Shown here: piece by piece, positions 1 through 64,000 of the stretch
Position numbering within the stretch: the stretch's first letter is position 1
Layout: each line of letters starts with the position of its first letter
NCBI GenBank assembly: GCA_023666275.1
Contig: JAMPCJ010000002.1
Span: 124,001-188,000 of the forward strand
Reading direction: 5' to 3'
DNA length: 64,000 nucleotides
Origin: Treponema brennaborense
GTDB lineage: Bacteria > Spirochaetota > Spirochaetia > Treponematales > Treponemataceae
Notes under the pieces: model-generated
Databases searched by the model: none
Told to the model about the DNA's origin: nothing
What the model saw: the letters and a program-made list of their open reading frames with translations, nothing else
Position numbers and translations under genes: made by a program

Positions 1-740
1 TGCGAGAGCAAACCGTCGCCTATTGTAAATTTTGCGTACGTTTGGATCGCCGTAGCAAACGGTTCATTCCGAAGCGCCATGCCGAAAATAAGTCCGACGA
101 CAAGATTGACAACAGTTATAAATATGCCGACTTTGACGTTTCCCGAAACGAATTTTGTCGAACCGTCCATGGAACCGTAAAAATCGGATTCCTGCTGCAC
201 TTCCTGTTTTCTGCGACGCGCTTCTTCTTCCGTGATTGTACCGGCGTTGAATTCCGCATCGATGGCAAGCAGCTTATTCGGCATCGCATCAAGCGTAAAG
301 CGGGCGGCAACCTCCGCTACCCGCGTCGCGCCTTTTGTTATAACGAACATTTGAACTGCGATTAAAATAACGAAAATAACGATGCCTATCAGAAGACCTT
401 CCGTTCCGCTGCTGCCGACAACAAATTGTCCGAACGCGGAAACCATTTTTCCGTCGAAATTCAAGCCTTTGCTCAATATGAGCCGCGTTGAAGAAACATT
501 CAGCGCAAGTCCGAACACCGTCGCCACCAGCAGAACCGTAGGAAACGAAGAAAAATCTATAGCACGCGGAGAAGAAAGCACAATAAGCACAATAAGCACG
601 GAAAGCAGAAGATTGCACACCATGAGAACATCAAGCATTGCCGCCGGCAGCGGAATTATCAGCATAAAAATAACCGCTATAACTCCGACGGCAACAAAGA
701 GATCTGTTTTATTTTCAAAAATACGTATTTTGTCAGCCAT
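1..740 (-). CDS. flhA: Flagellar export protein FlhA, N-terminal part
   Basis: Inner-membrane component of the flagellar type III export gate. Only about the first 246 codons lie in the window; the gene runs off the left edge. Translation from the ATG at 738-740 begins MADKIRIFENKTDLFVAVGV, followed by a run of hydrophobic helices, and contains the FlhA-type stretch LNVSSTRLILSKG and the sequence GMVSAFGQF-like segment KMVSAFGQFVVG typical of the family. It is the last visible gene of the flagellar operon, 27 nt after flhB. The cytoplasmic nonameric ring domain lies outside the window. Confidence 0.95.
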   Translation of the reverse strand, partial: MADKIRIFENKTDLFVAVGVIAVIFMLIIPLPAAMLDVLMVCNLLLSVLIVLIVLSSPRAIDFSSFPTVLLVATVFGLALNVSSTRLILSKGLNFDGKMVSAFGQFVVGSSGTEGLLIGIVIFVILIAVQMFVITKGATRVAEVAARFTLDAMPNKLLAIDAEFNAGTITEEEARRRKQEVQQESDFYGSMDGSTKFVSGNVKVGIFITVVNLVVGLIFGMALRNEPFATAIQTYAKFTIGDGLLS

Positions 741-767
741 TATCCCACCCAGTTGACTTTGTGCATA

Positions 768-1877
768 TTATTTTTTCGTGAATGCCGTTCCTTTCATGCT
801 GTAGACATGCGCAAGAATTTTTGCCATGGCTTCAAGATAAGCTTCGGGAATTATATCACCAATTTCAACTTCCGCATAGAGTGCACGGGCAAGCGGTTTA
901 TTTTCGATAATGGGAACATCATTTTCTGCGGCTATCTGCTTTATTCGCTGCGCCATGCTGTCCGCGCCTTTTGCGGAAACCGCAGGAGCCTGCATTGTTG
1001 CCCTGTCATATTTGACGGCAACCGCAAAATGAGTCGGGTTGGTGATAACAACATCGGAAATAGCAACCTGATGCGGCATATCGTTCTGCAAAATGCGTAT
1101 CATATATTGCCGCAGTCTGCCTTTTACCTGCGGATCTCCTTCGAGCTGTTTGTACTCTTCTTTCACTTCCTGCTTAGTCATTTTCATCGATTCCATGAAC
1201 TGATGTCTTTGCACAAGATAATCGGGAACCGCAAGCACCAAAAAGAATACAGCAGCAATGACGAGCAGTTTTATAACCATTTGCGCAACATGCGTTACGC
1301 CGGACCACAAACTTACATTCATCATAGCAAGCAGTTTCGGCAAATCGTTTTTTATCAGCATATAAGAAACGACAAATAAAACGATAACTTTCAATATCGA
1401 TTTTACGACATTGAATGCGCCTTCGGCGGAAAAAAGCGTTTTTTTCAAATATTCGCCGAAACGCGGAACAAGTTTCGAAAACTTCGGCTGAATCGGTTTG
1501 ACGGTGAATATAAAACCTTTGTTTTGAATAAGGTTCGAAATTATGCCGGCAGCAAGCGCCGCAAGCGTAACCGGAAATATCATTTTCACAAACGAAACAA
1601 AAAACGCCGCGGCAAGTTCCCCGTCCGAAAAATCGGCTGTCACGCAGCGGTCAAAATAAAAACGCAGCACTTCCAGGCAGTTTGAAAACAATCTGCTGCC
1701 GAAAAAAGCAAGCACAAGAACAGGAATCAGCAGAACCAGCGCGCCTGTTACATCCTGACTTTTGGGAACACGCCCTTCTTCTTCGCGCGCTTTGCGCAGT
1801 TTGTATTCGGAAGGCTGTTCCGTGCGTCCTTCATCTTCTGCGGCGAACCACTGAAAATCAATATCAGCGCTTGTCAT
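768..1877 (-). CDS. flhB: Flagellar export switch protein FlhB
   Basis: Membrane protein of the flagellar type III export gate that switches substrate class from rod/hook to filament. The 369 residues have the usual four hydrophobic helices (about residues 35-220) and a cytoplasmic tail with the autocleavage motif NPTH at about residues 280-283. The ATG overlaps the fliR stop codon as ATGA, so the two are probably translationally coupled. Length and domain order are normal for the family. Confidence 0.97.
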   Translation of the reverse strand: MTSADIDFQWFAAEDEGRTEQPSEYKLRKAREEEGRVPKSQDVTGALVLLIPVLVLAFFGSRLFSNCLEVLRFYFDRCVTADFSDGELAAAFFVSFVKMIFPVTLAALAAGIISNLIQNKGFIFTVKPIQPKFSKLVPRFGEYLKKTLFSAEGAFNVVKSILKVIVLFVVSYMLIKNDLPKLLAMMNVSLWSGVTHVAQMVIKLLVIAAVFFLVLAVPDYLVQRHQFMESMKMTKQEVKEEYKQLEGDPQVKGRLRQYMIRILQNDMPHQVAISDVVITNPTHFAVAVKYDRATMQAPAVSAKGADSMAQRIKQIAAENDVPIIENKPLARALYAEVEIGDIIPEAYLEAMAKILAHVYSMKGTAFTKK

Positions 1878-2680
1878 AAACGGCGCGCTCCTATTTGCAC
1901 CAACAAATTTTCAAGTTTCGAAAACGCCATAGTGAACGAACGCAGAAAAAAATCAGCCATTGACGGCATCACAAACGCCAAGAGCAAAAAGCCCGCCATC
2001 ATTGTCAGCGGCAGCCCTTCCGAAAGCAAATTCATTTGCGGTGCAGCTTTTGACAGAATGCCCATTGTTATGGAAATTAAAAAAAATATACCGACAAGCG
2101 GCAGCGATATCATAAACGCATCGAAAAACAAATCAGTCAGACTTGAAAGCAAAAACCGCGTAATGTGCTCACCCGCGGCAATAAACGAAAACGCATTGAA
2201 AGTTTCAAAGCTGCGCAGCACGCCGCCCAAAAACAGTGTCTGAAAACCTTTTGTCTGCATAAAAAGCAGCATCGCCGCAAGATTTAAAAACTGTCCCATG
2301 AGCGGGTTTTCAACCTGCGCCATCGTATCGTAAGACTGCGCCGCGCTGAGTCCCATTTGAAACGTAAAAAACTGACCGGCGGAACTGAAAGCTCCGAAAA
2401 TAATCGAAATGTAAAATCCCGTTAAAACACCGATAAGCGATTCGCCGGCAAGCAGCAGCACATAATCGAGAGAAAACGCGCCCTGCGCAAACGAAAATGA
2501 TTCCCAGCCGGCACTGTAGGCAGACGGCAGCACTAAAAAAGCCATATATCCGGCAAGCGCGATTTTCGCCGCGCGCGGAACCGTTCTTGCAGAAAGCAGC
2601 GGCAATGTCATAATCAAAGCAAAACACCGAACCGCGGCAAGCAAAAACAACGGTGCCTGCGCCGTAATTTTTTCGAGCAT
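1874..2680 (-). CDS. fliR: Flagellar export protein FliR
   Basis: Integral membrane subunit of the FliP-FliQ-FliR export gate. The 268-residue product is almost entirely hydrophobic with about six membrane segments, and the sequence MGLSAAQSYDTMAQVENPLMG matches the conserved FliR region around a Q/N-P pair. It lies between fliQ (16 nt gap) and flhB (4 nt overlap), the normal spirochete order. Confidence 0.95.
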   Translation of the reverse strand: MLEKITAQAPLFLLAAVRCFALIMTLPLLSARTVPRAAKIALAGYMAFLVLPSAYSAGWESFSFAQGAFSLDYVLLLAGESLIGVLTGFYISIIFGAFSSAGQFFTFQMGLSAAQSYDTMAQVENPLMGQFLNLAAMLLFMQTKGFQTLFLGGVLRSFETFNAFSFIAAGEHITRFLLSSLTDLFFDAFMISLPLVGIFFLISITMGILSKAAPQMNLLSEGLPLTMMAGFLLLAFVMPSMADFFLRSFTMAFSKLENLLVQIGARRL

Positions 2681-2696
2681 CAGCAGCCGCCTGAAT

Positions 2697-2966
2697 TCAG
2701 CGTGCCATCTGCGGAATCAAATTGAAAAGATTCAGCGTATACTCACGGACGGACGAAAACATCCAGGCGCCGAGCAGTGCAAGAACTGCCAAAATGGCAA
2801 AAATTTTGGGAACAAATGTCAGCGTCTGCTCCTGAATAGATGTCGTTGCTTGAAAAATGGCAACAAACAAACCTACAAGAAGCGCAGTGCCAAGCACCGG
2901 AGCGGAAATCAGCAATATTTCAAGAATGCCGTTCCGCAGCAATGAAACAATTTGTCCGATACTCAC
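2697..2966 (-). CDS. fliQ: Flagellar export protein FliQ
   Basis: Small export-gate subunit of 89 residues with two hydrophobic helices (about 15-40 and 50-75). The segments PVLGTALLVGLFVAIFQATT and SIQEQTLTFVPK are the classic FliQ signature. The start is ATG 41 codons or so before the first helix-turn, and an AGGAG-like site precedes it. A 78-nt gap separates it from fliP upstream, in which I see no second gene. Confidence 0.95.
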   Translation of the reverse strand: MSIGQIVSLLRNGILEILLISAPVLGTALLVGLFVAIFQATTSIQEQTLTFVPKIFAILAVLALLGAWMFSSVREYTLNLFNLIPQMAR

Positions 2967-3044
2967 AAAAAACTCCTTTTATGAACGAATCCGCCGCAAA
3001 GCATGCAAGGCAATGTTCGTTCTCACAACAGCATCGCCGAAATA

Positions 3045-3884
3045 TCAGCGGGCAACGGAATTAAAAAGCTGCTGCGTAAGCAGTCCCCAGCCGTCAATCA
3101 ATACAAAAAGCATCAATTTAAACGGCATGGATATTTGAACAGGCGGAAGCATTATCATACCCATAGACATAAGAATGCTCGCGACAACCATATCAATAAC
3201 TATAAACGGAATGTACAAAAGTATTCCTATCTTAAATGCGACAGTAAGTTCATGCAGAATATACGCGGGAATAAGAACGTACGTCGGAACATCCGCAAGC
3301 GTATTCGGTTTTTCAAGCTTGCCGAGAGACATGAACAGCGTGATATAATCCGTATTCGAAGCCATTTGCTTGTACATGAACAGCCGCAGCGGCGCTTCTG
3401 CCTGTGTATATGCCTGCTCAAGACCGATTTCTCCGTTCGACAGCGGCTTGAAAGATTTTTCATATATATCCGTAAAAATCGGCCGCATAATAAACAGAGT
3501 AAGAAAAAAAGCAATCCCGTTCAAAACCGCCGTCGGAGGCACCTGCTGAAGCGACAAAGCCCGCTTTATAAAATCGAACACAATGGAAATTCGAAGAAAG
3601 CACGTAACAAGTATTAAAATGCTCGGCGCAAGCGAAAGAATCGTCAAAATCAGCAGCAGCTGAATGGAAAAAGCCACTTCCTGACTGCTTTCCGGGCGGC
3701 GGATCTGCACATCAATCGCAGGAAGATCGATGTCCGTAACTGTTCCGTTCATTTGCATTGTTCCCCGCGCCGAACCGGACGGAAACGATGACTGCGCGGA
3801 AAGTTTTACGGAACACGGCAGGCACAGCAGCATAAAACAAAACGCCGCTGTTTTTTTTCCGAATCGGGAAGACGTTTTCATCAT
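3045..3884 (-). CDS. fliP: Flagellar export protein FliP
   Basis: Core subunit of the export gate, 279 residues. It starts with a positively charged signal sequence and hydrophobic stretch ending near residue 31 (CSVKLSAQ), as usual for FliP, followed by conserved membrane segments: LRISIVFDFIKRAL, a helix rich in LTLFIM, the MSLGKLEKPNTLADVPTYVL region, and MSMGMIMLPPVQISMPFK. It overlaps fliO by 4 nt (ATGA), indicating coupling. Confidence 0.96.
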   Translation of the reverse strand: MMKTSSRFGKKTAAFCFMLLCLPCSVKLSAQSSFPSGSARGTMQMNGTVTDIDLPAIDVQIRRPESSQEVAFSIQLLLILTILSLAPSILILVTCFLRISIVFDFIKRALSLQQVPPTAVLNGIAFFLTLFIMRPIFTDIYEKSFKPLSNGEIGLEQAYTQAEAPLRLFMYKQMASNTDYITLFMSLGKLEKPNTLADVPTYVLIPAYILHELTVAFKIGILLYIPFIVIDMVVASILMSMGMIMLPPVQISMPFKLMLFVLIDGWGLLTQQLFNSVAR

Positions 3885-4555
3885 TGCAAATTCTCTGAAC
3901 GCATTTGCTGCAAACGATTTTGCTGTTTCCGCAGCTCATCGGCAGTAGCTTCGGCTGTAGTTTTGGCAAAAATGCGAGCCGATTCCCCGCCGGTCTTTTT
4001 TTCCGGAAAAAAAGCGGCAAGCAAAGACGCAAAATCTTTCGGTTTTCCGGCAGGCTGCGCATCTGCGTGAAGATTCATCGCGTCTATCAATTCTTTGTCC
4101 GCAATTTCGGCGATAAGACCGACGGAAGAATCTGCCGCGCCGACCAAATACGCACGATCGCCGAGCGTAACAACGTGCACGGATTTTCCCTGTCCGAGCG
4201 CAAGGGAAACCGGATTTTTCAAATAAGGATTTTGCGGAACAGCCGTATTTGTCATTCTGCGGAAAAAATAAAATATTCCGTAAACAGCCGCAACGACACA
4301 AATAAGCACGAGAATCATTCTGACAAGCAGATACAGCGTTGACGGCTGTCTTGCTTCCGTTTCGGCATACGCATTTTCCGCAGATAAAAACAAGGAATTT
4401 TCATCGGTTTCTGCCACACCGATATCGGATTCGTTCATTTCCGCAGCGGAAGCGCTGCCGTCAGCCGCATCATCCCGCAATGTCTGCGGAAAACAAAAAA
4501 CAGCAAGACAAAGAAACAATGCACACCAAAAGGACTTTTTCATATACCCACCCAA
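3881..4555 (-). CDS. fliO: Flagellar biosynthesis protein FliO (FliZ)
   Basis: Poorly conserved single-pass membrane protein that stabilises FliP during export-gate assembly. The 224 residues show a signal peptide (about 1-25), an acidic periplasmic segment, a transmembrane helix at about 75-100 (LYLLVRMILVLICVVAAVYG) and a cytoplasmic part with GQGKSVHVVTLGDRAYLVG, the recognisable FliO beta-domain. In spirochetes this gene is often called fliZ. Position directly before fliP supports the call more than sequence alone. Confidence 0.88.
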   Translation of the reverse strand: MGGYMKKSFWCALFLCLAVFCFPQTLRDDAADGSASAAEMNESDIGVAETDENSLFLSAENAYAETEARQPSTLYLLVRMILVLICVVAAVYGIFYFFRRMTNTAVPQNPYLKNPVSLALGQGKSVHVVTLGDRAYLVGAADSSVGLIAEIADKELIDAMNLHADAQPAGKPKDFASLLAAFFPEKKTGGESARIFAKTTAEATADELRKQQNRLQQMRSENLQ

Positions 4556-4573
4556 TATGAAAATCGTAATTAT

Positions 4574-5767
4574 CTATCCCAAATCGGATACGCGTTCCAT
4601 AGGAGAAAGAATTTCCGTAACACGCACGCCGAAATTTTCATCAATAACGACGACTTCTCCGCGTGCTATCGGTTTATGATTGACAAGAATATCCACCGGT
4701 TCTCCGGCAAGTTTATCAAGTTCTATAATCGTGCCTTCGCCCATGCCGAGTATTTCTTTGATCCGCTTTTTGGTATGACCGAGTTCGACGGTCATTTCCA
4801 TGAAAACGTCCATGATAAGACCGATATTGCCCTGCTCGGCAGCACCGGCGACAGGCTGCAAATTAGGATATTGAATCGCCTGCACATTCGGCACATTCAT
4901 TCCCATATTTACGGCGCCGGGCATTTGATTCTGGGGCATTCCGCCGTTCATCATGCCGAAATTTCCCATATTCATCGGGGTGCCCATGCCGCCCTGCATC
5001 TGGAAATTGCCGGCATTCATCGCCATTCCGGGCTGAACAGCCGCGCCCATTCCCGCCATTTGCTGCATATCCGCCGCAGGGAAGCCGTTTGCAGACGGTG
5101 ATGCATCCGCGGGGGCATCGCCGCCAAACGCGCGGATCATTCCCGCCGCAACATCATGCGCCGCGATTTCCCACAGCGAAAACGCAGATCCGTCCACTGT
5201 TACCGGAAACGTTATAAGGAGAAAAAAATTCTGCGGAAACCGCACCATTGCTTTCGGCACATGCATCGCTTCCGGAGGATTGCAGGCAAGCCCGTTGATT
5301 TTATGCGTATTGCTTAAATTTGTTATTTCCGTGCCTGTATGCTGGGAAACAATTTCGGAAATAACCGACATTGTCATATCATCGAGCTCCGGAGCTTCCT
5401 CTTTGTTTATAAGTCCCGCCAGCTTCTGCGCGAATTCCGGCGCAAGAAGAAATAAATGATCGCCTGTTAAGCCTTCGCTGAAGTCCGACATAACCGCAAC
5501 TACCATTTCCGGAATTTTCCGCAGTATTTGATCCCTGTTTAAAACTTCCATGACAGGCGAACCGACTTCCGCTTTTGCGCCGGTCATTGTTTCGAGGCTC
5601 GTTTCAAGCGTTTTTCCCGTATTGTTTACAAATTCGGTTAAAGCTGCCGTATTAAGACTGCTTTCAGCCTCTTTGGAAGAAGACGTTTCGCCGGAACTCA
5701 GCCCTCCCATATCCACGCCGGACAACAATGCATCTATTTCATCCTGAGAAATTGCGCCATCACTCAT
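4574..5767 (-). CDS. fliY: Flagellar motor switch protein FliY (FliN/CheC family)
   Basis: C-ring protein of the motor switch. The 397 residues have an N-terminal peptide (SQDEIDALLSGVDMGG) like that of FliM, a CheC-like domain (about 60-200), a long low-complexity linker rich in Met, Asn and Gly (about 220-300), and a C-terminal SpoA domain ending with EVVVIDENFGVRVTEIL. The CheC-like segment SVISEIVSQHTG lacks the Asn expected two residues after the Glu-Ile pair in active CheP phosphatases, so CheY-P phosphatase activity is uncertain. Its ATG overlaps the end of fliM by 8 nt. Confidence 0.93.
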   Translation of the reverse strand: MSDGAISQDEIDALLSGVDMGGLSSGETSSSKEAESSLNTAALTEFVNNTGKTLETSLETMTGAKAEVGSPVMEVLNRDQILRKIPEMVVAVMSDFSEGLTGDHLFLLAPEFAQKLAGLINKEEAPELDDMTMSVISEIVSQHTGTEITNLSNTHKINGLACNPPEAMHVPKAMVRFPQNFFLLITFPVTVDGSAFSLWEIAAHDVAAGMIRAFGGDAPADASPSANGFPAADMQQMAGMGAAVQPGMAMNAGNFQMQGGMGTPMNMGNFGMMNGGMPQNQMPGAVNMGMNVPNVQAIQYPNLQPVAGAAEQGNIGLIMDVFMEMTVELGHTKKRIKEILGMGEGTIIELDKLAGEPVDILVNHKPIARGEVVVIDENFGVRVTEILSPMERVSDLG

Positions 5768-6794
5768 ACGATTCGTCTCCTTCTACAGACAATTCTTCAA
5801 ACTCTTCGGTTTCATTCTGCTGAATTTTGCCGATAACCTGCACCGCCATTTTTTTGCCGATAACGCCCGGCTGGCAGTAAAATTTTTTTTCATTCCCGAC
5901 GCTGAGCACGAGCGGATCCCCGACGCGGACGCCGGACAGCCTGATTGTGTCGCCGATACGCAAATTCAAAACATCCCGAATCGGAATTTGAATCGATCCG
6001 ATCTCCGCAACAACGTCCATATCAACCGTAGACAGCTTTTCTTTGAGCACGCCCAGATACTGCGTAGTCGAACTGCGCCGCACTGACGAAAACCAAAACT
6101 GGGAAGACAATTTTGAAATAATCGGTTCTATAGTTATATACGGAATACAGAAATTTATCATTCCCTCTTCTTCGCCGAGCTTCGTTTCAAGCGTAACAAG
6201 AACAACCATTTCCGTCGGCGGAACAATCTGTGCAAACTGCGGATTCGTTTCTATTTGACCGAGACGGGGCCGCAAATCAATTACCTGTGTCCAGGCTTCG
6301 CGCATATTCGCAAGAATGCGGACGATAATTCCTTCCATTACGGACTGTTCTATATCCGTAAGATCTCTTTGAACTTTCGTTCCCTGACCGGTGCCGCCGA
6401 ACAAGCGGTCGATCATCGAAAAAGTAATTGCCGGATCTATTTCGAGAATCGCATTTCCTTTCAGCGGATCCATATTTATTACGGCAAGCGTTGTCGGCGT
6501 CGGAATAGAACGGATAAATTCTTCATACGTGAGCTGATCAACCGAGGCGACATGCACATGAACCATGCTGCGCAGCTGTGCGGAAAGACTTGTTGTTGTA
6601 AGGCGCGCAAAAGTTTCATGCATGATTTGCACGGTGCGGATCTGTTCTTTTGAAAATTTATCAGGACGTTTAAAATCATAGATTTTTATCTTTCGAGTGT
6701 CATTTACCGGCTTAAAATCTTCAGATTCCGAATCACCGGAACTGATTGCCATGAGCAGCTGGTCTATTTCGTCCTGCGACAAAACTTCATTCAT
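5760..6794 (-). CDS. fliM: Flagellar motor switch protein FliM
   Basis: C-ring protein that binds CheY-P and sets rotation direction. The 344 residues begin with the CheY-binding peptide LSQDEIDQLLMAI, then the middle domain with LFGGTGQGTKVQRDLTDIEQ, and end with a SpoA domain (RIGDTIRLSGVRVGDPLVLSV). Length is standard. fliY follows with an 8-nt overlap and fliL precedes by 9 nt. Confidence 0.97.
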   Translation of the reverse strand: MNEVLSQDEIDQLLMAISSGDSESEDFKPVNDTRKIKIYDFKRPDKFSKEQIRTVQIMHETFARLTTTSLSAQLRSMVHVHVASVDQLTYEEFIRSIPTPTTLAVINMDPLKGNAILEIDPAITFSMIDRLFGGTGQGTKVQRDLTDIEQSVMEGIIVRILANMREAWTQVIDLRPRLGQIETNPQFAQIVPPTEMVVLVTLETKLGEEEGMINFCIPYITIEPIISKLSSQFWFSSVRRSSTTQYLGVLKEKLSTVDMDVVAEIGSIQIPIRDVLNLRIGDTIRLSGVRVGDPLVLSVGNEKKFYCQPGVIGKKMAVQVIGKIQQNETEEFEELSVEGDESYE

Positions 6795-6803
6795 AAAAAA
6801 ACC

Positions 6804-7346
6804 TTATTGTTCTATTACATCAAGCTGTTTAAAACGAACTTCTTTTATTTTCGAATCAAGGATTTCATCATTTATTACACGGCAAATTTCCAGTTTCAGC
6901 GCTTTTTCATTCTGCGGCTTTAATTCCGCCGCCGTCTTGCTGGAAAAATACTGGCGGAGAAAATCGTAAATTTCTATTTGCCGCTCCGTTATTTCCGTGG
7001 CGGTTACTTTATCCTGCTGCTTATAGCCGAGCACAACTTCGACAACAACGCTTGCCGGCGGAATATCGACCGTGCGTGTTCTGATTTGACCGATTGAATT
7101 GTACCAGTCGTATTTCGGTCGGCTGCCGGTCATTTCGGGCGATGTCGGAAGCGGCGCCTGCGCGGGAACATTTTTGTTCATGACATTCATAGTAATCACT
7201 ACGACGGTAACAATAAGTATTATTGCGCCGATAATGATTGCAACCCATTTCAAAAGAACAGGAAGCAGCGATCCGATTCCGCCGGATTTTTTTTCGGATA
7301 CGGGCATTGCGTCATTGTCGTCTATACTCAAATCATCATCAGCCAT
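6804..7346 (-). CDS. fliL: Flagellar basal body-associated protein FliL
   Basis: Single-pass inner membrane protein that organises and supports stators. The 180 residues have an acidic cytoplasmic start, one transmembrane helix at about 30-53 (LLKWVAIIIGAIILIVTVVV) and a periplasmic stomatin-like domain containing VVVEVVLGYKQQD and the C-terminal helix KALKLEICRVINDEIL. It sits between motB and fliM as in other treponemes. Confidence 0.94.
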   Translation of the reverse strand: MADDDLSIDDNDAMPVSEKKSGGIGSLLPVLLKWVAIIIGAIILIVTVVVITMNVMNKNVPAQAPLPTSPEMTGSRPKYDWYNSIGQIRTRTVDIPPASVVVEVVLGYKQQDKVTATEITERQIEIYDFLRQYFSSKTAAELKPQNEKALKLEICRVINDEILDSKIKEVRFKQLDVIEQ

Positions 7347-7375
7347 ATAAAACCTACCTTATTCTAATTCTATCA

Positions 7376-8116
7376 TTAAAAATGCGCTTCGTCCAGAATT
7401 ATAATATCTACGCGCCTGTTATATGCCCTGCCTTCCGCAGTATCGTTTGAAAACTTCGGTCTGGTATCGGCATATCCGGCGACGGAAAACCTTTTTTCAT
7501 CCACACCGAAATCCGTCAGATAATGCAGCACGTTCACCGCTCTTGCGGCGGACAATTCCCAATTGCTTGCCCATTTTTCCGGATTGCTGACAGGCGAAGA
7601 ATCGGTATGCCCTTCTATGCGGAAACGGCGCGGTTTGCCGCTGTCGTCTTTTTGAATATCGTCGGACGTAAAAAACTGCGCAAGGCTCAGCAGTTCTTTT
7701 CGGGTATCTTCGATGTTCAATTCCGCACTGCCCGGCTTGAAAAACGAATCCGACGCGAGCGTTATCACAACGCCGCGCTCATCGCTCGTAAGCGTTATCT
7801 TATTCGATTTTATCGCGGGCGCATATAAACTGACAGCCCGCTTTACGGCAAGCCCCAGCGAACGTCCTTTTTCGAGCGCCGGCAACGTGTTGATGGTATT
7901 TCCCAAATCGGCAAGCCTTCCTGCCGCCAAAGACATGCCGCCGCCGGTCGGATCTCCCTGAATGGAAGCGCTCAAAGCTGCCATTTGCATGGGATCGCTT
8001 TCATTCGGATTGTACAACATGACGAAAAAGCAAAGCATAAGCGTTATCATGTCGCCGTAAGTTCCCTGCCAGGCGGCGGACGGTTTTTCCGGTTCTTTTT
8101 TTTCTTTTTTTGCCAT
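7376..8116 (-). CDS. motB: Flagellar stator protein MotB
   Basis: Stator subunit that anchors the proton (or ion) channel to peptidoglycan. The 246 residues hold one N-terminal transmembrane helix with the essential aspartate ([10 protein letters not shown], Asp22), a linker/plug, and a C-terminal OmpA-like peptidoglycan-binding domain with [13 protein letters not shown] and the NWELSAARA helix. It lies 5 nt after motA. Confidence 0.97.
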
Positions 8117-8121
8117 ACCGT

Positions 8122-8904
8122 TTAATCCTTGAGAACATCCGCCTCGATAGCTTTGCGGGTTTTCGAATCGAGATAGGTCAGCAGTTTCATAGCAAGAATG
8201 CGCGGGTTATCGCCTGCCTGAATGGACAGCACGCCTTCTATTATCATTTCCTTTACGCGTACCTCAAGCGAGTTATGCATCAGCAGTTTCTGCGCGAACG
8301 GGGCAAGCAGCCAGTTCGCCATCATCGAGCCGTATAATGTAGTGATAAGAGCAACAGCCATATTCGGACCGAGCGAAGATTTATCTTCAAGGTTTCGGAG
8401 CATACCGATAAGTCCGAGAACGGTTCCCATCATTCCGAATCCGGGGGCAAAACCAGCCCATTGGTTTATAATATTTACCCATTCCATGTGCCGCGCTTCA
8501 AGCTGGCTTAAATCGTTTTCCATAATCGTGCGGATAACCGCGCCGTCCGTACCGTCGACAACAAGCCGCAAGCCGGTTTTCATAAAATCATCGTTTAAAT
8601 CTTCAAGACCTTCCTCGAGCGCCAGAATGCCTTCGCGGCGGGCTTTTTCCGAAAGCGCAACCATGTTCTGCACAAGCGTTTTTTCGCCGAAATCCGGCAC
8701 TTTGAAAGCCTTTCCCATAACAGAAAAAAGACCGAGACATTTATTGAGCGGCGCAACAATGAACAGCGCCATAAACGAACCGCCGACCGTCATAAGAACA
8801 GAAGGAATATCGATAATACCGCTTAATTTACCGCCGGAAGTAAGTGTCGCCATAACAATACAGGCAGCACCGCCGATAATACCGATTATTGTTGCTATAT
8901 CCAT
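8122..8904 (-). CDS. motA: Flagellar stator protein MotA
   Basis: Membrane channel subunit of the motor stator, 260 residues with four hydrophobic helices: two near the N-terminus, then a large charged cytoplasmic loop (about 55-150), then two helices containing [21 protein letters not shown] and [19 protein letters not shown]. These are the MotA/TolQ/ExbB family signatures. It precedes motB directly. Confidence 0.97.
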
Positions 8905-8945
8905 GGAAAAAATCCTCCTCTACTTTGCCCTTTCGCTTTCCGGTT

Positions 8946-9161
8946 TCAGTCAGACGCTGCCGGAATCAGATTTTGGAATGAAAGCAATCGATTCCTGTAA
9001 TTGATTATTTTTTCTATAATATCTTCGGGAGTATTTTTTACTACCAGTTTTTTCCCCGAAAGCATGACCAGCGTAACATCGGGATTTTGTTCAAGGCATT
9101 CAATAAGATGAGGATTTACCCAGTATTTCGTGCCGTTCAGCCGCATAACTTCAATCATTCT
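8946..9161 (-). CDS. flbD: Flagellar protein FlbD
   Basis: Small conserved flagellar operon protein (71 residues with the chosen start, the usual family length). The start MIEVMRLNGTKYWVNPHLIE is the standard FlbD N-terminus; an upstream in-frame extension of 22 codons lacks family similarity. Function is not established; the family accompanies motA-motB in spirochetes and firmicutes. It is the first gene after the sigma-28 promoter at 9231-9257, and its leader contains a small hairpin at 9184-9202 (CGCAAGT/ACTTGCG, 5-nt loop). Confidence 0.9.
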   Translation of the reverse strand, partial: RMIEVMRLNGTKYWVNPHLIECLEQNPDVTLVMLSGKKLVVKNTPEDIIEKIINYRNRLLSFQNLIPAASD

Positions 9162-9230
9162 GTTATTCTCTACATGAAATATCCGCAAGTCAAGTACTTG
9201 CGCAATTCCGAAAAAAGCTTTCCGCATACA

Positions 9231-9257
9231 GTATCGGCAGATAAAAGTGATATTTTA
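9231..9257 (-). promoter_or_regulatory. Sigma-28 (FliA) promoter of the flbD-flhA flagellar operon
   Basis: Read on the minus strand, TAAA (9254-9257) is followed by exactly 15 nt and GCCGATAC (9231-9238). The established sigma-28 consensus is TAAA-N15-GCCGATAA, so only the last base differs. The TAA of the -35 element is the truA stop codon. The site is about 70 nt upstream of flbD. Activity is inferred. Confidence 0.8.
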
Positions 9258-10070
9258 CCGTTTATTTCGGATCCGCACAGCATCGGCAGCATCACGGCGG
9301 ACACCGCAAAAATCGACATGCCAAAGAAACAAACCGTCGGGCGGCGCGGTCGGACCGGCAAGCGAACGTTTTTTTCTGCTTATTATTTCCGCGATATAAT
9401 CATCGGGATACTGCCTTTTTTCAAAGTAAATAACGCTGCCGGTAATCGATCTGACCATTTTCCATAAAAATGCATTTGCCGATATTTCAAAAACCAATGT
9501 TTCGCCGTCCATAAAAAACGCCGCGCTTTCAATAAAACGGCATTTTGACAGACTTTTATCGCCGGCGGCGCAGAATGCCGTAAAGTCAATTTCGCCGGAT
9601 AAGCATGACACCATTCGATTGAGTTTTGCGACATCGGGATATCTGTACAGCGGCCAGCAGTATGCAATTTCATGAGCGAACGGCGTGCGGCGGCAATTCA
9701 TAAAATAACGGTATGTCCGTCCTGCCGCGGAAAATCTGGCATGAAAATCCATCGGAACTTCGCGAGCCGCAACAATGCGTATATCGCGCGGCAGACGGCT
9801 GTTCAAAGCGGGAATATAATTTTCGGCAGGGATGCTGTCCAGCGGCGAAAAAAAATTCGCAGCCTGCCCGACAGCGTGAACGCCAGAATCGGTTCTTCCG
9901 GAACCGTGCAGCGCCGTCGGCTGTTTGTGAATCAGTTCCAGCACTTTTTCTATTTCCGCCTGCACGGTTCTGACCGGCGGAATATCCGCGCACGGCGAAA
10001 GGCCGGTTTGCTTTTGCCAGCCGCAGAAACGAGTTCCGTCATACGATACAGTCAGCAGAATATTCCGCAT
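9255..10070 (-). CDS. truA: tRNA pseudouridine synthase A (TruA)
   Basis: Makes pseudouridine at positions 38-40 of the tRNA anticodon stem-loop. With the start MRNILLTVSYDGTRFCGWQ the protein has 271 residues. The catalytic Asp is in GSGRTDSGVHAVGQ (Asp61), and the family stretch FLWKMVRSITGS is near the C-terminus. A longer in-frame start upstream would run into the DUF2225 gene and adds nothing family-like. It is 1 nt after the DUF2225 stop. Its stop codon forms part of the flagellar sigma-28 promoter. Confidence 0.95.
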   Translation of the reverse strand: MRNILLTVSYDGTRFCGWQKQTGLSPCADIPPVRTVQAEIEKVLELIHKQPTALHGSGRTDSGVHAVGQAANFFSPLDSIPAENYIPALNSRLPRDIRIVAAREVPMDFHARFSAAGRTYRYFMNCRRTPFAHEIAYCWPLYRYPDVAKLNRMVSCLSGEIDFTAFCAAGDKSLSKCRFIESAAFFMDGETLVFEISANAFLWKMVRSITGSVIYFEKRQYPDDYIAEIISRKKRSLAGPTAPPDGLFLWHVDFCGVRRDAADAVRIRNKR

Positions 10071-10071
10071 G

Positions 10072-10995
10072 CTATATTTCCGCCGCGCTTTCCGCAGATG
10101 CATCGAATTCCCCGTCGGCATCGTCAAATTCGGGCATCCGCGCGTCTTTCAGTTCTTCCGTCAGGTTATCGTACAATGTTCTGGAATGTTCCAAAAGCGG
10201 ACCGGGTTTGTTTTTGGAAGACTTGCCGAGTCCGAAAATACGTGCGATTGCCCGCTTGTGCTCGTCGAGTTTTTTCAGGCGGAATTGAATGTCTTCGCGC
10301 TGACCGTATTTATATTCAAGCAGTCCGTTTAAATAAATAACGCCGTCATATCCGTAATTTTTATCGATATCCGGCCCGTAATTCGACATTCCGGTTATCG
10401 GTTCTTCATGGCTTAATTCGAGCATAAGCGCATCCTGATAAAAAAAGAGCGCTTTTCGATAAAACACCTGCTGCATGTACGAAAAATTATGATTTGGACA
10501 TTCGTTTTCGAGATCTCCGCAAAGCCAGGCAAGCCTAAGGCAAATTTGCGCCCGTTTTACAGTCGGCGAAAACGACGGCGGAAAATAACCGTAGCATAAA
10601 AGCGCAAGATAATAAGCCGCCGCGCCGTCGAGAAGCGTTCTGTTTCTGCGGAAACTGTAATGAGGAAAAACAGCGGCAACCGATTCTTTGCGCTGCTCGC
10701 GCGTGTCGTGCACCGCTTTTTTTACTTTTTCATCGGCAATGACTTCAAGGTCGCTCCAATATACCGCGGCGTTGCAGTCGGGACATGCCGCAATCGAGTA
10801 TATCAGCGGATAAACGCGGCCGTATTTCGCAGAAGGCTCAAATGTCCGGCGCAGTTCATCGGTTAAAACGCCGGCAATCATGCGTCCGCCGCCGGAAAGC
10901 ATTTCTTCGCGTTCAAAGCGCGCCCCGCAAAACGGACACGAAAATTTTTGTTTTGAATAATATGAAATTGCCGGCTGTTTGTCTTTTTCTTTCAT
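10072..10995 (-). CDS. DUF2225 family protein
   Basis: A 307-residue cytoplasmic protein of unknown function with a zinc-ribbon-like N-terminus (SCPFCGARFEREEM and, further on, AACPDCNAAVYW: two CxxC pairs) followed by an alpha-helical, TPR-like region with repeated Ala/Leu/Tyr helices. This matches the DUF2225 family, common in Firmicutes and spirochetes. An AGGAG site lies at normal spacing before the ATG. The C-terminal 40 residues are acidic. It shares a transcription unit with truA. Confidence 0.85.
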   Translation of the reverse strand: MKEKDKQPAISYYSKQKFSCPFCGARFEREEMLSGGGRMIAGVLTDELRRTFEPSAKYGRVYPLIYSIAACPDCNAAVYWSDLEVIADEKVKKAVHDTREQRKESVAAVFPHYSFRRNRTLLDGAAAYYLALLCYGYFPPSFSPTVKRAQICLRLAWLCGDLENECPNHNFSYMQQVFYRKALFFYQDALMLELSHEEPITGMSNYGPDIDKNYGYDGVIYLNGLLEYKYGQREDIQFRLKKLDEHKRAIARIFGLGKSSKNKPGPLLEHSRTLYDNLTEELKDARMPEFDDADGEFDASAESAAEI

Positions 10996-11018
10996 TTATT
11001 CCGCTCCTGAGTTTCACT

Positions 11019-11402
11019 TTATTTTTCAAACACAGCAACTGCGACCGAATACTCTTTTTCGTGGGAAAGGCTGAGAAATATGCGTTCCGCGCCGTTTTTT
11101 TCGAACAATTCGAGCGCGCCGCCGTAAACTGCATATTCGGGCTTGCCGTTCGCGTCATGCACGACGCATATATCTTTCAGCGGAAACCCCCGAATTCCGC
11201 TTCCCAGCGCCTTGCCGAAAGCTTCCTTTGCGGCAAAACGCGCCGCAAAATGCTGAATCCATCCGGCAGATACAATTCTGCCTTTTTTTTCCCATGCCGC
11301 CGTTTCATCCCGATGAAAATATCTGTCTATCAATTCGGGATTTTCAAGCCATTTTTTGAATCGGCGGTTTTCAACGATGTCAATTCCCAGACCGGTTATC
11401 AT
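11019..11402 (-). CDS. acpS: Holo-[acyl-carrier-protein] synthase AcpS
   Basis: Transfers 4'-phosphopantetheine from CoA to acyl carrier protein. The 127 residues start MITGLGIDIVENRRF, with the Mg2+-binding Asp of GIDIVE, and contain FAAKEAFGKALGSGI with the second metal ligand Glu, and a C-terminal LSLSHEKEYSVAVAV strand. Length is normal. It lies 14 nt after cdaR and 23 nt before the DUF2225 gene. Confidence 0.96.
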   Translation of the reverse strand: MITGLGIDIVENRRFKKWLENPELIDRYFHRDETAAWEKKGRIVSAGWIQHFAARFAAKEAFGKALGSGIRGFPLKDICVVHDANGKPEYAVYGGALELFEKNGAERIFLSLSHEKEYSVAVAVFEK

Positions 11403-11416
11403 TCGTGCTGCCGCCG

Positions 11417-12400
11417 CTAAAGATTTGCCGATGCATCGGAATTTTCCGTTTGTTCCGATCGGGAAACGGCTGCTCTCACGGAAATAGTCTGCGGCGAAAG
11501 ATTTTTCAGCTTTATATCGGAGGGCAAAAACACTTCCAGCGGCAGTTCATATTCGCACGGCGCCGAAATGCGCGAACAATCCGCACGCACGGCTCCGTCT
11601 GCCAATACGTATGATTCGAGTACCAGCTGCGGCCCCGAAAGCGTCAGCTTAAACGATGTCTGCGGCGAAGAAACCTGCATTCCGTCCGGCATGCGCGCAA
11701 AATATATTGAATTTCCGGAAAATTCTCTGGTTATTATGTTCTGCTGGATTTCATACGACAACGAAACGAAATTTTCGCTTTCCACGGAAACAAGATCAAC
11801 CGTATTCAGCAGGCGGACATTGACTGTCGCATTCCGATCCGCATTATCCAGAATAACAGGTTCCGTAGCAATGGATTTTGTGTTTTCGACCGCGCTTTTG
11901 GAACCGGAAATACGAACATACTGCGGCGATACGGCAGAAGCGGCAAGTACGTAGCCGTGCGCCGGATTTCCGACAAATTCGGGTTTTACCGGAACATAAC
12001 TTGTTATGCGTTCTTCCAGCGTCAGCGAAATTTTCTGCGGCGATACGGAAAATTCAAGCGGCGTTACGAGCCCGGAAGCTCCCGTCAGCTGCACGGAAAC
12101 AGGAATATCATACGTACCCGGCGTCAAATAATATTTCATATTAAGGAACGCGGAAATATCGGATTCGGGAATTTGCGCTATATTTTCCGCACGTCCGCGC
12201 AAAGTTACTTTGACATAACGCGGTACATCGGACATAACGGCAACGGCACGGTCTCCCTGAACCACAAGCGGCACCGCAATATGCCGGACATCCAATGTGC
12301 TCATGCTGTAAAACAAATACAATATCAGCGCAAGAACAAAACAGGTGACTTTTACCGGCCAGTTTTCAAAGAGGACATTATTCTTCAGCTCTGATTTCAT
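11417..12400 (-). CDS. cdaR: YbbR-domain protein, CdaR-type regulator of CdaA
   Basis: Membrane-anchored protein of 327 residues (from MKSELKNN) with one N-terminal transmembrane helix (VTCFVLALILYLFY) and an extracytoplasmic region built of YbbR repeats (PVVLQGD-, VPVKPEFVGNPAHGYV-type motifs). In other bacteria CdaR binds and modulates the diadenylate cyclase CdaA. The start was chosen because AGGAGG lies 9 nt upstream of this ATG; earlier in-frame ATGs abut the Shine-Dalgarno. It overlaps the end of cdaA by 23 nt. Confidence 0.88.
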   Translation of the reverse strand: MKSELKNNVLFENWPVKVTCFVLALILYLFYSMSTLDVRHIAVPLVVQGDRAVAVMSDVPRYVKVTLRGRAENIAQIPESDISAFLNMKYYLTPGTYDIPVSVQLTGASGLVTPLEFSVSPQKISLTLEERITSYVPVKPEFVGNPAHGYVLAASAVSPQYVRISGSKSAVENTKSIATEPVILDNADRNATVNVRLLNTVDLVSVESENFVSLSYEIQQNIITREFSGNSIYFARMPDGMQVSSPQTSFKLTLSGPQLVLESYVLADGAVRADCSRISAPCEYELPLEVFLPSDIKLKNLSPQTISVRAAVSRSEQTENSDASANL

Positions 12401-13193
12401 CCGCATCATCCTCCTGTGTATAAGAATCCGGCGCCAAATCAAGCAGCTTTTCCAGCGTGTTTGACAGCTGTTCCATTGTCAAATCATAATACAATTTCGC
12501 GTCATAAGCCAGACTGACCGCGCCGGTTTCTTCCGAAACCACAAGCACGACAGCATCCGTTTCTTCCGAAAGACCGAGCGCCGCACGGTGCCTGGTGCCG
12601 AATGTTTTTTTTATGTCATATTGTTCGGAAAGCGGCAAAAAGCAGCCTGCGGCGGCAATTTTTCCGTCTTGAATAACCACGGCGCCGTCGTGCAGCGGAG
12701 TATCGAACGCAAATATGGTTACAAGCAGGCTCGACGATAAATCGGCGTTCAGCCGCGTGCCGGTTTCGATAATATCTTTCAGCGCCGTATGACGCAGAAG
12801 CACGACAAGCATTCCGCGGCGCTGATTGGACAGCATTTCCGCGGCTATCAGCACCGAATCGATATAAGTATGCTTTGCTCCGTTGCCGAAATGGAACCAG
12901 TCGCCCTGACCGAGTTTCAAAAATATTTTCCGCAGTTCCGGCTGAAAAACAAGCGCAAACGCAATCAAAAGTCCCGGCGCCATAATATTAAGCAGCCATA
13001 ACAGCGTAGACAATTTCAAAACAAGCGCGGCGGCATACGCGGCGGCAAGCAATATAACCGCCCGTATAATTTGAATTCCGTGAGTTTTTACAATAACGCC
13101 GTAAGTTTTATATAATATGCATGTCAGAATACCGATATCAAGAACAGGCCTTACATAATCATACAAATACATAACATTATCAAAAAAGTTCAT
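12378..13193 (-). CDS. cdaA: Diadenylate cyclase CdaA
   Basis: Makes the second messenger c-di-AMP from two ATP. The 271 residues (from MNFFDNVMYL) have three N-terminal membrane helices (about 15-85) and a DAC domain with the catalytic signatures DGA (about 169-171, PLHDGAVVI) and RHR (about 201-203, GTRHRAALGLSEETDA). GGGAG precedes the ATG at 9 nt. The folP-cdaA-cdaR order is typical; c-di-AMP usually controls potassium and wall homeostasis. Confidence 0.95.
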   Translation of the reverse strand: MNFFDNVMYLYDYVRPVLDIGILTCILYKTYGVIVKTHGIQIIRAVILLAAAYAAALVLKLSTLLWLLNIMAPGLLIAFALVFQPELRKIFLKLGQGDWFHFGNGAKHTYIDSVLIAAEMLSNQRRGMLVVLLRHTALKDIIETGTRLNADLSSSLLVTIFAFDTPLHDGAVVIQDGKIAAAGCFLPLSEQYDIKKTFGTRHRAALGLSEETDAVVLVVSEETGAVSLAYDAKLYYDLTMEQLSNTLEKLLDLAPDSYTQEDDADEIRAEE

Positions 13194-13194
13194 C

Positions 13195-14094
13195 TTATTT
13201 GCTCCCTGCCGCATTTATATATGCAAGCACTTTCAGCATATCAACTGTTTCCGCCACATCGTGTACGCGCAAAATCGTCGCGCCGGCAAGAACCGATACA
13301 AGATTTGCCGCGAGCGTTCCGGCAAGGCGTTTTTCGGCGGGTTTTCCGGTCATTTCGCCGATACAGGTTTTCCGGGAAAGCGCCGCTACAACATGCGGAC
13401 GCGGACAGTGCAAATCACGCGCGGCGTTTTCGGCAACGGCAGCGCCGGACCGAATCAGCACAATATTCGCAGAAAGATTTTTTCCGAAACCGATGCCTGC
13501 ATCATACAGTATTTTTTCCGGTTCGATTCCGGCAGAAACAGCATAAGCTGCGCGGCCGGCAAGGTACGCCGAAACTTCTCCCGCCGGATCCGCATACTGC
13601 CCGTGAAGCTGCATGTCCGCAGGATTTCCGCGTTTATGCATCAGTATCACGGGGATTTTTTTCTGCGCCGCAAAAGACGCAAGCTCCGGATCATCTTCCA
13701 GCGCGGAAATATCGTTCAGCATATCCGCGCCGGCATTGCATGCAGCCTCCATCACGCTTTTTTTCCGCGTGTCGACGGAAATCGGGCAGTCCGAATATTT
13801 TCTGATTTCTTCGATAACGGGAAGTATTCTGTCCGCCTCTTCCGCCGCGGAAATATACAAAGCACCGGGACGGCTTGATTCGCCGCCGACATCGATAATA
13901 TCGGCGCCCTCTTCTATCATGGACAGCGCGAATTCCGCAGTCTTTTGCACCGAAGCGCCCGCAGAAACCGCATGCCGGCTTTCCGCGTAAAACGAATCCG
14001 GAGTGCAGTTTATAATTCCCATTACAAACGCGGGAAGTTCCGAAGAAATCGTTCTGTCTGCGAAACGCAGCGGCGGCAATTCAGATTTTTTCAT
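13195..14094 (-). CDS. folP: Dihydropteroate synthase
   Basis: Condenses p-aminobenzoate with dihydropterin pyrophosphate in folate synthesis; the sulfonamide target. The 299-residue form starts MKKSELPPLRF; signatures are MGIINCTPDSFY near residue 24, DVGGESSRPG, and VSVDTRK-like ISVDTRKK. The gene start overlaps the end of dxs by 14 nt. A longer in-frame start at 14196 lies well inside dxs and is unlikely. Near the C-terminus RVHDV is the normal family ending. Confidence 0.94.
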   Translation of the reverse strand: MKKSELPPLRFADRTISSELPAFVMGIINCTPDSFYAESRHAVSAGASVQKTAEFALSMIEEGADIIDVGGESSRPGALYISAAEEADRILPVIEEIRKYSDCPISVDTRKKSVMEAACNAGADMLNDISALEDDPELASFAAQKKIPVILMHKRGNPADMQLHGQYADPAGEVSAYLAGRAAYAVSAGIEPEKILYDAGIGFGKNLSANIVLIRSGAAVAENAARDLHCPRPHVVAALSRKTCIGEMTGKPAEKRLAGTLAANLVSVLAGATILRVHDVAETVDMLKVLAYINAAGSK

Positions 14095-16078
14095 ACGCCG
14101 TTTCTTTTTCCGCATGCTGCCGCACCGCAGAAACGCTGCCGTCCAACAGCTGCCGCGCTTTTCTGATAAGATGATTATCCGACAAATGCGCGTCATCCAA
14201 AATATCCGCCCGCTTGCCCTGCGCTATGAAGCGGTCGGGAAATCCGCAGACAGCTGTCTTTTTGCCCGTATACGTCCGCTGAAGCAGCGATTCGAGATAC
14301 GTTCCGATTCCGCCGATTCGTATTCCGTCTTCCACAAAAACAATCGCATCATACGGTCTTACGATTTCAAGAAAATAATCTTTGTCGAGCGGCTTTAAAA
14401 AACGCAGATTGTATATATCCGTGCGAATTCCCTGTGCGCAAAGAATGCCCGCCGCGCCGAATACTTCCGGGTAAATTCCGCCGGTGCACACATACAAAAT
14501 ATCCGCATCGCCGTCTGCATTTCGGAAAAAACCGTCCGAAGCGCACACAGGCTTTGAATCCGAGGACAAACATGCTTCCATGCCGAATGCGGCATGGCGG
14601 ATCAGCACGCCGCGGCCGCACACGAACGGTTCGGAAAAACATTGTTGTTCGGCAGGACAGCAATTCTTCGGATAGCGGATAACGGCAGGAACGTTTTGAC
14701 ATGCAGCCCAGTCCAGTGCGCCGCGCAGTTCTTCCGCAGAAGCAGGCGCAATAAGCGACATATTGGGAACAGGACGCAGCAGCGCTATATCGAAAATGCC
14801 CTGATGCGTTTCGCCGTCGTCGGGAACAGCGCCGGCGCGGTCGAGAACAAATACAGCCGGCACATTTTGAATCGCAATGTCCTGAATCAGCTGATCGACG
14901 GCGCGCTGCATAAAAGTCGAATAAATGGCAACTATCGGTTTCATGCCGGCAACGGCAAGTCCGCCGGCAAACGTAACTGCGTGCTGTTCCGCAATGCCTA
15001 CATCAAAAAAACGCTCCGGATACCGCGATGCGAATTCGGTCAGACCGGTACCTTTCGTCATGGCTGCCGTAATCGCGGCGATGCGGGGATTTTTGCCGGC
15101 AAGTTCGACAACGGCTTGGGAAAACACTTCCGTAAAATTAAGCGTGTTTTGTATTTCCGCAGTGCCATCGGAAATACAAAACGGACCTATTCCGTGAAAA
15201 CGCACCGGATCGTGTTCCGCGGGAGTGTACCCTTTGCCCTTTTGCGTTACAACATGCACTACCACAGGACGGCAGATTTTTTTGACGCGGCGCAGAACGC
15301 GTTCCAATTCTTCAATGCTGTGGCCGTTCAGCGGTCCGACATATTCATAACCTAAATCCACAAACAAATTATTGGAAAGAAACATGCCTTTTATTCCGCG
15401 TTTAAGCCGGAAAATCAATTTCGACAAATGCGTATTGATTCCGGGTATTCGTTCCACTATGCGATCGAAGTAATGCCGAAACGACTGATACGGCGCGGAA
15501 ACAGTCAGCCGGCTCAAATATTTTGAAAGAGAACCGGTATTTTTTCCGATGGAAAGCTGGTTGTCATTCAGAATGACGATAAGATTCTTTGCTATCTGCC
15601 CCGCATGAGACAAAGCCTCGAACGCCATTCCGCCGGTAAGCGCCCCGTCGCCGATCACCGCAATCACTTTTCCGTCTTTGCGGAGCAGCGAACGCCCCGT
15701 CAGCAGTCCGAGCGCCGATGAAATAGACGTGGATGAATGGCCGGCGTCGAAATAATCATGCGCGCTTTCCTCGTGCCGCGTAAAACCGGCAATGCCTCCG
15801 CGGCGGCGCAGCGTATGGAAGCGCTGATAACGTCCGGTAAGCAGCTTGTGCGCATAACACTGATGGCTTACGTCCCAGATTATCGCATCTTTGGGACTGT
15901 CGAAAACACGGTGCAGGGCTATCGTCAGTTCCACGACACCGAGGTTGCTGGACAAATGTCCGCCGTTGGTTCCGACAACCGTTAAAATTTTTTCACGCAT
16001 TTCAGACGCCAAAACAGCCAGCTGAGAATATGATAATTTCTTTATATCATCCGGCGAATGAATATCCGATAAAAACGT
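14081..16078 (-). CDS. dxs: 1-deoxy-D-xylulose-5-phosphate synthase (Dxs), start codon unusual
   Basis: First enzyme of the MEP isoprenoid pathway; thiamine-diphosphate dependent. Clear family motifs are TNGGHLSSNLGVVELT, the ThDP site GDGALTGGMAFEALSHAG, and DVGIAEQHAVTFAGGLA. The only standard start in frame is TTG at 16010-16012 (643 residues), yet family-like sequence continues upstream: LSDIHSPDDIKKLS, the normal Dxs N-terminus. The frame is closed by a TAA shortly before. The expected initiator position is occupied by ACG (16076-16078), 8 nt after GGGAG; that gives 665 residues and is the interval listed. The gene lies downstream of a strong terminator (16123-16173). Confidence 0.9.
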   Translation of the reverse strand, partial: TFLSDIHSPDDIKKLSYSQLAVLASEMREKILTVVGTNGGHLSSNLGVVELTIALHRVFDSPKDAIIWDVSHQCYAHKLLTGRYQRFHTLRRRGGIAGFTRHEESAHDYFDAGHSSTSISSALGLLTGRSLLRKDGKVIAVIGDGALTGGMAFEALSHAGQIAKNLIVILNDNQLSIGKNTGSLSKYLSRLTVSAPYQSFRHYFDRIVERIPGINTHLSKLIFRLKRGIKGMFLSNNLFVDLGYEYVGPLNGHSIEELERVLRRVKKICRPVVVHVVTQKGKGYTPAEHDPVRFHGIGPFCISDGTAEIQNTLNFTEVFSQAVVELAGKNPRIAAITAAMTKGTGLTEFASRYPERFFDVGIAEQHAVTFAGGLAVAGMKPIVAIYSTFMQRAVDQLIQDIAIQNVPAVFVLDRAGAVPDDGETHQGIFDIALLRPVPNMSLIAPASAEELRGALDWAACQNVPAVIRYPKNCCPAEQQCFSEPFVCGRGVLIRHAAFGMEACLSSDSKPVCASDGFFRNADGDADILYVCTGGIYPEVFGAAGILCAQGIRTDIYNLRFLKPLDKDYFLEIVRPYDAIVFVEDGIRIGGIGTYLESLLQRTYTGKKTAVCGFPDRFIAQGKRADILDDAHLSDNHLIRKARQLLDGSVSAVRQHAEKETAYEKI

Positions 16079-16122
16079 ATGCGACGCTCCCTGTATATTA
16101 TTTTATTTTGCGAAATTCCCGC

Positions 16123-16258
16123 AAAAAAAAGACCGCAGTTTGCGTTGTTCATATACCAACCAAATCCGCGGTCCCTGTCTGCATAGTCAAACTGAAAACC
16201 TTGCCAAATAAGCGGCTGCAAGCAACAGTATCCGCAAGGGGATACAGACTGCATATTA
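16123..16258 (-). promoter_or_regulatory. Structured leader or 3' UTR with intrinsic terminator ahead of dxs
   Basis: On the minus strand a long hairpin (GACCGC at 16168-16173 pairing with GCGGTC at 16131-16136, with further pairing and an inner GTTG/CAAC stem) is followed by eight Ts (16123-16130), a textbook intrinsic terminator. Just upstream, short complementary segments GTCTG/CAGAC, TATCC/GGATA and CTTGC/GCAAG could fold into a compact multi-stem element. It may be the 3' end of the small ribosomal gene or a regulatory leader of dxs; I do not recognise a known riboswitch. Confidence 0.6.
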
Positions 16259-16269
16259 TCAAAGGTTCC

Positions 16270-16356
16270 TTATTTCTTATGCCGATTCCGTCTGAGCATC
16301 TTTTTCCGCTTATGAGTAGCTATTTTCTGACGCTTTCTTTTTTTTCCACAGGGCAC
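16270..16356 (-). CDS. 28-residue basic AURKAIP1/COX24-type ribosomal protein
   Basis: A very short gene starting GTG (16354-16356), reading MPCGKKRKRQKIATHKRKK then MLRRNRHKK and ending TAA. It matches the tiny AURKAIP1/COX24-domain proteins (for example the MPSGKKRKRHK... proteins of Bacteroidetes), thought to be ribosome-associated. AAAGGAG (16364-16370) sits 7 nt before the start, and a TTGACG-N17-GATAAT promoter lies upstream. Fourteen of 28 residues are Lys or Arg. The family assignment is by memory of sequence pattern. Confidence 0.8.
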   Translation of the reverse strand: MPCGKKRKRQKIATHKRKKMLRRNRHKK

Positions 16357-16387
16357 AATGGCACTCCTTTCTGAAAAGTTCGCTGAT

Positions 16388-16416
16388 ATTATCACAAAAA
16401 CTGCCTGTTACGTCAA
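16388..16416 (-). promoter_or_regulatory. Sigma-70 type promoter of the small ribosomal gene
   Basis: Minus strand TTGACG (16411-16416), 17-nt spacer, GATAAT (16388-16393), about 30 nt before the GTG start of the 28-residue gene. The stretch 16357-16672 otherwise holds a small GTTAC/GTAAC inverted repeat near 16407-16421 and the NrdR-like boxes described next; no gene is seen in it. Confidence 0.65.
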
Positions 16417-16587
16417 GTAACACAGCGGGAAATTATCGGCATCAGGCAAAAAGAAAGCATGCTGCGATGTCCGAACGGAACGCACGCCGCTGCGGAACAT
16501 GTTTTCACAGCAGGATTTTCCCGCATTGCAGCTGTTGTTCCGGAAAACCGCAAAATTAAAGACAATTCCTCTTGCTATTATGCACTC

Positions 16588-16643
16588 AAGTGTATATAGT
16601 GCTTTAAAAAAAATGATAAGCGTAAAAAACGCTATATACATTT
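16588..16643 (+). promoter_or_regulatory. Pair of NrdR-box-like sites upstream of nrdR-nrdD
   Basis: Two sites resemble the NrdR box (core CACTATATA...): AAGTGTATATAGTGCT at 16588-16603 in one orientation and ACGCTATATACATTT at 16629-16643 in the other. The mirrored cores TATAGTG and CGCTATA span about 42 bp. NrdR is known to bind paired boxes and repress RNR genes; autoregulation is inferred. Confidence 0.6.
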
Positions 16644-16672
16644 TTGCCGAACAAGTATTATCAGGAGAAAAA

Positions 16673-17140
16673 ATGCGCTGTCCCTACTGCGGAAGTTTTG
16701 ACGACAAAGTTCTCGAATCGCGTTCCATTGCAAACGGTGATTCCGTTCGGCGGCGCAGAGAATGTCTCAGCTGCGGCTACCGTTTTACCAGCTATGAACG
16801 CATCGAAGAAAAACCGTTTATGGTTGTAAAACGCGACGGAAGGCGTCAGCCGTTCGACCGCTCGAAACTGGAAAAAGGAATAGAACGCGCACTCGAAAAA
16901 CGTCCGGTATCAACGATATCGGTAGAAAATATCGTGAACGAAATAGAAGACCGCGCAATCATGAAGTGCAAGCAGACACGGGAAATCAGCACCGAAGATC
17001 TCGGCGAGCTTGTTCTGGAACAACTGAATGAACTTGACAAAGTTGCATACATCAGGTTTGCGTCGGTGTACCGGCATTTCGAAAATCTCGACGAATTCAT
17101 CACGGAAGTGAATAAACTTGAAAAAGCAGGAGGACAATAA
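16673..17140 (+). CDS. nrdR: Transcriptional repressor NrdR
   Basis: ATP/dATP-sensing zinc-ribbon repressor of ribonucleotide reductase genes. The 155 residues start MRCPYCGSFDDKVLESR; the four zinc cysteines are in RCPYCGS and ECLSCGYRF, followed by an ATP-cone (VVKRDGRRQPFDRSKLEKG). AGGAG lies just before the ATG; a longer in-frame start upstream covers the operator region and is unlikely. nrdD begins directly after the stop codon, so nrdR and nrdD are co-transcribed. Confidence 0.95.
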   Translation: MRCPYCGSFDDKVLESRSIANGDSVRRRRECLSCGYRFTSYERIEEKPFMVVKRDGRRQPFDRSKLEKGIERALEKRPVSTISVENIVNEIEDRAIMKCKQTREISTEDLGELVLEQLNELDKVAYIRFASVYRHFENLDEFITEVNKLEKAGGQ

Positions 17141-19270
17141 ATGAGCGGACAATCCGTATTTCCCGAATGGAAAAACTTTTTGGGAACAAAAGACGACGCG
17201 GAATCGGCGGCGTTCATCAAACATGTTGTAAAACGATCCGGGGAAATACGGGAATACGACCGTTTGAAAATCCGCGCGGCAATCGGCAAAGCTATCGAAG
17301 CGGTGGAAAAAAGACCGGATCCGGACAAAGCCGAACGCCTTACGGACTGCGCGGAAGAACGGCTGCGGCTTATGATGGCGGGACGGCATGAACATTCTAT
17401 TCCGGCAATCGAAGAAATTCAGGATATTGTGGAAACGACGCTCATTGAATGCAAAGAAGTCGCCATAGCAAAATCATATATTTTGTACCGCGCAAAACAC
17501 GAAGCAATCCGCGACGCAAAACAGCTTATGCTCGATATAAACGCGACTATGAACGGATATTTAAGCCAATCCGACTGGCGCGTGAATGAAAACGCGAACG
17601 TAAATTATTCGCTCGGCGGCTTGATTCTGCATAATTCCGGAACGATAACCGCGAACTACTGGCTGAAAAATATTTATTCCAAAGAAATCGCAGAAGCCCA
17701 TAAAACGGCGGCGTTTCATATTCACGATCTTTCGATGTTTTCCGGCTACTGCGCGGGATGGTCGATCAGACAGCTGGTTGAAGAAGGTCTCGGCGGCGTG
17801 CCGGATAAAATAACATCGACGCCGGCAGCGCATTTATCGACGCTTGTCAACCAAATCGTCAATTTTCTCGGCATTATGCAGAACGAATGGGCAGGCGCAC
17901 AGGCATTCAGTTCCTTTGACACATATCTTGCGCCGTTTGTCCGCAAAGACAATCTCTCCGAAAAAGAAGTCCGCCAATGCATTCAAAGTTTTATTTACGG
18001 CGTCAATACGCCGAGTCGCTGGGGCTCGCAGGCACCGTTCACGAATATAACGCTTGACTGGATATGTCCCGATGATTTGAAAAACAAGCCGGCAGTCGTC
18101 GGCGGAAAAGAAATGCCGTTTACATACGGCGACTGCCAAGCCGAAATGAACATGATAAACAAGGCGTTTATTCAGCTGATGATTTTCGGAGATGCAGCGG
18201 GGCGCGGCTTCGCGTATCCGATTCCGACATATAACATTACCAAAAACTTCGACTGGGACAGCGAAAATGCGCAGCTGCTTTTCGAAATGACTGCGCAGTA
18301 CGGCACGCCGTACTTTCAGAACTTCGTCAATTCCGATTTAAATCCGAATGATGTGCGTTCAATGTGCTGCCGTCTGCAATTGGATAAACGGGAACTGCGG
18401 AAACGCGGCGGCGGCTTATTCGGCTCCGATGAATTTACCGGTTCGCTCGGCGTTGTTACCATCAACCTGCCGCAAATAGGATATCTTGCAAAAACGGAGC
18501 AGCAGTTTTTCGCGCGGCTCAACTATCTTATGGATCTCGCAAAAGAAAGCTTGAGCACAAAACGGAAAGTTATTCAGCGGCTCCTCGACGGAGGTTTATT
18601 TCCCTATACGCGCCGCTATCTTTCCAAACTGGACAATCATTTCAACACAATCGGTTTGTGCGGCATGAACGAATGCTGCCTGAATTTTCTCGGCTGCGAC
18701 ATTACGGATCCGCGCGGCAAAGCTTTCGCCGAAAAAATGCTGAACCACATGCGGCAGCGGCTTGCGGACTATCAGGAAGAAACAGGCGAATTATTCAATC
18801 TCGAAGCAACGCCGGCAGAAAGCACTTCATACAGACTTGCCCGCCACGACAAAGAGCAGTTTCCGGATATTATCACATCGGGTACAACCGATCCGTTTTA
18901 CACCAATTCGAGCCAGCTTCCGGTCGATTACACAGACGACATATTCGAGGCGCTCGATCATCAGGAAGCTCTTCAGACAAAATATACCGGCGGAACGGTT
19001 TTTCACGCGTTCATGGGCGAAGCGATTAAAGACTGGAAAACATGCAGGGATTTGGTGCGTTCAATCACGGCAAATTACCGCATTCCGTATTTGACTATAT
19101 CGCCGATATATTCGATTTGCCGCGTGCACGGCTACCTGAACGGCGAACATTTCGAATGTCCGAAATGCAAAGCGGAAGCGGAAGCGGAACTGAAGCGGAA
19201 ACTCGGCGCGCTGGAACGGGAGCGGGAAGAACTTATAAAAAAACAGAACGTATATGAAACCGAAAAATAA
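17141..19270 (+). CDS. nrdD: Anaerobic ribonucleoside-triphosphate reductase NrdD, catalytic subunit without glycyl-radical segment
   Basis: Class III reductase that makes deoxynucleotides without oxygen. The 709 residues hold an N-terminal ATP-cone (about 28-120, VKRSGEIREYDRLKIRAA), the ten-stranded barrel core (YSLGGLILHNSGTITANYWL, GVNTPSRWGSQAPFTNITLD, SLGVVTINLPQIG) and the start of the C-terminal zinc site (ICRVHGYLNGEHF and CPKC). Where other NrdDs continue into the RVxGYxRPVxxWN glycyl-radical motif, this one has a charged, coiled-coil-like tail (LKRKLGALEREREELIKKQ) and a stop. The missing motif is in the gene at 19395. The enzyme therefore appears to be two-part. It starts immediately after nrdR. 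Confidence 0.93.
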   Translation: MSGQSVFPEWKNFLGTKDDAESAAFIKHVVKRSGEIREYDRLKIRAAIGKAIEAVEKRPDPDKAERLTDCAEERLRLMMAGRHEHSIPAIEEIQDIVETTLIECKEVAIAKSYILYRAKHEAIRDAKQLMLDINATMNGYLSQSDWRVNENANVNYSLGGLILHNSGTITANYWLKNIYSKEIAEAHKTAAFHIHDLSMFSGYCAGWSIRQLVEEGLGGVPDKITSTPAAHLSTLVNQIVNFLGIMQNEWAGAQAFSSFDTYLAPFVRKDNLSEKEVRQCIQSFIYGVNTPSRWGSQAPFTNITLDWICPDDLKNKPAVVGGKEMPFTYGDCQAEMNMINKAFIQLMIFGDAAGRGFAYPIPTYNITKNFDWDSENAQLLFEMTAQYGTPYFQNFVNSDLNPNDVRSMCCRLQLDKRELRKRGGGLFGSDEFTGSLGVVTINLPQIGYLAKTEQQFFARLNYLMDLAKESLSTKRKVIQRLLDGGLFPYTRRYLSKLDNHFNTIGLCGMNECCLNFLGCDITDPRGKAFAEKMLNHMRQRLADYQEETGELFNLEATPAESTSYRLARHDKEQFPDIITSGTTDPFYTNSSQLPVDYTDDIFEALDHQEALQTKYTGGTVFHAFMGEAIKDWKTCRDLVRSITANYRIPYLTISPIYSICRVHGYLNGEHFECPKCKAEAEAELKRKLGALEREREELIKKQNVYETEK

Positions 19271-19303
19271 CTTGCGGAAAAAATTATTTATACGTTTTTC
19301 CGA

Positions 19304-19361
19304 AAAAATATAGCGTTCACGGCTTTACAAAAAATGCCAAAAAGCGCTATATTTAGCGTGA
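19304..19361 (+). promoter_or_regulatory. Second NrdR-box-like pair and promoter before the glycyl-radical gene
   Basis: Within the 124-nt gap after nrdD, AATATAGCGTTCAC (19307-19320) and GCGCTATATTTAGCG (19344-19358) form mirrored sites with cores TATAGCG and CGCTATA, about 43 bp across, nearly the same geometry as the pair before nrdR. TTTACA (19324-19329) and TATATT (19348-19353) with an 18-nt spacer give a possible promoter in which the second box covers the -10 element. Confidence 0.6.
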
Positions 19362-19394
19362 AAACAACAGACATACAAAATACGGGAGGACAGT

Positions 19395-19961
19395 ATGTTG
19401 AATACGGAAACATCATGCACAGACATTTCGGCATTGGATGCCGAAATAGCAGAAGTAAAAAAAGCATTGGCAGACGTTCACGGAACGGAAACAGAAGTAT
19501 ACGCCCGCATAGTCGGATATTATCGGTCAGTCCGCAATTGGAACAAAGGAAAACGGGATGAATACAATCTGCGCAAACAATTTATTTGTCCGGAACCGCA
19601 TGAAACGGCGCAAATAACACCGAACAGCGAAATCACCGTTTCCGCCGCAGAAAACGCACAAGAAGAAAATACGCCGCAAAAAGCCGAATCGTATGAATTT
19701 TTTGCCAGAAAAACGTGTCCGAACTGCCCGCCGGTGAAAGAATATTTAGCCCATTCGGCAATGCGCGGCACGCTTGTAGACGTAGACAGCGAACAGGGAC
19801 TTGCCCGCGCGGCGGAAAAAGGCGTTTTTGCGGCACCGACGGTTATTTTATATACAGCGGACGGAACCGAAGTTGCACGAGCGCACGATGTTCAGGGAGT
19901 AAATGCAATCATGCAGCAATATGCGGAAACAATTCGGCAAGATGCTGTTGCGGCTTATTGA
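19395..19961 (+). CDS. Separate glycyl-radical subunit of class III RNR fused to a CPNC redoxin domain
   Basis: A 188-residue protein with three parts: an N-terminal amphipathic helix (about 10-28), the NrdD glycyl-radical motif TEVYARIVGYYRSVRNWNKG with the predicted radical Gly41, and after a linker (65-97) a thioredoxin/glutaredoxin-like domain with active-site CPNC (Cys108, Cys111) and the cis-Pro region FAAPTVILY. It supplies exactly the segment missing from NrdD. GGGAGG precedes the ATG; nrdG follows after 5 nt. Inferred role: it docks on NrdD, carries the radical made by NrdG, and may also deliver electrons as the redoxin. Not a frameshift artefact, because it has its own leader, ribosome site and N-terminal helix. 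Confidence 0.85.
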   Translation: MLNTETSCTDISALDAEIAEVKKALADVHGTETEVYARIVGYYRSVRNWNKGKRDEYNLRKQFICPEPHETAQITPNSEITVSAAENAQEENTPQKAESYEFFARKTCPNCPPVKEYLAHSAMRGTLVDVDSEQGLARAAEKGVFAAPTVILYTADGTEVARAHDVQGVNAIMQQYAETIRQDAVAAY

Positions 19962-19966
19962 TCGGT

Positions 19967-20692
19967 ATGTGCGGCATCGGCACGTTGGTAAAAACCTCGC
20001 TTGTTGACTTTCCCGGCCGAATTGCCGCCGCTGCATTCCTCAAAGGCTGCAATTTGCGGTGCCCGTACTGTTATAATGCGGAGCTTGCAACAGGCAGCAT
20101 AGACGGCGCGCAAACAGTTACTTTCGAAGAAATCACTGCGCATCTCAAAAAACGAAAAAATGTTTTATCCGGTTTTGTTCTGTCAGGCGGAGAAGCTTTG
20201 CTCTCTCCGTATTTTCCCACCCTTGTCAAAACAGCGCGCAGTTTCGGATACGCAATAAAACTGGACACAAACGGCACAATGCCGGATATGCTCACCGAAA
20301 TTTTGGAAAATCCGGAACTTTGTCCCGATTTTATATCGCTTGACGTAAAAACTTCGCCGGAACGCTACATAGAATTATCCGCAGCAGGCTCGCTTGATGA
20401 AATTTCGCGCATGTATCAGCAAAGCATCAAGCGGTCAATAAAACTTATTTCCGCGCTTCCGGCAGACAAGCGGGAATTCAGGACGGTACTTGTGCCGGGA
20501 CTTGTCGGCGAACGCGAAATACGGAAAATCGCATCATTGCTCCCCGAAGATGCCGCTTGGATGTTCGCGCCGTTCAAAAATAAAAACTGCCTTGACGTCA
20601 ACTACACAGCAGTCCGGCCTTACCCCGAAGACGCCGCAAAAAATCTCGTACATCTTGCAAAATCGATAATTTCCGGCGCCGTGCTGCGCTGA
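19967..20692 (+). CDS. nrdG: Anaerobic RNR activating protein NrdG (radical SAM)
   Basis: Radical-SAM enzyme that generates the glycyl radical on class III RNR. The 241 residues start MCGIGTLVKTSLVDFPGR, carry the 4Fe-4S motif CNLRCPYC (Cys28, Cys32, Cys35), the GGEALLSP motif and a C-terminal half typical of this subfamily (DTNGTMPD, SLDVKTSPERY). It lies 5 nt after the glycyl-radical gene, which supports that protein as its substrate. Longer in-frame reading upstream overlaps the preceding gene and was not used. Confidence 0.93.
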   Translation: MCGIGTLVKTSLVDFPGRIAAAAFLKGCNLRCPYCYNAELATGSIDGAQTVTFEEITAHLKKRKNVLSGFVLSGGEALLSPYFPTLVKTARSFGYAIKLDTNGTMPDMLTEILENPELCPDFISLDVKTSPERYIELSAAGSLDEISRMYQQSIKRSIKLISALPADKREFRTVLVPGLVGEREIRKIASLLPEDAAWMFAPFKNKNCLDVNYTAVRPYPEDAAKNLVHLAKSIISGAVLR

Positions 20693-20784
20693 CAAATCCG
20701 GCAGGCACTTCGTGAAAACAGCTTCACCGTGATAATGCTTTTATGCAATTCTTTTACGTCGGAAATCTTCACTGATACTGAAAA

Positions 20785-20816
20785 CAGTTTACCAAAACTG
20801 AAAAAAATGCTTTAAT
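20785..20816 (+). promoter_or_regulatory. Promoter and palindrome upstream of ilvE
   Basis: TTTACC (20788-20793), 17-nt spacer, TTTAAT (20811-20816) resembles a sigma-70 promoter. The -35 region is covered by a perfect inverted repeat CAGTTT-ACCA-AAACTG (20785-20800), a plausible operator for an unknown regulator. It is about 40 nt from the ilvE start. Confidence 0.4.
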
Positions 20817-20854
20817 AGCGTGATTGAACATATTTTTTTACAGGAGATGCTCCG

Positions 20855-21880
20855 ATGGAAAAAAAAGATATTAAATGGGAAGAACTCGGCTTCGATTACG
20901 TAAAAACCGATTTCCGTTTTGTTTCGAATTACAAAAACGGAAAATGGGATGACGGCGAAATCACAAGCGATGCCACGGTATCAATCAGTGAATGCGCCGG
21001 CGTTCTGCAATATGCCCAAACATGTTTCGAAGGACTGAAAGCATACACCACGGAAGACGGACGAATTGTCTGCTTCCGTCCGGATTTAAATGCGGAACGC
21101 ATGAAGCAATCCGCGGAACGCTTGGAAATGCCGGTATACCCGAAAGACGCATTTATCGCGGCAGTCCATAAAGTTGTCGAAGCAAATGCCGCCTGGGTAC
21201 CGCCGTACGGATCCGGCGCAACGTTATATATCCGCCCGTACATGTTTGCAACAAACGCAGTCATCGGCGTAAAACCTGCCACGGAATACCAGTTCCGCAT
21301 TTTGGTAACTCCGGTCGGTCCGTACTTCAAAGGCGGCGCAAAACCGCTTACCGTCAGAATATCCGATTTTGATCGGGCGGCGCCGCACGGAACCGGACAT
21401 ATCAAAGCCGGCCTTAATTATGCCATGAGCCTTCACGCTATTGTCGATGCACATAACTGCGGCTATGCCGAAAATATTTATCTGGATCCGGCTACGCGCA
21501 CAAAAATAGAAGAAACCGGCGGTGCGAATATCATTTTCGTAACAAAAGACGATAAAATTCTAACGCCGAAATCCGCAAGCATTTTGCCGTCCATTACGCG
21601 CCGTTCTCTGCTTCAAGTTGCCCGCGATTATCTGCATCTTGAAGCCGAAGAAAAAGAAATTCCGCTTGCGGATGTTCCGAATTTCGCCGAGTGCGGATTG
21701 TGCGGAACAGCGGCTGTTATTTCTCCGGTCGGAAAAATTGTCGATCACGGAAAAGAAATTTGCTTTCCCTCCGGCATGGAAAAAATGGGACCGATCACGC
21801 AGAAACTGTACGATACGCTTACCGGCATTCAAATGGGACATTTGTCCGCGCCGGAAGGCTGGATCGAACAAATAATGTAG
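20855..21880 (+). CDS. ilvE: Branched-chain amino acid aminotransferase
   Basis: PLP enzyme of fold class IV that interconverts branched-chain amino acids and their 2-oxo acids. The 341 residues have the family pattern: LQYAQTCFEGLKAY, RPYMFATN, the PLP lysine in GTGHIKAGLNYA, the IEETGGANIIFV stretch and ECGLCGTAAVISPVG near the end. Length fits class II BCATs. CAGGAGATG lies before the ATG. No other branched-chain synthesis gene is in the window. Confidence 0.95.
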   Translation: MEKKDIKWEELGFDYVKTDFRFVSNYKNGKWDDGEITSDATVSISECAGVLQYAQTCFEGLKAYTTEDGRIVCFRPDLNAERMKQSAERLEMPVYPKDAFIAAVHKVVEANAAWVPPYGSGATLYIRPYMFATNAVIGVKPATEYQFRILVTPVGPYFKGGAKPLTVRISDFDRAAPHGTGHIKAGLNYAMSLHAIVDAHNCGYAENIYLDPATRTKIEETGGANIIFVTKDDKILTPKSASILPSITRRSLLQVARDYLHLEAEEKEIPLADVPNFAECGLCGTAAVISPVGKIVDHGKEICFPSGMEKMGPITQKLYDTLTGIQMGHLSAPEGWIEQIM

Positions 21881-21921
21881 TGCTGACTGCCGAACTTTTC
21901 GGCAGATTATGCGCCCGCAAT

Positions 21922-21950
21922 AAAAAACGGCGGATCTTCGGTCCGCCGTT
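21922..21950 (-). terminator. Intrinsic terminator after kduI
   Basis: Stem AACGGCGGA (21926-21934) and TCCGCCGTT (21942-21950) with a 7-nt loop; on the minus strand it is followed by six Ts. It lies about 32 nt past the kduI stop and also separates the convergent ilvE. Confidence 0.8.
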
Positions 21951-21982
21951 AAAAACAAACTATAATAAACTGAGGGATATTT

Positions 21983-22825
21983 TCAGCGCAAATCCTCTGT
22001 TTTTATCCAGTCTTGATCATCGTAGGCGCGGTTTTCGCCGCACATTGCCCAGATAAATGTATAATTGCTGGTACCGCAGCCGGAATGAATGGACCAGCTC
22101 GGATTCAAAATCGCTTCCTCATTATGCATCACAACACTGCGGGTTTCCTGCGGTTCTCCCATAAAATGGAACACAACATTTTCTTTTGGCACATCAAAAT
22201 AAAAATATACCTCCATGCGGCGTTCATGTGTATGAGCCGGCATCGTATTCCAAACGGAACCTTCGGCAAGCGCCGTAACTCCCATTGAAAGCTGGCAGGT
22301 ATCAAGCACATCCGGATGGATAAATTGATTTATCGTCCGTTCATTCGCCGTTTTTTTATCGCCGAGCTGTTTTTTTATGCAGTCGTTCTTCGTTATCAAT
22401 TTTGCCGGATACGAGGTATGAGCAGGCGACGAACACATATAAAATTTCGCAGGATTGGAACTGTCATCGCTTGACAGCTCGATTTTTTTTGTTCCCATAG
22501 GAAGATACAGCGCCGTAATGCGGTCAAGATGATACACCGTGCCGTCGGCGGAAACAGATCCGCTGCCGCCGATATTGATTATGCCAAGCTCACGGCGCTC
22601 AAGGAAAAATTTCACGCCGAAATTTTTCCAGCAGTCAATATTTTTTTCGATATTAAGCGTCTGCTTTACCGGCTTCGCGCCGAGCACAACAATACGGTCT
22701 ATATGAGAATAAACAACCGAAACATCATCGTCTTTGAAAATATTTTCAATCAAAAATTCCTTGCGTATTTCTGCGGTATTATATCGCTGAAAATCTTTCT
22801 GATTCGCAGAATATCGTGTATCCAT
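21983..22825 (-). CDS. kduI: 4-deoxy-L-threo-5-hexosulose-uronate isomerase KduI
   Basis: Isomerises 5-keto-4-deoxyuronate to 3-deoxy-D-glycero-2,5-hexodiulosonate in breakdown of unsaturated uronates from pectin or glycosaminoglycans. The 280 residues (ATG at 22823-22825, GGAGG upstream) match the cupin family: RYSANQKDFQRYNTAEIRKEF, MPAHTHERRMEVYFYFD with the zinc His and Glu ligands, and NPSWSIHSGCGTSNYTFIWAM. No other uronate gene lies here, so the rest of the route must be elsewhere. It is transcribed alone between its own promoter and terminator. Confidence 0.95.
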   Translation of the reverse strand: MDTRYSANQKDFQRYNTAEIRKEFLIENIFKDDDVSVVYSHIDRIVVLGAKPVKQTLNIEKNIDCWKNFGVKFFLERRELGIINIGGSGSVSADGTVYHLDRITALYLPMGTKKIELSSDDSSNPAKFYMCSSPAHTSYPAKLITKNDCIKKQLGDKKTANERTINQFIHPDVLDTCQLSMGVTALAEGSVWNTMPAHTHERRMEVYFYFDVPKENVVFHFMGEPQETRSVVMHNEEAILNPSWSIHSGCGTSNYTFIWAMCGENRAYDDQDWIKTEDLR

Positions 22826-22845
22826 CAATAAACCTCCGATTTGTG

Positions 22846-22874
22846 ATTATAACAAAAAATTTATCTATTCTCAA
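22846..22874 (-). promoter_or_regulatory. Sigma-70 type promoter of kduI
   Basis: Minus strand TTGAGA (22869-22874), 17-nt spacer, TATAAT (22846-22851), about 20 nt before the kduI start. Confidence 0.75.
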
Positions 22875-22946
22875 GCAAAAAACAAGCAGCCCGTTTTTTG
22901 CCGATTAAAACTATTTCTTTCCGCCGGCAGATTATTCCCAATGCCG

Positions 22947-24104
22947 TTATTCGGCAGCCGCAAAAGCCTGCGAATGATATTCTCCGTATTCACAGCCGCA
23001 ATTTTCTATTTTTGCCTGTTCCAATATTTCAAGCGATTTTTTCACTTTTTTGAAAATGCGAACTTCGCCTGTGCCGTTTGCCCCGCTCCATAAATTGCGG
23101 TGCGCAATAATGCCGGCAGGCGATTCCCGAAGCAGAAACAGCATATCGGATTTTTTGCAGGCGACAGCAAAATCGACCAGGAACTTTTTATTCTGCGCCG
23201 TAATAGTCCACTGGATATCATCGTTTGATTCATTGACTGAATACGAAACCGCATTTTTATGAAAAAAAGAGAACGGACTGAATTCGTATTTTTTCCCTTC
23301 ATGAAACAAAAAAACAAGCAGGCTTCGTTTGTATTCCCGCCCGAAAACAACAGGCGTTCCGCCTCCGATAACGAAACAGCTGTCCTGCAGAACACAATCG
23401 GATATAACGCTCTTCAGCTTGCAGCAGGAAAGCCACAGCCACGGATTGATAAAATCGCATCCCCAGCTTTTTCCCGCATAGCCGAATGATGTGCCCGGCT
23501 TTACAACGTATTCCTCGCCGTCAAGCATAACAGTGCCCGAATACAGCGTTTTTATGCCCTGCACATGCCAATTCATATCGGCTGCATGAAGTTTTCGGAA
23601 GAACCAAGACGAAAGATAGCCGATACTGTACGGAATGTTTTTTTGCAGTTTTAAATCCCATTGCATAAAACCGGCATCAGACATATATTCTTTTTTCACG
23701 GAATTTTCGGCAGACATGGAAACGGAACCGCTTATTGCCGTTTCGCTCATAAAACAATTGCCGACGCGCAATTCGAGCGTGCGTTTCCCGAACTGCAAAT
23801 CCCTGCACGGAAAAAAGCCGTGCATCTGTTTTGCTTTTTTGCCCCAAACACCGGCTTTAATCATGACATAAGACGGCCGCGCAGATTTGGCAGACGAATC
23901 ATTTTGCCGTGATTGACCGAGCACGATATTGTCGGGACTCAGTCCGGGATTCACAATAAAATATTCTATAAAAAATGTTTTTGCTTCACCTGTATGTTTG
24001 TTGTAACCGGTAAAAACATGCCGCCAAAAATCATACCCGTTTTTTTTCAGCGAGCCTTTCAGCATGTACGCATTTCTTTTCCGGTTCTCACGCGAAATAT
24101 TCAT
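22947..24104 (-). CDS. Tocopherol-cyclase-like domain protein
   Basis: A 385-residue protein without membrane segments. Motifs fit the tocopherol cyclase-like family (PF14249): RNAYMLKGSLKKNGYDFW, FTGYNKHTGEAKTFFIEYF, MHGFFPCRDLQFG, TSFGYAGKSWGCDF and NPWLWLSC. Bacterial members occur in anaerobes that make no tocopherol; their reaction is not known to me. The first ten residues are basic. It stands between kduI and a small hypothetical gene on the same strand; a shared role with kduI is not evident. Confidence 0.75.
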   Translation of the reverse strand: MNISRENRKRNAYMLKGSLKKNGYDFWRHVFTGYNKHTGEAKTFFIEYFIVNPGLSPDNIVLGQSRQNDSSAKSARPSYVMIKAGVWGKKAKQMHGFFPCRDLQFGKRTLELRVGNCFMSETAISGSVSMSAENSVKKEYMSDAGFMQWDLKLQKNIPYSIGYLSSWFFRKLHAADMNWHVQGIKTLYSGTVMLDGEEYVVKPGTSFGYAGKSWGCDFINPWLWLSCCKLKSVISDCVLQDSCFVIGGGTPVVFGREYKRSLLVFLFHEGKKYEFSPFSFFHKNAVSYSVNESNDDIQWTITAQNKKFLVDFAVACKKSDMLFLLRESPAGIIAHRNLWSGANGTGEVRIFKKVKKSLEILEQAKIENCGCEYGEYHSQAFAAAE

Positions 24105-24140
24105 ATAAATATTTTCGGATTTTTATAAGTTAAATTGAGA

Positions 24141-24380
24141 TTATTTTTTTCCGGGGAAAACGTTGCTGAGCGTTTTTTCTATATCCGTATCCGGCAGTAT
24201 ATCGGAGAAATTTTCGTCAAGAAATTCAAAACATTCTATTGCATTCCGCTGAATATGCTCGTACCAAATTGCATATAATTCTTCAGTTAAAGAACCCGGA
24301 TACGGGGCGCCCTGCACATCGGAAACCAGTTTCTTCAGTTTTTCAGCACATTTTTTCAATTTTTTATCCATGTTCATCAT
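24141..24380 (-). CDS. Small hypothetical protein, 79 residues
   Basis: Not recognised. The product is helical, with a basic Lys-rich N-terminus (KKLKKCAEKLKKLVSDV) and an acidic C-terminal half (CFEFLDENFSDILPDTDIEK). It is Cys- and aromatic-containing but has no membrane segment. A GGAG lies just before the ATG at 24378-24380; ATGs 1 and 3 codons downstream are possible too. It follows the M16C peptidase gene by 32 nt on the same strand, so the two may be co-transcribed. Confidence 0.6.
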   Translation of the reverse strand: MMNMDKKLKKCAEKLKKLVSDVQGAPYPGSLTEELYAIWYEHIQRNAIECFEFLDENFSDILPDTDIEKTLSNVFPGKK

Positions 24381-24412
24381 TCAGCTCCGAAAAAAAATCA
24401 GCTTACGCTTTA

Positions 24413-27400
24413 TTATACCAGTATCGGGATTATTGTTCCAGACATATATTCCGTTTTTCTGAAAATTATCGCAGTTTTTTGCTGCTCCACAGCCGCCAGC
24501 AATCGATGAAACGTTTCCTGCATATCGCCGGAAGAAACGGCAAGCAGACAGCGGAGTTTTTCCTGCCGGGCAGCGTCTTCCACTCCGTATAAACGGCGCA
24601 TAAAGCCCGCAGAACCCCGTGCCGCCGGCGAACGCGGCTGCTTTTCTTTGCTGTATACGCCGGTGATCATCCGTTCCAAATTTTTCCGATCCGGCAGTTT
24701 CTGCGCAGCCTGCCGAATGCAGCCGATAAATTCCGATGCAGACTTTTCGGGATCCGGATCACGGTAACTGGAAATGCTGTAAATCCGTTCGATGCCGTCC
24801 GCCAAAGCAAATGCACCGTAAGCGCCGCCGACGGTCCTGATTTTTTCCCAAAGCAGCGTATTGGTGAGCCAATGCGCCGCCACGCTTTCGCAGACGCTTT
24901 CCGGCGAACCGAACGGCGAACACGGGAACGCCGCAGCAGCGAATCCCACTTGAGACGGGATCGTATATATTTCGCGGCGCGGGAAAGCGCTTTTGTCCCC
25001 AATGGAAGCGGAAGATTCCGCGTCCGCAGATATAATTGTCTGCGAATAAAATTCGCCGGCAGCCGCAGGACGCGGCGGTTTCAGCGGCGGCATATCGGTT
25101 ATGTGCGGCGCCAGCGCTTTTTTTGCCGCAGCAATGCCGCGCAAGTCTGCGGTAATATTGCAGACAGCACCGTTGTCGGCATTCGCACCGAATAATTTTT
25201 TGTGCAGCGAATGCAGCACAGCGGCAGTTTCGGAAGCATCTGCCGATGCCATTGCGGAAAGTTTTACGTACTGCGAAAGCCCGCTGCATAATTCATCTAC
25301 TGCTTTCGATTTCGAAAAACAGCATGCCGCGCGGGACACGGCATATTCATTTCCGGCGGGAATGACAGACGCAGCCATATCATTTTTCGCTTCGGCAAGC
25401 AAATCCCGAATGCGCGCAGTGTCCGAAAAATCGGGAAAGCGCAGAGAACGGAAAAGCATCCGCACGGCTTCTTCCGTATGTTCTTCAAGCATTTTTATCC
25501 TGAATATAAGCCAGTCCCGCCCGATAACAGGATCGTATCGGAACAGCGCTTCCGATAATTCCGTTCCCTGCAAGTGTTCCGCTCCGATTTTCCGCAAAAA
25601 CGGATATGCCGTGCTTGAAGAAAGGACGCTTGCGCTGTAGGCACCGGTCAGGCGCGCGGCAAGAGATGCGGCGGCGGCCCAGTCAAGTCCGTCAAAGCCG
25701 CAGTTCGTGCAGTACAGCGCGAAAAACGGCAGATACACATATTCTTCCGGAGAAAGCACGTCCGCAGGAACGGCAAAATCTATGTACACGATGCCGTTTG
25801 TCGGTTCGTTATGCAGAAAAAGCCGCGTATTGCCGCAAAGCGTTTCTTCGGTTTTGATGCAGTCCGCCTCGGCGGATAAATCAGACAGCGAAAGATGCGG
25901 AATCAATTCTTTTTTTTCTTCCGGATCGGCAGTCTGCTGAAAAACCGCAAGCTGCGCCTGCTGTTCCCGCACGGAATCTTCAAACAATTTTTTCTGCGAA
26001 TCACTCATTCCCGATGTATGCAAAGCAAGCCGTTTTTCGAGCGCCTGCATTCGGCTCTTTTCGTAATTTTCGTCGGGATACACCGTGATGCATAATCGGT
26101 GCGGATTATCGATAAAAAAGCGGCGCAGCAGATTCCGCAGATAAGCGTCCGCATCGGCGGCAAGGTTCTGTTTTATTGTTTCAAACACTTCCCTGTTGCG
26201 CAAAGCCGCCGCAGGATGTGCGCCGTACAGCCAGCCGCGCAAAGCACGGCGCATCAGCACGAGAGCATACGGACCGTGCGCGCGGACGATTTCTCTGTCG
26301 GAAAATTCGACGGACATAGCCGCGGAATCGATATCTTCTTTGGAAACGCCGTTTTCGCATAAATTTCCGATAACCGACAATACCAGCTGTTCCAGTTTTT
26401 CGGCGTCTTCTTTTTTCATGCCGCGCAGCCCTGCGGAAAACAGCAAATACCGCATTTCTCCGTCAATGCCGCTGTTCGGCGAAATATCTTCGCCCAAACC
26501 GGATTCCAGCAGCGCTTTTGTCAGCGGAGATCCGTCATGCCCGATCAGTATTTCATTTACAAAAACCGCTTCCAGATACTGCAGCGGATCGCTTGCATCG
26601 CCGAGAAGCCAGCTTATCAGCACGGAAGCTCCCTGCGCGCCGCCCTTTTCCGCGGGAGCCGGACACGAAACACGATTCGGCTCCGAAAATACGCACGGCG
26701 GCGGATACGGAATGCCGGCGGAACGAATCGGTTCGGAAACGATATCAATTCTGTTCAAAAAATTGCCGGATAAAAAATCGAGCTGCTTTTTTGTGGAAAT
26801 ATTTCCGTATAAAAACAAACGGCAGTTTGCCGGCGTATATGCTTTTTGATAAAATTTTTTGAAATCATCATACGTGAGTTCGGGAATAACTGCGGGATCT
26901 CCGCCGGAATCGAACGCATACGGCGTTCCCGGAAGCATATTCTGAATAATGCGGTCCGAAACGACATTTTCAAAACTCGCATAATTGCCGCGCATTTCAT
27001 TGTACACAACGCCCTGCACGGCAAGTTTTCCGTCGGCGCCGTATTCCAGCCGATGCGCTTCCTGCGCGAAAATCCGCTCGTCGAGCAGCGGAAAAAACAC
27101 CGCGTCTGCGTATACCGACATCAAATTAAAATAATCGGCTTCCGAAATGGAACTTGCCGGATACACCGTCTTGTCGGAAAACGTCATGGCATTCAAAAAG
27201 GTTTTGACGCTTTGAGTGCACAGCTGCACAAACGGATCTTTGAGCGGATATTTTTCCGAACCGCATAAAACGGAATGCTCCAAAATATGCGCCGTTCCCT
27301 TGGAATCTTCCGGCGGCGTTGCAAATGAAAACGCAAATAAATTCTCGGCATCCGCATTGAATATATGGAAGATTTGCATTCCCGTGCGGTTATGAACAAG

Positions 27401-27499
27401 CAGTATTCCGACACCGCCGTAAGATTCAAGCGGCGTTACATCAACAACGGAAAAACCGTTGTACACATCGTTTGGTTTCAATTCAGATTGCGCACTCAT
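24413..27499 (-). CDS. M16C family zinc metallopeptidase (PreP-like)
   Basis: Large insulinase-family peptidase of 1028 residues, the size of PreP-type single-chain proteases that degrade small unfolded peptides. The inverted zinc motif HILEH is at residues 71-75 in GTAHILEHSVLCGSEKYPLKDPF-like context, with a downstream Glu region EMRGNYA; four M16 domain halves are expected. PreP-type central linker region is near 450-530. No signal peptide, so probably cytoplasmic. It is divergent from the EF-G-like gene, with about 85 nt between. Confidence 0.93.
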   Translation of the reverse strand: MSAQSELKPNDVYNGFSVVDVTPLESYGGVGILLVHNRTGMQIFHIFNADAENLFAFSFATPPEDSKGTAHILEHSVLCGSEKYPLKDPFVQLCTQSVKTFLNAMTFSDKTVYPASSISEADYFNLMSVYADAVFFPLLDERIFAQEAHRLEYGADGKLAVQGVVYNEMRGNYASFENVVSDRIIQNMLPGTPYAFDSGGDPAVIPELTYDDFKKFYQKAYTPANCRLFLYGNISTKKQLDFLSGNFLNRIDIVSEPIRSAGIPYPPPCVFSEPNRVSCPAPAEKGGAQGASVLISWLLGDASDPLQYLEAVFVNEILIGHDGSPLTKALLESGLGEDISPNSGIDGEMRYLLFSAGLRGMKKEDAEKLEQLVLSVIGNLCENGVSKEDIDSAAMSVEFSDREIVRAHGPYALVLMRRALRGWLYGAHPAAALRNREVFETIKQNLAADADAYLRNLLRRFFIDNPHRLCITVYPDENYEKSRMQALEKRLALHTSGMSDSQKKLFEDSVREQQAQLAVFQQTADPEEKKELIPHLSLSDLSAEADCIKTEETLCGNTRLFLHNEPTNGIVYIDFAVPADVLSPEEYVYLPFFALYCTNCGFDGLDWAAAASLAARLTGAYSASVLSSSTAYPFLRKIGAEHLQGTELSEALFRYDPVIGRDWLIFRIKMLEEHTEEAVRMLFRSLRFPDFSDTARIRDLLAEAKNDMAASVIPAGNEYAVSRAACCFSKSKAVDELCSGLSQYVKLSAMASADASETAAVLHSLHKKLFGANADNGAVCNITADLRGIAAAKKALAPHITDMPPLKPPRPAAAGEFYSQTIISADAESSASIGDKSAFPRREIYTIPSQVGFAAAAFPCSPFGSPESVCESVAAHWLTNTLLWEKIRTVGGAYGAFALADGIERIYSISSYRDPDPEKSASEFIGCIRQAAQKLPDRKNLERMITGVYSKEKQPRSPAARGSAGFMRRLYGVEDAARQEKLRCLLAVSSGDMQETFHRLLAAVEQQKTAIIFRKTEYMSGTIIPILV

Positions 27500-27527
27500 T
27501 TGTCTATGCTAACATAAATAAATGTTC

Positions 27528-27560
27528 TTGACAATTTATAAAACCGACCCGTACTATAAT
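27528..27560 (+). promoter_or_regulatory. Probable promoter of the EF-G-like gene
   Basis: TTGACA (27528-27533) is followed by TACTAT (27552-27557, 18-nt spacer), which overlaps TATAAT (27555-27560, 21-nt spacer). The region is the divergent gap between the M16C peptidase and the EF-G-like gene. Confidence 0.55.
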
Positions 27561-27584
27561 AGTATAAAACGCAGAGGAAAAATT

Positions 27585-29675
27585 ATGGAATATCAATCGG
27601 AAAACATCAGAAATATCGCTGCTGCCGGACACAGCCAAACGGGAAAAACAACGCTGCTCGAACACATTTTGTTCGCAAGCGGAATTATCCCCAAAGCGGA
27701 AACAACGGATTCCGGCAAAACCGTCAGCGATTTTTCGCCGGAAGAAATAACCCGAAAAATATCCATACGAAGCACGCTCGCGCATATTGAGCGGCGCGGT
27801 GTGCTGATAAATATCTGGGACACGCCAGGCGTTTCCGATTTCAGCGGCGAAGTTACGGCAGCATTCCGTTCAAGCGAAACGGCGCTGATGCTGCTTGACG
27901 GAAGAATCGGCATACAAATAGAAACCGTGAAATTATGGCGGGATCTCGACCGGCGCAATAAAGCGCGGCTGGTATTCATCAATCACTGCGAAGACGAACG
28001 CGCGGATATTGCTGCGGCAGCCAAAAGCATTCATGCGGAATTCGGCGCGGAAACATGCGCCGTTACCATTCCGATGGGAACAGGTTCGCAGTACAAAGGC
28101 GTCATCGATGTTTTAAATGGCTGTGCGTATTTCGTGCCGGAAGACGGCAGGACAGAACAATCCGCTGCAATTCCCGAAGAATATGCGGACGCATACAAAA
28201 ACGCGCTCGGAATTCTTGCAGGCGCGGCTGCGGAAGGCGATGACGATCTGCTGGTAAAATTTATCGATGAAGGCGAATTAACGCGCGATGAAATTATTTC
28301 CGGTTTGAAAATCGCACTGAAAAACAACCGCATCGTACCGCTTTTTGCCGGCTGTCCGCCGAAAAATTCGGGCATAACGGCACTGCTTGATTTTATCGCC
28401 GATATAGCGCCCTCGCCGCTTGATGCGCTCGAAACAGCGGTCAGAGAAACGGGAGAACGGCTTGCGGTAAAAATACAGGAACAAGCCAGCGTCTGTGCGC
28501 TTGCGGTAAAAACGGCAGGAGATCAATTTTCGGGCAAATTAACGTATATAAAATTGGTTTCGGGGAATTTGAAATCCGATTCGGAACTGTATAACGTCGG
28601 TTCAGGGAAAAAAGAAAAAATAGGCAAACTGTTCCGCTGCGTCGGCAAAAAATTGACGGAAATCCGGCAGCTTCACGCAGGAGACATCGGGATAGCCGCA
28701 AAACTTGCTTCCGTAAAAACCGGCGACACGCTCGCCGCCGCGGAAACCGCGCTTCCGCTTGTGCCGCTGCGGCATCCCGAACCGGTATATGCAACGGCGG
28801 TTCGCGCAAAAGAAAAAAAAGACCAGGACAAACTCGGAGAACTGCTCGCGCGCGCGGCGGAAGAAGATCAGACAATCGGTTTTGCATACAACACGGAAAC
28901 AAAACAAAATGTTCTGTCGGGAATGGGAGAACTGCACATCGCTATCGTACTGGAACGCATTTTATTTCAAAACAAAATACAGATAGAAACTTCCGTTCCG
29001 CGCATAGCCTACAGGGAAACAATTCAGCGCAAGTCGCAGGCGGAATACACGCACAAAAAACAATCCGGCGGGCACGGCCAATACGGACGAGTGGTGCTTT
29101 CGATTGAACCGCTCGAACGCGGAAACGATTTTCGCTTTACAAACGCCGTATTCGGCGGCGCAATATCGAAAAGCTATATTCCCGGCGTGGAAAAAGGCGT
29201 AAAAGAAGCCATGGAACACGGCGTGCTGGCACACTACCCGATGGTCGATATCGGCGTTACCGTACTTGACGGGAAAGAACATCCCGTAGATTCTTCCGAA
29301 CTCGCGTTTAAAATTGCGGCAAGGAATGCTTTCAAAAACGCCGCAGAAAACGCCGGAGCGATTTTGCTGGAACCGATTATGAATATTACAGTCTGGGTCG
29401 AATCGAAATATCTCGGCGATATTATGTCCGATCTTTCGGGACGCAGAGGCCGCATTCTCGGCCAGAACCAGATTGGAAACGGCATCGAAGAAATATGCGC
29501 GCAAGTCCCGCAGGCGGAACTACTGAAATACGCAATCGATTTGCGATCGAAAACAAGCGGCACCGGTTCATTCGAAACATCTTTCGATCATTATGCGCCT
29601 GTTTCCGGAAAAGCAGCCGAAAACATTATTGCGGAAGCAAAAAAAATCAATGAAAACACGATGCTTCGGGAATAA
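27585..29675 (+). CDS. Elongation factor G-like GTPase (EF-G2 group)
   Basis: A 696-residue translation-factor GTPase with domain order G, II, III, IV, V as in EF-G. The P-loop is GHSQTGKTT (about 15-23) and G3 is DTPGVSDFSGEV, in place of the canonical DTPGHVDF of EF-G, so the catalytic His is replaced by Val. The G4 motif NKxD is replaced by NHCE (FINHCEDERAD). Domain IV has SGGHGQYGRVVLSIEPL. These changes place it among EF-G-like paralogues (as found beside fusA in many spirochetes) rather than the housekeeping factor; GTP use may be altered. GAGG precedes the chosen ATG at 27585. Confidence 0.88.
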   Translation: MEYQSENIRNIAAAGHSQTGKTTLLEHILFASGIIPKAETTDSGKTVSDFSPEEITRKISIRSTLAHIERRGVLINIWDTPGVSDFSGEVTAAFRSSETALMLLDGRIGIQIETVKLWRDLDRRNKARLVFINHCEDERADIAAAAKSIHAEFGAETCAVTIPMGTGSQYKGVIDVLNGCAYFVPEDGRTEQSAAIPEEYADAYKNALGILAGAAAEGDDDLLVKFIDEGELTRDEIISGLKIALKNNRIVPLFAGCPPKNSGITALLDFIADIAPSPLDALETAVRETGERLAVKIQEQASVCALAVKTAGDQFSGKLTYIKLVSGNLKSDSELYNVGSGKKEKIGKLFRCVGKKLTEIRQLHAGDIGIAAKLASVKTGDTLAAAETALPLVPLRHPEPVYATAVRAKEKKDQDKLGELLARAAEEDQTIGFAYNTETKQNVLSGMGELHIAIVLERILFQNKIQIETSVPRIAYRETIQRKSQAEYTHKKQSGGHGQYGRVVLSIEPLERGNDFRFTNAVFGGAISKSYIPGVEKGVKEAMEHGVLAHYPMVDIGVTVLDGKEHPVDSSELAFKIAARNAFKNAAENAGAILLEPIMNITVWVESKYLGDIMSDLSGRRGRILGQNQIGNGIEEICAQVPQAELLKYAIDLRSKTSGTGSFETSFDHYAPVSGKAAENIIAEAKKINENTMLRE

Positions 29676-29718
29676 TGCTGCCGGCAGGAAAATGATTTTG
29701 AAAAAGAATGCAAAAAAA

Positions 29719-29940
29719 TTACTCGAAAAATCCGGACAAGGCGGATATATTCGCCGAAGACGCGGCAGCCGCTTTGTTTTCAACTTGAATGGCGTTAAAT
29801 ACTTCCTGGCGGAATACTTTGACGTTTTTCGGAGCTTCCACGCCGATTTTCACTTGATCGCCGCGCACATCGATAATGGTAACGGTAATATCGTTGCCTA
29901 TTTTAATCTTTTCGTCCCGTTTCCGTGATAAAATCAGCAT
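29719..29940 (-). CDS. csrA: Carbon storage regulator CsrA
   Basis: RNA-binding homodimer that represses translation at GGA sites, here in the flagellar context. The 73 residues start [18 protein letters not shown] and contain the conserved [18 protein letters not shown]. The extended C-terminal tail (about 55-73) is hydrophobic and small-residue rich. It overlaps fliW by 7 nt, as is common; FliW binds and inhibits CsrA. Confidence 0.97.
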
Positions 29941-30359
29941 GATGCATCCCCTTTGTCGGAGGCGGAACAGCTTTCTATTCGGTGTTTCGTCTGCCAGCGC
30001 GAATCCTCAAGAACCACCTGCATGCACTTATTGTTTTTTTTGTTCACAATAAGCGGTCCCTGCAAGTTTGCCGTTATCGGTTTTCCGCCGCCGGGAACTG
30101 TAATAATAACAAGAACCTGAACATCGGCAGCCGAAGCAATATTTATTTTTTCCAGCGATGCGTCATCAACGTCGATTTCGTATTCGGGGAAAAACACAAA
30201 CGGATCGACCGTCAGAAACGCAAGCGTTGTATCCTGCAGCGACTGAAGCCATAAAAACGGCTTGTATGCAGATTCCGAAAGAGAAAATTCCGTGTATGAA
30301 TCAAAACCGAATAGTCCATAAGGCAAAGTAAGTTTTTTTTCAGATTCTTTTGTTTCCAT
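29934..30359 (-). CDS. fliW: Flagellar assembly factor FliW
   Basis: Allosteric antagonist of CsrA and chaperone-like partner of flagellin. The 141 residues show the family motifs [33 protein letters not shown], and near the C-terminus [20 protein letters not shown]. It lies between flgL and csrA; the fliW-csrA overlap suggests coupled dosing of the two partners. Confidence 0.96.
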
Positions 30360-30385
30360 AAAATTTAATTCCTATAAAAAAACTG

Positions 30386-31630
30386 TTATCTGAGATAATT
30401 CAGAAGCGAATTGTCATATAATCTTCCCGCAGTGCTCAGTGTCGCTTTCTGCACATATTCGAGCATCTTCATGTCGGTAATCGCTTTTGTAAAATCAAGG
30501 TCGCCCTCTCTTGCAATCATCGACGTAACATTGAGTTCATTCGTTCCGGCGCGGGCAATATCCTGCTGCGCGCGTTCGTACTTCGCGCCGATGTCGGCAA
30601 GATTGGAAACAAGGCTGTCCAGCGCGGAATCGATACTGCCGAGGACGCGGCCGCCGACGGCTTCCGCATCGCCGGACAAAAACGCATCGCGGAGCGCCAT
30701 AACCGTATCGAACAAGGAACCGCCCGAAACCTGAACGGAGCTGCCCAAATTGTACGGAGGACGGGCATTTTCTCCCTGAACAAGGCCGAGATCCTCGAAA
30801 ACGCTGCCGGAAACATCATCTATCCAAAGCTGCCGTGCATCCGTAGTACGCAGATTCAGACCATTGGTTACCGGATCCAAAGAGGCTTTCACAGCCGCAC
30901 CGGAATCGTTTATCTTGGCAGCAATTGCGTACACGTTATCGCCGGCTGACAGAGATATTTTTTTTTCGTCAACCGATATGACGCTGTCGGACGAAACTTG
31001 GTATGATGAAGCATCCCGAACGGAAAGCAGCATCTGCGGTTCCGCCCAGAATAGTTTTCCGCCGTTTTTATCCGCAGCGAGCACCGCGTTTTCATCGGTT
31101 TCGACATAATTTTTATTCACATTCCCGTTGTATTTTACGGATGTTATCAAAGCATCCGCGGAGCCGGGAACAGCACCCAATTCCGTGATGAACGCCGTTC
31201 TGTCATCTGCGGTACCGGCAAACAGCGATTTTCCGTCCGGATCGACGGCGTTCGCATTCTGAATAAGTTCTTCAAGATATTCGTTTACTTCGGAAGCCAT
31301 GTTCCTTAAATCTTCGCGGGAATAAATTCCGTTCGCACCGGTAACGGCAAGTTCACGGATTCGCTGCATAATTTGCAGAGAATGATTCACGTAGCCTTCG
31401 GAAACGGAAAACTGATCCGAGAGCGTTTGGGCGTTATGTTCAAAGCGTTCCACTCTGCCGAGATAGGACTGATACCTCACGAGATGTCCCGCAGCGAGCG
31501 GATCGTCTCTGAGATTCAGAATTTTCTGCTGGCTGCCCATTTGATTGTTGGCGCGGTTAAGCTTTGATTCCTGAAGCCGCAAATTATATTGAACATCGTT
31601 ATTCGCCATTTGGGAACTAATTCTGCGCAT
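30386..31630 (-). CDS. flgL: Flagellar hook-filament junction protein FlgL (HAP3)
   Basis: Hook-associated protein linking hook to filament. The 414 residues start MRRISSQMANNDVQYNLRL, a flagellin-like N-terminal D0 helix, with a central variable domain and a C-terminal helix (ITDMKMLEYVQKATLSTAG) of the flagellin superfamily. Exported without signal peptide. It is 24 nt after flgK. Confidence 0.96.
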   Translation of the reverse strand: MRRISSQMANNDVQYNLRLQESKLNRANNQMGSQQKILNLRDDPLAAGHLVRYQSYLGRVERFEHNAQTLSDQFSVSEGYVNHSLQIMQRIRELAVTGANGIYSREDLRNMASEVNEYLEELIQNANAVDPDGKSLFAGTADDRTAFITELGAVPGSADALITSVKYNGNVNKNYVETDENAVLAADKNGGKLFWAEPQMLLSVRDASSYQVSSDSVISVDEKKISLSAGDNVYAIAAKINDSGAAVKASLDPVTNGLNLRTTDARQLWIDDVSGSVFEDLGLVQGENARPPYNLGSSVQVSGGSLFDTVMALRDAFLSGDAEAVGGRVLGSIDSALDSLVSNLADIGAKYERAQQDIARAGTNELNVTSMIAREGDLDFTKAITDMKMLEYVQKATLSTAGRLYDNSLLNYLR

Positions 31631-31654
31631 ATTCAGCCTCCTTTGCTATGCTCG

Positions 31655-33550
31655 TTATACGCCGAGCCGATTGATTACGGTATCAAGCAGTTCATCGATT
31701 ACGGTAATGAATTTCGCGGCGGCATTATAGCCGTGCTGAAATTTAATAATATCCGCAAGTTCCTCGTCGATATTTACTCCGGAAATCGAATCTCGGAGCG
31801 ACCGCAAATCTTCCATAATTGTATGCTGGCTTTCCGAATTTATCTGCGCCTGCTCGCCTTTCAAGCCGACTTCCGTTACGCTTTCCGCAAAATAATCGTC
31901 AAACGTCCGCGCGCGGCCTATCATAACCTGCGTATTCCGAAGCGAAGCGATTTCAAGCGCAGCACTGCCGTCTCCGGATGCGGCATATCCGGAATCTTCC
32001 GGAAATCCCGCGGCGACGGAAAGCACATCGGATTTTACCGCGGGATTGACTTCCATATATGCCGAGGGATTCAACACCGGCGCGACCGCATAGTCCGCAA
32101 AAGACGCATCTTCGCCGCCTGCCGTACGCAGCACGTCAACCGCATCGGCGCGGGCAAAATCATACGCGCCTTCAGCTCCGCTGCCGCGCAGCAGTCCGGC
32201 GTATCCCGTAAGGAAATGCCCGCTGTCTTCTACATGCCGGATAACAAAATCGGGATTTTCGCCTGCAAACGATGTTGTCGCTTTCAGCGCAAGCTTGCCG
32301 CTGCGGTCAAGATACGCTTTTACTTCTCCGTCGGAATCATTGATGCGGTTGATGACCGCTTCCACCGTGTCTTCGGGAAAATACGGCACGGAAATCAAAT
32401 CGGTTTTTCCGTTAATCGTTATCGAACCGCGCAAGCCGATTTGATTTTGCAGTCCGAGCGTATGCGCGCCGGTCATGCGGAAAATGTATGATGTATCGGC
32501 GGTGCCGTCTCCGTCGCGGTCGTAGTTTCCGGCGGCGTTTGTAACAAACGGCTGTTCGACAAAAAAATCAAGACCGCCGACACCGTTCATTCCGACGGCG
32601 CTGCGGTGAATATCGTTTAGCAAATCGGCAAAATTGATTGTCATGGTATTCAGTTCCTGCAATTCATGCCGAACATCGACATCACGCAGCTCGACCAGCG
32701 CACCGAGCGTTCCGCCCGAAAAAAATGCGTCGCTGCGCGTATCGTTCCAGACAATTTTGCTGTATCCGTTGTTGTCTGTCAGCGCTTCAACCGCAAAGCC
32801 GCGCGCAATGCCTCCCTGCACGAGAATGTGCCCGTCCAAGTGAACCATAAATTCATCGCTGTCGCGCTGATCCGTCGTAATATTGATTAACGACGACAAT
32901 TTTTCGACCATAAGATCGCGGCGGTCAAGCAAATCGTTGGGATTATCGCCCATTGCGCGGGATTTTATTATTTCCTTATTTATTTCGGCAATTTGCAGCG
33001 AATATTCATTCACCTGCTTCACGACAGCTTCTATATCGCCGTTCAGCTGGGTCCCGATTCCCGCAAGCGCATTTTCCCGCTGCCTCACCGCGTTTATCAT
33101 CGTGTCCGCACGGGCAATGACTGCGCTGCGCGCCGCTTTCGATTCGGGATATACCGAAAGTTCCTGCCATGATTCCCAAAATGCATCCATAGTCGACCTG
33201 ACGGACACATCGGCAGGTTCATTGTAGATTTTTTCAAGCATCGAATAATATTTTTCGCGGGTTTGCCAATAGCTTTCCCGATTGCTCTGCGCGGTTATGC
33301 GGCTGTCCAGCAGTTCGTCGCGGACGCGCGCAATGCTCTGAACCGCGCTTCCCTGACCTATTTGGCCGGGCGTTTCTTCCCGCGTCAAATCGGGGCGGTA
33401 CAGCGGACTGAACGCGCGGATTTCGACCCGCTGGCGCGAATATCCTTCCGTTCCGGCGTTTGAAATATTATGACCCGCCGTATTGATTGACTGGCTGTGC
33501 GCCATCAAACTGCGCTTTCCTATCTCGATGCCGGAAAAACTGTTCGCCAT
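31655..33550 (-). CDS. flgK: Flagellar hook-associated protein FlgK (HAP1)
   Basis: Junction protein between hook and FlgL. The 631 residues begin with FSGIEIGKRSLMAHSQSINTA and HNISNAGTEGYSRQRV, the FlgK/FlgE-type N-terminus, and end with the family helix SGVNIDEELADIIKFQHGY. Length is at the upper end of normal. It follows the flgN-like gene by 11 nt. Confidence 0.96.
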   Translation of the reverse strand: MANSFSGIEIGKRSLMAHSQSINTAGHNISNAGTEGYSRQRVEIRAFSPLYRPDLTREETPGQIGQGSAVQSIARVRDELLDSRITAQSNRESYWQTREKYYSMLEKIYNEPADVSVRSTMDAFWESWQELSVYPESKAARSAVIARADTMINAVRQRENALAGIGTQLNGDIEAVVKQVNEYSLQIAEINKEIIKSRAMGDNPNDLLDRRDLMVEKLSSLINITTDQRDSDEFMVHLDGHILVQGGIARGFAVEALTDNNGYSKIVWNDTRSDAFFSGGTLGALVELRDVDVRHELQELNTMTINFADLLNDIHRSAVGMNGVGGLDFFVEQPFVTNAAGNYDRDGDGTADTSYIFRMTGAHTLGLQNQIGLRGSITINGKTDLISVPYFPEDTVEAVINRINDSDGEVKAYLDRSGKLALKATTSFAGENPDFVIRHVEDSGHFLTGYAGLLRGSGAEGAYDFARADAVDVLRTAGGEDASFADYAVAPVLNPSAYMEVNPAVKSDVLSVAAGFPEDSGYAASGDGSAALEIASLRNTQVMIGRARTFDDYFAESVTEVGLKGEQAQINSESQHTIMEDLRSLRDSISGVNIDEELADIIKFQHGYNAAAKFITVIDELLDTVINRLGV

Positions 33551-33561
33551 TTTATCACCTC

Positions 33562-34053
33562 TTACAAAACCGTGTTTACAACCATGCTTTCCGGTTTATT
33601 CCGGACAACGCCGTCCCGCGAATAAATTGTCGTTCTGCGCTGCGCGGAAACAGCATCGAACACACCCTGAAGAAAACCGCGCGTAATGCGGATATAATCG
33701 TTCATGGAATCGTTTTCGATTTTCGAAACGATAAGTTTCCTCCTGATTTGATGAAACAAATCGGGAATCGACTGTTTGAAGCGCCGCGGCAGCTTCGGAA
33801 TTATTTGATAAATATCGTTCCCGCCCGGACATCCGAACGCGCCGAAGCAAAGCACTCGGTCGTTTTCCAGCTGCGCAAATTTCTGCGACAGTTCGTCTGT
33901 TTTGCCGATGGAATTTTGCAGCATATCCCAGTCTCTTTTGCCGACAGCTTTTCTCGTTATCTGCTGTTCTTCGTGTATGTGTGAAAGGACATCATATTCA
34001 TCCGCCAAAATATCATACAGACAAGCGGCCGTTTCTTCCTGTACTTCTGACAT
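33562..34053 (-). CDS. flgN: FlgN-like flagellar export chaperone
   Basis: A 163-residue helical protein immediately upstream of flgK, in the place where FlgN, the chaperone for FlgK and FlgL, is normally found. The N-terminal half (LADEYDVLSHIHEEQQITRKAV and the helix with ENDRVLCFG) resembles the FlgN domain. Sequence similarity alone is modest; context carries the call. ATG is preceded by AGGAG. It is the first gene of the flgN-flgK-flgL-fliW-csrA unit. Confidence 0.8.
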   Translation of the reverse strand: MSEVQEETAACLYDILADEYDVLSHIHEEQQITRKAVGKRDWDMLQNSIGKTDELSQKFAQLENDRVLCFGAFGCPGGNDIYQIIPKLPRRFKQSIPDLFHQIRRKLIVSKIENDSMNDYIRITRGFLQGVFDAVSAQRRTTIYSRDGVVRNKPESMVVNTVL

Positions 34054-34125
34054 ACTAATTCTCCTGTAAAATACCGCGGCACGCGGCGCGGCTTGTGCGC
34101 CTTAAACAAAAGTTTTCTGTATATT

Positions 34126-34152
34126 CTATCGGTATTTAAAAACGCGAGTTGA
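34126..34152 (-). promoter_or_regulatory. Candidate sigma-28 promoter of the flgN operon
   Basis: Minus strand TCAA (34149-34152), 15-nt spacer, ACCGATAG (34126-34133), compared with the sigma-28 consensus TAAA-N15-GCCGATAA: three mismatches but exact spacing. About 73 nt upstream of the flgN-like start, and nothing better is seen in the 290-nt gap. Confidence 0.55.
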
Positions 34153-34298
34153 GCAAAAAAACAGCAGCGCAGGCGTTTTTTTCGGATTTGCTGCGGATTT
34201 TGCGGCATGGAAGCGGGAAATTATGACGTTCCGCGCAAAGCAAGCGCGGGCGGCTTTCGGCAATGCGGCAGACGGCACGGCAAGCAGCGCGGCGGGAC

Positions 34299-34327
34299 TT
34301 GACACGTCTGTGCGTTTTTACTATTAT
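34299..34327 (+). promoter_or_regulatory. Promoter of the tRNA operon
   Basis: TTGACA (34299-34304), 17-nt spacer, TATTAT (34322-34327), about 20 nt before tRNA-His; near-consensus sigma-70 promoter serving the three tRNA genes. Confidence 0.85.
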
Positions 34328-34346
34328 GTATCGTACTTGTTTATAT

Positions 34347-34420
34347 GGTGCCTGTAGTTCAGGGGTAGAGCGCCAGATTGTGGATCTGGTTGTCGTGGGT
34401 TCAAATCCCATCAGGCACCC
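34347..34420 (+). tRNA. tRNA-His (GTG)
   Basis: Cloverleaf with acceptor GTGCCTG/CAGGCAC, an extra 5' G at 34347 opposite C as expected of tRNA-His, D-arm TAGTTCAGGGGTAGAGC, anticodon loop ATTGTGGA with anticodon GTG, and T-arm GGGTTCAAATCCC. CCA appears only partly encoded. Confidence 0.95.
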
Positions 34421-34472
34421 GAAGCAGAATACTGTTTTATGCGAGCGTTTCTGTTTCCGCGTATAACGGCAC

Positions 34473-34546
34473 GCGCCTGTAGCTCAGTTGGATAGAGCAA
34501 CAGACTTCGAATCTGTAGGTCGCACGTTCGAGCCGTGTCAGGCGCA
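34473..34546 (+). tRNA. tRNA-Arg (TCG)
   Basis: Cloverleaf with acceptor GCGCCTG/CAGGCGC, D-arm AGCTCAGTTGGATAGAGCA, anticodon loop CTTCGAA with anticodon TCG, and T-arm ACGTTCGAGCCGT. The 3' CCA is not encoded. Confidence 0.95.
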
Positions 34547-34568
34547 AAACAGCGTACATAACGCATAC

Positions 34569-34641
34569 GGGCCATTAGCTCAGCTGGTAGAGCAACAGAC
34601 TCTTAATCTGTGGGTCGAAGGTTCGAACCCTTCATGGCTCA
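34569..34641 (+). tRNA. tRNA-Lys (CTT)
   Basis: Cloverleaf with acceptor GGGCCAT/ATGGCTC (one G-U pair), D-arm AGCTCAGCTGGTAGAGCA, anticodon loop CTCTTAA with anticodon CTT, and T-arm AGGTTCGAACCCT. CCA not encoded. Confidence 0.95.
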
Positions 34642-34719
34642 ACGTTTGCATCCGCAAATATCCGCAGCCGAAACACGGCGCACTTTCCCCGATAATTTTT
34701 TTATTTTGATTTTTTGCCG

Positions 34720-34755
34720 AAAAAAAAGCTACCCTTTTGCAAGGATAGCTTTTTT
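34720..34755 (-). terminator. Intrinsic terminator after pgk
   Basis: On the minus strand AAAAAAGCTATCC, an 8-nt loop and GGGTAGC followed by eight Ts; the symmetric A/T flanks let it also act on plus-strand tRNA transcripts. Confidence 0.8.
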
Positions 34756-34787
34756 CAGTTTAAATTAAAACAGGCGGCTGCGAACGA

Positions 34788-36056
34788 TTATTTTTGTTCG
34801 AGCACGGCAATGCCGGGCAGTGTTTTTCCCTCAAGGAATTCGAGAGACGCACCGCCGCCGGTGGAAACATGGCTCATTTTCGGCGCCAGATTGAATTTAT
34901 TGACCGCCGCGACAGAATCCCCGCCGCCGACAACAGACATCGCACCTTTTTCCGTTGCTTCCGCGACAAGCTGCGCGACAGCAGACGTTCCGGCGGCAAA
35001 GGCTTCGAATTCAAACACGCCGACAGGCCCGTTCCAGACAATGGATTTCGAAGCAAGTATCGCATTTTTGTATTCCGCAATGGTTTTCGGTCCGACGTCC
35101 ATTCCCATCAATTCATCGGGAATGTCGGCGCCGTCAACGGCAGCGGGCTTCGCGTCCGCACTGAATTCGGCGGCTCCGATATGGTCTTTCGGCAGCAGAA
35201 TCGAAACGCCTTTTTCGGCGGCTTTGGCAAGAAGATTTTCCGCCGTAGCAATAAAATCATCTTCCACAAGCGATTTGCCGATTTTATGTCCTTGTGCTTT
35301 CAGGAACGTGTACGCCATGCCTCCGCCGATAATCATCGTGGATGCGTTTTTCAGCAGGCTTTCAAGCACGGCGATTTTCGAAGAAACTTTCGCGCCGCCG
35401 ATAATCGCGGTCATCGGTTTTGCGGGATTGTTCAGCATCGGCTCAAGATATTTCACTTCTTTTTCCATTAAAAAGCCGCCGACTTTTACCTGCATGAATT
35501 TTGCGATTGTCGCGGTGGAAGCATGAGCGCGGTGAGCGGTGCCGAACGCATCGTTCACGTATATGTCGCCGTAGGATGCAAGTTCTTTTGCCATCGGTTC
35601 CTGCGCGGCAGCGTCTTTCGCGGTTTCGCCGGCTTCAAAGCGAGTATTTTCCAGCATCATAATGCCGCCGTCAGGCAGGGCGTCGATTGCGGCTTTTTGT
35701 CCGAGGCAGGATTCCGCAAACACAACCGGCTTGCCGAGCAGCTTTTCGAGATACAACGCGACCGGCTTCATGCGGTTTTTGCCGCTGATGAACTTTTCGG
35801 CATCGTCTGCCGTCCAGGATTTTCCCGCCTTTTCCGCTTTTTCCTGCGCCTTTTTTACATCTTTTTTGGGATCGCCGAGATGGCTCATCAGAACAAGCGA
35901 ACGCGGCTTTTGTTCGAGTATGTACGTAATTGTCGGAAGCGCGGCTTTTATGCGCGTATCGTCCTGAACAACGCCGTCTTTCATGGGCACATTAAAATCC
36001 ACGCGCATAATAATGCGGCGGCCTTTCAAATCAATGTCTTTTACTGTCTTTATCAT
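34788..36056 (-). CDS. pgk: Phosphoglycerate kinase
   Basis: Glycolytic ATP-forming kinase, 3-phosphoglycerate plus ATP. The 422 residues have [16 protein letters not shown] at the N-terminus, the substrate region [26 protein letters not shown], and the nucleotide-binding [12 protein letters not shown] with the C-terminal [18 protein letters not shown]. It is monocistronic, with its own terminator. Length is normal for bacteria. Confidence 0.98.
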
Positions 36057-36227
36057 TTTTGCGGTTCCTCCGATAAAAATTTACTACCATTATTTCGCGG
36101 TTATACATAAAATATACTTAATTCATCGGGTAAAGTAAAGTATCCGCCGCAGGATGCGGAGCTGCCTGCGAGCTTTCCGAAATGCATATCGCAAACAGGC
36201 AAATCGGCGCGAGAGCTGTTAGTCACA

Positions 36228-36296
36228 AGAGCTGAGCAATGTTACTCACAAGAGCTGAGCAATGTTACTCACGAGAGCTGAGCAATGTTACTCACG
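36228..36296. repeat. Three tandem copies of a 23-bp repeat
   Basis: AGAGCTGAGCAATGTTACTCAC units start at 36228, 36251 and 36274, nearly identical, with a shortened related copy just upstream (36212) and a decayed one downstream. There are no spacers, so it is not a CRISPR. 36057-36227 holds only a weak pgk upstream region and no gene. Confidence 0.85.
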
Positions 36297-36398
36297 AGCC
36301 GTGAGCAACAGCGGTAACGGGAAATGAGTAAGGAATAAAACGCCGCGAGTGAGGGGCACGCTCGATGACAAATTGCGTCATCGCAAACAAACGCGAAA

Positions 36399-36521
36399 TT
36401 ATCCAAAGGATAAATAAAATTATCCTTACTGTAAATCAATTTATCCTTTGGATAATGCATGGTTATCCTTTACATAAATAGATTTATCCTTACTGTATTT
36501 GGATTTATGTAAAGGATAAAT
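36399..36521. repeat. 21-bp palindromic repeat array (TTATCC type)
   Basis: TTATCC recurs at 36399, 36420, 36441, 36463 and 36484, a 21-22 bp period; several units are palindromes (TTATCC-AAA-GGATAA, TTATCC-TTT-GGATAA). The last unit forms a larger inverted repeat, GATTTATCCTT with AAGGATAAATC. Read on the minus strand it encodes a 7-residue repeat (KDKLIYS, KDNFIYP), but no start site or family supports a real protein. Confidence 0.7.
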
Positions 36522-36543
36522 CGCACACGAGCCATTTTCTCGC

Positions 36544-36700
36544 TCACTCGCAGTGAAAAACATGCCCCTGCGTCTTGCTGACAAACTCGTACTCAATCGT
36601 GCGCTTCAAGCCATCCTCAAGGCTGACGGGCGGAACGCCCCCAGCCCGCACGCGCGGCGACGTGAAATACGTGTCCTGGCAGAACTTCTTCACGCGGATC
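36544..36700 (-). pseudogene. Remnant of the 3' end of a sugar-nucleotide epimerase gene
   Basis: The minus-strand segment encodes VSLEDGLKRTIEYEF, the C-terminal helix typical of NAD-dependent epimerases/decarboxylases (SLEEGLKKTIEYF). Upstream the matching sequence appears to continue in another frame (HVFHVAARAGWG, compare DxSRAxxxLGW) and then degrades. No complete ORF exists. Most likely a fragment left by recombination at the edge of the polysaccharide region; the call rests on one short motif. Confidence 0.4.
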
Positions 36701-36834
36701 GAACTCACGGCGAACTTTCTGCGCAAAACGAACGCGAGCAAATCGAAGCAAAGACCGCCTACTATCAGAATAGAATCCTCTGACAACGCCCGCCGCACAA
36801 CATTGAATCGAAGCCGACCGCATTACAAATCAGC

Positions 36835-37425
36835 TTAAACTTCCGGAAACCTCATATCAAGTTCTTTCACTTTGAAATAACCTTTTATGCAGTTTGGATT
36901 TATTACAGAGATTTGAATATGATTTCTCTCACAGAAGCCGGCATTTTTGTAAAGTTCGTTTCCCTCAAAAAATACACCACGCACGGAATCATACTCAATT
37001 CCCTGTAATTTTTCCTGTGCAACAAGATAGTTGATTAAAAAGCAATCTAAATTGCGTTTATAAAAATCCCTGCCGGTATTCTCCGGCAAATCCATTCCCA
37101 AAGATGTCAGTTTATCGTAGACTGCTTTCAGCTTCTGAAGATTTGCGATCTCCATGAAATCAAGACACTTGCCAAGACAAATCACAGCCCCTGCAACGGC
37201 AGGCTTGTTGATTATCTGCTTCTTATTCTGAGGATGCTTCATAGAGGATTCGGCCCACTGCATAGCCCGTGCCGGGTCGTTCTCCCAAAAATACATCCCC
37301 TTGCCAAGCCAATCATAAGGATTCTCGCTATAATCCAAACGCAAATCACCATTCACAAGCTTATTGCAAAGATATTCATCACAACCGTGAAAACCGAATA
37401 TCAGATTGTCTTTTACAGAATACAC
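36835..37425 (-). CDS. PARP/ADP-ribosyltransferase-like protein, possible toxin
   Basis: A 196-residue cytoplasmic protein. It shows a PARP-like pattern: FHGC near the N-terminus (His13), then DWLGKGMYFWE (Tyr45; compare GKGIYFA in PARPs) and late acidic residues in GVFFEG (Glu154) or near HIQISVINP, so a possible H-Y-E triad. I infer an ADP-ribosyltransferase fold; the exact family is not known to me. The start is GTG at 37423-37425. A 55-residue gene ends 5 nt upstream, an arrangement like a toxin-antitoxin pair. Base composition is more A+T-rich than in pgk. Confidence 0.65.
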   Translation of the reverse strand: MYSVKDNLIFGFHGCDEYLCNKLVNGDLRLDYSENPYDWLGKGMYFWENDPARAMQWAESSMKHPQNKKQIINKPAVAGAVICLGKCLDFMEIANLQKLKAVYDKLTSLGMDLPENTGRDFYKRNLDCFLINYLVAQEKLQGIEYDSVRGVFFEGNELYKNAGFCERNHIQISVINPNCIKGYFKVKELDMRFPEV

Positions 37426-37430
37426 CAGAA

Positions 37431-37598
37431 CTATAAGCCTTGATAAGGAACAGGATTATAGCTGCCTGTGGCAACTAATTTTTTACCGACAAGCTTATAA
37501 CCACAATAAGCAAGAATTTTATCCTGCAAGACAGCAGATTTTGCGGAAGACTGAGAAACAGAATTTTTCTTTGCGGATTTCTTTTTTAATTTTTTCAT
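37431..37598 (-). CDS. 55-residue basic protein paired with the ART-like gene
   Basis: ATG at 37596-37598 to TAG at 37431-37433. The first 20 residues are Lys- and Ser-rich (MKKLKKKSAKKNSVSQSSAK), followed by LQDKILAYCGYKLVGKKLVATGSYNPV. It shares strand with, and ends 5 nt before, the ART-like gene. Could be an antitoxin or DNA-binding partner; no family recognised and the ribosome site is weak. Confidence 0.5.
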   Translation of the reverse strand: MKKLKKKSAKKNSVSQSSAKSAVLQDKILAYCGYKLVGKKLVATGSYNPVPYQGL

Positions 37599-37706
37599 AT
37601 CAATTTCTGCTATTTATGCTATATGAATCAATATAAAAAGTCAAGGCTAATTCATAGTGTCCAAACATAACGAAATGCAGGAAATTACGATATCCTTGGC
37701 AAGCCG

Positions 37707-38732
37707 CTACACCGAAACCACCGAATCCTGCGCCATAGGAAACAGCACTACTCCGTCAGCGGAAACTTCCACAATGTTTTCGATGTTCGTGTCAATCTGC
37801 CGAGCCTTGATTTTTCGCTCGCCGTCCTCTTCAAATTCAAGCAACGCCTGGAAAATGTGTCCTCCCTTTTGGAATACGGAATTCTGAAATGTCCTGATTT
37901 GCATAAAATTCTCCCTGAATAATTTTTCCCGATTTTTTGAAAAGTACATTTTCCTGCTAATTTTCGACGGCAAAAAGCGGGAAACAAGGCGCATAAAAAG
38001 ATAAAGCAAATTTTTGTTCACACCGTTAAAGCGAATGAGATTTTCAAAATAAATTTTGAACTCGAAAACTGCCTTCGACAACGAGCGGCGGCGAAAAGTG
38101 CTTTCCGTTATGCGAAAATTCACGAGAGGCTCCTGCAATGTCCGTATCTCAATTCCAAAATCAAGAAGCCTAAACCACAAGTCGATGTCCTCATTGCACT
38201 TCACTTTCTCGCTGTAACCGAATTTCTTAAGGAGAGAAGTTTTTATCATGACTGTCGGATGCGCAAGTGGAGTGCCCTTGTAAAGTTTTTTGGAATTCCT
38301 CTTCGTGCTCTTTGGATAAAACCTCGCCTTTTCAAATCTCTCCCCGGCAGGACTTATATAAAACTCATTTATCCCTCCGCCGAGAATTTGAAGACGCTCG
38401 TCTATTTCAAACGCGCACATCTGCTTTTCGAATCTCTCCGGAAGCGCGATGTCGTCGCTGTCCATCCTCGCGACAAGTTCCGTCTCGACAAACTGCAAGC
38501 CGAAATTGAGCGCGTGCGCAAGCCCTCGGTTTTCATCATAGCCCGCAACTTTTAGGGGAAGCGTTTCCTGCCATTCGGAAATAACTGCTTCAAGTTCCGG
38601 CGTGAGCGTTCCGTCCTTCACAAGAACGATGCAATCAGCGGGGCGAGTTTGTTCGGCAAGAGAACGCAAAGACTTGGCGAGGAACTGCGGGCTGTCCTTG
38701 CAGTAGACGGATTGGAGGACGGTGAAGGTCAT
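37707..38732 (-). CDS. Family 2 glycosyltransferase (AmsE-like)
   Basis: GT-A fold glycosyltransferase of 341 residues for surface polysaccharide. It starts MTFTVLQSVYCKDSPQFLAK and has the nucleotide-sugar site VARMDSDDIALPERFEKQ with the DxD motif, and later TPLAHPTVMIK. The acceptor domain holds a Lys/Arg-rich amphipathic stretch. The ATG is preceded by GGAG. A G8 version of the tract in the upstream gene would make the two overlap by ATGA; in the present G9 state they are separated by 42 nt. Confidence 0.9.
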   Translation of the reverse strand: MTFTVLQSVYCKDSPQFLAKSLRSLAEQTRPADCIVLVKDGTLTPELEAVISEWQETLPLKVAGYDENRGLAHALNFGLQFVETELVARMDSDDIALPERFEKQMCAFEIDERLQILGGGINEFYISPAGERFEKARFYPKSTKRNSKKLYKGTPLAHPTVMIKTSLLKKFGYSEKVKCNEDIDLWFRLLDFGIEIRTLQEPLVNFRITESTFRRRSLSKAVFEFKIYFENLIRFNGVNKNLLYLFMRLVSRFLPSKISRKMYFSKNREKLFRENFMQIRTFQNSVFQKGGHIFQALLEFEEDGERKIKARQIDTNIENIVEVSADGVVLFPMAQDSVVSV

Positions 38733-38774
38733 GCCGCTCTCTCCAAGCCAAATGAAGAAGGCTGCGAAATGCCG

Positions 38775-39596
38775 CTATCGTCTACCCCCCCCCTCTAAAA
38801 AAGATCGCTCTTTCTTACCGTTTTTTTTATATCTGGATTTAGGAAGAGTTAATTTTCGCACCACACCTTTGGCTGCATAAATTGCGAAAAAGAAAATGCA
38901 CTGATGGAGAGGCATTTTTAAAACATTGCGGTATATATTCCACTGCCAAGTTGCGCTGCGCATTTTATTGTTGGAAACCGAGTTCTTCACGATTCTGTAC
39001 AACGCAAGCACTTCGCCGCAGTTGCTTGCTATAAATTTGTTTTGCAGCAAATCCAGCCAATAAACGAAATCCTCATGGTCAATATTCCGAAAATACACCT
39101 TGCCGCATTTTTTCACATCATAAATCGAAGTCAGGAACCCTATATAGCAAGATTCAAGCTGATTGAAATAATTCACATATTTTGGAGCCACAACTATTTT
39201 TCCAGTGTGTCTGCCATTTTCGGAAAGCTTTTCGTAATCGCAGAACACAACCGCCACATCTTTCATCTCAAATAACGGAAGCTGCCTTTCAAGCTTTGTC
39301 GGAAACCACATATCGTCAGAATCAAGAAAGGCGATATAACGAGCGCAGGCGTTTTCAATTCCGACATTACGGGGAGCGACTGGCGAACCAGACGGAAAGT
39401 CAGTCTTGAAATATTTTATGCGCGAATCTGTTTCACAGAATGAGCGAATTATGTCCGCAGAATTATCTGTCGAACAATCGTCAACCACAAGCAGCTCCCA
39501 GTCCGTAAATGTCTGCGAAATTACAGATTCTATCGCATCGGTTATAAAACGCGCCGAGTTGTAGCATGGCATTATAATTGAAACTTCAGATTTCAT
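38775..39596 (-). CDS. Family 2 glycosyltransferase with G9 tract at its 3' end
   Basis: GT-A glycosyltransferase of 273 residues: VSIIMPCYNSARFITDAIES, LLVVDDCSTDNS, and FLDSDDMWFPTKLERQ with the DxD metal site. It overlaps the upstream gene by 4 nt (ATGA). The gene ends in a run of nine Gs read as EGGGRR then TAG. With eight Gs the frame would run on 17 codons to a TGA that overlaps the start of the next glycosyltransferase. The C-terminus is therefore probably variable. Confidence 0.9.
   Translation of the reverse strand: MKSEVSIIMPCYNSARFITDAIESVISQTFTDWELLVVDDCSTDNSADIIRSFCETDSRIKYFKTDFPSGSPVAPRNVGIENACARYIAFLDSDDMWFPTKLERQLPLFEMKDVAVVFCDYEKLSENGRHTGKIVVAPKYVNYFNQLESCYIGFLTSIYDVKKCGKVYFRNIDHEDFVYWLDLLQNKFIASNCGEVLALYRIVKNSVSNNKMRSATWQWNIYRNVLKMPLHQCIFFFAIYAAKGVVRKLTLPKSRYKKNGKKERSFLEGGGRR
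38785..38793 (-). repeat. G9 homopolymer (C9 on the plus strand), likely phase-variable
   Basis: Nine consecutive Cs on the plus strand, the only long G/C homopolymer noticed in the window, inside the last codons of a surface glycosyltransferase gene. Such tracts slip during replication and cause phase variation in treponemes and other bacteria. Confidence 0.75.
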
Positions 39597-40735
39597 AGCC
39601 TATCCTCTTCCAAAGTATCCAAAATTTTTTCAATTTGTTTTTGTACAGTTTGAGTGGAAAACCTGCCCTGCAACTTTTTTAAATTTTCGCGCTGTTCTGC
39701 ATAAAGCTTTTCATCAGGATTCTTGTCAATTCTTTCTATCGTTTCAATAAATTCACATTCATCTTCACATCTCCAGCCGATGTTTCCTGCATCTTTGAAA
39801 ATTCCGTCAAAGTAACTATTCTTTATATAGATAATTGGCTTAAGAAAGCGAATCGCATCCAAAACTGCACCGCTTGCCGTAAACTTGTAACTTGAACTGG
39901 AATATGCAAAACATGCATAGGTTGCACTAGAAACTGCCTCGTCAAAATCCTCCTGCAAAATCATTCCGCCCTTTGAAAGAATTTTTATATTAGACGGAAT
40001 ATCATCGATATGGAGTTTAAAACTTCCTATAACAAAAAACTTTGAACCTGAATTATTTTCAATTTTTTTTGCAGCATCCATAAATGTCGCTCCGCCCTTT
40101 TTCAATGAAAATTCACCTATATAAGCAAATATATTTTTATTAACATTAGGACGAATATGATTTTCACTTATGAAAACTCCAATCGGATGATTAATGGAAA
40201 AAATTCTTCCTTTAAAATATTTTTCAAAATTTTCTTTTATTGAATCGCCAAGCACAATGCGTATGAAATTTGACGGTGAATTTATTTTTGAGCAAAGAGA
40301 AATCCAAAAAGGATACGACCAAACTTTCCATTTCCCCTGCATCTCAAGCCCCTCCGACTCGCCATGCGTAATCACAATTATTTTCTTTTGTGGAATTTTC
40401 CTTGCAAACAGCGTCAGAAAAAATTGGACATTTGGAAACATACTTAAAAACACAATAAAATCGGATTGCGAATCCCTTATTATTTTTCTTGACTGAAAAT
40501 ATTCCAAAAAGAATTTCTTGATTCTTTTCGAACCAGGTGCAAGAACGCTAAGCGAATGGTGATAGATTTTATGAAAGACAGCTTCTCCTAAATTCAAACA
40601 GGAAAAATGCTCATCAGAGCAGAAAAGCTCAACAGAGTTATCGCCGGCAATTTCCGAAATAATTCTGCACATAGCCGAATTTACTGGATAATGCTGCAAA
40701 CCGGTCATGTTTGCCTCAACAAGTGTAAAAGTCAT
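39593..40735 (-). CDS. Glycosyltransferase, GT-B type (family 1/4-like)
   Basis: A 380-residue protein whose C-terminal half has GT4-like features: NIFAYIGEFSLKKGGATFMDAA (first strand of the nucleotide domain), NIKILSKGGMI, and a long acidic/aromatic helix, YACFAYSSSSYKFTASGAVL with the typical E/S-rich donor loop. The N-terminal half (MTFTLVEANMTGLQHYPVNS) is the acceptor domain. It overlaps wzy upstream and the next GT2 downstream by ATGA. AT-rich. Confidence 0.78.
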   Translation of the reverse strand: MTFTLVEANMTGLQHYPVNSAMCRIISEIAGDNSVELFCSDEHFSCLNLGEAVFHKIYHHSLSVLAPGSKRIKKFFLEYFQSRKIIRDSQSDFIVFLSMFPNVQFFLTLFARKIPQKKIIVITHGESEGLEMQGKWKVWSYPFWISLCSKINSPSNFIRIVLGDSIKENFEKYFKGRIFSINHPIGVFISENHIRPNVNKNIFAYIGEFSLKKGGATFMDAAKKIENNSGSKFFVIGSFKLHIDDIPSNIKILSKGGMILQEDFDEAVSSATYACFAYSSSSYKFTASGAVLDAIRFLKPIIYIKNSYFDGIFKDAGNIGWRCEDECEFIETIERIDKNPDEKLYAEQRENLKKLQGRFSTQTVQKQIEKILDTLEEDRL

Positions 40736-41946
40736 ACTTGCTCTCTTAATATTTTCTGATTTTTAATGCATTTAAAGCAAAGTGAAAATATCACAAAATA
40801 AAACCATGCACCGCTTATCGTATATCCAAAGGAAAGTAGAATTAGGATTGTAAATATACCTGCAACCTTTGTGTCTTTTGACTTCCAAACCAAAAAGAAA
40901 ACATAAAACCAAAGCAGGCTGCCTAAAATTCCCCCGTACAAAAAAACATTTGTCAAAGTGGATTCGCATATAGCACCTGTCAATTGAAATTCTTGGTTCA
41001 TTAACCACGGCACATAGTTGTCAAAAAAGAAACCAGTATTCGTAAGTCCATATCCAAAGAGTACATATTGCAATTCAGCTGTCGGTACATAAACAAGAGA
41101 GGCAAAATACTTTAAATGTCGCTCATTTCCTTTTCCTGTATATGGCAGTACAAGCCCCACGAAAAACAACACAAAAATCAAAATAATGCAAATTTTTAGC
41201 ATGAGAGGCTGATGCGTTTCCTTTTCACGCAAATCTAAGAAGTTAAATTTCCTGAATAAAAAGTAAAAAAACAAAGCAATAATTGAAGTTTTTGAAACTG
41301 AAACAATTATTGCAAGTATAATAATAGCATCATAAATTTTTCTTTCCTTAACAGTAACAATTCTTTCCTTATACAAAACATAGGCGAGAGAAATTGCAGT
41401 AACAGAACATCCTGGATCAGGAGAAAAACCACAGGGGCGATAAAGAGGAATTCCCGCAAGTGAAGTGAGTTGTAAGAAAGGATGTGGTACTCCTATTATA
41501 TTTGGATCACTCGTTATCGGAAAAACTTGCCAAATTAGTGGTGTTCTGGTAAGAAGATAGAATTGAGTGGCATCCATTAAAATCCAAATCGATGAAAAAA
41601 AAGCGCAAAAAAAGAAACCTTTTAAAAGCACCTTGTTATACCCTGTCTTTACTGAAGAAAGCGTTATAAGAAAACTTAGGAGAAAAGCAAATGATGTCAT
41701 AATCCCAGAATAGCCAAAGGAGAAAATAGCACCCATAACCGAGCAGAAAAAAAAGAGAACAACTAAAAATAATAGTATAACTTCCTCTATATGTAATCGC
41801 ATCCCCTTTAGCGCAACAATAAAAAACATAAGAACAACGATAGCCAAAATTCCAAACTGAGAAAGCAATAGCCCCTGTACACGAGGCCATAAAACAATAG
41901 AAACAAGCGCAGTCGAAAAAAACAGAAAATGCAACAAATATTTCAT
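40732..41946 (-). CDS. wzy: O-antigen polymerase-like membrane protein (Wzy candidate)
   Basis: A 404-residue, very hydrophobic protein with about ten to twelve membrane helices and one large extracytoplasmic loop (about 130-190) holding PCGFSPDPGCSVTAISLAY, as in O-antigen ligases/polymerases. In a locus with wzx and several glycosyltransferases the expected role is polymerising the lipid-linked repeat unit in the periplasm. Wzy proteins are identified mainly by topology and neighbourhood. AT-rich; it follows the 42066 gene by 119 nt. Confidence 0.8.
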   Translation of the reverse strand: MKYLLHFLFFSTALVSIVLWPRVQGLLLSQFGILAIVVLMFFIVALKGMRLHIEEVILLFLVVLFFFCSVMGAIFSFGYSGIMTSFAFLLSFLITLSSVKTGYNKVLLKGFFFCAFFSSIWILMDATQFYLLTRTPLIWQVFPITSDPNIIGVPHPFLQLTSLAGIPLYRPCGFSPDPGCSVTAISLAYVLYKERIVTVKERKIYDAIIILAIIVSVSKTSIIALFFYFLFRKFNFLDLREKETHQPLMLKICIILIFVLFFVGLVLPYTGKGNERHLKYFASLVYVPTAELQYVLFGYGLTNTGFFFDNYVPWLMNQEFQLTGAICESTLTNVFLYGGILGSLLWFYVFFLVWKSKDTKVAGIFTILILLSFGYTISGAWFYFVIFSLCFKCIKNQKILREQV

Positions 41947-42065
41947 TTTTGTACCTCGTATATTTTTTTTAATTTTGTTTCATTTCTTACATAAGATGTA
42001 TAAAAATAGAGACTGCTATAGCGGCATAAACCCTCCTGCAAAAGAAAAAGCAGAACGAACATTCT

Positions 42066-42962
42066 TTACTTTATCTCCTTAAGCATTTCAAATGCTTTTT
42101 TGCAACGAAAATAATTGTGCGGAAGGGCATATACAAAAAGGAGTTTTCGTCTCATTGTATTGAATTCTTTATTTGATAAATTTTTTTTAAAATATAAAAG
42201 GCAGCTCTTCCAGTAAAACAATGCCGTCATCTTCACGAAGTCGTATTTCATTTTGTCCTCTGTCCCGGAGCCTCCAACAAAGTGTACAATTTGCGCTTCG
42301 CTTATAATCTTTCGAGAAAATTCTTTCTTCGCCATATATAATTGCAAATCGGACTCTTCAAAATACATAAAAAATCGTTCGTCAAATTTCGCCATCTCAT
42401 TATTTTTAAGAAACAAATCCGCGCCCGTAATATAATCAACTTTTTTAGGTCTTGAATTTACATTTTCATGATAAAGACCCATTCTTTTTACAATTTTTTT
42501 TATTCCAACAGAATCCAACACACGCATAAAAAGATAATGAGAGGTATTTTTATAAGTTGGAAAATCTCCACCCGAATGGATAATGTTTTCTTTTTCGTCC
42601 AATAGCCAGCTGCCCAATGCCCCAACCCTCTCCCATTCCCCATTCTTCTCGAAATACTCAAAGAAAATCTTCACCGCGTTGTTCAAAAGAATTGTGTCGC
42701 TGTTCAAATAAAATATGTATTTTCCTTTTGCGATTTTCAGTCCGCGATTGTTTGCTGTTCCGAAGCCAAGGTTTTCATTGTTTTCAATTAAGATGACCTG
42801 CGGGAATTCCGTGCGGATCATTTCAATCGATCCGTCCGAAGAGCCGTTATCGCTCACTATTACTTCAAAATCAACGCCTGCTGTTTTTTCAAAAATTGAA
42901 GCAAGACAATTGCGAGTAAGTTCTTTCGTATTGTAATTGACAATGATTATACTAACATCCAT
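42066..42962 (-). CDS. Family 2 glycosyltransferase (rhamnosyltransferase-like)
   Basis: A 298-residue GT-A enzyme with VSIIIVNYNTKELTRNCLAS, IVSDNGSSDGS, NENLGFGTANNRGLKIA and FYLNSDTILLN; the SD in LNSDT stands for the DxD motif. YITGADLFLK and FDERFFMYFEESDL match the WbbL/rhamnosyltransferase type. It begins 1 nt after the GT4 gene at 42964, so the two are co-transcribed. Confidence 0.9.
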   Translation of the reverse strand: MDVSIIIVNYNTKELTRNCLASIFEKTAGVDFEVIVSDNGSSDGSIEMIRTEFPQVILIENNENLGFGTANNRGLKIAKGKYIFYLNSDTILLNNAVKIFFEYFEKNGEWERVGALGSWLLDEKENIIHSGGDFPTYKNTSHYLFMRVLDSVGIKKIVKRMGLYHENVNSRPKKVDYITGADLFLKNNEMAKFDERFFMYFEESDLQLYMAKKEFSRKIISEAQIVHFVGGSGTEDKMKYDFVKMTALFYWKSCLLYFKKNLSNKEFNTMRRKLLFVYALPHNYFRCKKAFEMLKEIK

Positions 42963-42963
42963 A

Positions 42964-44106
42964 TCAATTTACCTTCTCCCACAACTTCTCGCAGCAATTC
43001 CCGTCCAAACATTCGGACAGATTCTTGTGAATATCCAGCTCTGAAATTTTCCGTTTTATTTCCAATGCCCTGTTATTCCATGTATTATTTTCTGCAAAGT
43101 TCTTACAATCATTTTCACAAGCTTTACTCCTCATTTCGTTTGACTCAATCTTTCTAACGCAATCTTCAAAGCTTTTGACATTGCCGTTTTTATACAAATA
43201 CACATAATCTGAAAATTTCAGTGTCTCCCCATATTCAACCGAAATTATAGGCTTGCAAGAGAAAATATATTCATAAAGTTTTACAGGATTTACAGATTCT
43301 ATAAGTTTATTGACTATGAATGGCATAATAAGAATATCTGCCGCATTCATTATTGAAAAGATCTTATCTCTGGAAACGGGACCATGAAATATAAAATTTT
43401 CTTCGCGATTTGTAGAAATATTGTCAACCGGACCAAATAAATGGAATTCATATTTTTCTTTGTCAAGCGTTTCCAATAAATTAAAATCAAACCATTCTGA
43501 TATCGTTCCTATATAAACAAACTTTATCCTATTGCTTTCGGTTAATTTTATATTTTCCAATATATTAGTTTTCGGAAGCTCTATTGCATTATTATTTACA
43601 GAGAATTTCCCACTAATATTTCCAAGGTTGTATCGTTTTAAAAGCGCATTTTTTAAATACTCTGAAGTAAAAAAAACATACTTTGAATGCTGTATCACTT
43701 GCTTTTCAAGAACAAAAAGCTTTTTGTTCTCTTTCAGATTGGATGAGAATTCCAACACATCATCCATACAATCATAAATTATAGGGACATTTATTTTCGT
43801 GCTAAAAAAAACGGGATGTGTTAAATAAACATAATCATAGTCTTTCTTAGACAGAAGATTTTCAAGAAAACATTCGTAGATAAAAGTGTTTATCTTTCTT
43901 ATTACAGAAAATCTTGACATCGGCAGTCTAGGAATTTCTTTTATTAAAAAATTCCCTTTTGCATTGCTTGTTAACAATTTCTTATCAAAATTTTTCTGAT
44001 AATAAACTTCTGCTTCAATTCCATTTTCCGCTAATTTCTCGGCAATAAAATGAGGTCTTTGTTTTATCCAGTTCCAATCAACATGCATAAGATAAAGAAT
44101 TCTCAT
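42964..44106 (-). CDS. Glycosyltransferase family 4-like (TuaH/Spp type)
   Basis: A 380-residue GT-B protein starting MRILYLMHVDWNWIKQRPHF, typical of the 'WxxxxQRP' group that includes teichuronic acid and exopolysaccharide glycosyltransferases. It contains VPIIYDCMDDVLEF, VYIGTISEWFDFNLLE and PVKLYEYIFSCKPIISVEYG with the conserved E of the donor site. It overlaps wecB by ATGA. AT-rich. Confidence 0.87.
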   Translation of the reverse strand: MRILYLMHVDWNWIKQRPHFIAEKLAENGIEAEVYYQKNFDKKLLTSNAKGNFLIKEIPRLPMSRFSVIRKINTFIYECFLENLLSKKDYDYVYLTHPVFFSTKINVPIIYDCMDDVLEFSSNLKENKKLFVLEKQVIQHSKYVFFTSEYLKNALLKRYNLGNISGKFSVNNNAIELPKTNILENIKLTESNRIKFVYIGTISEWFDFNLLETLDKEKYEFHLFGPVDNISTNREENFIFHGPVSRDKIFSIMNAADILIMPFIVNKLIESVNPVKLYEYIFSCKPIISVEYGETLKFSDYVYLYKNGNVKSFEDCVRKIESNEMRSKACENDCKNFAENNTWNNRALEIKRKISELDIHKNLSECLDGNCCEKLWEKVN

Positions 44107-45224
44107 AATAAACCGTTCTCCAAAATCTTCACGATTCGTTCGCTTGTCTTTCCGTCCCCATACGGATTCACGGCATTGGACATCGATTTATATAGCTCCC
44201 CGCCGCACAAAAGCTCCTCTGCCGCAGATACTATTTTCTCGCAATCCGTGCCCACAAGTTTTGCAGTCCCTGCCTCTACTCCTTCCTGCCGTTCCGTGAC
44301 ATCGCGCATCACCAAAACAGGCTTCCCCAGTGCGGGCGCTTCTTCCTGTATTCCGCCAGAATCGGTAAGAACGAAAAAGCATTTTTCCATAAGCCAAATA
44401 AGATACGGATAGTCCAAAGGTTCGATAAGATGAATATTCACTTTTCCATGAAGATGCCGCATAACCGGTTCCCGCACATTCGGATTCAAATGCATGGGAT
44501 AGATAAATTCTGTGTCATTGTGTTTGTCTGCCAAAACAGAAATCGCCTTGCAGATATTTTCAAATCCGCTTCCGAAGTTTTCCCTGCGGTGTCCGGTAAT
44601 CAAAACAATCTTTTTTGAAAAATCCATATACGAGAAAAAATCGGAATATTCCTTGTCGCCTTTCTTCTTTATCAAAGCAAGCCCCAAATGCAAAGCGTCT
44701 ATGACCGTATTGCCGACCATGTATATATTTGCAGGAATTCCCTCGCGCCGGAGATTTTCGGCAGCCCTTTCTGTCGGGCAAAAATGAAAGTCCGCAATGT
44801 GTCCGGCAAGGATTCGATTTCCTTCCTCCGGAAATGGGGAATATTTGTCGCCGCTTCTCAATCCTGCCTCAAGATGTGCAATGGGAAGTTTGCAAAAGTA
44901 TGACGCGAGCGCCCCTGCAAGCACTGTAGATGTATCTCCCTGTACAAAAATCAAATCGGGTTTTTCGCTTTCAAGTATTGGTTTTAATCCCAGCAGACAG
45001 CCGCTTACGATATCGAAGAGTGTTTGGTTTGGCTTCATCAAGTTCAGGTCATAGTCGCCTTTTATGCCGAAAAATGAATTTATCTGATCCAGCATCTGAC
45101 GGTGCTGTCCCGTAAGGCAGACAGCCACTTTAAATCGGAGCGGATGCTTTTGGAACTCCTTAATAAGAGGCGCCATTTTTATTGCTTCCGGACGTGTTCC
45201 ATAAATGAACAAGATTTTTTTCAT
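44103..45224 (-). CDS. wecB: UDP-N-acetylglucosamine 2-epimerase
   Basis: Makes UDP-ManNAc from UDP-GlcNAc as a sugar donor for the polysaccharide. The 373 residues match WecB/MnaA: FIYGTRPEAIKMAPLI, VCLTGQHRQMLDQ, FVQGDTSTVLAGALAS, HLEAGLRSGDKYSPFPEEGNR, and LTDSGGIQEEAPALGKPVL. Length is normal. A 13-codon ORF and wzx lie upstream on the same strand. Confidence 0.96.
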   Translation of the reverse strand: MKKILFIYGTRPEAIKMAPLIKEFQKHPLRFKVAVCLTGQHRQMLDQINSFFGIKGDYDLNLMKPNQTLFDIVSGCLLGLKPILESEKPDLIFVQGDTSTVLAGALASYFCKLPIAHLEAGLRSGDKYSPFPEEGNRILAGHIADFHFCPTERAAENLRREGIPANIYMVGNTVIDALHLGLALIKKKGDKEYSDFFSYMDFSKKIVLITGHRRENFGSGFENICKAISVLADKHNDTEFIYPMHLNPNVREPVMRHLHGKVNIHLIEPLDYPYLIWLMEKCFFVLTDSGGIQEEAPALGKPVLVMRDVTERQEGVEAGTAKLVGTDCEKIVSAAEELLCGGELYKSMSNAVNPYGDGKTSERIVKILENGLL

Positions 45225-45228
45225 AATG

Positions 45229-45270
45229 TTATTTCCTTAATTTTTTTTCCGCAATTTCTTTTTCAGTCAT
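45229..45270 (-). CDS. Possible 13-codon ORF between wzx and wecB
   Basis: ATG at 45268-45270 overlaps the wzx stop as ATGA and is preceded by AGGAGG; it encodes MTEKEIAEKKLRK and stops 4 nt before wecB. It may be only a coupling device that keeps ribosomes moving from wzx to wecB, or chance. Confidence 0.3.
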   Translation of the reverse strand: MTEKEIAEKKLRK

Positions 45271-46742
45271 TTTTTCCTCCTGTATACCGCAAAGAACACG
45301 CAGATGCAGGGAAGCGCGAGCAGTGCGCCGCTTATGACGGCACAGACGAGCCAATCGAAATACGTGTGTACGAAAAACGGATTGCATCTCATGGCAGACA
45401 CGATTGCCGCATACAGCGCAAAAAAGACGGCAATTTTGCCGAGAGATATGAACACCAGTGCGCCCAGTATTTTGCGTGCGGAATAAATAATGATGTCAAA
45501 CGTCCGATATGCATACGAACAGATGCCGCCGAGCAGTACGCCGATAAACCCGAACTTCAGCGTGAACGCCACGGAAAAGACAACGTTAATCGCGCTTTCC
45601 GCAAGACTTCGCCACTGCGTCTTTTGGAAATGCCCTGCGGCGTTAATCATATTGCCCGCAGGGTTCCGCAGGTTATTCAGCACGCCTACGGCAACGAAAA
45701 GTTTTGCCATGACGGGCTGTATGTAATCGGCGTCCGTCATGTTTTTTGTGTACAGCTGCATGAACGGCATAATCAGTATGTACGCCATTGCATAAAACCA
45801 GCCCTCCGCGGCAAAGAACAAAGTTTCAAAGCGCGAGAACAATTTCCGCGTTGCATCGGGGCTGTCCTTTACCAGCGACTCCCCGAATACCGCCTGCATG
45901 CCGTTTGAAAACGCTCCGAGCAGATTGGAAATTGCACTGAAGACCATGGCGTATACCGCGTAAACGCTCGCATCGGCAAGGCTGCACAAGACGGCTATGA
46001 TGACAAGCGGCGAATTGAACACGACAAGTCCGCCGATTTGGTGCACGAGCGCGTTCCGGCTTTGGGAAATCGCGGCGAAGTCAGGCTCGGATTTGAAGTT
46101 TAAGTCGGCGTACTTTCTGCGGCAGTACAGCACGATAAACGCATAGCGCGAAAGATACACAAGGGACGAACAGAGCTTGACGGCGAGAATCGAAAATCCG
46201 AGCCGAATCAAAACGGCGGCGACGGCGGTGTTCACGGCAACGGCGAATGTCTGCACAAACGAAATGACATAGAGCTTTTTGTCGGCGGTCAGAAGAACGC
46301 GATATTTTCCGATCAGAAAAAATTCGGCAGCTCCGGTGATTCCCAGCACGAGCACCATAAGCCCCGCCTGAATCCTGTCGACTTCGGTGCCGACAGCCAG
46401 CGGATAAACAAAACTCAGCGCAAAAACCAAAAGAACAAAAACCGCACCCGACTTGCCGTAAAAGCGCGCCGCCGCGGACAAAATCGCATTGCGTCCCTCG
46501 GCACAGCGTTCCGCAAGCGGTTTGTACAGCGCCGCAACGGATGCCGCCCCGACGCCCGCTTCAACGATATTCAGATACGCGATAAACTGCGTGATGCTTG
46601 AAACCATGCCGTTCACGGACGAGCCGAATGCGGAAATCACAAGCGGCGGCAGTATGAATCCGCACAGCGCGGTAACAACTTGCAGCGTCAGGTTTGAGAA
46701 AATGATAAGAGCCGCCTCTTTTTTTCGTGATGATATATGCAT
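45267..46742 (-). CDS. wzx: Polysaccharide flippase (Wzx/MOP family)
   Basis: Multi-pass membrane protein of 491 residues with about twelve hydrophobic helices, moving lipid-linked repeat units across the inner membrane. The N-terminus IIFSNLTLQVVTALCGFILP and SSVNGMVSSITQFIAYLNIVE is the Wzx/MurJ-like pattern. The start is ATG at 46740-46742, one codon after an in-frame TTG. Its GC content is higher than that of the genes to its left, suggesting a mosaic locus. Confidence 0.9.
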   Translation of the reverse strand: MHISSRKKEAALIIFSNLTLQVVTALCGFILPPLVISAFGSSVNGMVSSITQFIAYLNIVEAGVGAASVAALYKPLAERCAEGRNAILSAAARFYGKSGAVFVLLVFALSFVYPLAVGTEVDRIQAGLMVLVLGITGAAEFFLIGKYRVLLTADKKLYVISFVQTFAVAVNTAVAAVLIRLGFSILAVKLCSSLVYLSRYAFIVLYCRRKYADLNFKSEPDFAAISQSRNALVHQIGGLVVFNSPLVIIAVLCSLADASVYAVYAMVFSAISNLLGAFSNGMQAVFGESLVKDSPDATRKLFSRFETLFFAAEGWFYAMAYILIMPFMQLYTKNMTDADYIQPVMAKLFVAVGVLNNLRNPAGNMINAAGHFQKTQWRSLAESAINVVFSVAFTLKFGFIGVLLGGICSYAYRTFDIIIYSARKILGALVFISLGKIAVFFALYAAIVSAMRCNPFFVHTYFDWLVCAVISGALLALPCICVFFAVYRRKK

Positions 46743-46833
46743 CAACTATCCTTTACTGCAAAATAAACATACGGACTGAAAGCCGGACTGCAATTGTTGC
46801 CAACTCCCGTACCGCACCGCGGTTTCACTGCTT

Positions 46834-46917
46834 AAAAAACTCAGTGAGTTTTTTCAAAAAGCCAGTAAGTTTTTTTAAAAACTCACTGAGTTTTCACAAA
46901 AAGTCACTGTGTTTTCC
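46834..46917. repeat. 21-bp palindromic repeat array (CTCAnTGAG type)
   Basis: Four units of about 21 bp, AAAAA-CTCA-(G/C)-TGAG-TTTTT, start at 46834, 46856, 46877 and 46898; the core is a near-perfect palindrome. The last unit overlaps the 3' end of the caspase-like gene. Read on the plus strand it encodes a 7-residue repeat (KNSVSFF, KKPVSFF). The 21-bp period matches that at 36399-36521, though the sequence differs. Confidence 0.7.
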
Positions 46918-47376
46918 GCGCGCCCACACGCCTTCCGCGCCTGCTCTCGCCCGCCGTGTCGCCGCGGATTCCGCCGACGCGCGCTCGTAGCCCAGCTCTT
47001 CCGCGCCAGCAAGTTCTCTGCCGCAGTCATATACTGCCTGCATACCGCCGGCGGCGCAGAACGACTCAATTACGCTCCTTTGCACTTCCGATCCGCCGAG
47101 CCACACCGTTTTGTCCGAGTCAAAAACCGGCGACAGCGTACATATATACAGAAAAACAAACTCCATTCCGTCTGCGCGCAGCCGCTCAAGCAGAAAGGAA
47201 AGCAGCTCCTCGGTTACGCCGTTCGGAAAAATCATAATTTCTTTTTCCGCCCAGGCGCCGCCGGCTTCGGAAACGAGAAAACCGTGCATTTCGTCTATCT
47301 TCTGCTGATAAAAACCGTCCGGTGCGGAACCGCACAGCAGCGCATAGCGTTTCGGCGCGCGCTTTTCAAAATCCAT
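46894..47376 (-). CDS. Uncharacterised protein, caspase-fold-like pattern
   Basis: A 160-residue product starting MDFEKRAPKRYALLCGSAPD. The order of strands and helices (YALLCGS, helix KIDEMHGFL, EIMIFPNGVTEELLSFLLE, then FVFLYICTLSP) resembles the start of caspase-like (peptidase C14) proteins, but the HG after the FLY strand is absent, so proteolysis is doubtful. The last 40 residues are Ala/Glu/Arg-rich. It is divergent from an XRE regulator with nested palindromes between them. Family not identified. Confidence 0.5.
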   Translation of the reverse strand: MDFEKRAPKRYALLCGSAPDGFYQQKIDEMHGFLVSEAGGAWAEKEIMIFPNGVTEELLSFLLERLRADGMEFVFLYICTLSPVFDSDKTVWLGGSEVQRSVIESFCAAGGMQAVYDCGRELAGAEELGYERASAESAATRRARAGAEGVWARGKHSDFL

Positions 47377-47417
47377 TCGCAAAACCAGCCCTTTGCCGCA
47401 AAATTTTTATTCTTTTA

Positions 47418-47502
47418 GATTGAATTCGAAATTATTATAATTCTATTTGAAATAATTTTCAATCCAAAAGAATTGTATTTCATAAAAAATAATTCTTTTG
47501 GA
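47418..47502. promoter_or_regulatory. Two inverted repeats between the divergent pair
   Basis: Perfect 12-bp arms TCCAAAAGAATT (47463-47474) and AATTCTTTTGGA (47491-47502), and just left of them GATTGAA...AAATTATT mirrored by AATAATTT...TTCAATC (47418-47465). Likely operators for the XRE regulator, controlling itself and its neighbour. Confidence 0.6.
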
Positions 47503-47540
47503 ATATGTAACAGCTTTCTTTTATACTGCATACTTTTTTT

Positions 47541-47873
47541 ATGTGTGAAATAAATATACGGAAGATTTTCGGAGAAAATGTACGATATTACAGAAAGCAG
47601 CGGGGACTTTCGCAGGAGCAGCTTTCGGAAATCCTCGAAATTTCACCGAATCATTTGAGCGTCATCGAAACAGGCAATAAATTCGTAACATACAAACTGC
47701 TCGAAAAAATAATCAGCACGTTTGATATTGCGCCGTCACTGTTATTTTACGCAAAAGATGCATATACGCCGGACACTCTGCTGCGGGATAAAATCAGCAC
47801 CGTCATAAAAACGGAACTGGGAAATGCGCAGGCTTCTATCTGCGAGCAGATTGAAAAAATATACCGAAGCTGA
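47541..47873 (+). CDS. XRE-family transcriptional regulator
   Basis: A 110-residue protein with an HTH-XRE domain: FGENVRYYRKQRGLSQEQLSEILEISPNHLSVIETG, then a short C-terminal helix region (STVIKTELGNAQASICEQIEKIY) probably for dimerisation. A TATACT -10 element (47522-47527) is only 13 nt before the ATG and there is no Shine-Dalgarno, so the mRNA may be nearly leaderless. Palindromic operators lie just upstream. Divergent from the caspase-like gene. Confidence 0.88.
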   Translation: MCEINIRKIFGENVRYYRKQRGLSQEQLSEILEISPNHLSVIETGNKFVTYKLLEKIISTFDIAPSLLFYAKDAYTPDTLLRDKISTVIKTELGNAQASICEQIEKIYRS

Positions 47874-48155
47874 TTTCGTTTTCCGCGCGAATAAATTCAA
47901 TTCGATTATCGGACGGCGGAATGCGTCCGCTCGCTTCGCACATGCCGAACGCGTCCGCGGTTTTTCCGCACGCTTCTTGTGCAAAAAAATCATCGAGGCG
48001 TTTTTATCCAAAAACAGAACACATATTGCATCGAAAAACACTGTATACTTCTATTATAAACATGCATAAAAACACAGTTGTGCATGCTACCGGAGCCGAT
48101 AATCCGGCATTTTGCGCCGCAGTATCGGCATAAAATTCCCAAAGGAGACGAAACT

Positions 48156-49340
48156 ATGCAGTTACAAAAAACCATGCCGGCGCTTGCGGCATGCATTATG
48201 TTCGCAGCCGCGGCAGGCGCGCAGGATTACCAAACAAAAGCGCTGACATCGTATGACCGTGCGCTCCCTGTTTTTTACGAAGACATTAAAGCGCACATGG
48301 ATTTTTCTCTCGGCTATAAGGACACGTCCGATTACGCCGCCTGGAAAAAAGCAGCCATGGAAAAAGCCAGGGAACTTATTATTCCCTGGGAAGAAAATGC
48401 GCCGTTCGAGATGGAAATTCTCGAAAAACAAGACCGCGGAAGCTACACTGCGCAGAAAATCGTGTATAACGTAACGGGAAGCAGCCGGACAACGGCGCTG
48501 CTGCTCGTTCCGAAAAAAGGCAAAGAACCTTTTCCGGCAGCACTGATGCTGCATGACCACGGAAGCAAATTCACAATCGGCAAAGAAAAAATGGTCGAAA
48601 CATTCGGCAGCGACGAATTGTCGCAGAAACGTCTTGCGGAATCCAAAGAATGGGCAAAGCAGTATTTCAGCGGGCTGTATCCGGGCGACGAACTGGCAAA
48701 GCGCGGATACGTCGTATTAAGCGTGGATGCGCTCGGCTGGGGAGACCGTTCCGTAAAAAACTGGCGCACCGATTCTCAGCAGGCGCTTGCCTCGAATATG
48801 TTCAATATGGGCACAAGTTATGCGGGCTACATTGCCATGGAAGACTGCCGCGCGGCGGAATTTCTTGCAAGCCTCCCGCAGGTAGATAAAAGCCGTGTTG
48901 CGGCAGTCGGTTTTTCGATGGGCGCTTTCCGTTCATGGCAGACCGCCGCGATGTCCGATGCGGTAACCGCAAGCATTGCCTGCTGCTGGATGGCAACGAT
49001 GAAAGGACTTATGGTTCCCGGAAACAATCAGCTTAAAGGGCAGTCCGCATACACAATGCTGCATCCGTTCATCGCGAAATATTTGGATTATCCTGATGTT
49101 GCGGGACTTGCCGCGCCCAAGCCGATGATGATTCTTGCGGGCGAACAGGACGGCTTATTCCCTGTCGATTCGGTGAAGGAAGCGTTCGGCAAAATGCACA
49201 AAATTTATGCGGCAGCCGGCGCGGAAAATAAGCTGAACACGCAGTTTCATCCGAACGGCCACGAATTCAATTCGGCGCTTCAAACACAGGCGTTTGACTG
49301 GCTTGATGCGCAGTTCGGCGTAAAAACGAAAAAGAAATAA
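48156..49340 (+). CDS. Exported alpha/beta hydrolase (Abhydrolase_7-like)
   Basis: Predicted secreted or periplasmic esterase of 394 residues. A signal peptide MQLQKTMPALAACIMFAAAAGAQ ends near residue 23. The nucleophile elbow is VGFSMG, with DHGSKF ahead of it (oxyanion region), PKPMMILAGEQDGLFP carrying the likely acid, and NGHEF with the catalytic His near the end. Best compared with the Abhydrolase_7/acetyl-xylan-esterase type, substrate unknown. The ATG at 48156 has AAAGGAG upstream. The gap 47874-48155 shows a possible TATTATAAA -10 region and no gene. Confidence 0.85.
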   Translation: MQLQKTMPALAACIMFAAAAGAQDYQTKALTSYDRALPVFYEDIKAHMDFSLGYKDTSDYAAWKKAAMEKARELIIPWEENAPFEMEILEKQDRGSYTAQKIVYNVTGSSRTTALLLVPKKGKEPFPAALMLHDHGSKFTIGKEKMVETFGSDELSQKRLAESKEWAKQYFSGLYPGDELAKRGYVVLSVDALGWGDRSVKNWRTDSQQALASNMFNMGTSYAGYIAMEDCRAAEFLASLPQVDKSRVAAVGFSMGAFRSWQTAAMSDAVTASIACCWMATMKGLMVPGNNQLKGQSAYTMLHPFIAKYLDYPDVAGLAAPKPMMILAGEQDGLFPVDSVKEAFGKMHKIYAAAGAENKLNTQFHPNGHEFNSALQTQAFDWLDAQFGVKTKKK

Positions 49341-49545
49341 CCGTTTGCGGCGGACGATGCCTTCCACTGCAATGCGTTCAAGGCGTCGTTCGTTCCCGTA
49401 CCATCCGAAAAGCACGAGCGCGGGCAATGCTGTTGCTTTTTTTTCTTTTGGGAATTATAGTAGCAGCATCAAACTGCCGTTTCTCATTCGGCGGAATGCA
49501 TCATTGAAAATGAACCGCAAAAAACTGTCATTTCCGATACGTCGG

Positions 49546-49574
49546 TATGCACGCGGAGTGCATGCGTCTATAAT
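49546..49574 (+). promoter_or_regulatory. Promoter region and palindrome upstream of corA
   Basis: TATAAT at 49569-49574 is preceded by an inverted repeat ATGCAC-GCGGA-GTGCAT at 49546-49562 where the -35 element would be. Start of transcription near 49581 would give a leader of about 60 nt before the DP-rich ORF. The rest of 49341-49641 holds no gene that I can support. Confidence 0.45.
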
Positions 49575-49641
49575 AGGCGTGAAAATCGAAAGCGTTCCGC
49601 AGACATTTTTGTGCGGCGGACAACCTTTACAGGAGGCAAAA

Positions 49642-49800
49642 ATGGACCCGGACCCGGACAGTCGGCGCGACGGTTTTTCTTTCGCGCAGCACACCTCTTA
49701 TAAAGGAAAATATTATGATAACATTCTGGCAGCAGGAATCGGGGCAATTTGTCCGCCGCGGCAAAAACGATCTGAAAAACAACGAAAATATCTGGATTGA
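49642..49800 (+). CDS. MDPDPD-starting upstream ORF overlapping corA (candidate Mg2+-sensing leader)
   Basis: ATG at 49642 with a strong AGGAGG (49631-49636) at 5 nt encodes MDPDPDSRRDGFSFAQHTSY and continues to TGA at 49798, 52 codons, running out of frame through the first 28 codons of corA. The alternating Asp-Pro start resembles the MgtL leader peptide of enteric bacteria (MEPDPT...), in which acidic/proline sequences make ribosomes drop off at low Mg2+. I infer regulation of corA; the encoded protein has no recognisable fold. Confidence 0.5.
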   Translation: MDPDPDSRRDGFSFAQHTSYKGKYYDNILAAGIGAICPPRQKRSEKQRKYLD

Positions 49801-50695
49801 CGCCCGTTCCGTAACACGAGATGATATTCAAATCCTCGAAAGCGAATTTCATATAGAAAAAGAGCATATCCTTGATATTCTGGATCAGGACGAGCTTTCC
49901 CGCATCGAAAAAGAAGACGATTACACGCTGACTATCGCGCGGCTTCCGATATTCGTTCCCGAAAATGACATATCGTATTTCACGATTCCGCTGGGCATTA
50001 TTTTATATCAAAACATGGTTTTGACAATCTGCTGGACAGACTGCGAAGTTCTCAAAGATATTTCCGCCAACAGAATCCGCGGTTTATCGCTCAATGATTT
50101 TCCGGCATTTGTCATTAAAATTTTAAGCCATGCGGACAGCACGTTTCTGCGCTATCTGAAAGAAATAAACAGGCGTTCCACCAAAATTCAGGACGAACTT
50201 CAGCTTTCGATAAAAAACAACGAACTCATACAGCTTCTCAACCTCGAAAAATCGCTGGTATTTTTTACCACGTCGCTGAAAAGCAACCAGCTGCTGTTGG
50301 AAAAACTGATGAAAACGCGTATACTGCTTCTCGACAGCGATGATCGGGACTGGCTCGACGATGTTGTTATCGACAACCGGCAGGCAATCGAAATGGCGGA
50401 TACGTACAGCAATATTTTGTCCGGCATGATGGACGCGTTTGCATCTGTCATTTCAAACAACATGAATATCGTAATGAAGCGGCTGACGGTCATTTCGCTT
50501 ATTATGATGGTTCCGACATTTATCGTCAGTTTTTTCGGAATGAATGTTCCGCTGCCGTTTGCAAAAATCGGCATGGCAGGCACGTTTATTATCGCGGCAA
50601 TGTGCATCGCGGCTTCGTTCATTGCGCGCTTGTGGTTTTTGGACGATAAGCCGGTACTCGAACCGAAAAAGAAAAAACGGAAGGCATCGAAATGA
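49715..50695 (+). CDS. corA: CorA-family magnesium transporter
   Basis: Pentameric Mg2+ (or Co2+/Ni2+) channel of 326 residues: a large cytoplasmic N-terminal domain, a long stalk helix, then two C-terminal membrane helices with the selectivity motif GMN (residues 275-277, SFFGMNVPLPF) and a basic tail. Its AAAGGA ribosome site (49702-49707) and ATG lie inside the DP-rich upstream ORF, in another frame. The stop overlaps the next gene as ATGA. Confidence 0.95.
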   Translation: MITFWQQESGQFVRRGKNDLKNNENIWIDARSVTRDDIQILESEFHIEKEHILDILDQDELSRIEKEDDYTLTIARLPIFVPENDISYFTIPLGIILYQNMVLTICWTDCEVLKDISANRIRGLSLNDFPAFVIKILSHADSTFLRYLKEINRRSTKIQDELQLSIKNNELIQLLNLEKSLVFFTTSLKSNQLLLEKLMKTRILLLDSDDRDWLDDVVIDNRQAIEMADTYSNILSGMMDAFASVISNNMNIVMKRLTVISLIMMVPTFIVSFFGMNVPLPFAKIGMAGTFIIAAMCIAASFIARLWFLDDKPVLEPKKKKRKASK

Positions 50696-51765
50696 AAAAA
50701 GCACTGCATTTTTTTCTGCGGACTGCGCTGCTGACAGCCGCGCTTCATAACATATCCGCGCAAAGCGCCGTCGTCATAGCACAGACGGCGGAAATACCGC
50801 CGCAGCCGGCGGCAAGCATGATGTTTGTAAAAGGTTCCGAAAACACATCGGTGCGGGACGGCGCATTTATAATCGGAGAGCATACGCAGTCATATACCGC
50901 AAAACGCGCCGTTGCGGATTTCAGAATAAACAGATTCGAAACAACGTATGCATTATGGCACCAAGTACTGATATGGGCATCGGAACACGGCTATACGTTT
51001 CAGAATCCGGGACAGGAAGGCTCCGCGGGACGGCGCGCACGCTATCCGAGCGACGAAGGCATGTACGAACCGGTAACCGCCGTAAACTGGCGCGACTCGA
51101 TTGTATGGTGCAATGCGCTGAGCGAAATGACAAAACGAACGCCGTGCTATACAAGTGGCGGCGATATACTCAAAAATGCCACGGACGCGGCGGCGGTTGA
51201 TATTGCCGTCTGCGATTTTGCTGCCGACGGCTACCGGCTGCCGACGGAAGCCGAATGGGAATTCGCGGCGCGCAGAACATCGGCAGGATTCCAGAGGGGC
51301 GACCTTGCAAGCGGCGCGGTAAAAGAAGACGGTTCAAGCACCGGCTTGATACCGGAAACATCGCTTGCCTGGATAAGCGAAAATACCGTAAAAACGCAGA
51401 CAGTCGGCACGGCAGGCTGTCTGCGTCCGGAACTTGAAAATCCCGGAGCCGGAAAAGCCAACGCACTCGGAATTTTCGATATGAGCGGCAACGTTCTCGA
51501 ATTCTGCTGGGACTGGTACGGCGAATACCGGCAAACGGCACATCCGTACATTTCTTACGGACCGCAGCTCGGATCGCAGCGCGTATGCAGGGGCGGAAGC
51601 TGGAGCCCGTACACACCGTTTTGCTATGCGGGCGACAGATACGCTTTTGATCCCGACGAAGCATACAATTATATGGGATTCCGAATCTGCCGCTCGCTGA
51701 CGACGGCGGACTACGCATTCCCGGATACGCTCGAACAGGACGAAGAGCTCGTTTTGCTGCAATAA
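50692..51765 (+). CDS. Exported formylglycine-generating-enzyme-like (SUMF1 fold) protein
   Basis: A 357-residue protein with a signal peptide (about 1-24, LTAALHNISAQ) followed by an FGE-sulfatase domain: FRINRFETTYALWHQVLIWA, YPSDEGMYEPVTAVNWRDSIVWCNALSE, YRLPTEAEWEFAARR, FDMSGNVLEFCWDWYGE and VCRGGSW...MGFRICR. In this superfamily most such proteins are not sulfatase activators; the role here (surface or periplasmic) is unknown. Translationally coupled to corA by ATGA. Confidence 0.87.
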   Translation: MKKALHFFLRTALLTAALHNISAQSAVVIAQTAEIPPQPAASMMFVKGSENTSVRDGAFIIGEHTQSYTAKRAVADFRINRFETTYALWHQVLIWASEHGYTFQNPGQEGSAGRRARYPSDEGMYEPVTAVNWRDSIVWCNALSEMTKRTPCYTSGGDILKNATDAAAVDIAVCDFAADGYRLPTEAEWEFAARRTSAGFQRGDLASGAVKEDGSSTGLIPETSLAWISENTVKTQTVGTAGCLRPELENPGAGKANALGIFDMSGNVLEFCWDWYGEYRQTAHPYISYGPQLGSQRVCRGGSWSPYTPFCYAGDRYAFDPDEAYNYMGFRICRSLTTADYAFPDTLEQDEELVLLQ

Positions 51766-51850
51766 TGCTGCTTTATTTTCCGCACCGCGAAAAATCAGCT
51801 GAACCTGTGCGGGAGTTCTTTTTTTCCGGGGAATTTTGTATACTTTTTCC

Positions 51851-53890
51851 ATGCCATCAATCGAAATAGAAACACTTAAAAAAGAATTGAATACAGAACA
51901 ATTCAAAGCCGTTACGACATTGAACGGTTCGCTTCTTATCATTGCCGGAGCCGGCAGCGGAAAAACGCGGGTCATTACCTTCCGCATCGCGCACATGCTT
52001 GAAAGCGGCATTCCGCAAAGCCAAATACTGGCGCTCACGTTCACCAATAAAGCCGCAAAGGAAATGGAACAGCGCATAAAGGAACTGACCGGAAAAAAAT
52101 TGCAGAATCTGACGGTTTCGACATTCCATGCATTCGGCGTAAAAATCCTGCGGCAGGATATAGACAAACTCGGCTGGAGAGAAAATTTTTCTATTTATGA
52201 TGAAACCGACCGCAATCAGCTGATAAAAGAAACCGGACGCGAACTCGGTTTTTCCGCAGATGCGCTTGACGTATATAATATCGGAACGTTGTTTTCAAAC
52301 ATCAAAACCGGAAGAAAAACCTGGGAACACGCAAACGATCAATATCGGAACTTATATGAAGGCTATCAGGAAGGATTGAAGCTGTTCAACGCCGTCGATT
52401 TTGACGATTTGATCGGGCTCCCGATTCGTTTATTCCGCGAACATCCGGATGTGCTGGAAAAATATCGGAACCGCTACAAATATATAATGGTGGACGAATT
52501 TCAGGATACGTCCCGCCAGCAGTATGAATTGGTGCGCATGATTGCGGACAAAAATATCGCGGTCGTCGGCGATGACGATCAGTCCATATACAGCTGGCGC
52601 GGCGCAAATTACGGCAATATTTTGATGTTCGAAGAAGACTTCCCCGATGTAACGGAAATCCGTTTGGAGCAAAATTACCGCTCCACGGAAACGATTTTGG
52701 AAGCGGCAAACGGCGTTATTTCGCACAACACGAACAGAAAAGAAAAAGCGCTTTGGTCGGGGAACGGTTCCGGGCGGCCTATCGAAATCTTCATGCCGGA
52801 AAATGAAAATGCGGAAGCCGATTTTATTTCCGAAACCATACAAGGCATGTGCGCAACGGAAAATCTGCACTACGATGCTTTCGGCGTGCTTATCAGGGCA
52901 AACAATCTTTCAAGAGCAATCGAAGAATCGTTTCTTGCCGCAAATATTCCGTACACGATGTCCGGCGGAACGAGTTTTTTCCAGCGGAAAGAAATAAAAG
53001 ACATAATCAGTTATCTGCGGGTCATCGCGAATCACGATGACGACATAAATCTTCTGCGCATTATCAATACGCCGCGCCGCGGAATCGGCAGAAAAACAAT
53101 CGAGCAGCTCAATGAAACCGCGAAAGCGCAGAACTGTTCGTTATGGACAGCGCTGAATTGTATCATATCGAATCCGCCTTCCGCGCTCGGAGAAAAAGTG
53201 CAGGAAGAACTCGGCGCTTTTGCGCAATTCATAACCGAACAGCGCGCCGTACTGCTCGGCGGCAAAGGGCTCGCAAAAAAAGTGCGCACAATGGTTGAAC
53301 AAATACAATACTGGGATTATCTTGTTTCCGAATACCAAAAAAGCGAAAAAGCCGCCCGATTTAAATTCATGAATATCGAAAGCCTTATATCTTCTATGGA
53401 AAATTGGGAAAACAATCCCGACACATTCGATTCGGGATTATACGCGTATTTAAATCGCGTAACGCTTCTGTCGCGCGATGATGCGGAAGACGACTCGATC
53501 AAAGGCAAAGTGCACTTGATGACAATTCACGCGTCGAAGGGACTTGAATTTCCGGTAGTATTTATTGCCGGCGCGGAAGACGGCATTATCCCGCACGCGC
53601 GCAGCATAGAAGACGGGGACGGCGGCACGGAAGAAGAACGGCGGTTATTTTATGTCGCCATCACTCGGGCGCGCGATAAATTATTTATTTCAAGCTGCCG
53701 GAAACGAAGAAAAATGCAGTCAATAACGGAATGCGTTCCCTCGCCGTTCCTCGACGAAATTCCCGCGCATCTTGTGGAATATCATGAACCGCAGGGCGAA
53801 CCGACAGACGATATGGCGCTTGACATCATCACGCGGATGAAAATGAAGTTTCCCAAGCCGCAGGACGAACCGCAGGCAGAACAGCGCTGA
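51851..53890 (+). CDS. UvrD/Rep-type superfamily 1 DNA helicase
   Basis: ATP-dependent 3'-5' helicase of 679 residues (ATG at 51851). Motifs in order: AGAGSGKTRVITFRIAHML (Walker A), ALTFTNKAAKEM (Ia), DFDDLI, VDEFQDTSRQQYELV (II), GDDDQSIYSWRGA (III), LEQNYRST (IV), HASKGLEFPVVFIAG (V) and RRLFYVAITRARDKL (VI). The product is shorter than the second helicase at 58.9-61.3 kb and lacks its C-terminal extension. Likely role in repair or replication restart. Confidence 0.94.
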   Translation: MPSIEIETLKKELNTEQFKAVTTLNGSLLIIAGAGSGKTRVITFRIAHMLESGIPQSQILALTFTNKAAKEMEQRIKELTGKKLQNLTVSTFHAFGVKILRQDIDKLGWRENFSIYDETDRNQLIKETGRELGFSADALDVYNIGTLFSNIKTGRKTWEHANDQYRNLYEGYQEGLKLFNAVDFDDLIGLPIRLFREHPDVLEKYRNRYKYIMVDEFQDTSRQQYELVRMIADKNIAVVGDDDQSIYSWRGANYGNILMFEEDFPDVTEIRLEQNYRSTETILEAANGVISHNTNRKEKALWSGNGSGRPIEIFMPENENAEADFISETIQGMCATENLHYDAFGVLIRANNLSRAIEESFLAANIPYTMSGGTSFFQRKEIKDIISYLRVIANHDDDINLLRIINTPRRGIGRKTIEQLNETAKAQNCSLWTALNCIISNPPSALGEKVQEELGAFAQFITEQRAVLLGGKGLAKKVRTMVEQIQYWDYLVSEYQKSEKAARFKFMNIESLISSMENWENNPDTFDSGLYAYLNRVTLLSRDDAEDDSIKGKVHLMTIHASKGLEFPVVFIAGAEDGIIPHARSIEDGDGGTEEERRLFYVAITRARDKLFISSCRKRRKMQSITECVPSPFLDEIPAHLVEYHEPQGEPTDDMALDIITRMKMKFPKPQDEPQAEQR

Positions 53891-54010
53891 AAAAAACTTC
53901 GCTAAATCGGATTCGGCTGCAATTGCATCGGGGAACAGGAATAAACAGCGGACAGCGCAGAAACGCAGCATGCGGTTTATTTTCCTGCTCCCGAACAAAA
54001 TACCTGCTTT

Positions 54011-54925
54011 TTATTTTTTCAAATCGTCCGCTGTTTTTATATACCGTTCCGCGGCATAAGAAGAAAGATAAAACAGATACGGTGTTTCGGAACATGAACA
54101 AATATAAGATCCTTCTTCGGCTGCCGGAGACAACGAAACAACAATATTTTTTCCCGAAACAGTCGTCAGCGTAACGGTATTTTTGCCTTCGTCCGGAAGC
54201 ACGGCGTCATCTTCCGCAAAAGAACGCGCACGCAGCGACATAACAGAACCCGCCCAGGCAGCCGCTTTTTCCGTATCGACAAGCGCCGATGCCTGCTCGG
54301 AATCCGTTATATCCGCCCGCACCCATTCCGGCGGATCTCCGGCTTTTTCAATGGCAAAAGAATCCCTGTCGGATTCGGATGCGATGCGCGCAATATCGCT
54401 TAGGGATATATCATATATCGATTTTTCCCGCAAATCGTCAATCGATTTCGAAAACGCTGCGGCGGCATCTCCCGATACAAGCAGCACATCTTTTGCGCCG
54501 TCAAGCTGCATGTATGTCTGCCGCGACGTAACGGAAGCCTTGCCGATTCTCATGGAGCGTATTGTTTTTCCGGCGGACTGAACCTCCACGACAACGGCAG
54601 ACGAATCGTCAAGTCCGTATCTGTCACTGTCGGCGCCGCGGGATACCGTTCCGAGCACTCTTATTTTTTCCGCAGTTTCATTCATTTCATTGACAGCGTC
54701 ATTATCGGCAGGATACTTTTTTTCACCTACAAACCAGCTGCCGTCATTCCGCACGACTTCGAGCAGTTCGCCGCCGAGGGAAATAATGTATTTATCGATT
54801 GTTCCGTCAAGCCGTATATCTTTAACTTTGCTGCCGGCCGCAAAAATGAGCTGACAGATATACACCGCAACAAGGAAGCCGATGCATGCAAGCAATATAA
54901 CTTTCCGGTTTTTTATTGTTTTCAT
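54011..54925 (-). CDS. DUF4340 domain membrane protein
   Basis: A 304-residue protein with one N-terminal membrane helix (VILLACIGFLVAVYICQLIF) and an extracytoplasmic beta-rich domain with repeated YxLxxxxxxVxV motifs (SDRYGLDDSSAVVVEV), as in DUF4340 (PF14238). It is the last gene of the Gld-like operon and DUF4340 proteins commonly accompany it. The ATG at 54923-54925 was chosen because GGAGG lies 8 nt upstream; an ATG 12 codons earlier is also possible. Confidence 0.85.
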   Translation of the reverse strand: MKTIKNRKVILLACIGFLVAVYICQLIFAAGSKVKDIRLDGTIDKYIISLGGELLEVVRNDGSWFVGEKKYPADNDAVNEMNETAEKIRVLGTVSRGADSDRYGLDDSSAVVVEVQSAGKTIRSMRIGKASVTSRQTYMQLDGAKDVLLVSGDAAAAFSKSIDDLREKSIYDISLSDIARIASESDRDSFAIEKAGDPPEWVRADITDSEQASALVDTEKAAAWAGSVMSLRARSFAEDDAVLPDEGKNTVTLTTVSGKNIVVSLSPAAEEGSYICSCSETPYLFYLSSYAAERYIKTADDLKK

Positions 54926-54966
54926 TCTCCAGTCCTCCGCATTTTTCAAAGAGCTATTCATTTCCG

Positions 54967-57102
54967 TTACGATTCCCTGCTGTCTTCCGCATTGTAGCGC
55001 AAACGTATTTTACGGCGGCGCGCAGTACGTTTTCTCCAAACGAACAGCCCAGCCAGAGCGGCAAGCAGCGGCAGGCAGTACTGGTTAAACGCTTTTGCGG
55101 CATTCATCGCCGCGTTTGAAGCTCGGCGCAGCGTATTCAGCGAAAGTCCCTTGGTTCTCATTTCGCACAAATCGCCCATGCCGTTCATATAATCAACTGC
55201 GTTGCGGATAAACAGCGCGATCGGCTGAGAACCTGTTTCGTCGATTACCTGCGCTGTCGTGATGCCGGATGTTCCCGCTACGAAAAGTTTTCCGGGCTGC
55301 AAACTTTCCGCCAAATGATCCGATGCCGAAACAGCCGAAAAAGCGGCGCGCTCGGATGCGCTTTTATCACTTTCGGACAAAGAACCGCCGTTGCCGGAAG
55401 TCAATTCCGCAGGCGGCGCATCGAAAGCGCTCGTAAATTTTCCTTCGGCAATAACTGCAAGGTTATGCTGTTTCATGCTGTCCTGCGCCGGCGGCGACAT
55501 CATCATCGGATTCAAATTGATGTGATCGGTCATGAGCCAGGATTCCGAGGAAGATTTGGCAAGCACGACCGTGTTTTTGGCAGAAGCGTCCGCATCCTGC
55601 GTTTCGGCAATATCGACGGAAGACGGATTTACCATAAGCACGTAGCCTAAATTTTTCGATACCGGATGCTTTTTATTCAATCCGTCTTTTTGCAGCAGCG
55701 GCGCATAGTACAGCGGCAGTTTTCCGTATCCCTGCTGCATGGCTTCATAACAATTTTTGTCGAGAACGTAATTTTTTCCTACCGTTACGCCGTATTTTTC
55801 AAGCAGCGCATCAAGCCCGGTGTCTATGGGAATATACTGCGGCATCTGATAATACGCAGCCTGCCCTTCGGGGCGCACTTCTTCGAAAGAATCGGCAAAC
55901 ACGAGAATATTTCCGCCGCGCATCAGAAACTGATCTATTTTATACAATTCGGCATCGCTGTAACGCTGCCGCGGACCGTTAATGATGATGCTCGCGATAT
56001 CCGTCGGAATATCGGCCTCCGCAAGATTCAGCGGCCGGCATTCATAGCGGTCGGAAAGAATCTGCGAAAATCTGCCGGCACCGTTTTGGACATTGTCCGG
56101 ATCCAATTCGCCGTGTCCGGTAATATATCCGATTGCGAATGTTTTCGACACAAGACTTTGCAGCGCCTGAGTAATGGAATCGGAAAGGTCGTCAAGTCCG
56201 GAAATAGCGTAATCGCCGAAAAAGCCGCGCATGAGCTTCAGCGGAACCGCGCGGAAATTATCCCCGTATTCAAGCACGAGTCCGAGGACGCCCTCGCCCG
56301 TTCCGTCCGGCATCGTTTTATCCTGCCAAGAAATCCGCTGGATTCCGTATCTCGAAACAAGGCTTTGGATTTCCTCGCGGCGTGGTTCGACGCGGTCAAA
56401 ACTTATCCGGCCGCGGTTCTGTTTATTTGCCTGCGCATACGCTTCCGTTACGGCATTTTCAAGCCGGTCGAAACCGCCGATGCCGAAAGCGGAAAGTTCC
56501 GGTGTTACGTACAGCGTCATCCGCACTTTGCCGGAAAGTCCCGCAAGCGTATTTGCGGTGGCAATCATCTTGCTCATGGCGGACGTAAGTTTGTATTCAA
56601 GCCCTTCCGCCGAAGTCAAATTATCAAGCGTTTCAATTCGATCGCTGTACACAAGCACAACCGACATGTACGCGTTTTTAAAACCGATTTCGTTGTCTTT
56701 TACTTCCTGAATCTGAACTTGATTCAAATTGTAACTGCGCGCAAGTTCCTGATTATCGGGTTTTTCCATGTCGAAAAATTCATAGCTGAAATTATTGTTT
56801 GCCGCACCGCCGTATTCGACGAGCATATCGCGGACATACTGTTCCACGCTGTTGTACGGGGACGGAAGATTTGCGGAAAAGAAAACTTTCACGGACAGCG
56901 GTTCTTCGAGCGTCCGCACAAGCTGCGCGCTTGCCGCCGAAAGCGAATACGAACGCGCCGCAGTCAAATCGATGCGGAAAAACGCGCGCGCGCCGACAAG
57001 GTTCAGCAGCACGAGGAGCACAATAAACAGCGCAAAATCGCTTTCCGCGCCGCACAGCCATCGGAAAAACCTGTTTGATTTTTTGTTTGCCGGTTCGTTC
57101 AT
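54967..57102 (-). CDS. GldG-like ABC transport auxiliary protein
   Basis: A 711-residue membrane protein with N- and C-terminal transmembrane helices (LFIVLLVLLNLVGARAFF and LPLLAALAGLFVWR) around a large extracytoplasmic region with a class I glutamine-amidotransferase-like fold: VLVYSDRIETLDNL, GYITGHGELDPDNV, and NPSSVDIAET. This is the family of GldG and of ABC-type uncharacterised transport proteins. In Bacteroidetes GldA-GldF-GldG form one transporter; in spirochetes the substrate is unknown. It lies 1 nt after the permease gene. Confidence 0.88.
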   Translation of the reverse strand: MNEPANKKSNRFFRWLCGAESDFALFIVLLVLLNLVGARAFFRIDLTAARSYSLSAASAQLVRTLEEPLSVKVFFSANLPSPYNSVEQYVRDMLVEYGGAANNNFSYEFFDMEKPDNQELARSYNLNQVQIQEVKDNEIGFKNAYMSVVLVYSDRIETLDNLTSAEGLEYKLTSAMSKMIATANTLAGLSGKVRMTLYVTPELSAFGIGGFDRLENAVTEAYAQANKQNRGRISFDRVEPRREEIQSLVSRYGIQRISWQDKTMPDGTGEGVLGLVLEYGDNFRAVPLKLMRGFFGDYAISGLDDLSDSITQALQSLVSKTFAIGYITGHGELDPDNVQNGAGRFSQILSDRYECRPLNLAEADIPTDIASIIINGPRQRYSDAELYKIDQFLMRGGNILVFADSFEEVRPEGQAAYYQMPQYIPIDTGLDALLEKYGVTVGKNYVLDKNCYEAMQQGYGKLPLYYAPLLQKDGLNKKHPVSKNLGYVLMVNPSSVDIAETQDADASAKNTVVLAKSSSESWLMTDHINLNPMMMSPPAQDSMKQHNLAVIAEGKFTSAFDAPPAELTSGNGGSLSESDKSASERAAFSAVSASDHLAESLQPGKLFVAGTSGITTAQVIDETGSQPIALFIRNAVDYMNGMGDLCEMRTKGLSLNTLRRASNAAMNAAKAFNQYCLPLLAALAGLFVWRKRTARRRKIRLRYNAEDSRES

Positions 57103-57103
57103 G

Positions 57104-57850
57104 TTATGCAGCCCTCCTTGCTTTCAGCGTTTTTACCGTCAGCGCAATAAAAAACGAAGACAATGATGCAAAATACAGCAAATCGCGCGAATCGAGAATT
57201 CCGCGGGCAACCGAATTGAAATGATACTGCGCGGAAAAAAACTGCAGCAGGCTGACTGTACGCGACGGAAGCAGAACCAAAAAATTGTCTATCATCGAGA
57301 GCAGAATGCAGACAGCAAAACCGATAAAAAACGCGGTGATTTGGTTTTTTGTTACGGCTGACGCAAAAACGCCGACTGCGGAAAATGACGCCGCAAGAAA
57401 AACCGCGCCGAGATATCCGCCGGCAATCGGTCCGAAATCAACCGCACCGAATACTGCCGCCGTCAATACGTAGCACAGCGTCGGCAGCAGCATTGCGCAG
57501 CTGAATAAAAACGAAGCAAGATATTTTCCCAGCACCGCATCGAAAACATTCACCGGCAGCGTCATCAGTGTTTCAAAACTGCCGCTTTTCATTTCTTCCG
57601 AAAAAGACCGCATTGTCAGCGCCGGAATAAAAAACGCAAACAGCACCGGCAGCAGATTGAAAAAATTGCGCAAATCCGCGCGGTTGATTAAGAAAAAAGT
57701 CGAAAAAAACAAAAAGCCCGCAAATATCAAAAACAATCCCGTAACGATATACGCAACAGGTCCCGTGAAATACGAAGCAAGCTCGCGTTTTATAATTACC
57801 GGAATAACAGACGGAACGTTTTTTTCTTTTTTGTTGATTGAATCACTCAT
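57104..57850 (-). CDS. ABC-2 type permease (GldF-like)
   Basis: A 248-residue integral membrane protein with six membrane helices of the ABC-2 class (VAYIVTGLFLIFAGFLFFSTFF, NLLPVLFAFFIPALTMRSFS, and EMKSGSFETLMTLPV between helices, a typical ABC-2 element). It overlaps the ATPase gene by 8 nt and precedes the GldG-like gene by 1 nt, so ATPase, permease and GldG-like protein form one transporter. Confidence 0.92.
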   Translation of the reverse strand: MSDSINKKEKNVPSVIPVIIKRELASYFTGPVAYIVTGLFLIFAGFLFFSTFFLINRADLRNFFNLLPVLFAFFIPALTMRSFSEEMKSGSFETLMTLPVNVFDAVLGKYLASFLFSCAMLLPTLCYVLTAAVFGAVDFGPIAGGYLGAVFLAASFSAVGVFASAVTKNQITAFFIGFAVCILLSMIDNFLVLLPSRTVSLLQFFSAQYHFNSVARGILDSRDLLYFASLSSFFIALTVKTLKARRAA

Positions 57851-58796
57851 TGTTTTTACCTCCGGCAGTCAATGTGCGGAACACATCTTCAAGGCTGTTC
57901 CGCCGCAGCGACATTTCATACAGCACCCAGCCGCGCTGAACAATCAGATTAAACACATCCGCGCGAATTTCCGCGCCTGCGGGAACGGAAATATCCGCTT
58001 CGGCAAGCGTTTTTTCATCCGCAGAAAGCGCCGATTCCGCAGCGGACACTTCGGAAACACCGTGTATCGTTTCCAGCGCGGCAGCGAATTCCCGCGGCGT
58101 GCATCCCGACACAGAAAGATGCAGCGTCGATGCACCGCCGTAACGCGCACGCAGTTCCGATGTCGGACTGTCGGCGGCTATTTTTCCGCGCGATATTATG
58201 ATAACGCGGTCGCACAGCATTTCCACTTCGCCGAGAATATGGGTAGAAATAATGACCGTCCGCGTTTTGCCTATTTCTTTAATAAGATTGCGGACTTCGA
58301 TAATCTGATTCGGATCAAGCCCGCCGGTCGGTTCATCGAGTATCAAAATTTCTGGATCGTTCATCAAGGCATGAGCAAGCCCGACACGCTGCCGATAGCC
58401 GCGGGAAAGATCGGAGATATTTTTATGCATGACTTCCGCAAGCCCGCATTCTTTGCATAACAGCGGGACTTTTTCCGCGCCGTTTACGTTCTGCATTTCC
58501 GCCACATACCGCAGATAATCTTCGACAATCATGTCGCCGTACAGCGGCGCGGATTCAGGCATATATCCTATTTTCCGCTTGGCATTTTTTTCGTCGGCAG
58601 CGATATTCTGCCCGTCAATTTTGATTGTCCCGGAACTCATTTCGAGAAAGCCGGTAATCATCCGCATAGTCGTTGTTTTTCCCGCTCCGTTCGGTCCCAA
58701 AAGACCGACAATTTCGCCGGTTTTGATCGAAAATGTTATATCATCAACCGCCCGAAATGTTCCGAATGTCCGGGATACATGTTCAACTTCTATCAT
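57843..58796 (-). CDS. ABC transporter ATP-binding protein (GldA-like)
   Basis: ATPase of 317 residues with Walker A GPNGAGKTTTMRMI, Q-loop YMPESAPLY, signature LSRGYRQRVGLAHAL, Walker B ILILDEPTGGLDPNQ and the switch His in ISTHILGEVE. The C-terminal part (about 215-317) is an extension seen in ABC-2 ATPases of this type. It is the first gene of the operon; the operon starts about 100 nt downstream of the divergent-free gap after pcrA. Confidence 0.95.
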   Translation of the reverse strand: MIEVEHVSRTFGTFRAVDDITFSIKTGEIVGLLGPNGAGKTTTMRMITGFLEMSSGTIKIDGQNIAADEKNAKRKIGYMPESAPLYGDMIVEDYLRYVAEMQNVNGAEKVPLLCKECGLAEVMHKNISDLSRGYRQRVGLAHALMNDPEILILDEPTGGLDPNQIIEVRNLIKEIGKTRTVIISTHILGEVEMLCDRVIIISRGKIAADSPTSELRARYGGASTLHLSVSGCTPREFAAALETIHGVSEVSAAESALSADEKTLAEADISVPAGAEIRADVFNLIVQRGWVLYEMSLRRNSLEDVFRTLTAGGKNNE

Positions 58797-58896
58797 GTTT
58801 CCTCCGATCCGATTTTTCGGTTTTATTATCCATAATTATAAAAACTGATGAGCGCGCACAAAGGTTACGCCGTTTCACGCAAGTGCATGAATGTAC

Positions 58897-61281
58897 TTAA
58901 TCTTTGCAAAGCATAAGCTTGTTGAGCTGATATTCCGGCAGAAACTGCTTTACTTCGCCCGTTTCAAACTGAACGGAAATAACCAATTCCCCGCCGGAAA
59001 GCTCTGTGCGCAAAATAGCGCCGTACCCGTAATCATCGTGGTATACGCGGCTTCCTTTCGTCCAATTGCCTGATGGAAAATCAGGCGTTCCCGCAGCCGG
59101 CGAAAAATCGGAAGGCACCTCATCTGCGCCGCCGCGAAGTCCGCCGTGTTCTTCCGGAAAGCGCATAAACGTATTTCTGCGTTCGGCGCGTCGGAACGAA
59201 GCAGGCGGCGTGCCGAACACATCAATATGCTCAAGCGGTATTTCAAGCAGGAACGGACTTGCTTCCTGAAAATCCTGTCTTCCGTACAGGCGCCGCATCG
59301 CGCATGAAGTCAGGTATAATTCATCGCGCGCACGCGTTATGCCCACATAAAACAAGCGGCGTTCTTCCTCAAGTTCTTCCGCCGTTTTGTCGCGGCGCGG
59401 AAAAACGCCGTATTCAAGCCCGGTCATCAGCACGCGGGGAAATTCAAGTCCTTTGGTGTTATGCACGGTAATCAGCGTAACGGAATCGGCTTCATCTTCA
59501 TCGGCATGTTCTATCGTTCTGTCGAGTTCGATATGATCGAGGAATTCAAGCATTCCGTTCATATTCCGCGGATATACCGCCGCGCTGTTTGCCAATTCTT
59601 CCAAATTCGCCAGCCGCTGCGTTTCCGCTGTTTCGTCCTGCTCGGAATAATACGCGGAAAGTCCCGATTTTTCCGCTGTTTTTCCGATAAAATCGGAAAG
59701 AGAAACAACAGGCGCCGAAGTTTTGAATGCCGAAGCATTATCGGGAAGCGCCGGCGCGGAAAAATCATCGGCGGAAAGCGCGGCCTGCTGCGCCAGAAGC
59801 GCAAGCGGAGTCGGCGCGGAATCGTATTCGGAACTGCCGATGTCCGCCGACAAATCTTCTATCAGTGCAGCAAAGGCACGCAATTCCGTCCGCGCTTTTT
59901 TGGGCACGGCATCGGCTGCCGCGCGGCAGGCATCAAGCAGCGTATACGGCGCCGAAGCAAGCGTTTCGCCTTCCGCCTGTTCTTTCAAGCGGGCATCATA
60001 TATATCGAGAATTTTTTGCCGGCTCGCAGCTCCGATACTGCGCTTAGGTTTATTGATAATCCGAGCGAAAGCAATTTCGTCTTTCGGATTCACGATGAAC
60101 GCCAGATACGAAAGGATATCTTTTATTTCTTCGCGTTCGTAAAATTTAAGAGAACCGACCACGGTATACGGAATTTTTCTGCGCACGAACTCCGATTCGA
60201 ATCCGAGCGACTGCGCGTTTGTCCGGTAGAACACAGCCCAGTCGGAATACGGCACGCCTTTTTCGCGGGCGCGCATTATGAGTTCGGCGCAGAAAGCGGT
60301 TTCGTCATCTTGATTCGGCAGAAATACGACAGCAGGTTTTTTTCCGCTTCCGCGTTCCGCGACGAGTGTTTTTCCCAGTCTGCCGCTGTTGTTGCGGACC
60401 ACCGCATCCGCCGCCGCAAGAATATGATTCGTGGAACGGTAATTCCGTTCCAGTTTTATAATTTTTGTTCCGGGGAAGCAATCCTGAAACGTCAGAATAT
60501 TGCGCACTTCCGCACCGCGGAATTTGTAAATGGATTGGTCATCGTCGCCGACAACGCAGACATACGCGCCGCCGAGCGCAAGCTGCCGCAAAAGTTCAAA
60601 CTGCGCCACATTCGAATCTTGATATTCGTCAACCATGATGACACGGAAACGCGAATGAATATGGGCGCGGATATTTTCATGCGAAGCGAGCACCTGCATC
60701 GGCAGCATAATAAGGTCGCCGAAATCGACATTGCCTGTTTCCCGCAGCCGTTTTTGGTAAGCGGCATATATTTCAGGAAACAATTCGTTTTCTTCCACCT
60801 GCGAAAGATTTTCGCTGTCCGGCAGAAGGCAATAATCTTTTGCCAGCGCAATTTTACGGGCAAATTCGGCTGCCTGCTGCCTGCTCACGGAAAGCGCAAT
60901 GTCTTCCGCAGCTTTTTTTACAAGCGTTGCCGTATCTTCGTCATCATAGACGGTGAAATTTTCGGCGATGCCGGCTTCCTCCGCATACATGCGCAAAAAC
61001 CAGGAACCGAACGAATGGAATGTCCGTATCTGCGCCTGGGCAGCAAGCGGATTGTATTGTTTTGCCCGCAGTGCCATTTCATTTGCCGCTTTTTTGGTGA
61101 ATGTTACGGCAAGAATCGAAGCGGGGTTCTGTCCGTTTTCGATAAGCCAGGCTATTTTGGCGGTAATTACGCGCGTTTTGCCCGAACCGGCGCCGGCAAG
61201 AATCAGCAGCGGAGAACCGGAATGCTCCACCGCGGCGCGCTGTTCCGGATTCAAAACAGACAGATATTCTGCCGCATTCAT
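58897..61281 (-). CDS. pcrA: PcrA/UvrD-type DNA helicase
   Basis: Superfamily 1 helicase of 794 residues with AGAGSGKTRVITAKIAWLIE, VDEYQDSNVAQFELLRQL, GDDDQSIYKFRGAEV, LERNYRSTNHILAAAD, HNTKGLEFPRVLMTGLE and RRLFYVGITRARDELYL. The C-terminal region ends in a Tudor-like SH3 segment (WTKGSRVYHDDYGYGAILRT) typical of PcrA, which binds RNA polymerase. The gene is on the opposite strand to the first helicase. Acts in repair and transcription-coupled processes by analogy. Confidence 0.95.
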   Translation of the reverse strand: MNAAEYLSVLNPEQRAAVEHSGSPLLILAGAGSGKTRVITAKIAWLIENGQNPASILAVTFTKKAANEMALRAKQYNPLAAQAQIRTFHSFGSWFLRMYAEEAGIAENFTVYDDEDTATLVKKAAEDIALSVSRQQAAEFARKIALAKDYCLLPDSENLSQVEENELFPEIYAAYQKRLRETGNVDFGDLIMLPMQVLASHENIRAHIHSRFRVIMVDEYQDSNVAQFELLRQLALGGAYVCVVGDDDQSIYKFRGAEVRNILTFQDCFPGTKIIKLERNYRSTNHILAAADAVVRNNSGRLGKTLVAERGSGKKPAVVFLPNQDDETAFCAELIMRAREKGVPYSDWAVFYRTNAQSLGFESEFVRRKIPYTVVGSLKFYEREEIKDILSYLAFIVNPKDEIAFARIINKPKRSIGAASRQKILDIYDARLKEQAEGETLASAPYTLLDACRAAADAVPKKARTELRAFAALIEDLSADIGSSEYDSAPTPLALLAQQAALSADDFSAPALPDNASAFKTSAPVVSLSDFIGKTAEKSGLSAYYSEQDETAETQRLANLEELANSAAVYPRNMNGMLEFLDHIELDRTIEHADEDEADSVTLITVHNTKGLEFPRVLMTGLEYGVFPRRDKTAEELEEERRLFYVGITRARDELYLTSCAMRRLYGRQDFQEASPFLLEIPLEHIDVFGTPPASFRRAERRNTFMRFPEEHGGLRGGADEVPSDFSPAAGTPDFPSGNWTKGSRVYHDDYGYGAILRTELSGGELVISVQFETGEVKQFLPEYQLNKLMLCKD

Positions 61282-61330
61282 ACTATATCAAGCTCCCTTA
61301 AAAACCTGCGCCGAGGGCTTGCTGCGCATT

Positions 61331-62758
61331 TCACAGCGCGGGAACACCGTGAATATCTACGCCGGAAACGCTTGTTATGCGCACAGCAACTGTTTTTCCG
61401 GCTTGCACAGCATTTGACTGCTGCTCATCGTCCGCATCGTAAGAAACTACGACGGCACCGTCCACTTCCGGCGCCTGAAACCAGGCTCTGCCGACAGCAA
61501 TGCCTTCTTTTTTTTCCGGATCGGGAATAAGTTCTTCTATAAGCACATCGTAAATTTTACCGACACGCGCCTTGAGCAATTCCTCGGTCAAAGCGGTCTG
61601 CATTTCTTCCAGCACGGCGGCACGCTTTTTCGCCGTCCGCTTATTTATCTGCTTTTTCAGTTCAGCCGCGGGGGTACCGTCTTCTTTGCTGTACACAAAA
61701 CATCCGGACCAGTTCGGACGCAGCGCCTTAAGGAATTTTGCCGTATTTTCCGCGGCAGCGGAAGTTTCGCCGGGAAAGCCCGCAAGAAACGTAGTACGCA
61801 GCGCAATATCGCCGAGTTCCTGCCGCAAAAATTCCGCAAGCAAAAGATAACCCGCGGCGGAACCGCGGCGATTCATAGCGCGGATAATATCGTCATCGCC
61901 GGACTGAAACGGTATATCAAAATACGGAAGGATTCTGCCGTCGTTTTTTAAAATCGGCAGAATGTCGCGCGGGAAATGATCCGGATGAATATACAGCATC
62001 CGAATCCAAAACGAACCGCGCAAATCCGATATGCGCTTCAAAAGCAAAGACAGCGGAGATGCGCCGTTTTCATAAACCGCGCCGGAGGTTTCCGCGGCGT
62101 AATGCGCGACGGAAATATCTTCGTTTTCAAAGCCGGCAAACGATTCTTCGCATCCGTATGCGGCAAGATCCTGCCCGACAAGGTTTATTTCGTATATGCC
62201 GCGCTCAAGCAGTTCTTGTATTTCTTCTATAATCCGCGCCGGAGCACGGCTCCGCAGCCTGCCGCGGATTTGCGGAATAGCGCAAAACGAGCAGCAGTTA
62301 TCGCAGCCTTCGGTTATTTTTACATACGCAGATCCGGGCAAATTCAGCAGTTCCGTCCGCTGCCCCTCACACACGCCGCGCTGCGCAGGCAAAACAGCGG
62401 TTCGGTTTCCCTGTTCGACAGAAGCAAGCGCATTTTTTAATTCGGAAATATTTCCGTTGCCGAAAAAACCGTCCGCTTCAGGCAGCGATTCAAGAAAAAC
62501 GCTGCCGTAGCGCTGGACAAGACAGCCGGTCAGCATGATTTTGGCGGCGGGATACGTTTTCCGCGCAGAAAGCAGAGAATCGATTGATTCCTTTTTTGCC
62601 TGTTCGATAAAGCCGCAGGAATTGACAATTATCAGCGAAGCCGCTGCCGCGTCGTCAACCCGCACCCAGCCGGCATTTTCCATTTCCGCGATGATCAATT
62701 CGCCGTCCACTTGGTTTTTGGCGCAGCCGTGCTGATCGAGAAAAAACGTTCTAGTCAA
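61331..62758 (-). CDS. rimO: Ribosomal protein S12 methylthiotransferase RimO
   Basis: Radical-SAM enzyme that methylthiolates Asp of ribosomal protein S12. The 475 residues have the N-terminal UPF0004 domain with three cysteines (QHGCAKNQVDGE, NSCGFIEQAKKES, LTGCLVQRYG), the radical-SAM motif EGCDNCCSFC, and a C-terminal TRAM domain. It starts with TTG (62756-62758) overlapping the end of the RodZ-like gene by 8 nt; no ATG is placed well. RimO rather than MiaB by the DQHGCAKN start. Confidence 0.93.
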   Translation of the reverse strand: MTRTFFLDQHGCAKNQVDGELIIAEMENAGWVRVDDAAAASLIIVNSCGFIEQAKKESIDSLLSARKTYPAAKIMLTGCLVQRYGSVFLESLPEADGFFGNGNISELKNALASVEQGNRTAVLPAQRGVCEGQRTELLNLPGSAYVKITEGCDNCCSFCAIPQIRGRLRSRAPARIIEEIQELLERGIYEINLVGQDLAAYGCEESFAGFENEDISVAHYAAETSGAVYENGASPLSLLLKRISDLRGSFWIRMLYIHPDHFPRDILPILKNDGRILPYFDIPFQSGDDDIIRAMNRRGSAAGYLLLAEFLRQELGDIALRTTFLAGFPGETSAAAENTAKFLKALRPNWSGCFVYSKEDGTPAAELKKQINKRTAKKRAAVLEEMQTALTEELLKARVGKIYDVLIEELIPDPEKKEGIAVGRAWFQAPEVDGAVVVSYDADDEQQSNAVQAGKTVAVRITSVSGVDIHGVPAL

Positions 62759-63863
62759 CGTCCGTTACCACCAGTTTATAGCGTCCGTCTGTGTCGCGGA
62801 TCCATTTTATATCGTTGACGGAAACCTGCCCGCCGTAACCTATTTCCAAATCATAGGAATGCCCCGCATCGCCGATAACGCGCAGCTTTACCATATTTGC
62901 GTCGGACATCCAAATGCGCACGCCGCTGTTTCTCGCCTGAATATTCAGCGTATTGCCCGCCGTGTAATAGGCTTCGACCGGTTCGCTGCGGTCCGAGCGG
63001 TAGCGGAATAAGCAGGCGCCGCGGAAAGTCGCGGTTACGGTAATAGGATACGCATACGTGCTTTCAAAAACGACAATTTGTTCGCCGCTTTTTTTCACAA
63101 AAGACGGGGAATCGGCGGTTTCTTCGGCATTTTCGTCGCGCTCCGGCATAAGAGAGGGAACAGCCTGCTCCGCGGCGGCGGTTTTCAAAAACATGCGGAC
63201 TTCCGCACCGAAAGACGCATCGGAAGTCGATATATCGGATACATAAAATACGGCATGCGTATTTGCGGAACCGTCGGCATCGATTTCGGCTTCTTCGCCG
63301 AGCTGAATATACTGCAAACCGGCAGAAGTCATGAGCGCAAGCTCCGTATGAGTTTCATGCACCGTCAGTTCCGTTTCATGTTCTCCGGGAATAACAATGA
63401 CATCCCCTTGATAAATGCGTTTTTGTACGGGCTCCGCCGAAAGCACATAGCGCGCAGCTTTCACCCCCGAATCGACAACCGCGTCCGGCGAAGTTTTTTC
63501 CTGCGGGAAAAAACAATGATACAAAAACGCTCCTGCCCCGAAGACAACGCAGCAGACAGCCGTGACAACGACAGGAATCCATTTTCCGGAAGATTTGTCT
63601 TTCAAAAGACCTTCGGGCACGGGAGCTTCCTGAATCTTTTTTGCGCGGTACAAAGAAATCATTTTGTCCGCGTCAACGCCGAGATACTCGGAATAATTTC
63701 TCAAAAAACCGATAAAATACGGCTCGCCGGGAAATATATCCGAGCGTTCGGCTTCAAGCGCATCGAGGAATTCCAGAGAAATGCTTGTTTCCCGTTCCGC
63801 TTTCGATAAATCGATTTGTTTTTGTTCACGCGCATTACGCAATATTTCGCCAAAACTTTCCAT
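62751..63863 (-). CDS. rodZ: RodZ-like membrane protein with N-terminal HTH
   Basis: A 370-residue protein: N-terminal Cro/C1-type HTH (about 1-90, FGEILRNAREQKQIDLSKAE, SLEFLDALEAERSDIFPGEPYF), one membrane helix (about 95-118, VVVTAVCCVVFGAGAFLYHC) and a periplasmic C-terminal domain ending like DUF4115 (YTAGNTLNIQARNSGVRIW). This is the RodZ architecture, linking MreB to the cell wall in rods. Treponemes use related proteins in cell shape; the exact role is inferred. It overlaps rimO. Confidence 0.88.
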   Translation of the reverse strand: MESFGEILRNAREQKQIDLSKAERETSISLEFLDALEAERSDIFPGEPYFIGFLRNYSEYLGVDADKMISLYRAKKIQEAPVPEGLLKDKSSGKWIPVVVTAVCCVVFGAGAFLYHCFFPQEKTSPDAVVDSGVKAARYVLSAEPVQKRIYQGDVIVIPGEHETELTVHETHTELALMTSAGLQYIQLGEEAEIDADGSANTHAVFYVSDISTSDASFGAEVRMFLKTAAAEQAVPSLMPERDENAEETADSPSFVKKSGEQIVVFESTYAYPITVTATFRGACLFRYRSDRSEPVEAYYTAGNTLNIQARNSGVRIWMSDANMVKLRVIGDAGHSYDLEIGYGGQVSVNDIKWIRDTDGRYKLVVTDVD

Positions 63864-63884
63864 ACAATCTATATACCTTATATC

Positions 63885-64000
63885 TCATTCCGAAAACAAA
63901 AAATTATTATAATTATTCGCTGATGCCGGCGCATCATATAAAAAGCGGGTATCCGGAATATTCTGATTCAGTGCGTAGCCGGAAAAAGTAAATGAAAACA
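63885..64000 (-). CDS. 3' end of an unidentified gene, right edge
   Basis: An open frame on the minus strand enters at the right edge and ends with TGA at 63885-63887. The last 37 codons end NNYNNFLFSE after GYALNQNIPDTRFLYDAPAS. Aromatic residues alternate with small ones, like the end of an outer-membrane or secreted protein, but this is too short to name. It would precede the RodZ-like gene by 21 nt. Confidence 0.45.
   Translation of the reverse strand, partial: FSFTFSGYALNQNIPDTRFLYDAPASANNYNNFLFSE

Follow-up and report, generated by a model that had tools for sequence, protein, structure and literature searches.

The window, by which we mean the whole stretch of 64,000 nucleotides analysed, belongs to a Treponemataceae-like genome of 2.35 Mb; Treponema genomes are among the nearest public matches of the tract-bearing gene described below. 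The minus strand of the window carries a glycan operon that opens with a flippase-like protein, continues with a UDP-GlcNAc 2-epimerase, with glycosyltransferases and with a Wzy-like protein, and leads to two GT2 glycosyltransferase genes. A run of nine G residues is found at the junction of these last two genes (Table 1). The minus strand there reads TTTTTTAGA-G9-TAGACGATAGCGG. The ATGA overlaps that an earlier note on this DNA had listed at neighbouring junctions are real (40732/40735, 39593/39596 and 44103/44106).

Table 1. Coordinates of the operon genes and of the features at the tract junction (window positions).
Feature	Position	Strand	Remark
Glycosyltransferase (GT2), downstream gene	37707..38732	-	proposed regulated gene
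Predicted hairpin over Shine-Dalgarno and start codon region	38709..38749	-	UUGGAG with CUCCAA
Frame extension with G8 or G11	38729..38784	-	up to TGA 38729-38731, in ATGA overlap with the following start codon
Shine-Dalgarno GGAGAG of the downstream gene	38739..38744	-	predicted paired
TAG stop in use with G9	38775..38777	-	from translation by tract length
Upstream glycosyltransferase, GT2 (PF00535)	38775..39596	-	273 aa in the G9 state
Lineage-specific tail with the tract	38778..38849	-	aa 250-273; predicted disordered, missing from homologues
G9 homopolymer	38785..38793	-	proposed switch; no other G/C run in the window exceeds 5
Glycosyltransferase (weak PF00534)	39593..40735	-	ATGA overlap with the tract gene
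Hydrophobic protein	40732..41946	-	without Pfam match, called Wzy in the earlier note; overlaps the following gene by ATGA
Glycosyltransferase, GT2	42066..42962	-	
Glycosyltransferase (weak PF00534)	42964..44106	-	
UDP-GlcNAc 2-epimerase (WecB, PF02350)	44103..45224	-	ATGA overlap with next gene
Hydrophobic membrane protein	45267..46745	-	flippase-like by appearance (no Pfam match)

We translated the junction at each tract length from G6 to G12. With the assembled G9 the upstream protein has 273 residues, ends in EGGGRR and stops 42 nt upstream of the ATG at 38732. With G8 (288 residues) or G11 (289 residues) the C-terminus becomes SQPSSFGLERAA (...GLERAA), and the terminating TGA overlaps that ATG. 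G10 and G7 stop immediately 3' of the tract, at EGGG, 49 nt before the next ATG. The near-3' tract therefore offers three alternative C-termini according to its length, and the stop/start overlap, our criterion for coupling as in PMC3711429, holds for G8 and G11 only and is absent from the assembled state. These translations bear out what the earlier note had read here: the tract with its EGGGRR end, TAG stop and 42-nt gap, the ATGA overlap in the G8 frame and the immediate stop with G10. Its argument for coupling stands in part. Only one frame class couples, as the argument needs, but the overlap taken alone carries little weight, since among 45 other ordinary junctions of 15-90 nt, 7 also have an ATGA in an alternative frame, a chance rate of about 15%. 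The coding score of the G8 extension, 0.97 over 16 codons, is neutral (real genes, mean 4.38, sd 3.69).

Is the tract of a kind that slips? Runs of G or C in the window number 605 of length 3, 89 of length 4, 7 of length 5, none of lengths 6-8 and one of length 9. A G9 arises in 6 of 100 dinucleotide shuffles of the window, and runs of intermediate length are rarer in the real window than in its shuffles. In the whole genome there are 70 runs of at least 8, chiefly of 8 and 9 with a mode at 9, so that run lengths are bimodal; in 403 kb around tracts we counted 42, 6 and 1 runs of length 5, 6 and 7, and extrapolation from the short-run counts would give about one run of at least 8 genome-wide. 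The abundance of long runs, together with the shortage of intermediate ones, places the G9 in a non-random, genome-wide set. Comparable tracts occur in most of 145 related genomes, at densities that differ widely, and in many of the tract genes of this genome the coding frame shifts across the tract. Because of this excess, and because many of the tracts lie where slippage matters, the G9 of the window is very probably a contingency tract, although that its own length varies is something we infer from a single genome of the genus. If instead nine were a miscount by the sequencing or assembly of a stable G8, the two genes would always be coupled. Homopolymers are error-prone, and contigs of this assembly do end at G tracts (C8 at both ends, and C4), which lends this explanation some force; set against 70 such tracts with a modal length of 9, and their like in most relatives, it seems to us very improbable.

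Some of these tracts are of interest in their own right. Promoter-like tracts number 11 in this genome against 2.2 expected, with a spacer of the form TTGACA-CTA-C9-GTGC-TATAAA. Near-identical C9 runs occupy the spacer (TTGACA-15/16 nt-TATAAA) at L134 3037, L135 5859 and 7869, L137 3155, L146 3091 and L161 3004, lie 36-70 nt upstream of genes that include those for an outer-membrane beta-barrel and a CotH-like protein, and probably form a family of phase-variable promoters. Near-identical signal-peptide flanks enclose G8, G9 or G10 in lipoprotein/BspA-like leucine-rich-repeat paralogues (L139, L141, L143, L158, L173 and L176), an indirect sign of length change in tracts of this kind, and it is in this BspA-like signal-peptide repeat that contigs C8 and C4 terminate. 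In L148, a gene for a Cas6-family CRISPR endoribonuclease (2107-3060, minus strand) has a G9 at 3032-3040, about 20 nt past its predicted start and apparently in frame; it is a possible phase-variable CRISPR component. An IspD-type cytidylyltransferase gene carries a G8 in its glycine-rich N-terminal motif (L163 3043-3050), and the remainder of the gene is in another frame; one step in a glycan pathway may be switched here. At L153 3044-3052 a G9 lies within an apparent single chemoreceptor gene, which has its MCP signalling domain downstream and is frame-shifted at present. The longest tract observed, 18 nt of C, stands ahead of a 2-kb gene in a related genome (G119 L216 2046).

The promoter family raises the question whether the G9 of the window is likewise the spacer of an intragenic promoter that drives the downstream glycosyltransferase. 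The best pair of hexamers on either side of the tract matches at no more than 6 of 12 positions and a promoter scan there returned nothing, so that this is extremely unlikely; with no -35 and -10 flanking the tract, promoter-spacer phase variation was rejected here.

The consequences of slippage for the upstream enzyme depend on where in the protein the tract falls. At 33 loci, homologues of this enzyme (32-51% identity) stop near query residues 249-262, the majority at 249-252, and in the AlphaFold model residues 1-249 fold well while 250-273 have a pLDDT below 50. The tract thus sits behind a complete enzyme, and past position 249 the tail would have 24, 22 or 39 residues, depending on tract length. 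As the homologues all end ahead of it, neither version of the tail is likely to be ancestral, and the earlier note's suggestion that G8 is the ancestral state finds no support, in these proteins or in the downstream orthologues, which lack the tract. Since the tail is predicted to be disordered and is missing from the homologues, slippage should spare the upstream enzyme, and a tract outside the catalytic domain should therefore act on something else. An alternative is that the tail itself is what is switched, altering the activity, location or partners of the upstream enzyme and leaving the downstream gene unaffected. Altered protein ends or fusions are the accepted explanation of the 3'-end poly-G tracts of Helicobacter canadensis and Neisseria gonorrhoeae (PMC2823697, PMC5320596). 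The likeness is close: there too the poly-G lies in the last codons and three C-termini are possible, and in H. canadensis some of the tracts belong to a surface-glycan-like cluster that includes an rfbB epimerase. The part of the tail that the frames share is, moreover, basic. Here, in contrast to those cases, the tail looks dispensable, being lineage-specific, disordered by prediction and past the folded domain, and it is the next start that is predicted to be masked, which points to the downstream gene as the target. We regard C-terminal switching as unlikely at this locus.

The ribosome binding site of the downstream gene is predicted to be masked. Most of its Shine-Dalgarno sequence is predicted to pair with codons 5-7 of the same gene, with a probability of about 0.6-1.0 in all fold windows tried. 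Opening the region from -18 to +12 would cost 16.9 kcal/mol, the 97th percentile when starts are ranked by this measure among about 308 genes. Relatives of the downstream glycosyltransferase (37-61% identity) have a junction without the tract and an opening cost of 1.4-10.3 kcal/mol. The local sequence is GC-rich, however, and the cost is equalled by 26 of 200 local shuffles (13%) and by 38 of 300 synonymous recodings; a 92-nt fold at this start has z = -0.74. Because shuffles and recodings so often equal it, the masking is not demonstrably selected. It is through such masking that coupling would matter for the downstream gene.

When the starts are ranked by masking, the first two places are taken by two other tract junctions of the same genome, both on contig C18, within glycan cluster L178. 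The first, at position 3067, has a C9 that closes the gene of a TPP-dependent enzyme 43 nt ahead of the GTG of a second TPP enzyme; with C10 or C7 the frame would reach a TGA overlapping this GTG. The Shine-Dalgarno sequence and the GTG lie within a long predicted hairpin (27.5 kcal/mol, 0 of 200 shuffles). A relative of this second TPP enzyme in genome G282, 57% identical, has neither tract nor hairpin, and its start costs 3.4 kcal/mol. The other, at position 5956, has its C8 inside an NDP-sugar epimerase gene; as assembled, the frame continues as far as an ATGA shared with the following epimerase, and the start of the latter is predicted to be buried (21.8 kcal/mol, 0 of 200 shuffles). In each case one frame stops at +4 on the next start. 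The assembled states would be low in the window and at 3067, and coupled at 5956. At the fourth tract junction of the genome, L133, masking of the start is median. The proposal in the earlier note that the downstream gene is the target gains from this recurrence, from the position of the tract outside the catalytic domain and from the predicted masking.

The L178 junctions also bear on whether the tract might act through RNA and not through the frame, for instance if its length governed recognition by an antisense or small RNA. In Helicobacter pylori, the length of a G-repeat in the tlpB-hp0102 operon gradually tunes a glycosyltransferase gene through RepG, a small RNA that acts on the 5' leader, and the authors judged direct translational coupling unlikely (PMC8295292). 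The tract described here is likewise a G-repeat tied to a glycosyltransferase gene, and in a long fold it is able to pair with bases at the start of the downstream gene. No candidate RNA is known, a search against Rfam matched no element, and RepG differs in being a small RNA that addresses a 5' leader. On the mRNA, the tracts at L178 consist of C, and a common mechanism based on a G target therefore fits poorly. This explanation is accordingly given a very small share of probability.

Fixed junction criteria were then applied to genome stretches from related species, of which those of G108 and G119 had been viewed before the criteria were set and those of G148 and G128 had not. Four mid-gene tracts (L153, L162, L212 and L228) were left out because another frame joins the halves of the gene. 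The start-masking percentiles were.97,.50, 1.00 and.99 for the junction tracts of this genome,.12 and.95 for G108,.76,.55,.97 and.43 for G148, and.24 and.02 for G128; the G119 stretches held no junction tract of this definition. Two of the 8 junction tracts in the four other genomes thus precede a start among the 5% most masked, where 0.4 would be expected, and several precede open starts. Taken alone, this excess is only suggestive, and the two masked starts are not independent, because both carry one cassette. A +4 stop in some frame is found at 4 of the 12 junction tracts in the five genomes, which is about the chance level.

The cassette (G148 L275 1459-1526, G108 L205 1972-2046) comprises a G9 tract, a hairpin, a start and the first eight codons. 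The two copies are alike from just past the tract through the hairpin and the eight codons (81% over 70 bases); the upstream genes differ (GT2 and LicD), and the downstream Caps_synth proteins are only 28% identical. So alike a segment between such dissimilar neighbours suggests that tract and hairpin move as a unit together with the start that follows them. Further copies were sought in 274 genomes and only these two were convincing. A different junction in G148, between LicD and a pyruvyltransferase (L269), has almost exactly the frame design of the window, with a G9 stop 60 nt short of the next start and another frame that ends in HGRAA at an ATGA (+4); its start is not unusually masked.

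The open starts raise the alternative that the tract is a bystander, slipping harmlessly between two genes that are well translated in all frames. The G128 junctions and some of those in G108 and G148 have such starts, the Shine-Dalgarno sequence in the window is a good one, and the hairpin there does not exceed what local composition provides. This explanation sits badly with the non-random placement of tracts in the genome and with the repetition of the junction design, with extreme predicted hairpins, at L178. We consider it improbable, though slightly less so than C-terminal switching.

As a whole, the results are best read as a switchable translational coupling of the downstream glycosyltransferase, to which we assign a probability of roughly 0.55. 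A slippage-prone G9 would be placed in the dispensable tail behind a whole GT2 enzyme, and its length would set the frame in which ribosomes leave the upstream gene. With G8 or G11 they would traverse the masked binding site, melt the hairpin, if it forms in vivo, and stop at the TGA overlapping the ATG, where they could restart, giving high expression of the downstream gene. With G9 or G10 they would stop 42-49 nt upstream, ahead of the hairpin, and the downstream gene would be left with weak independent initiation. The earlier note's description of G9 as a 'low' state is reasonable: the gene retains its own Shine-Dalgarno sequence, so that 'low' is a better term than 'off', and some restart may still be feasible across the 42-nt gap. 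Depending on the strength of coupling, the outcome would be high versus low rather than on versus off expression, and the surface sugars would vary at random.

Three outcomes of repeat slippage are recognised: transcriptional, translational (on the gene's own product) and C-terminal. In translational phase variation of glycosyltransferases, of the lgt, lic or wlaN type, slippage knocks out the tract gene itself; a slipping repeat within a glycan operon is common to those systems and the present case, whereas here the tract gene stays whole. Translational coupling, through overlapping stop and start codons or the melting of a hairpin at the ribosome binding site, is normally fixed. The junction in the window shares with it the ATGA overlap in one frame and a predicted masked binding site, but here coupling would be conditional on a slippery tract. 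A possible precedent is lex2A/lex2B of Haemophilus influenzae, where a downstream glycosyltransferase is affected by a repeat located in an ORF ahead of it; that repeat is a tetranucleotide in a small leader ORF, whereas the present tract is a homopolymer in the tail of a complete enzyme. The literature searched on phase variation and translational coupling, with subscription journals mostly outside the search, held no description of this mode, and no catalogue of such tracts for a treponeme relative this distant from T. pallidum was found in it.

Tracts of this kind are present in large number in a bacterium that is related to the treponemes but distant from T. pallidum. More tentatively, and at somewhat less than even odds, the Treponemataceae may possess a distinct and partly transferable class of switch, in which a G/C tract at the 3' end of a glycan gene is combined with a hairpin over the next ribosome binding site, so that slippage toggles coupling and leaves the tract gene intact; some 3'-end tracts elsewhere that are classed as C-terminal may be the same device. 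If reporters confirm the mechanism, phase variation by a simple repeat would here act on the downstream gene, a little-noticed way to vary surface sugars.
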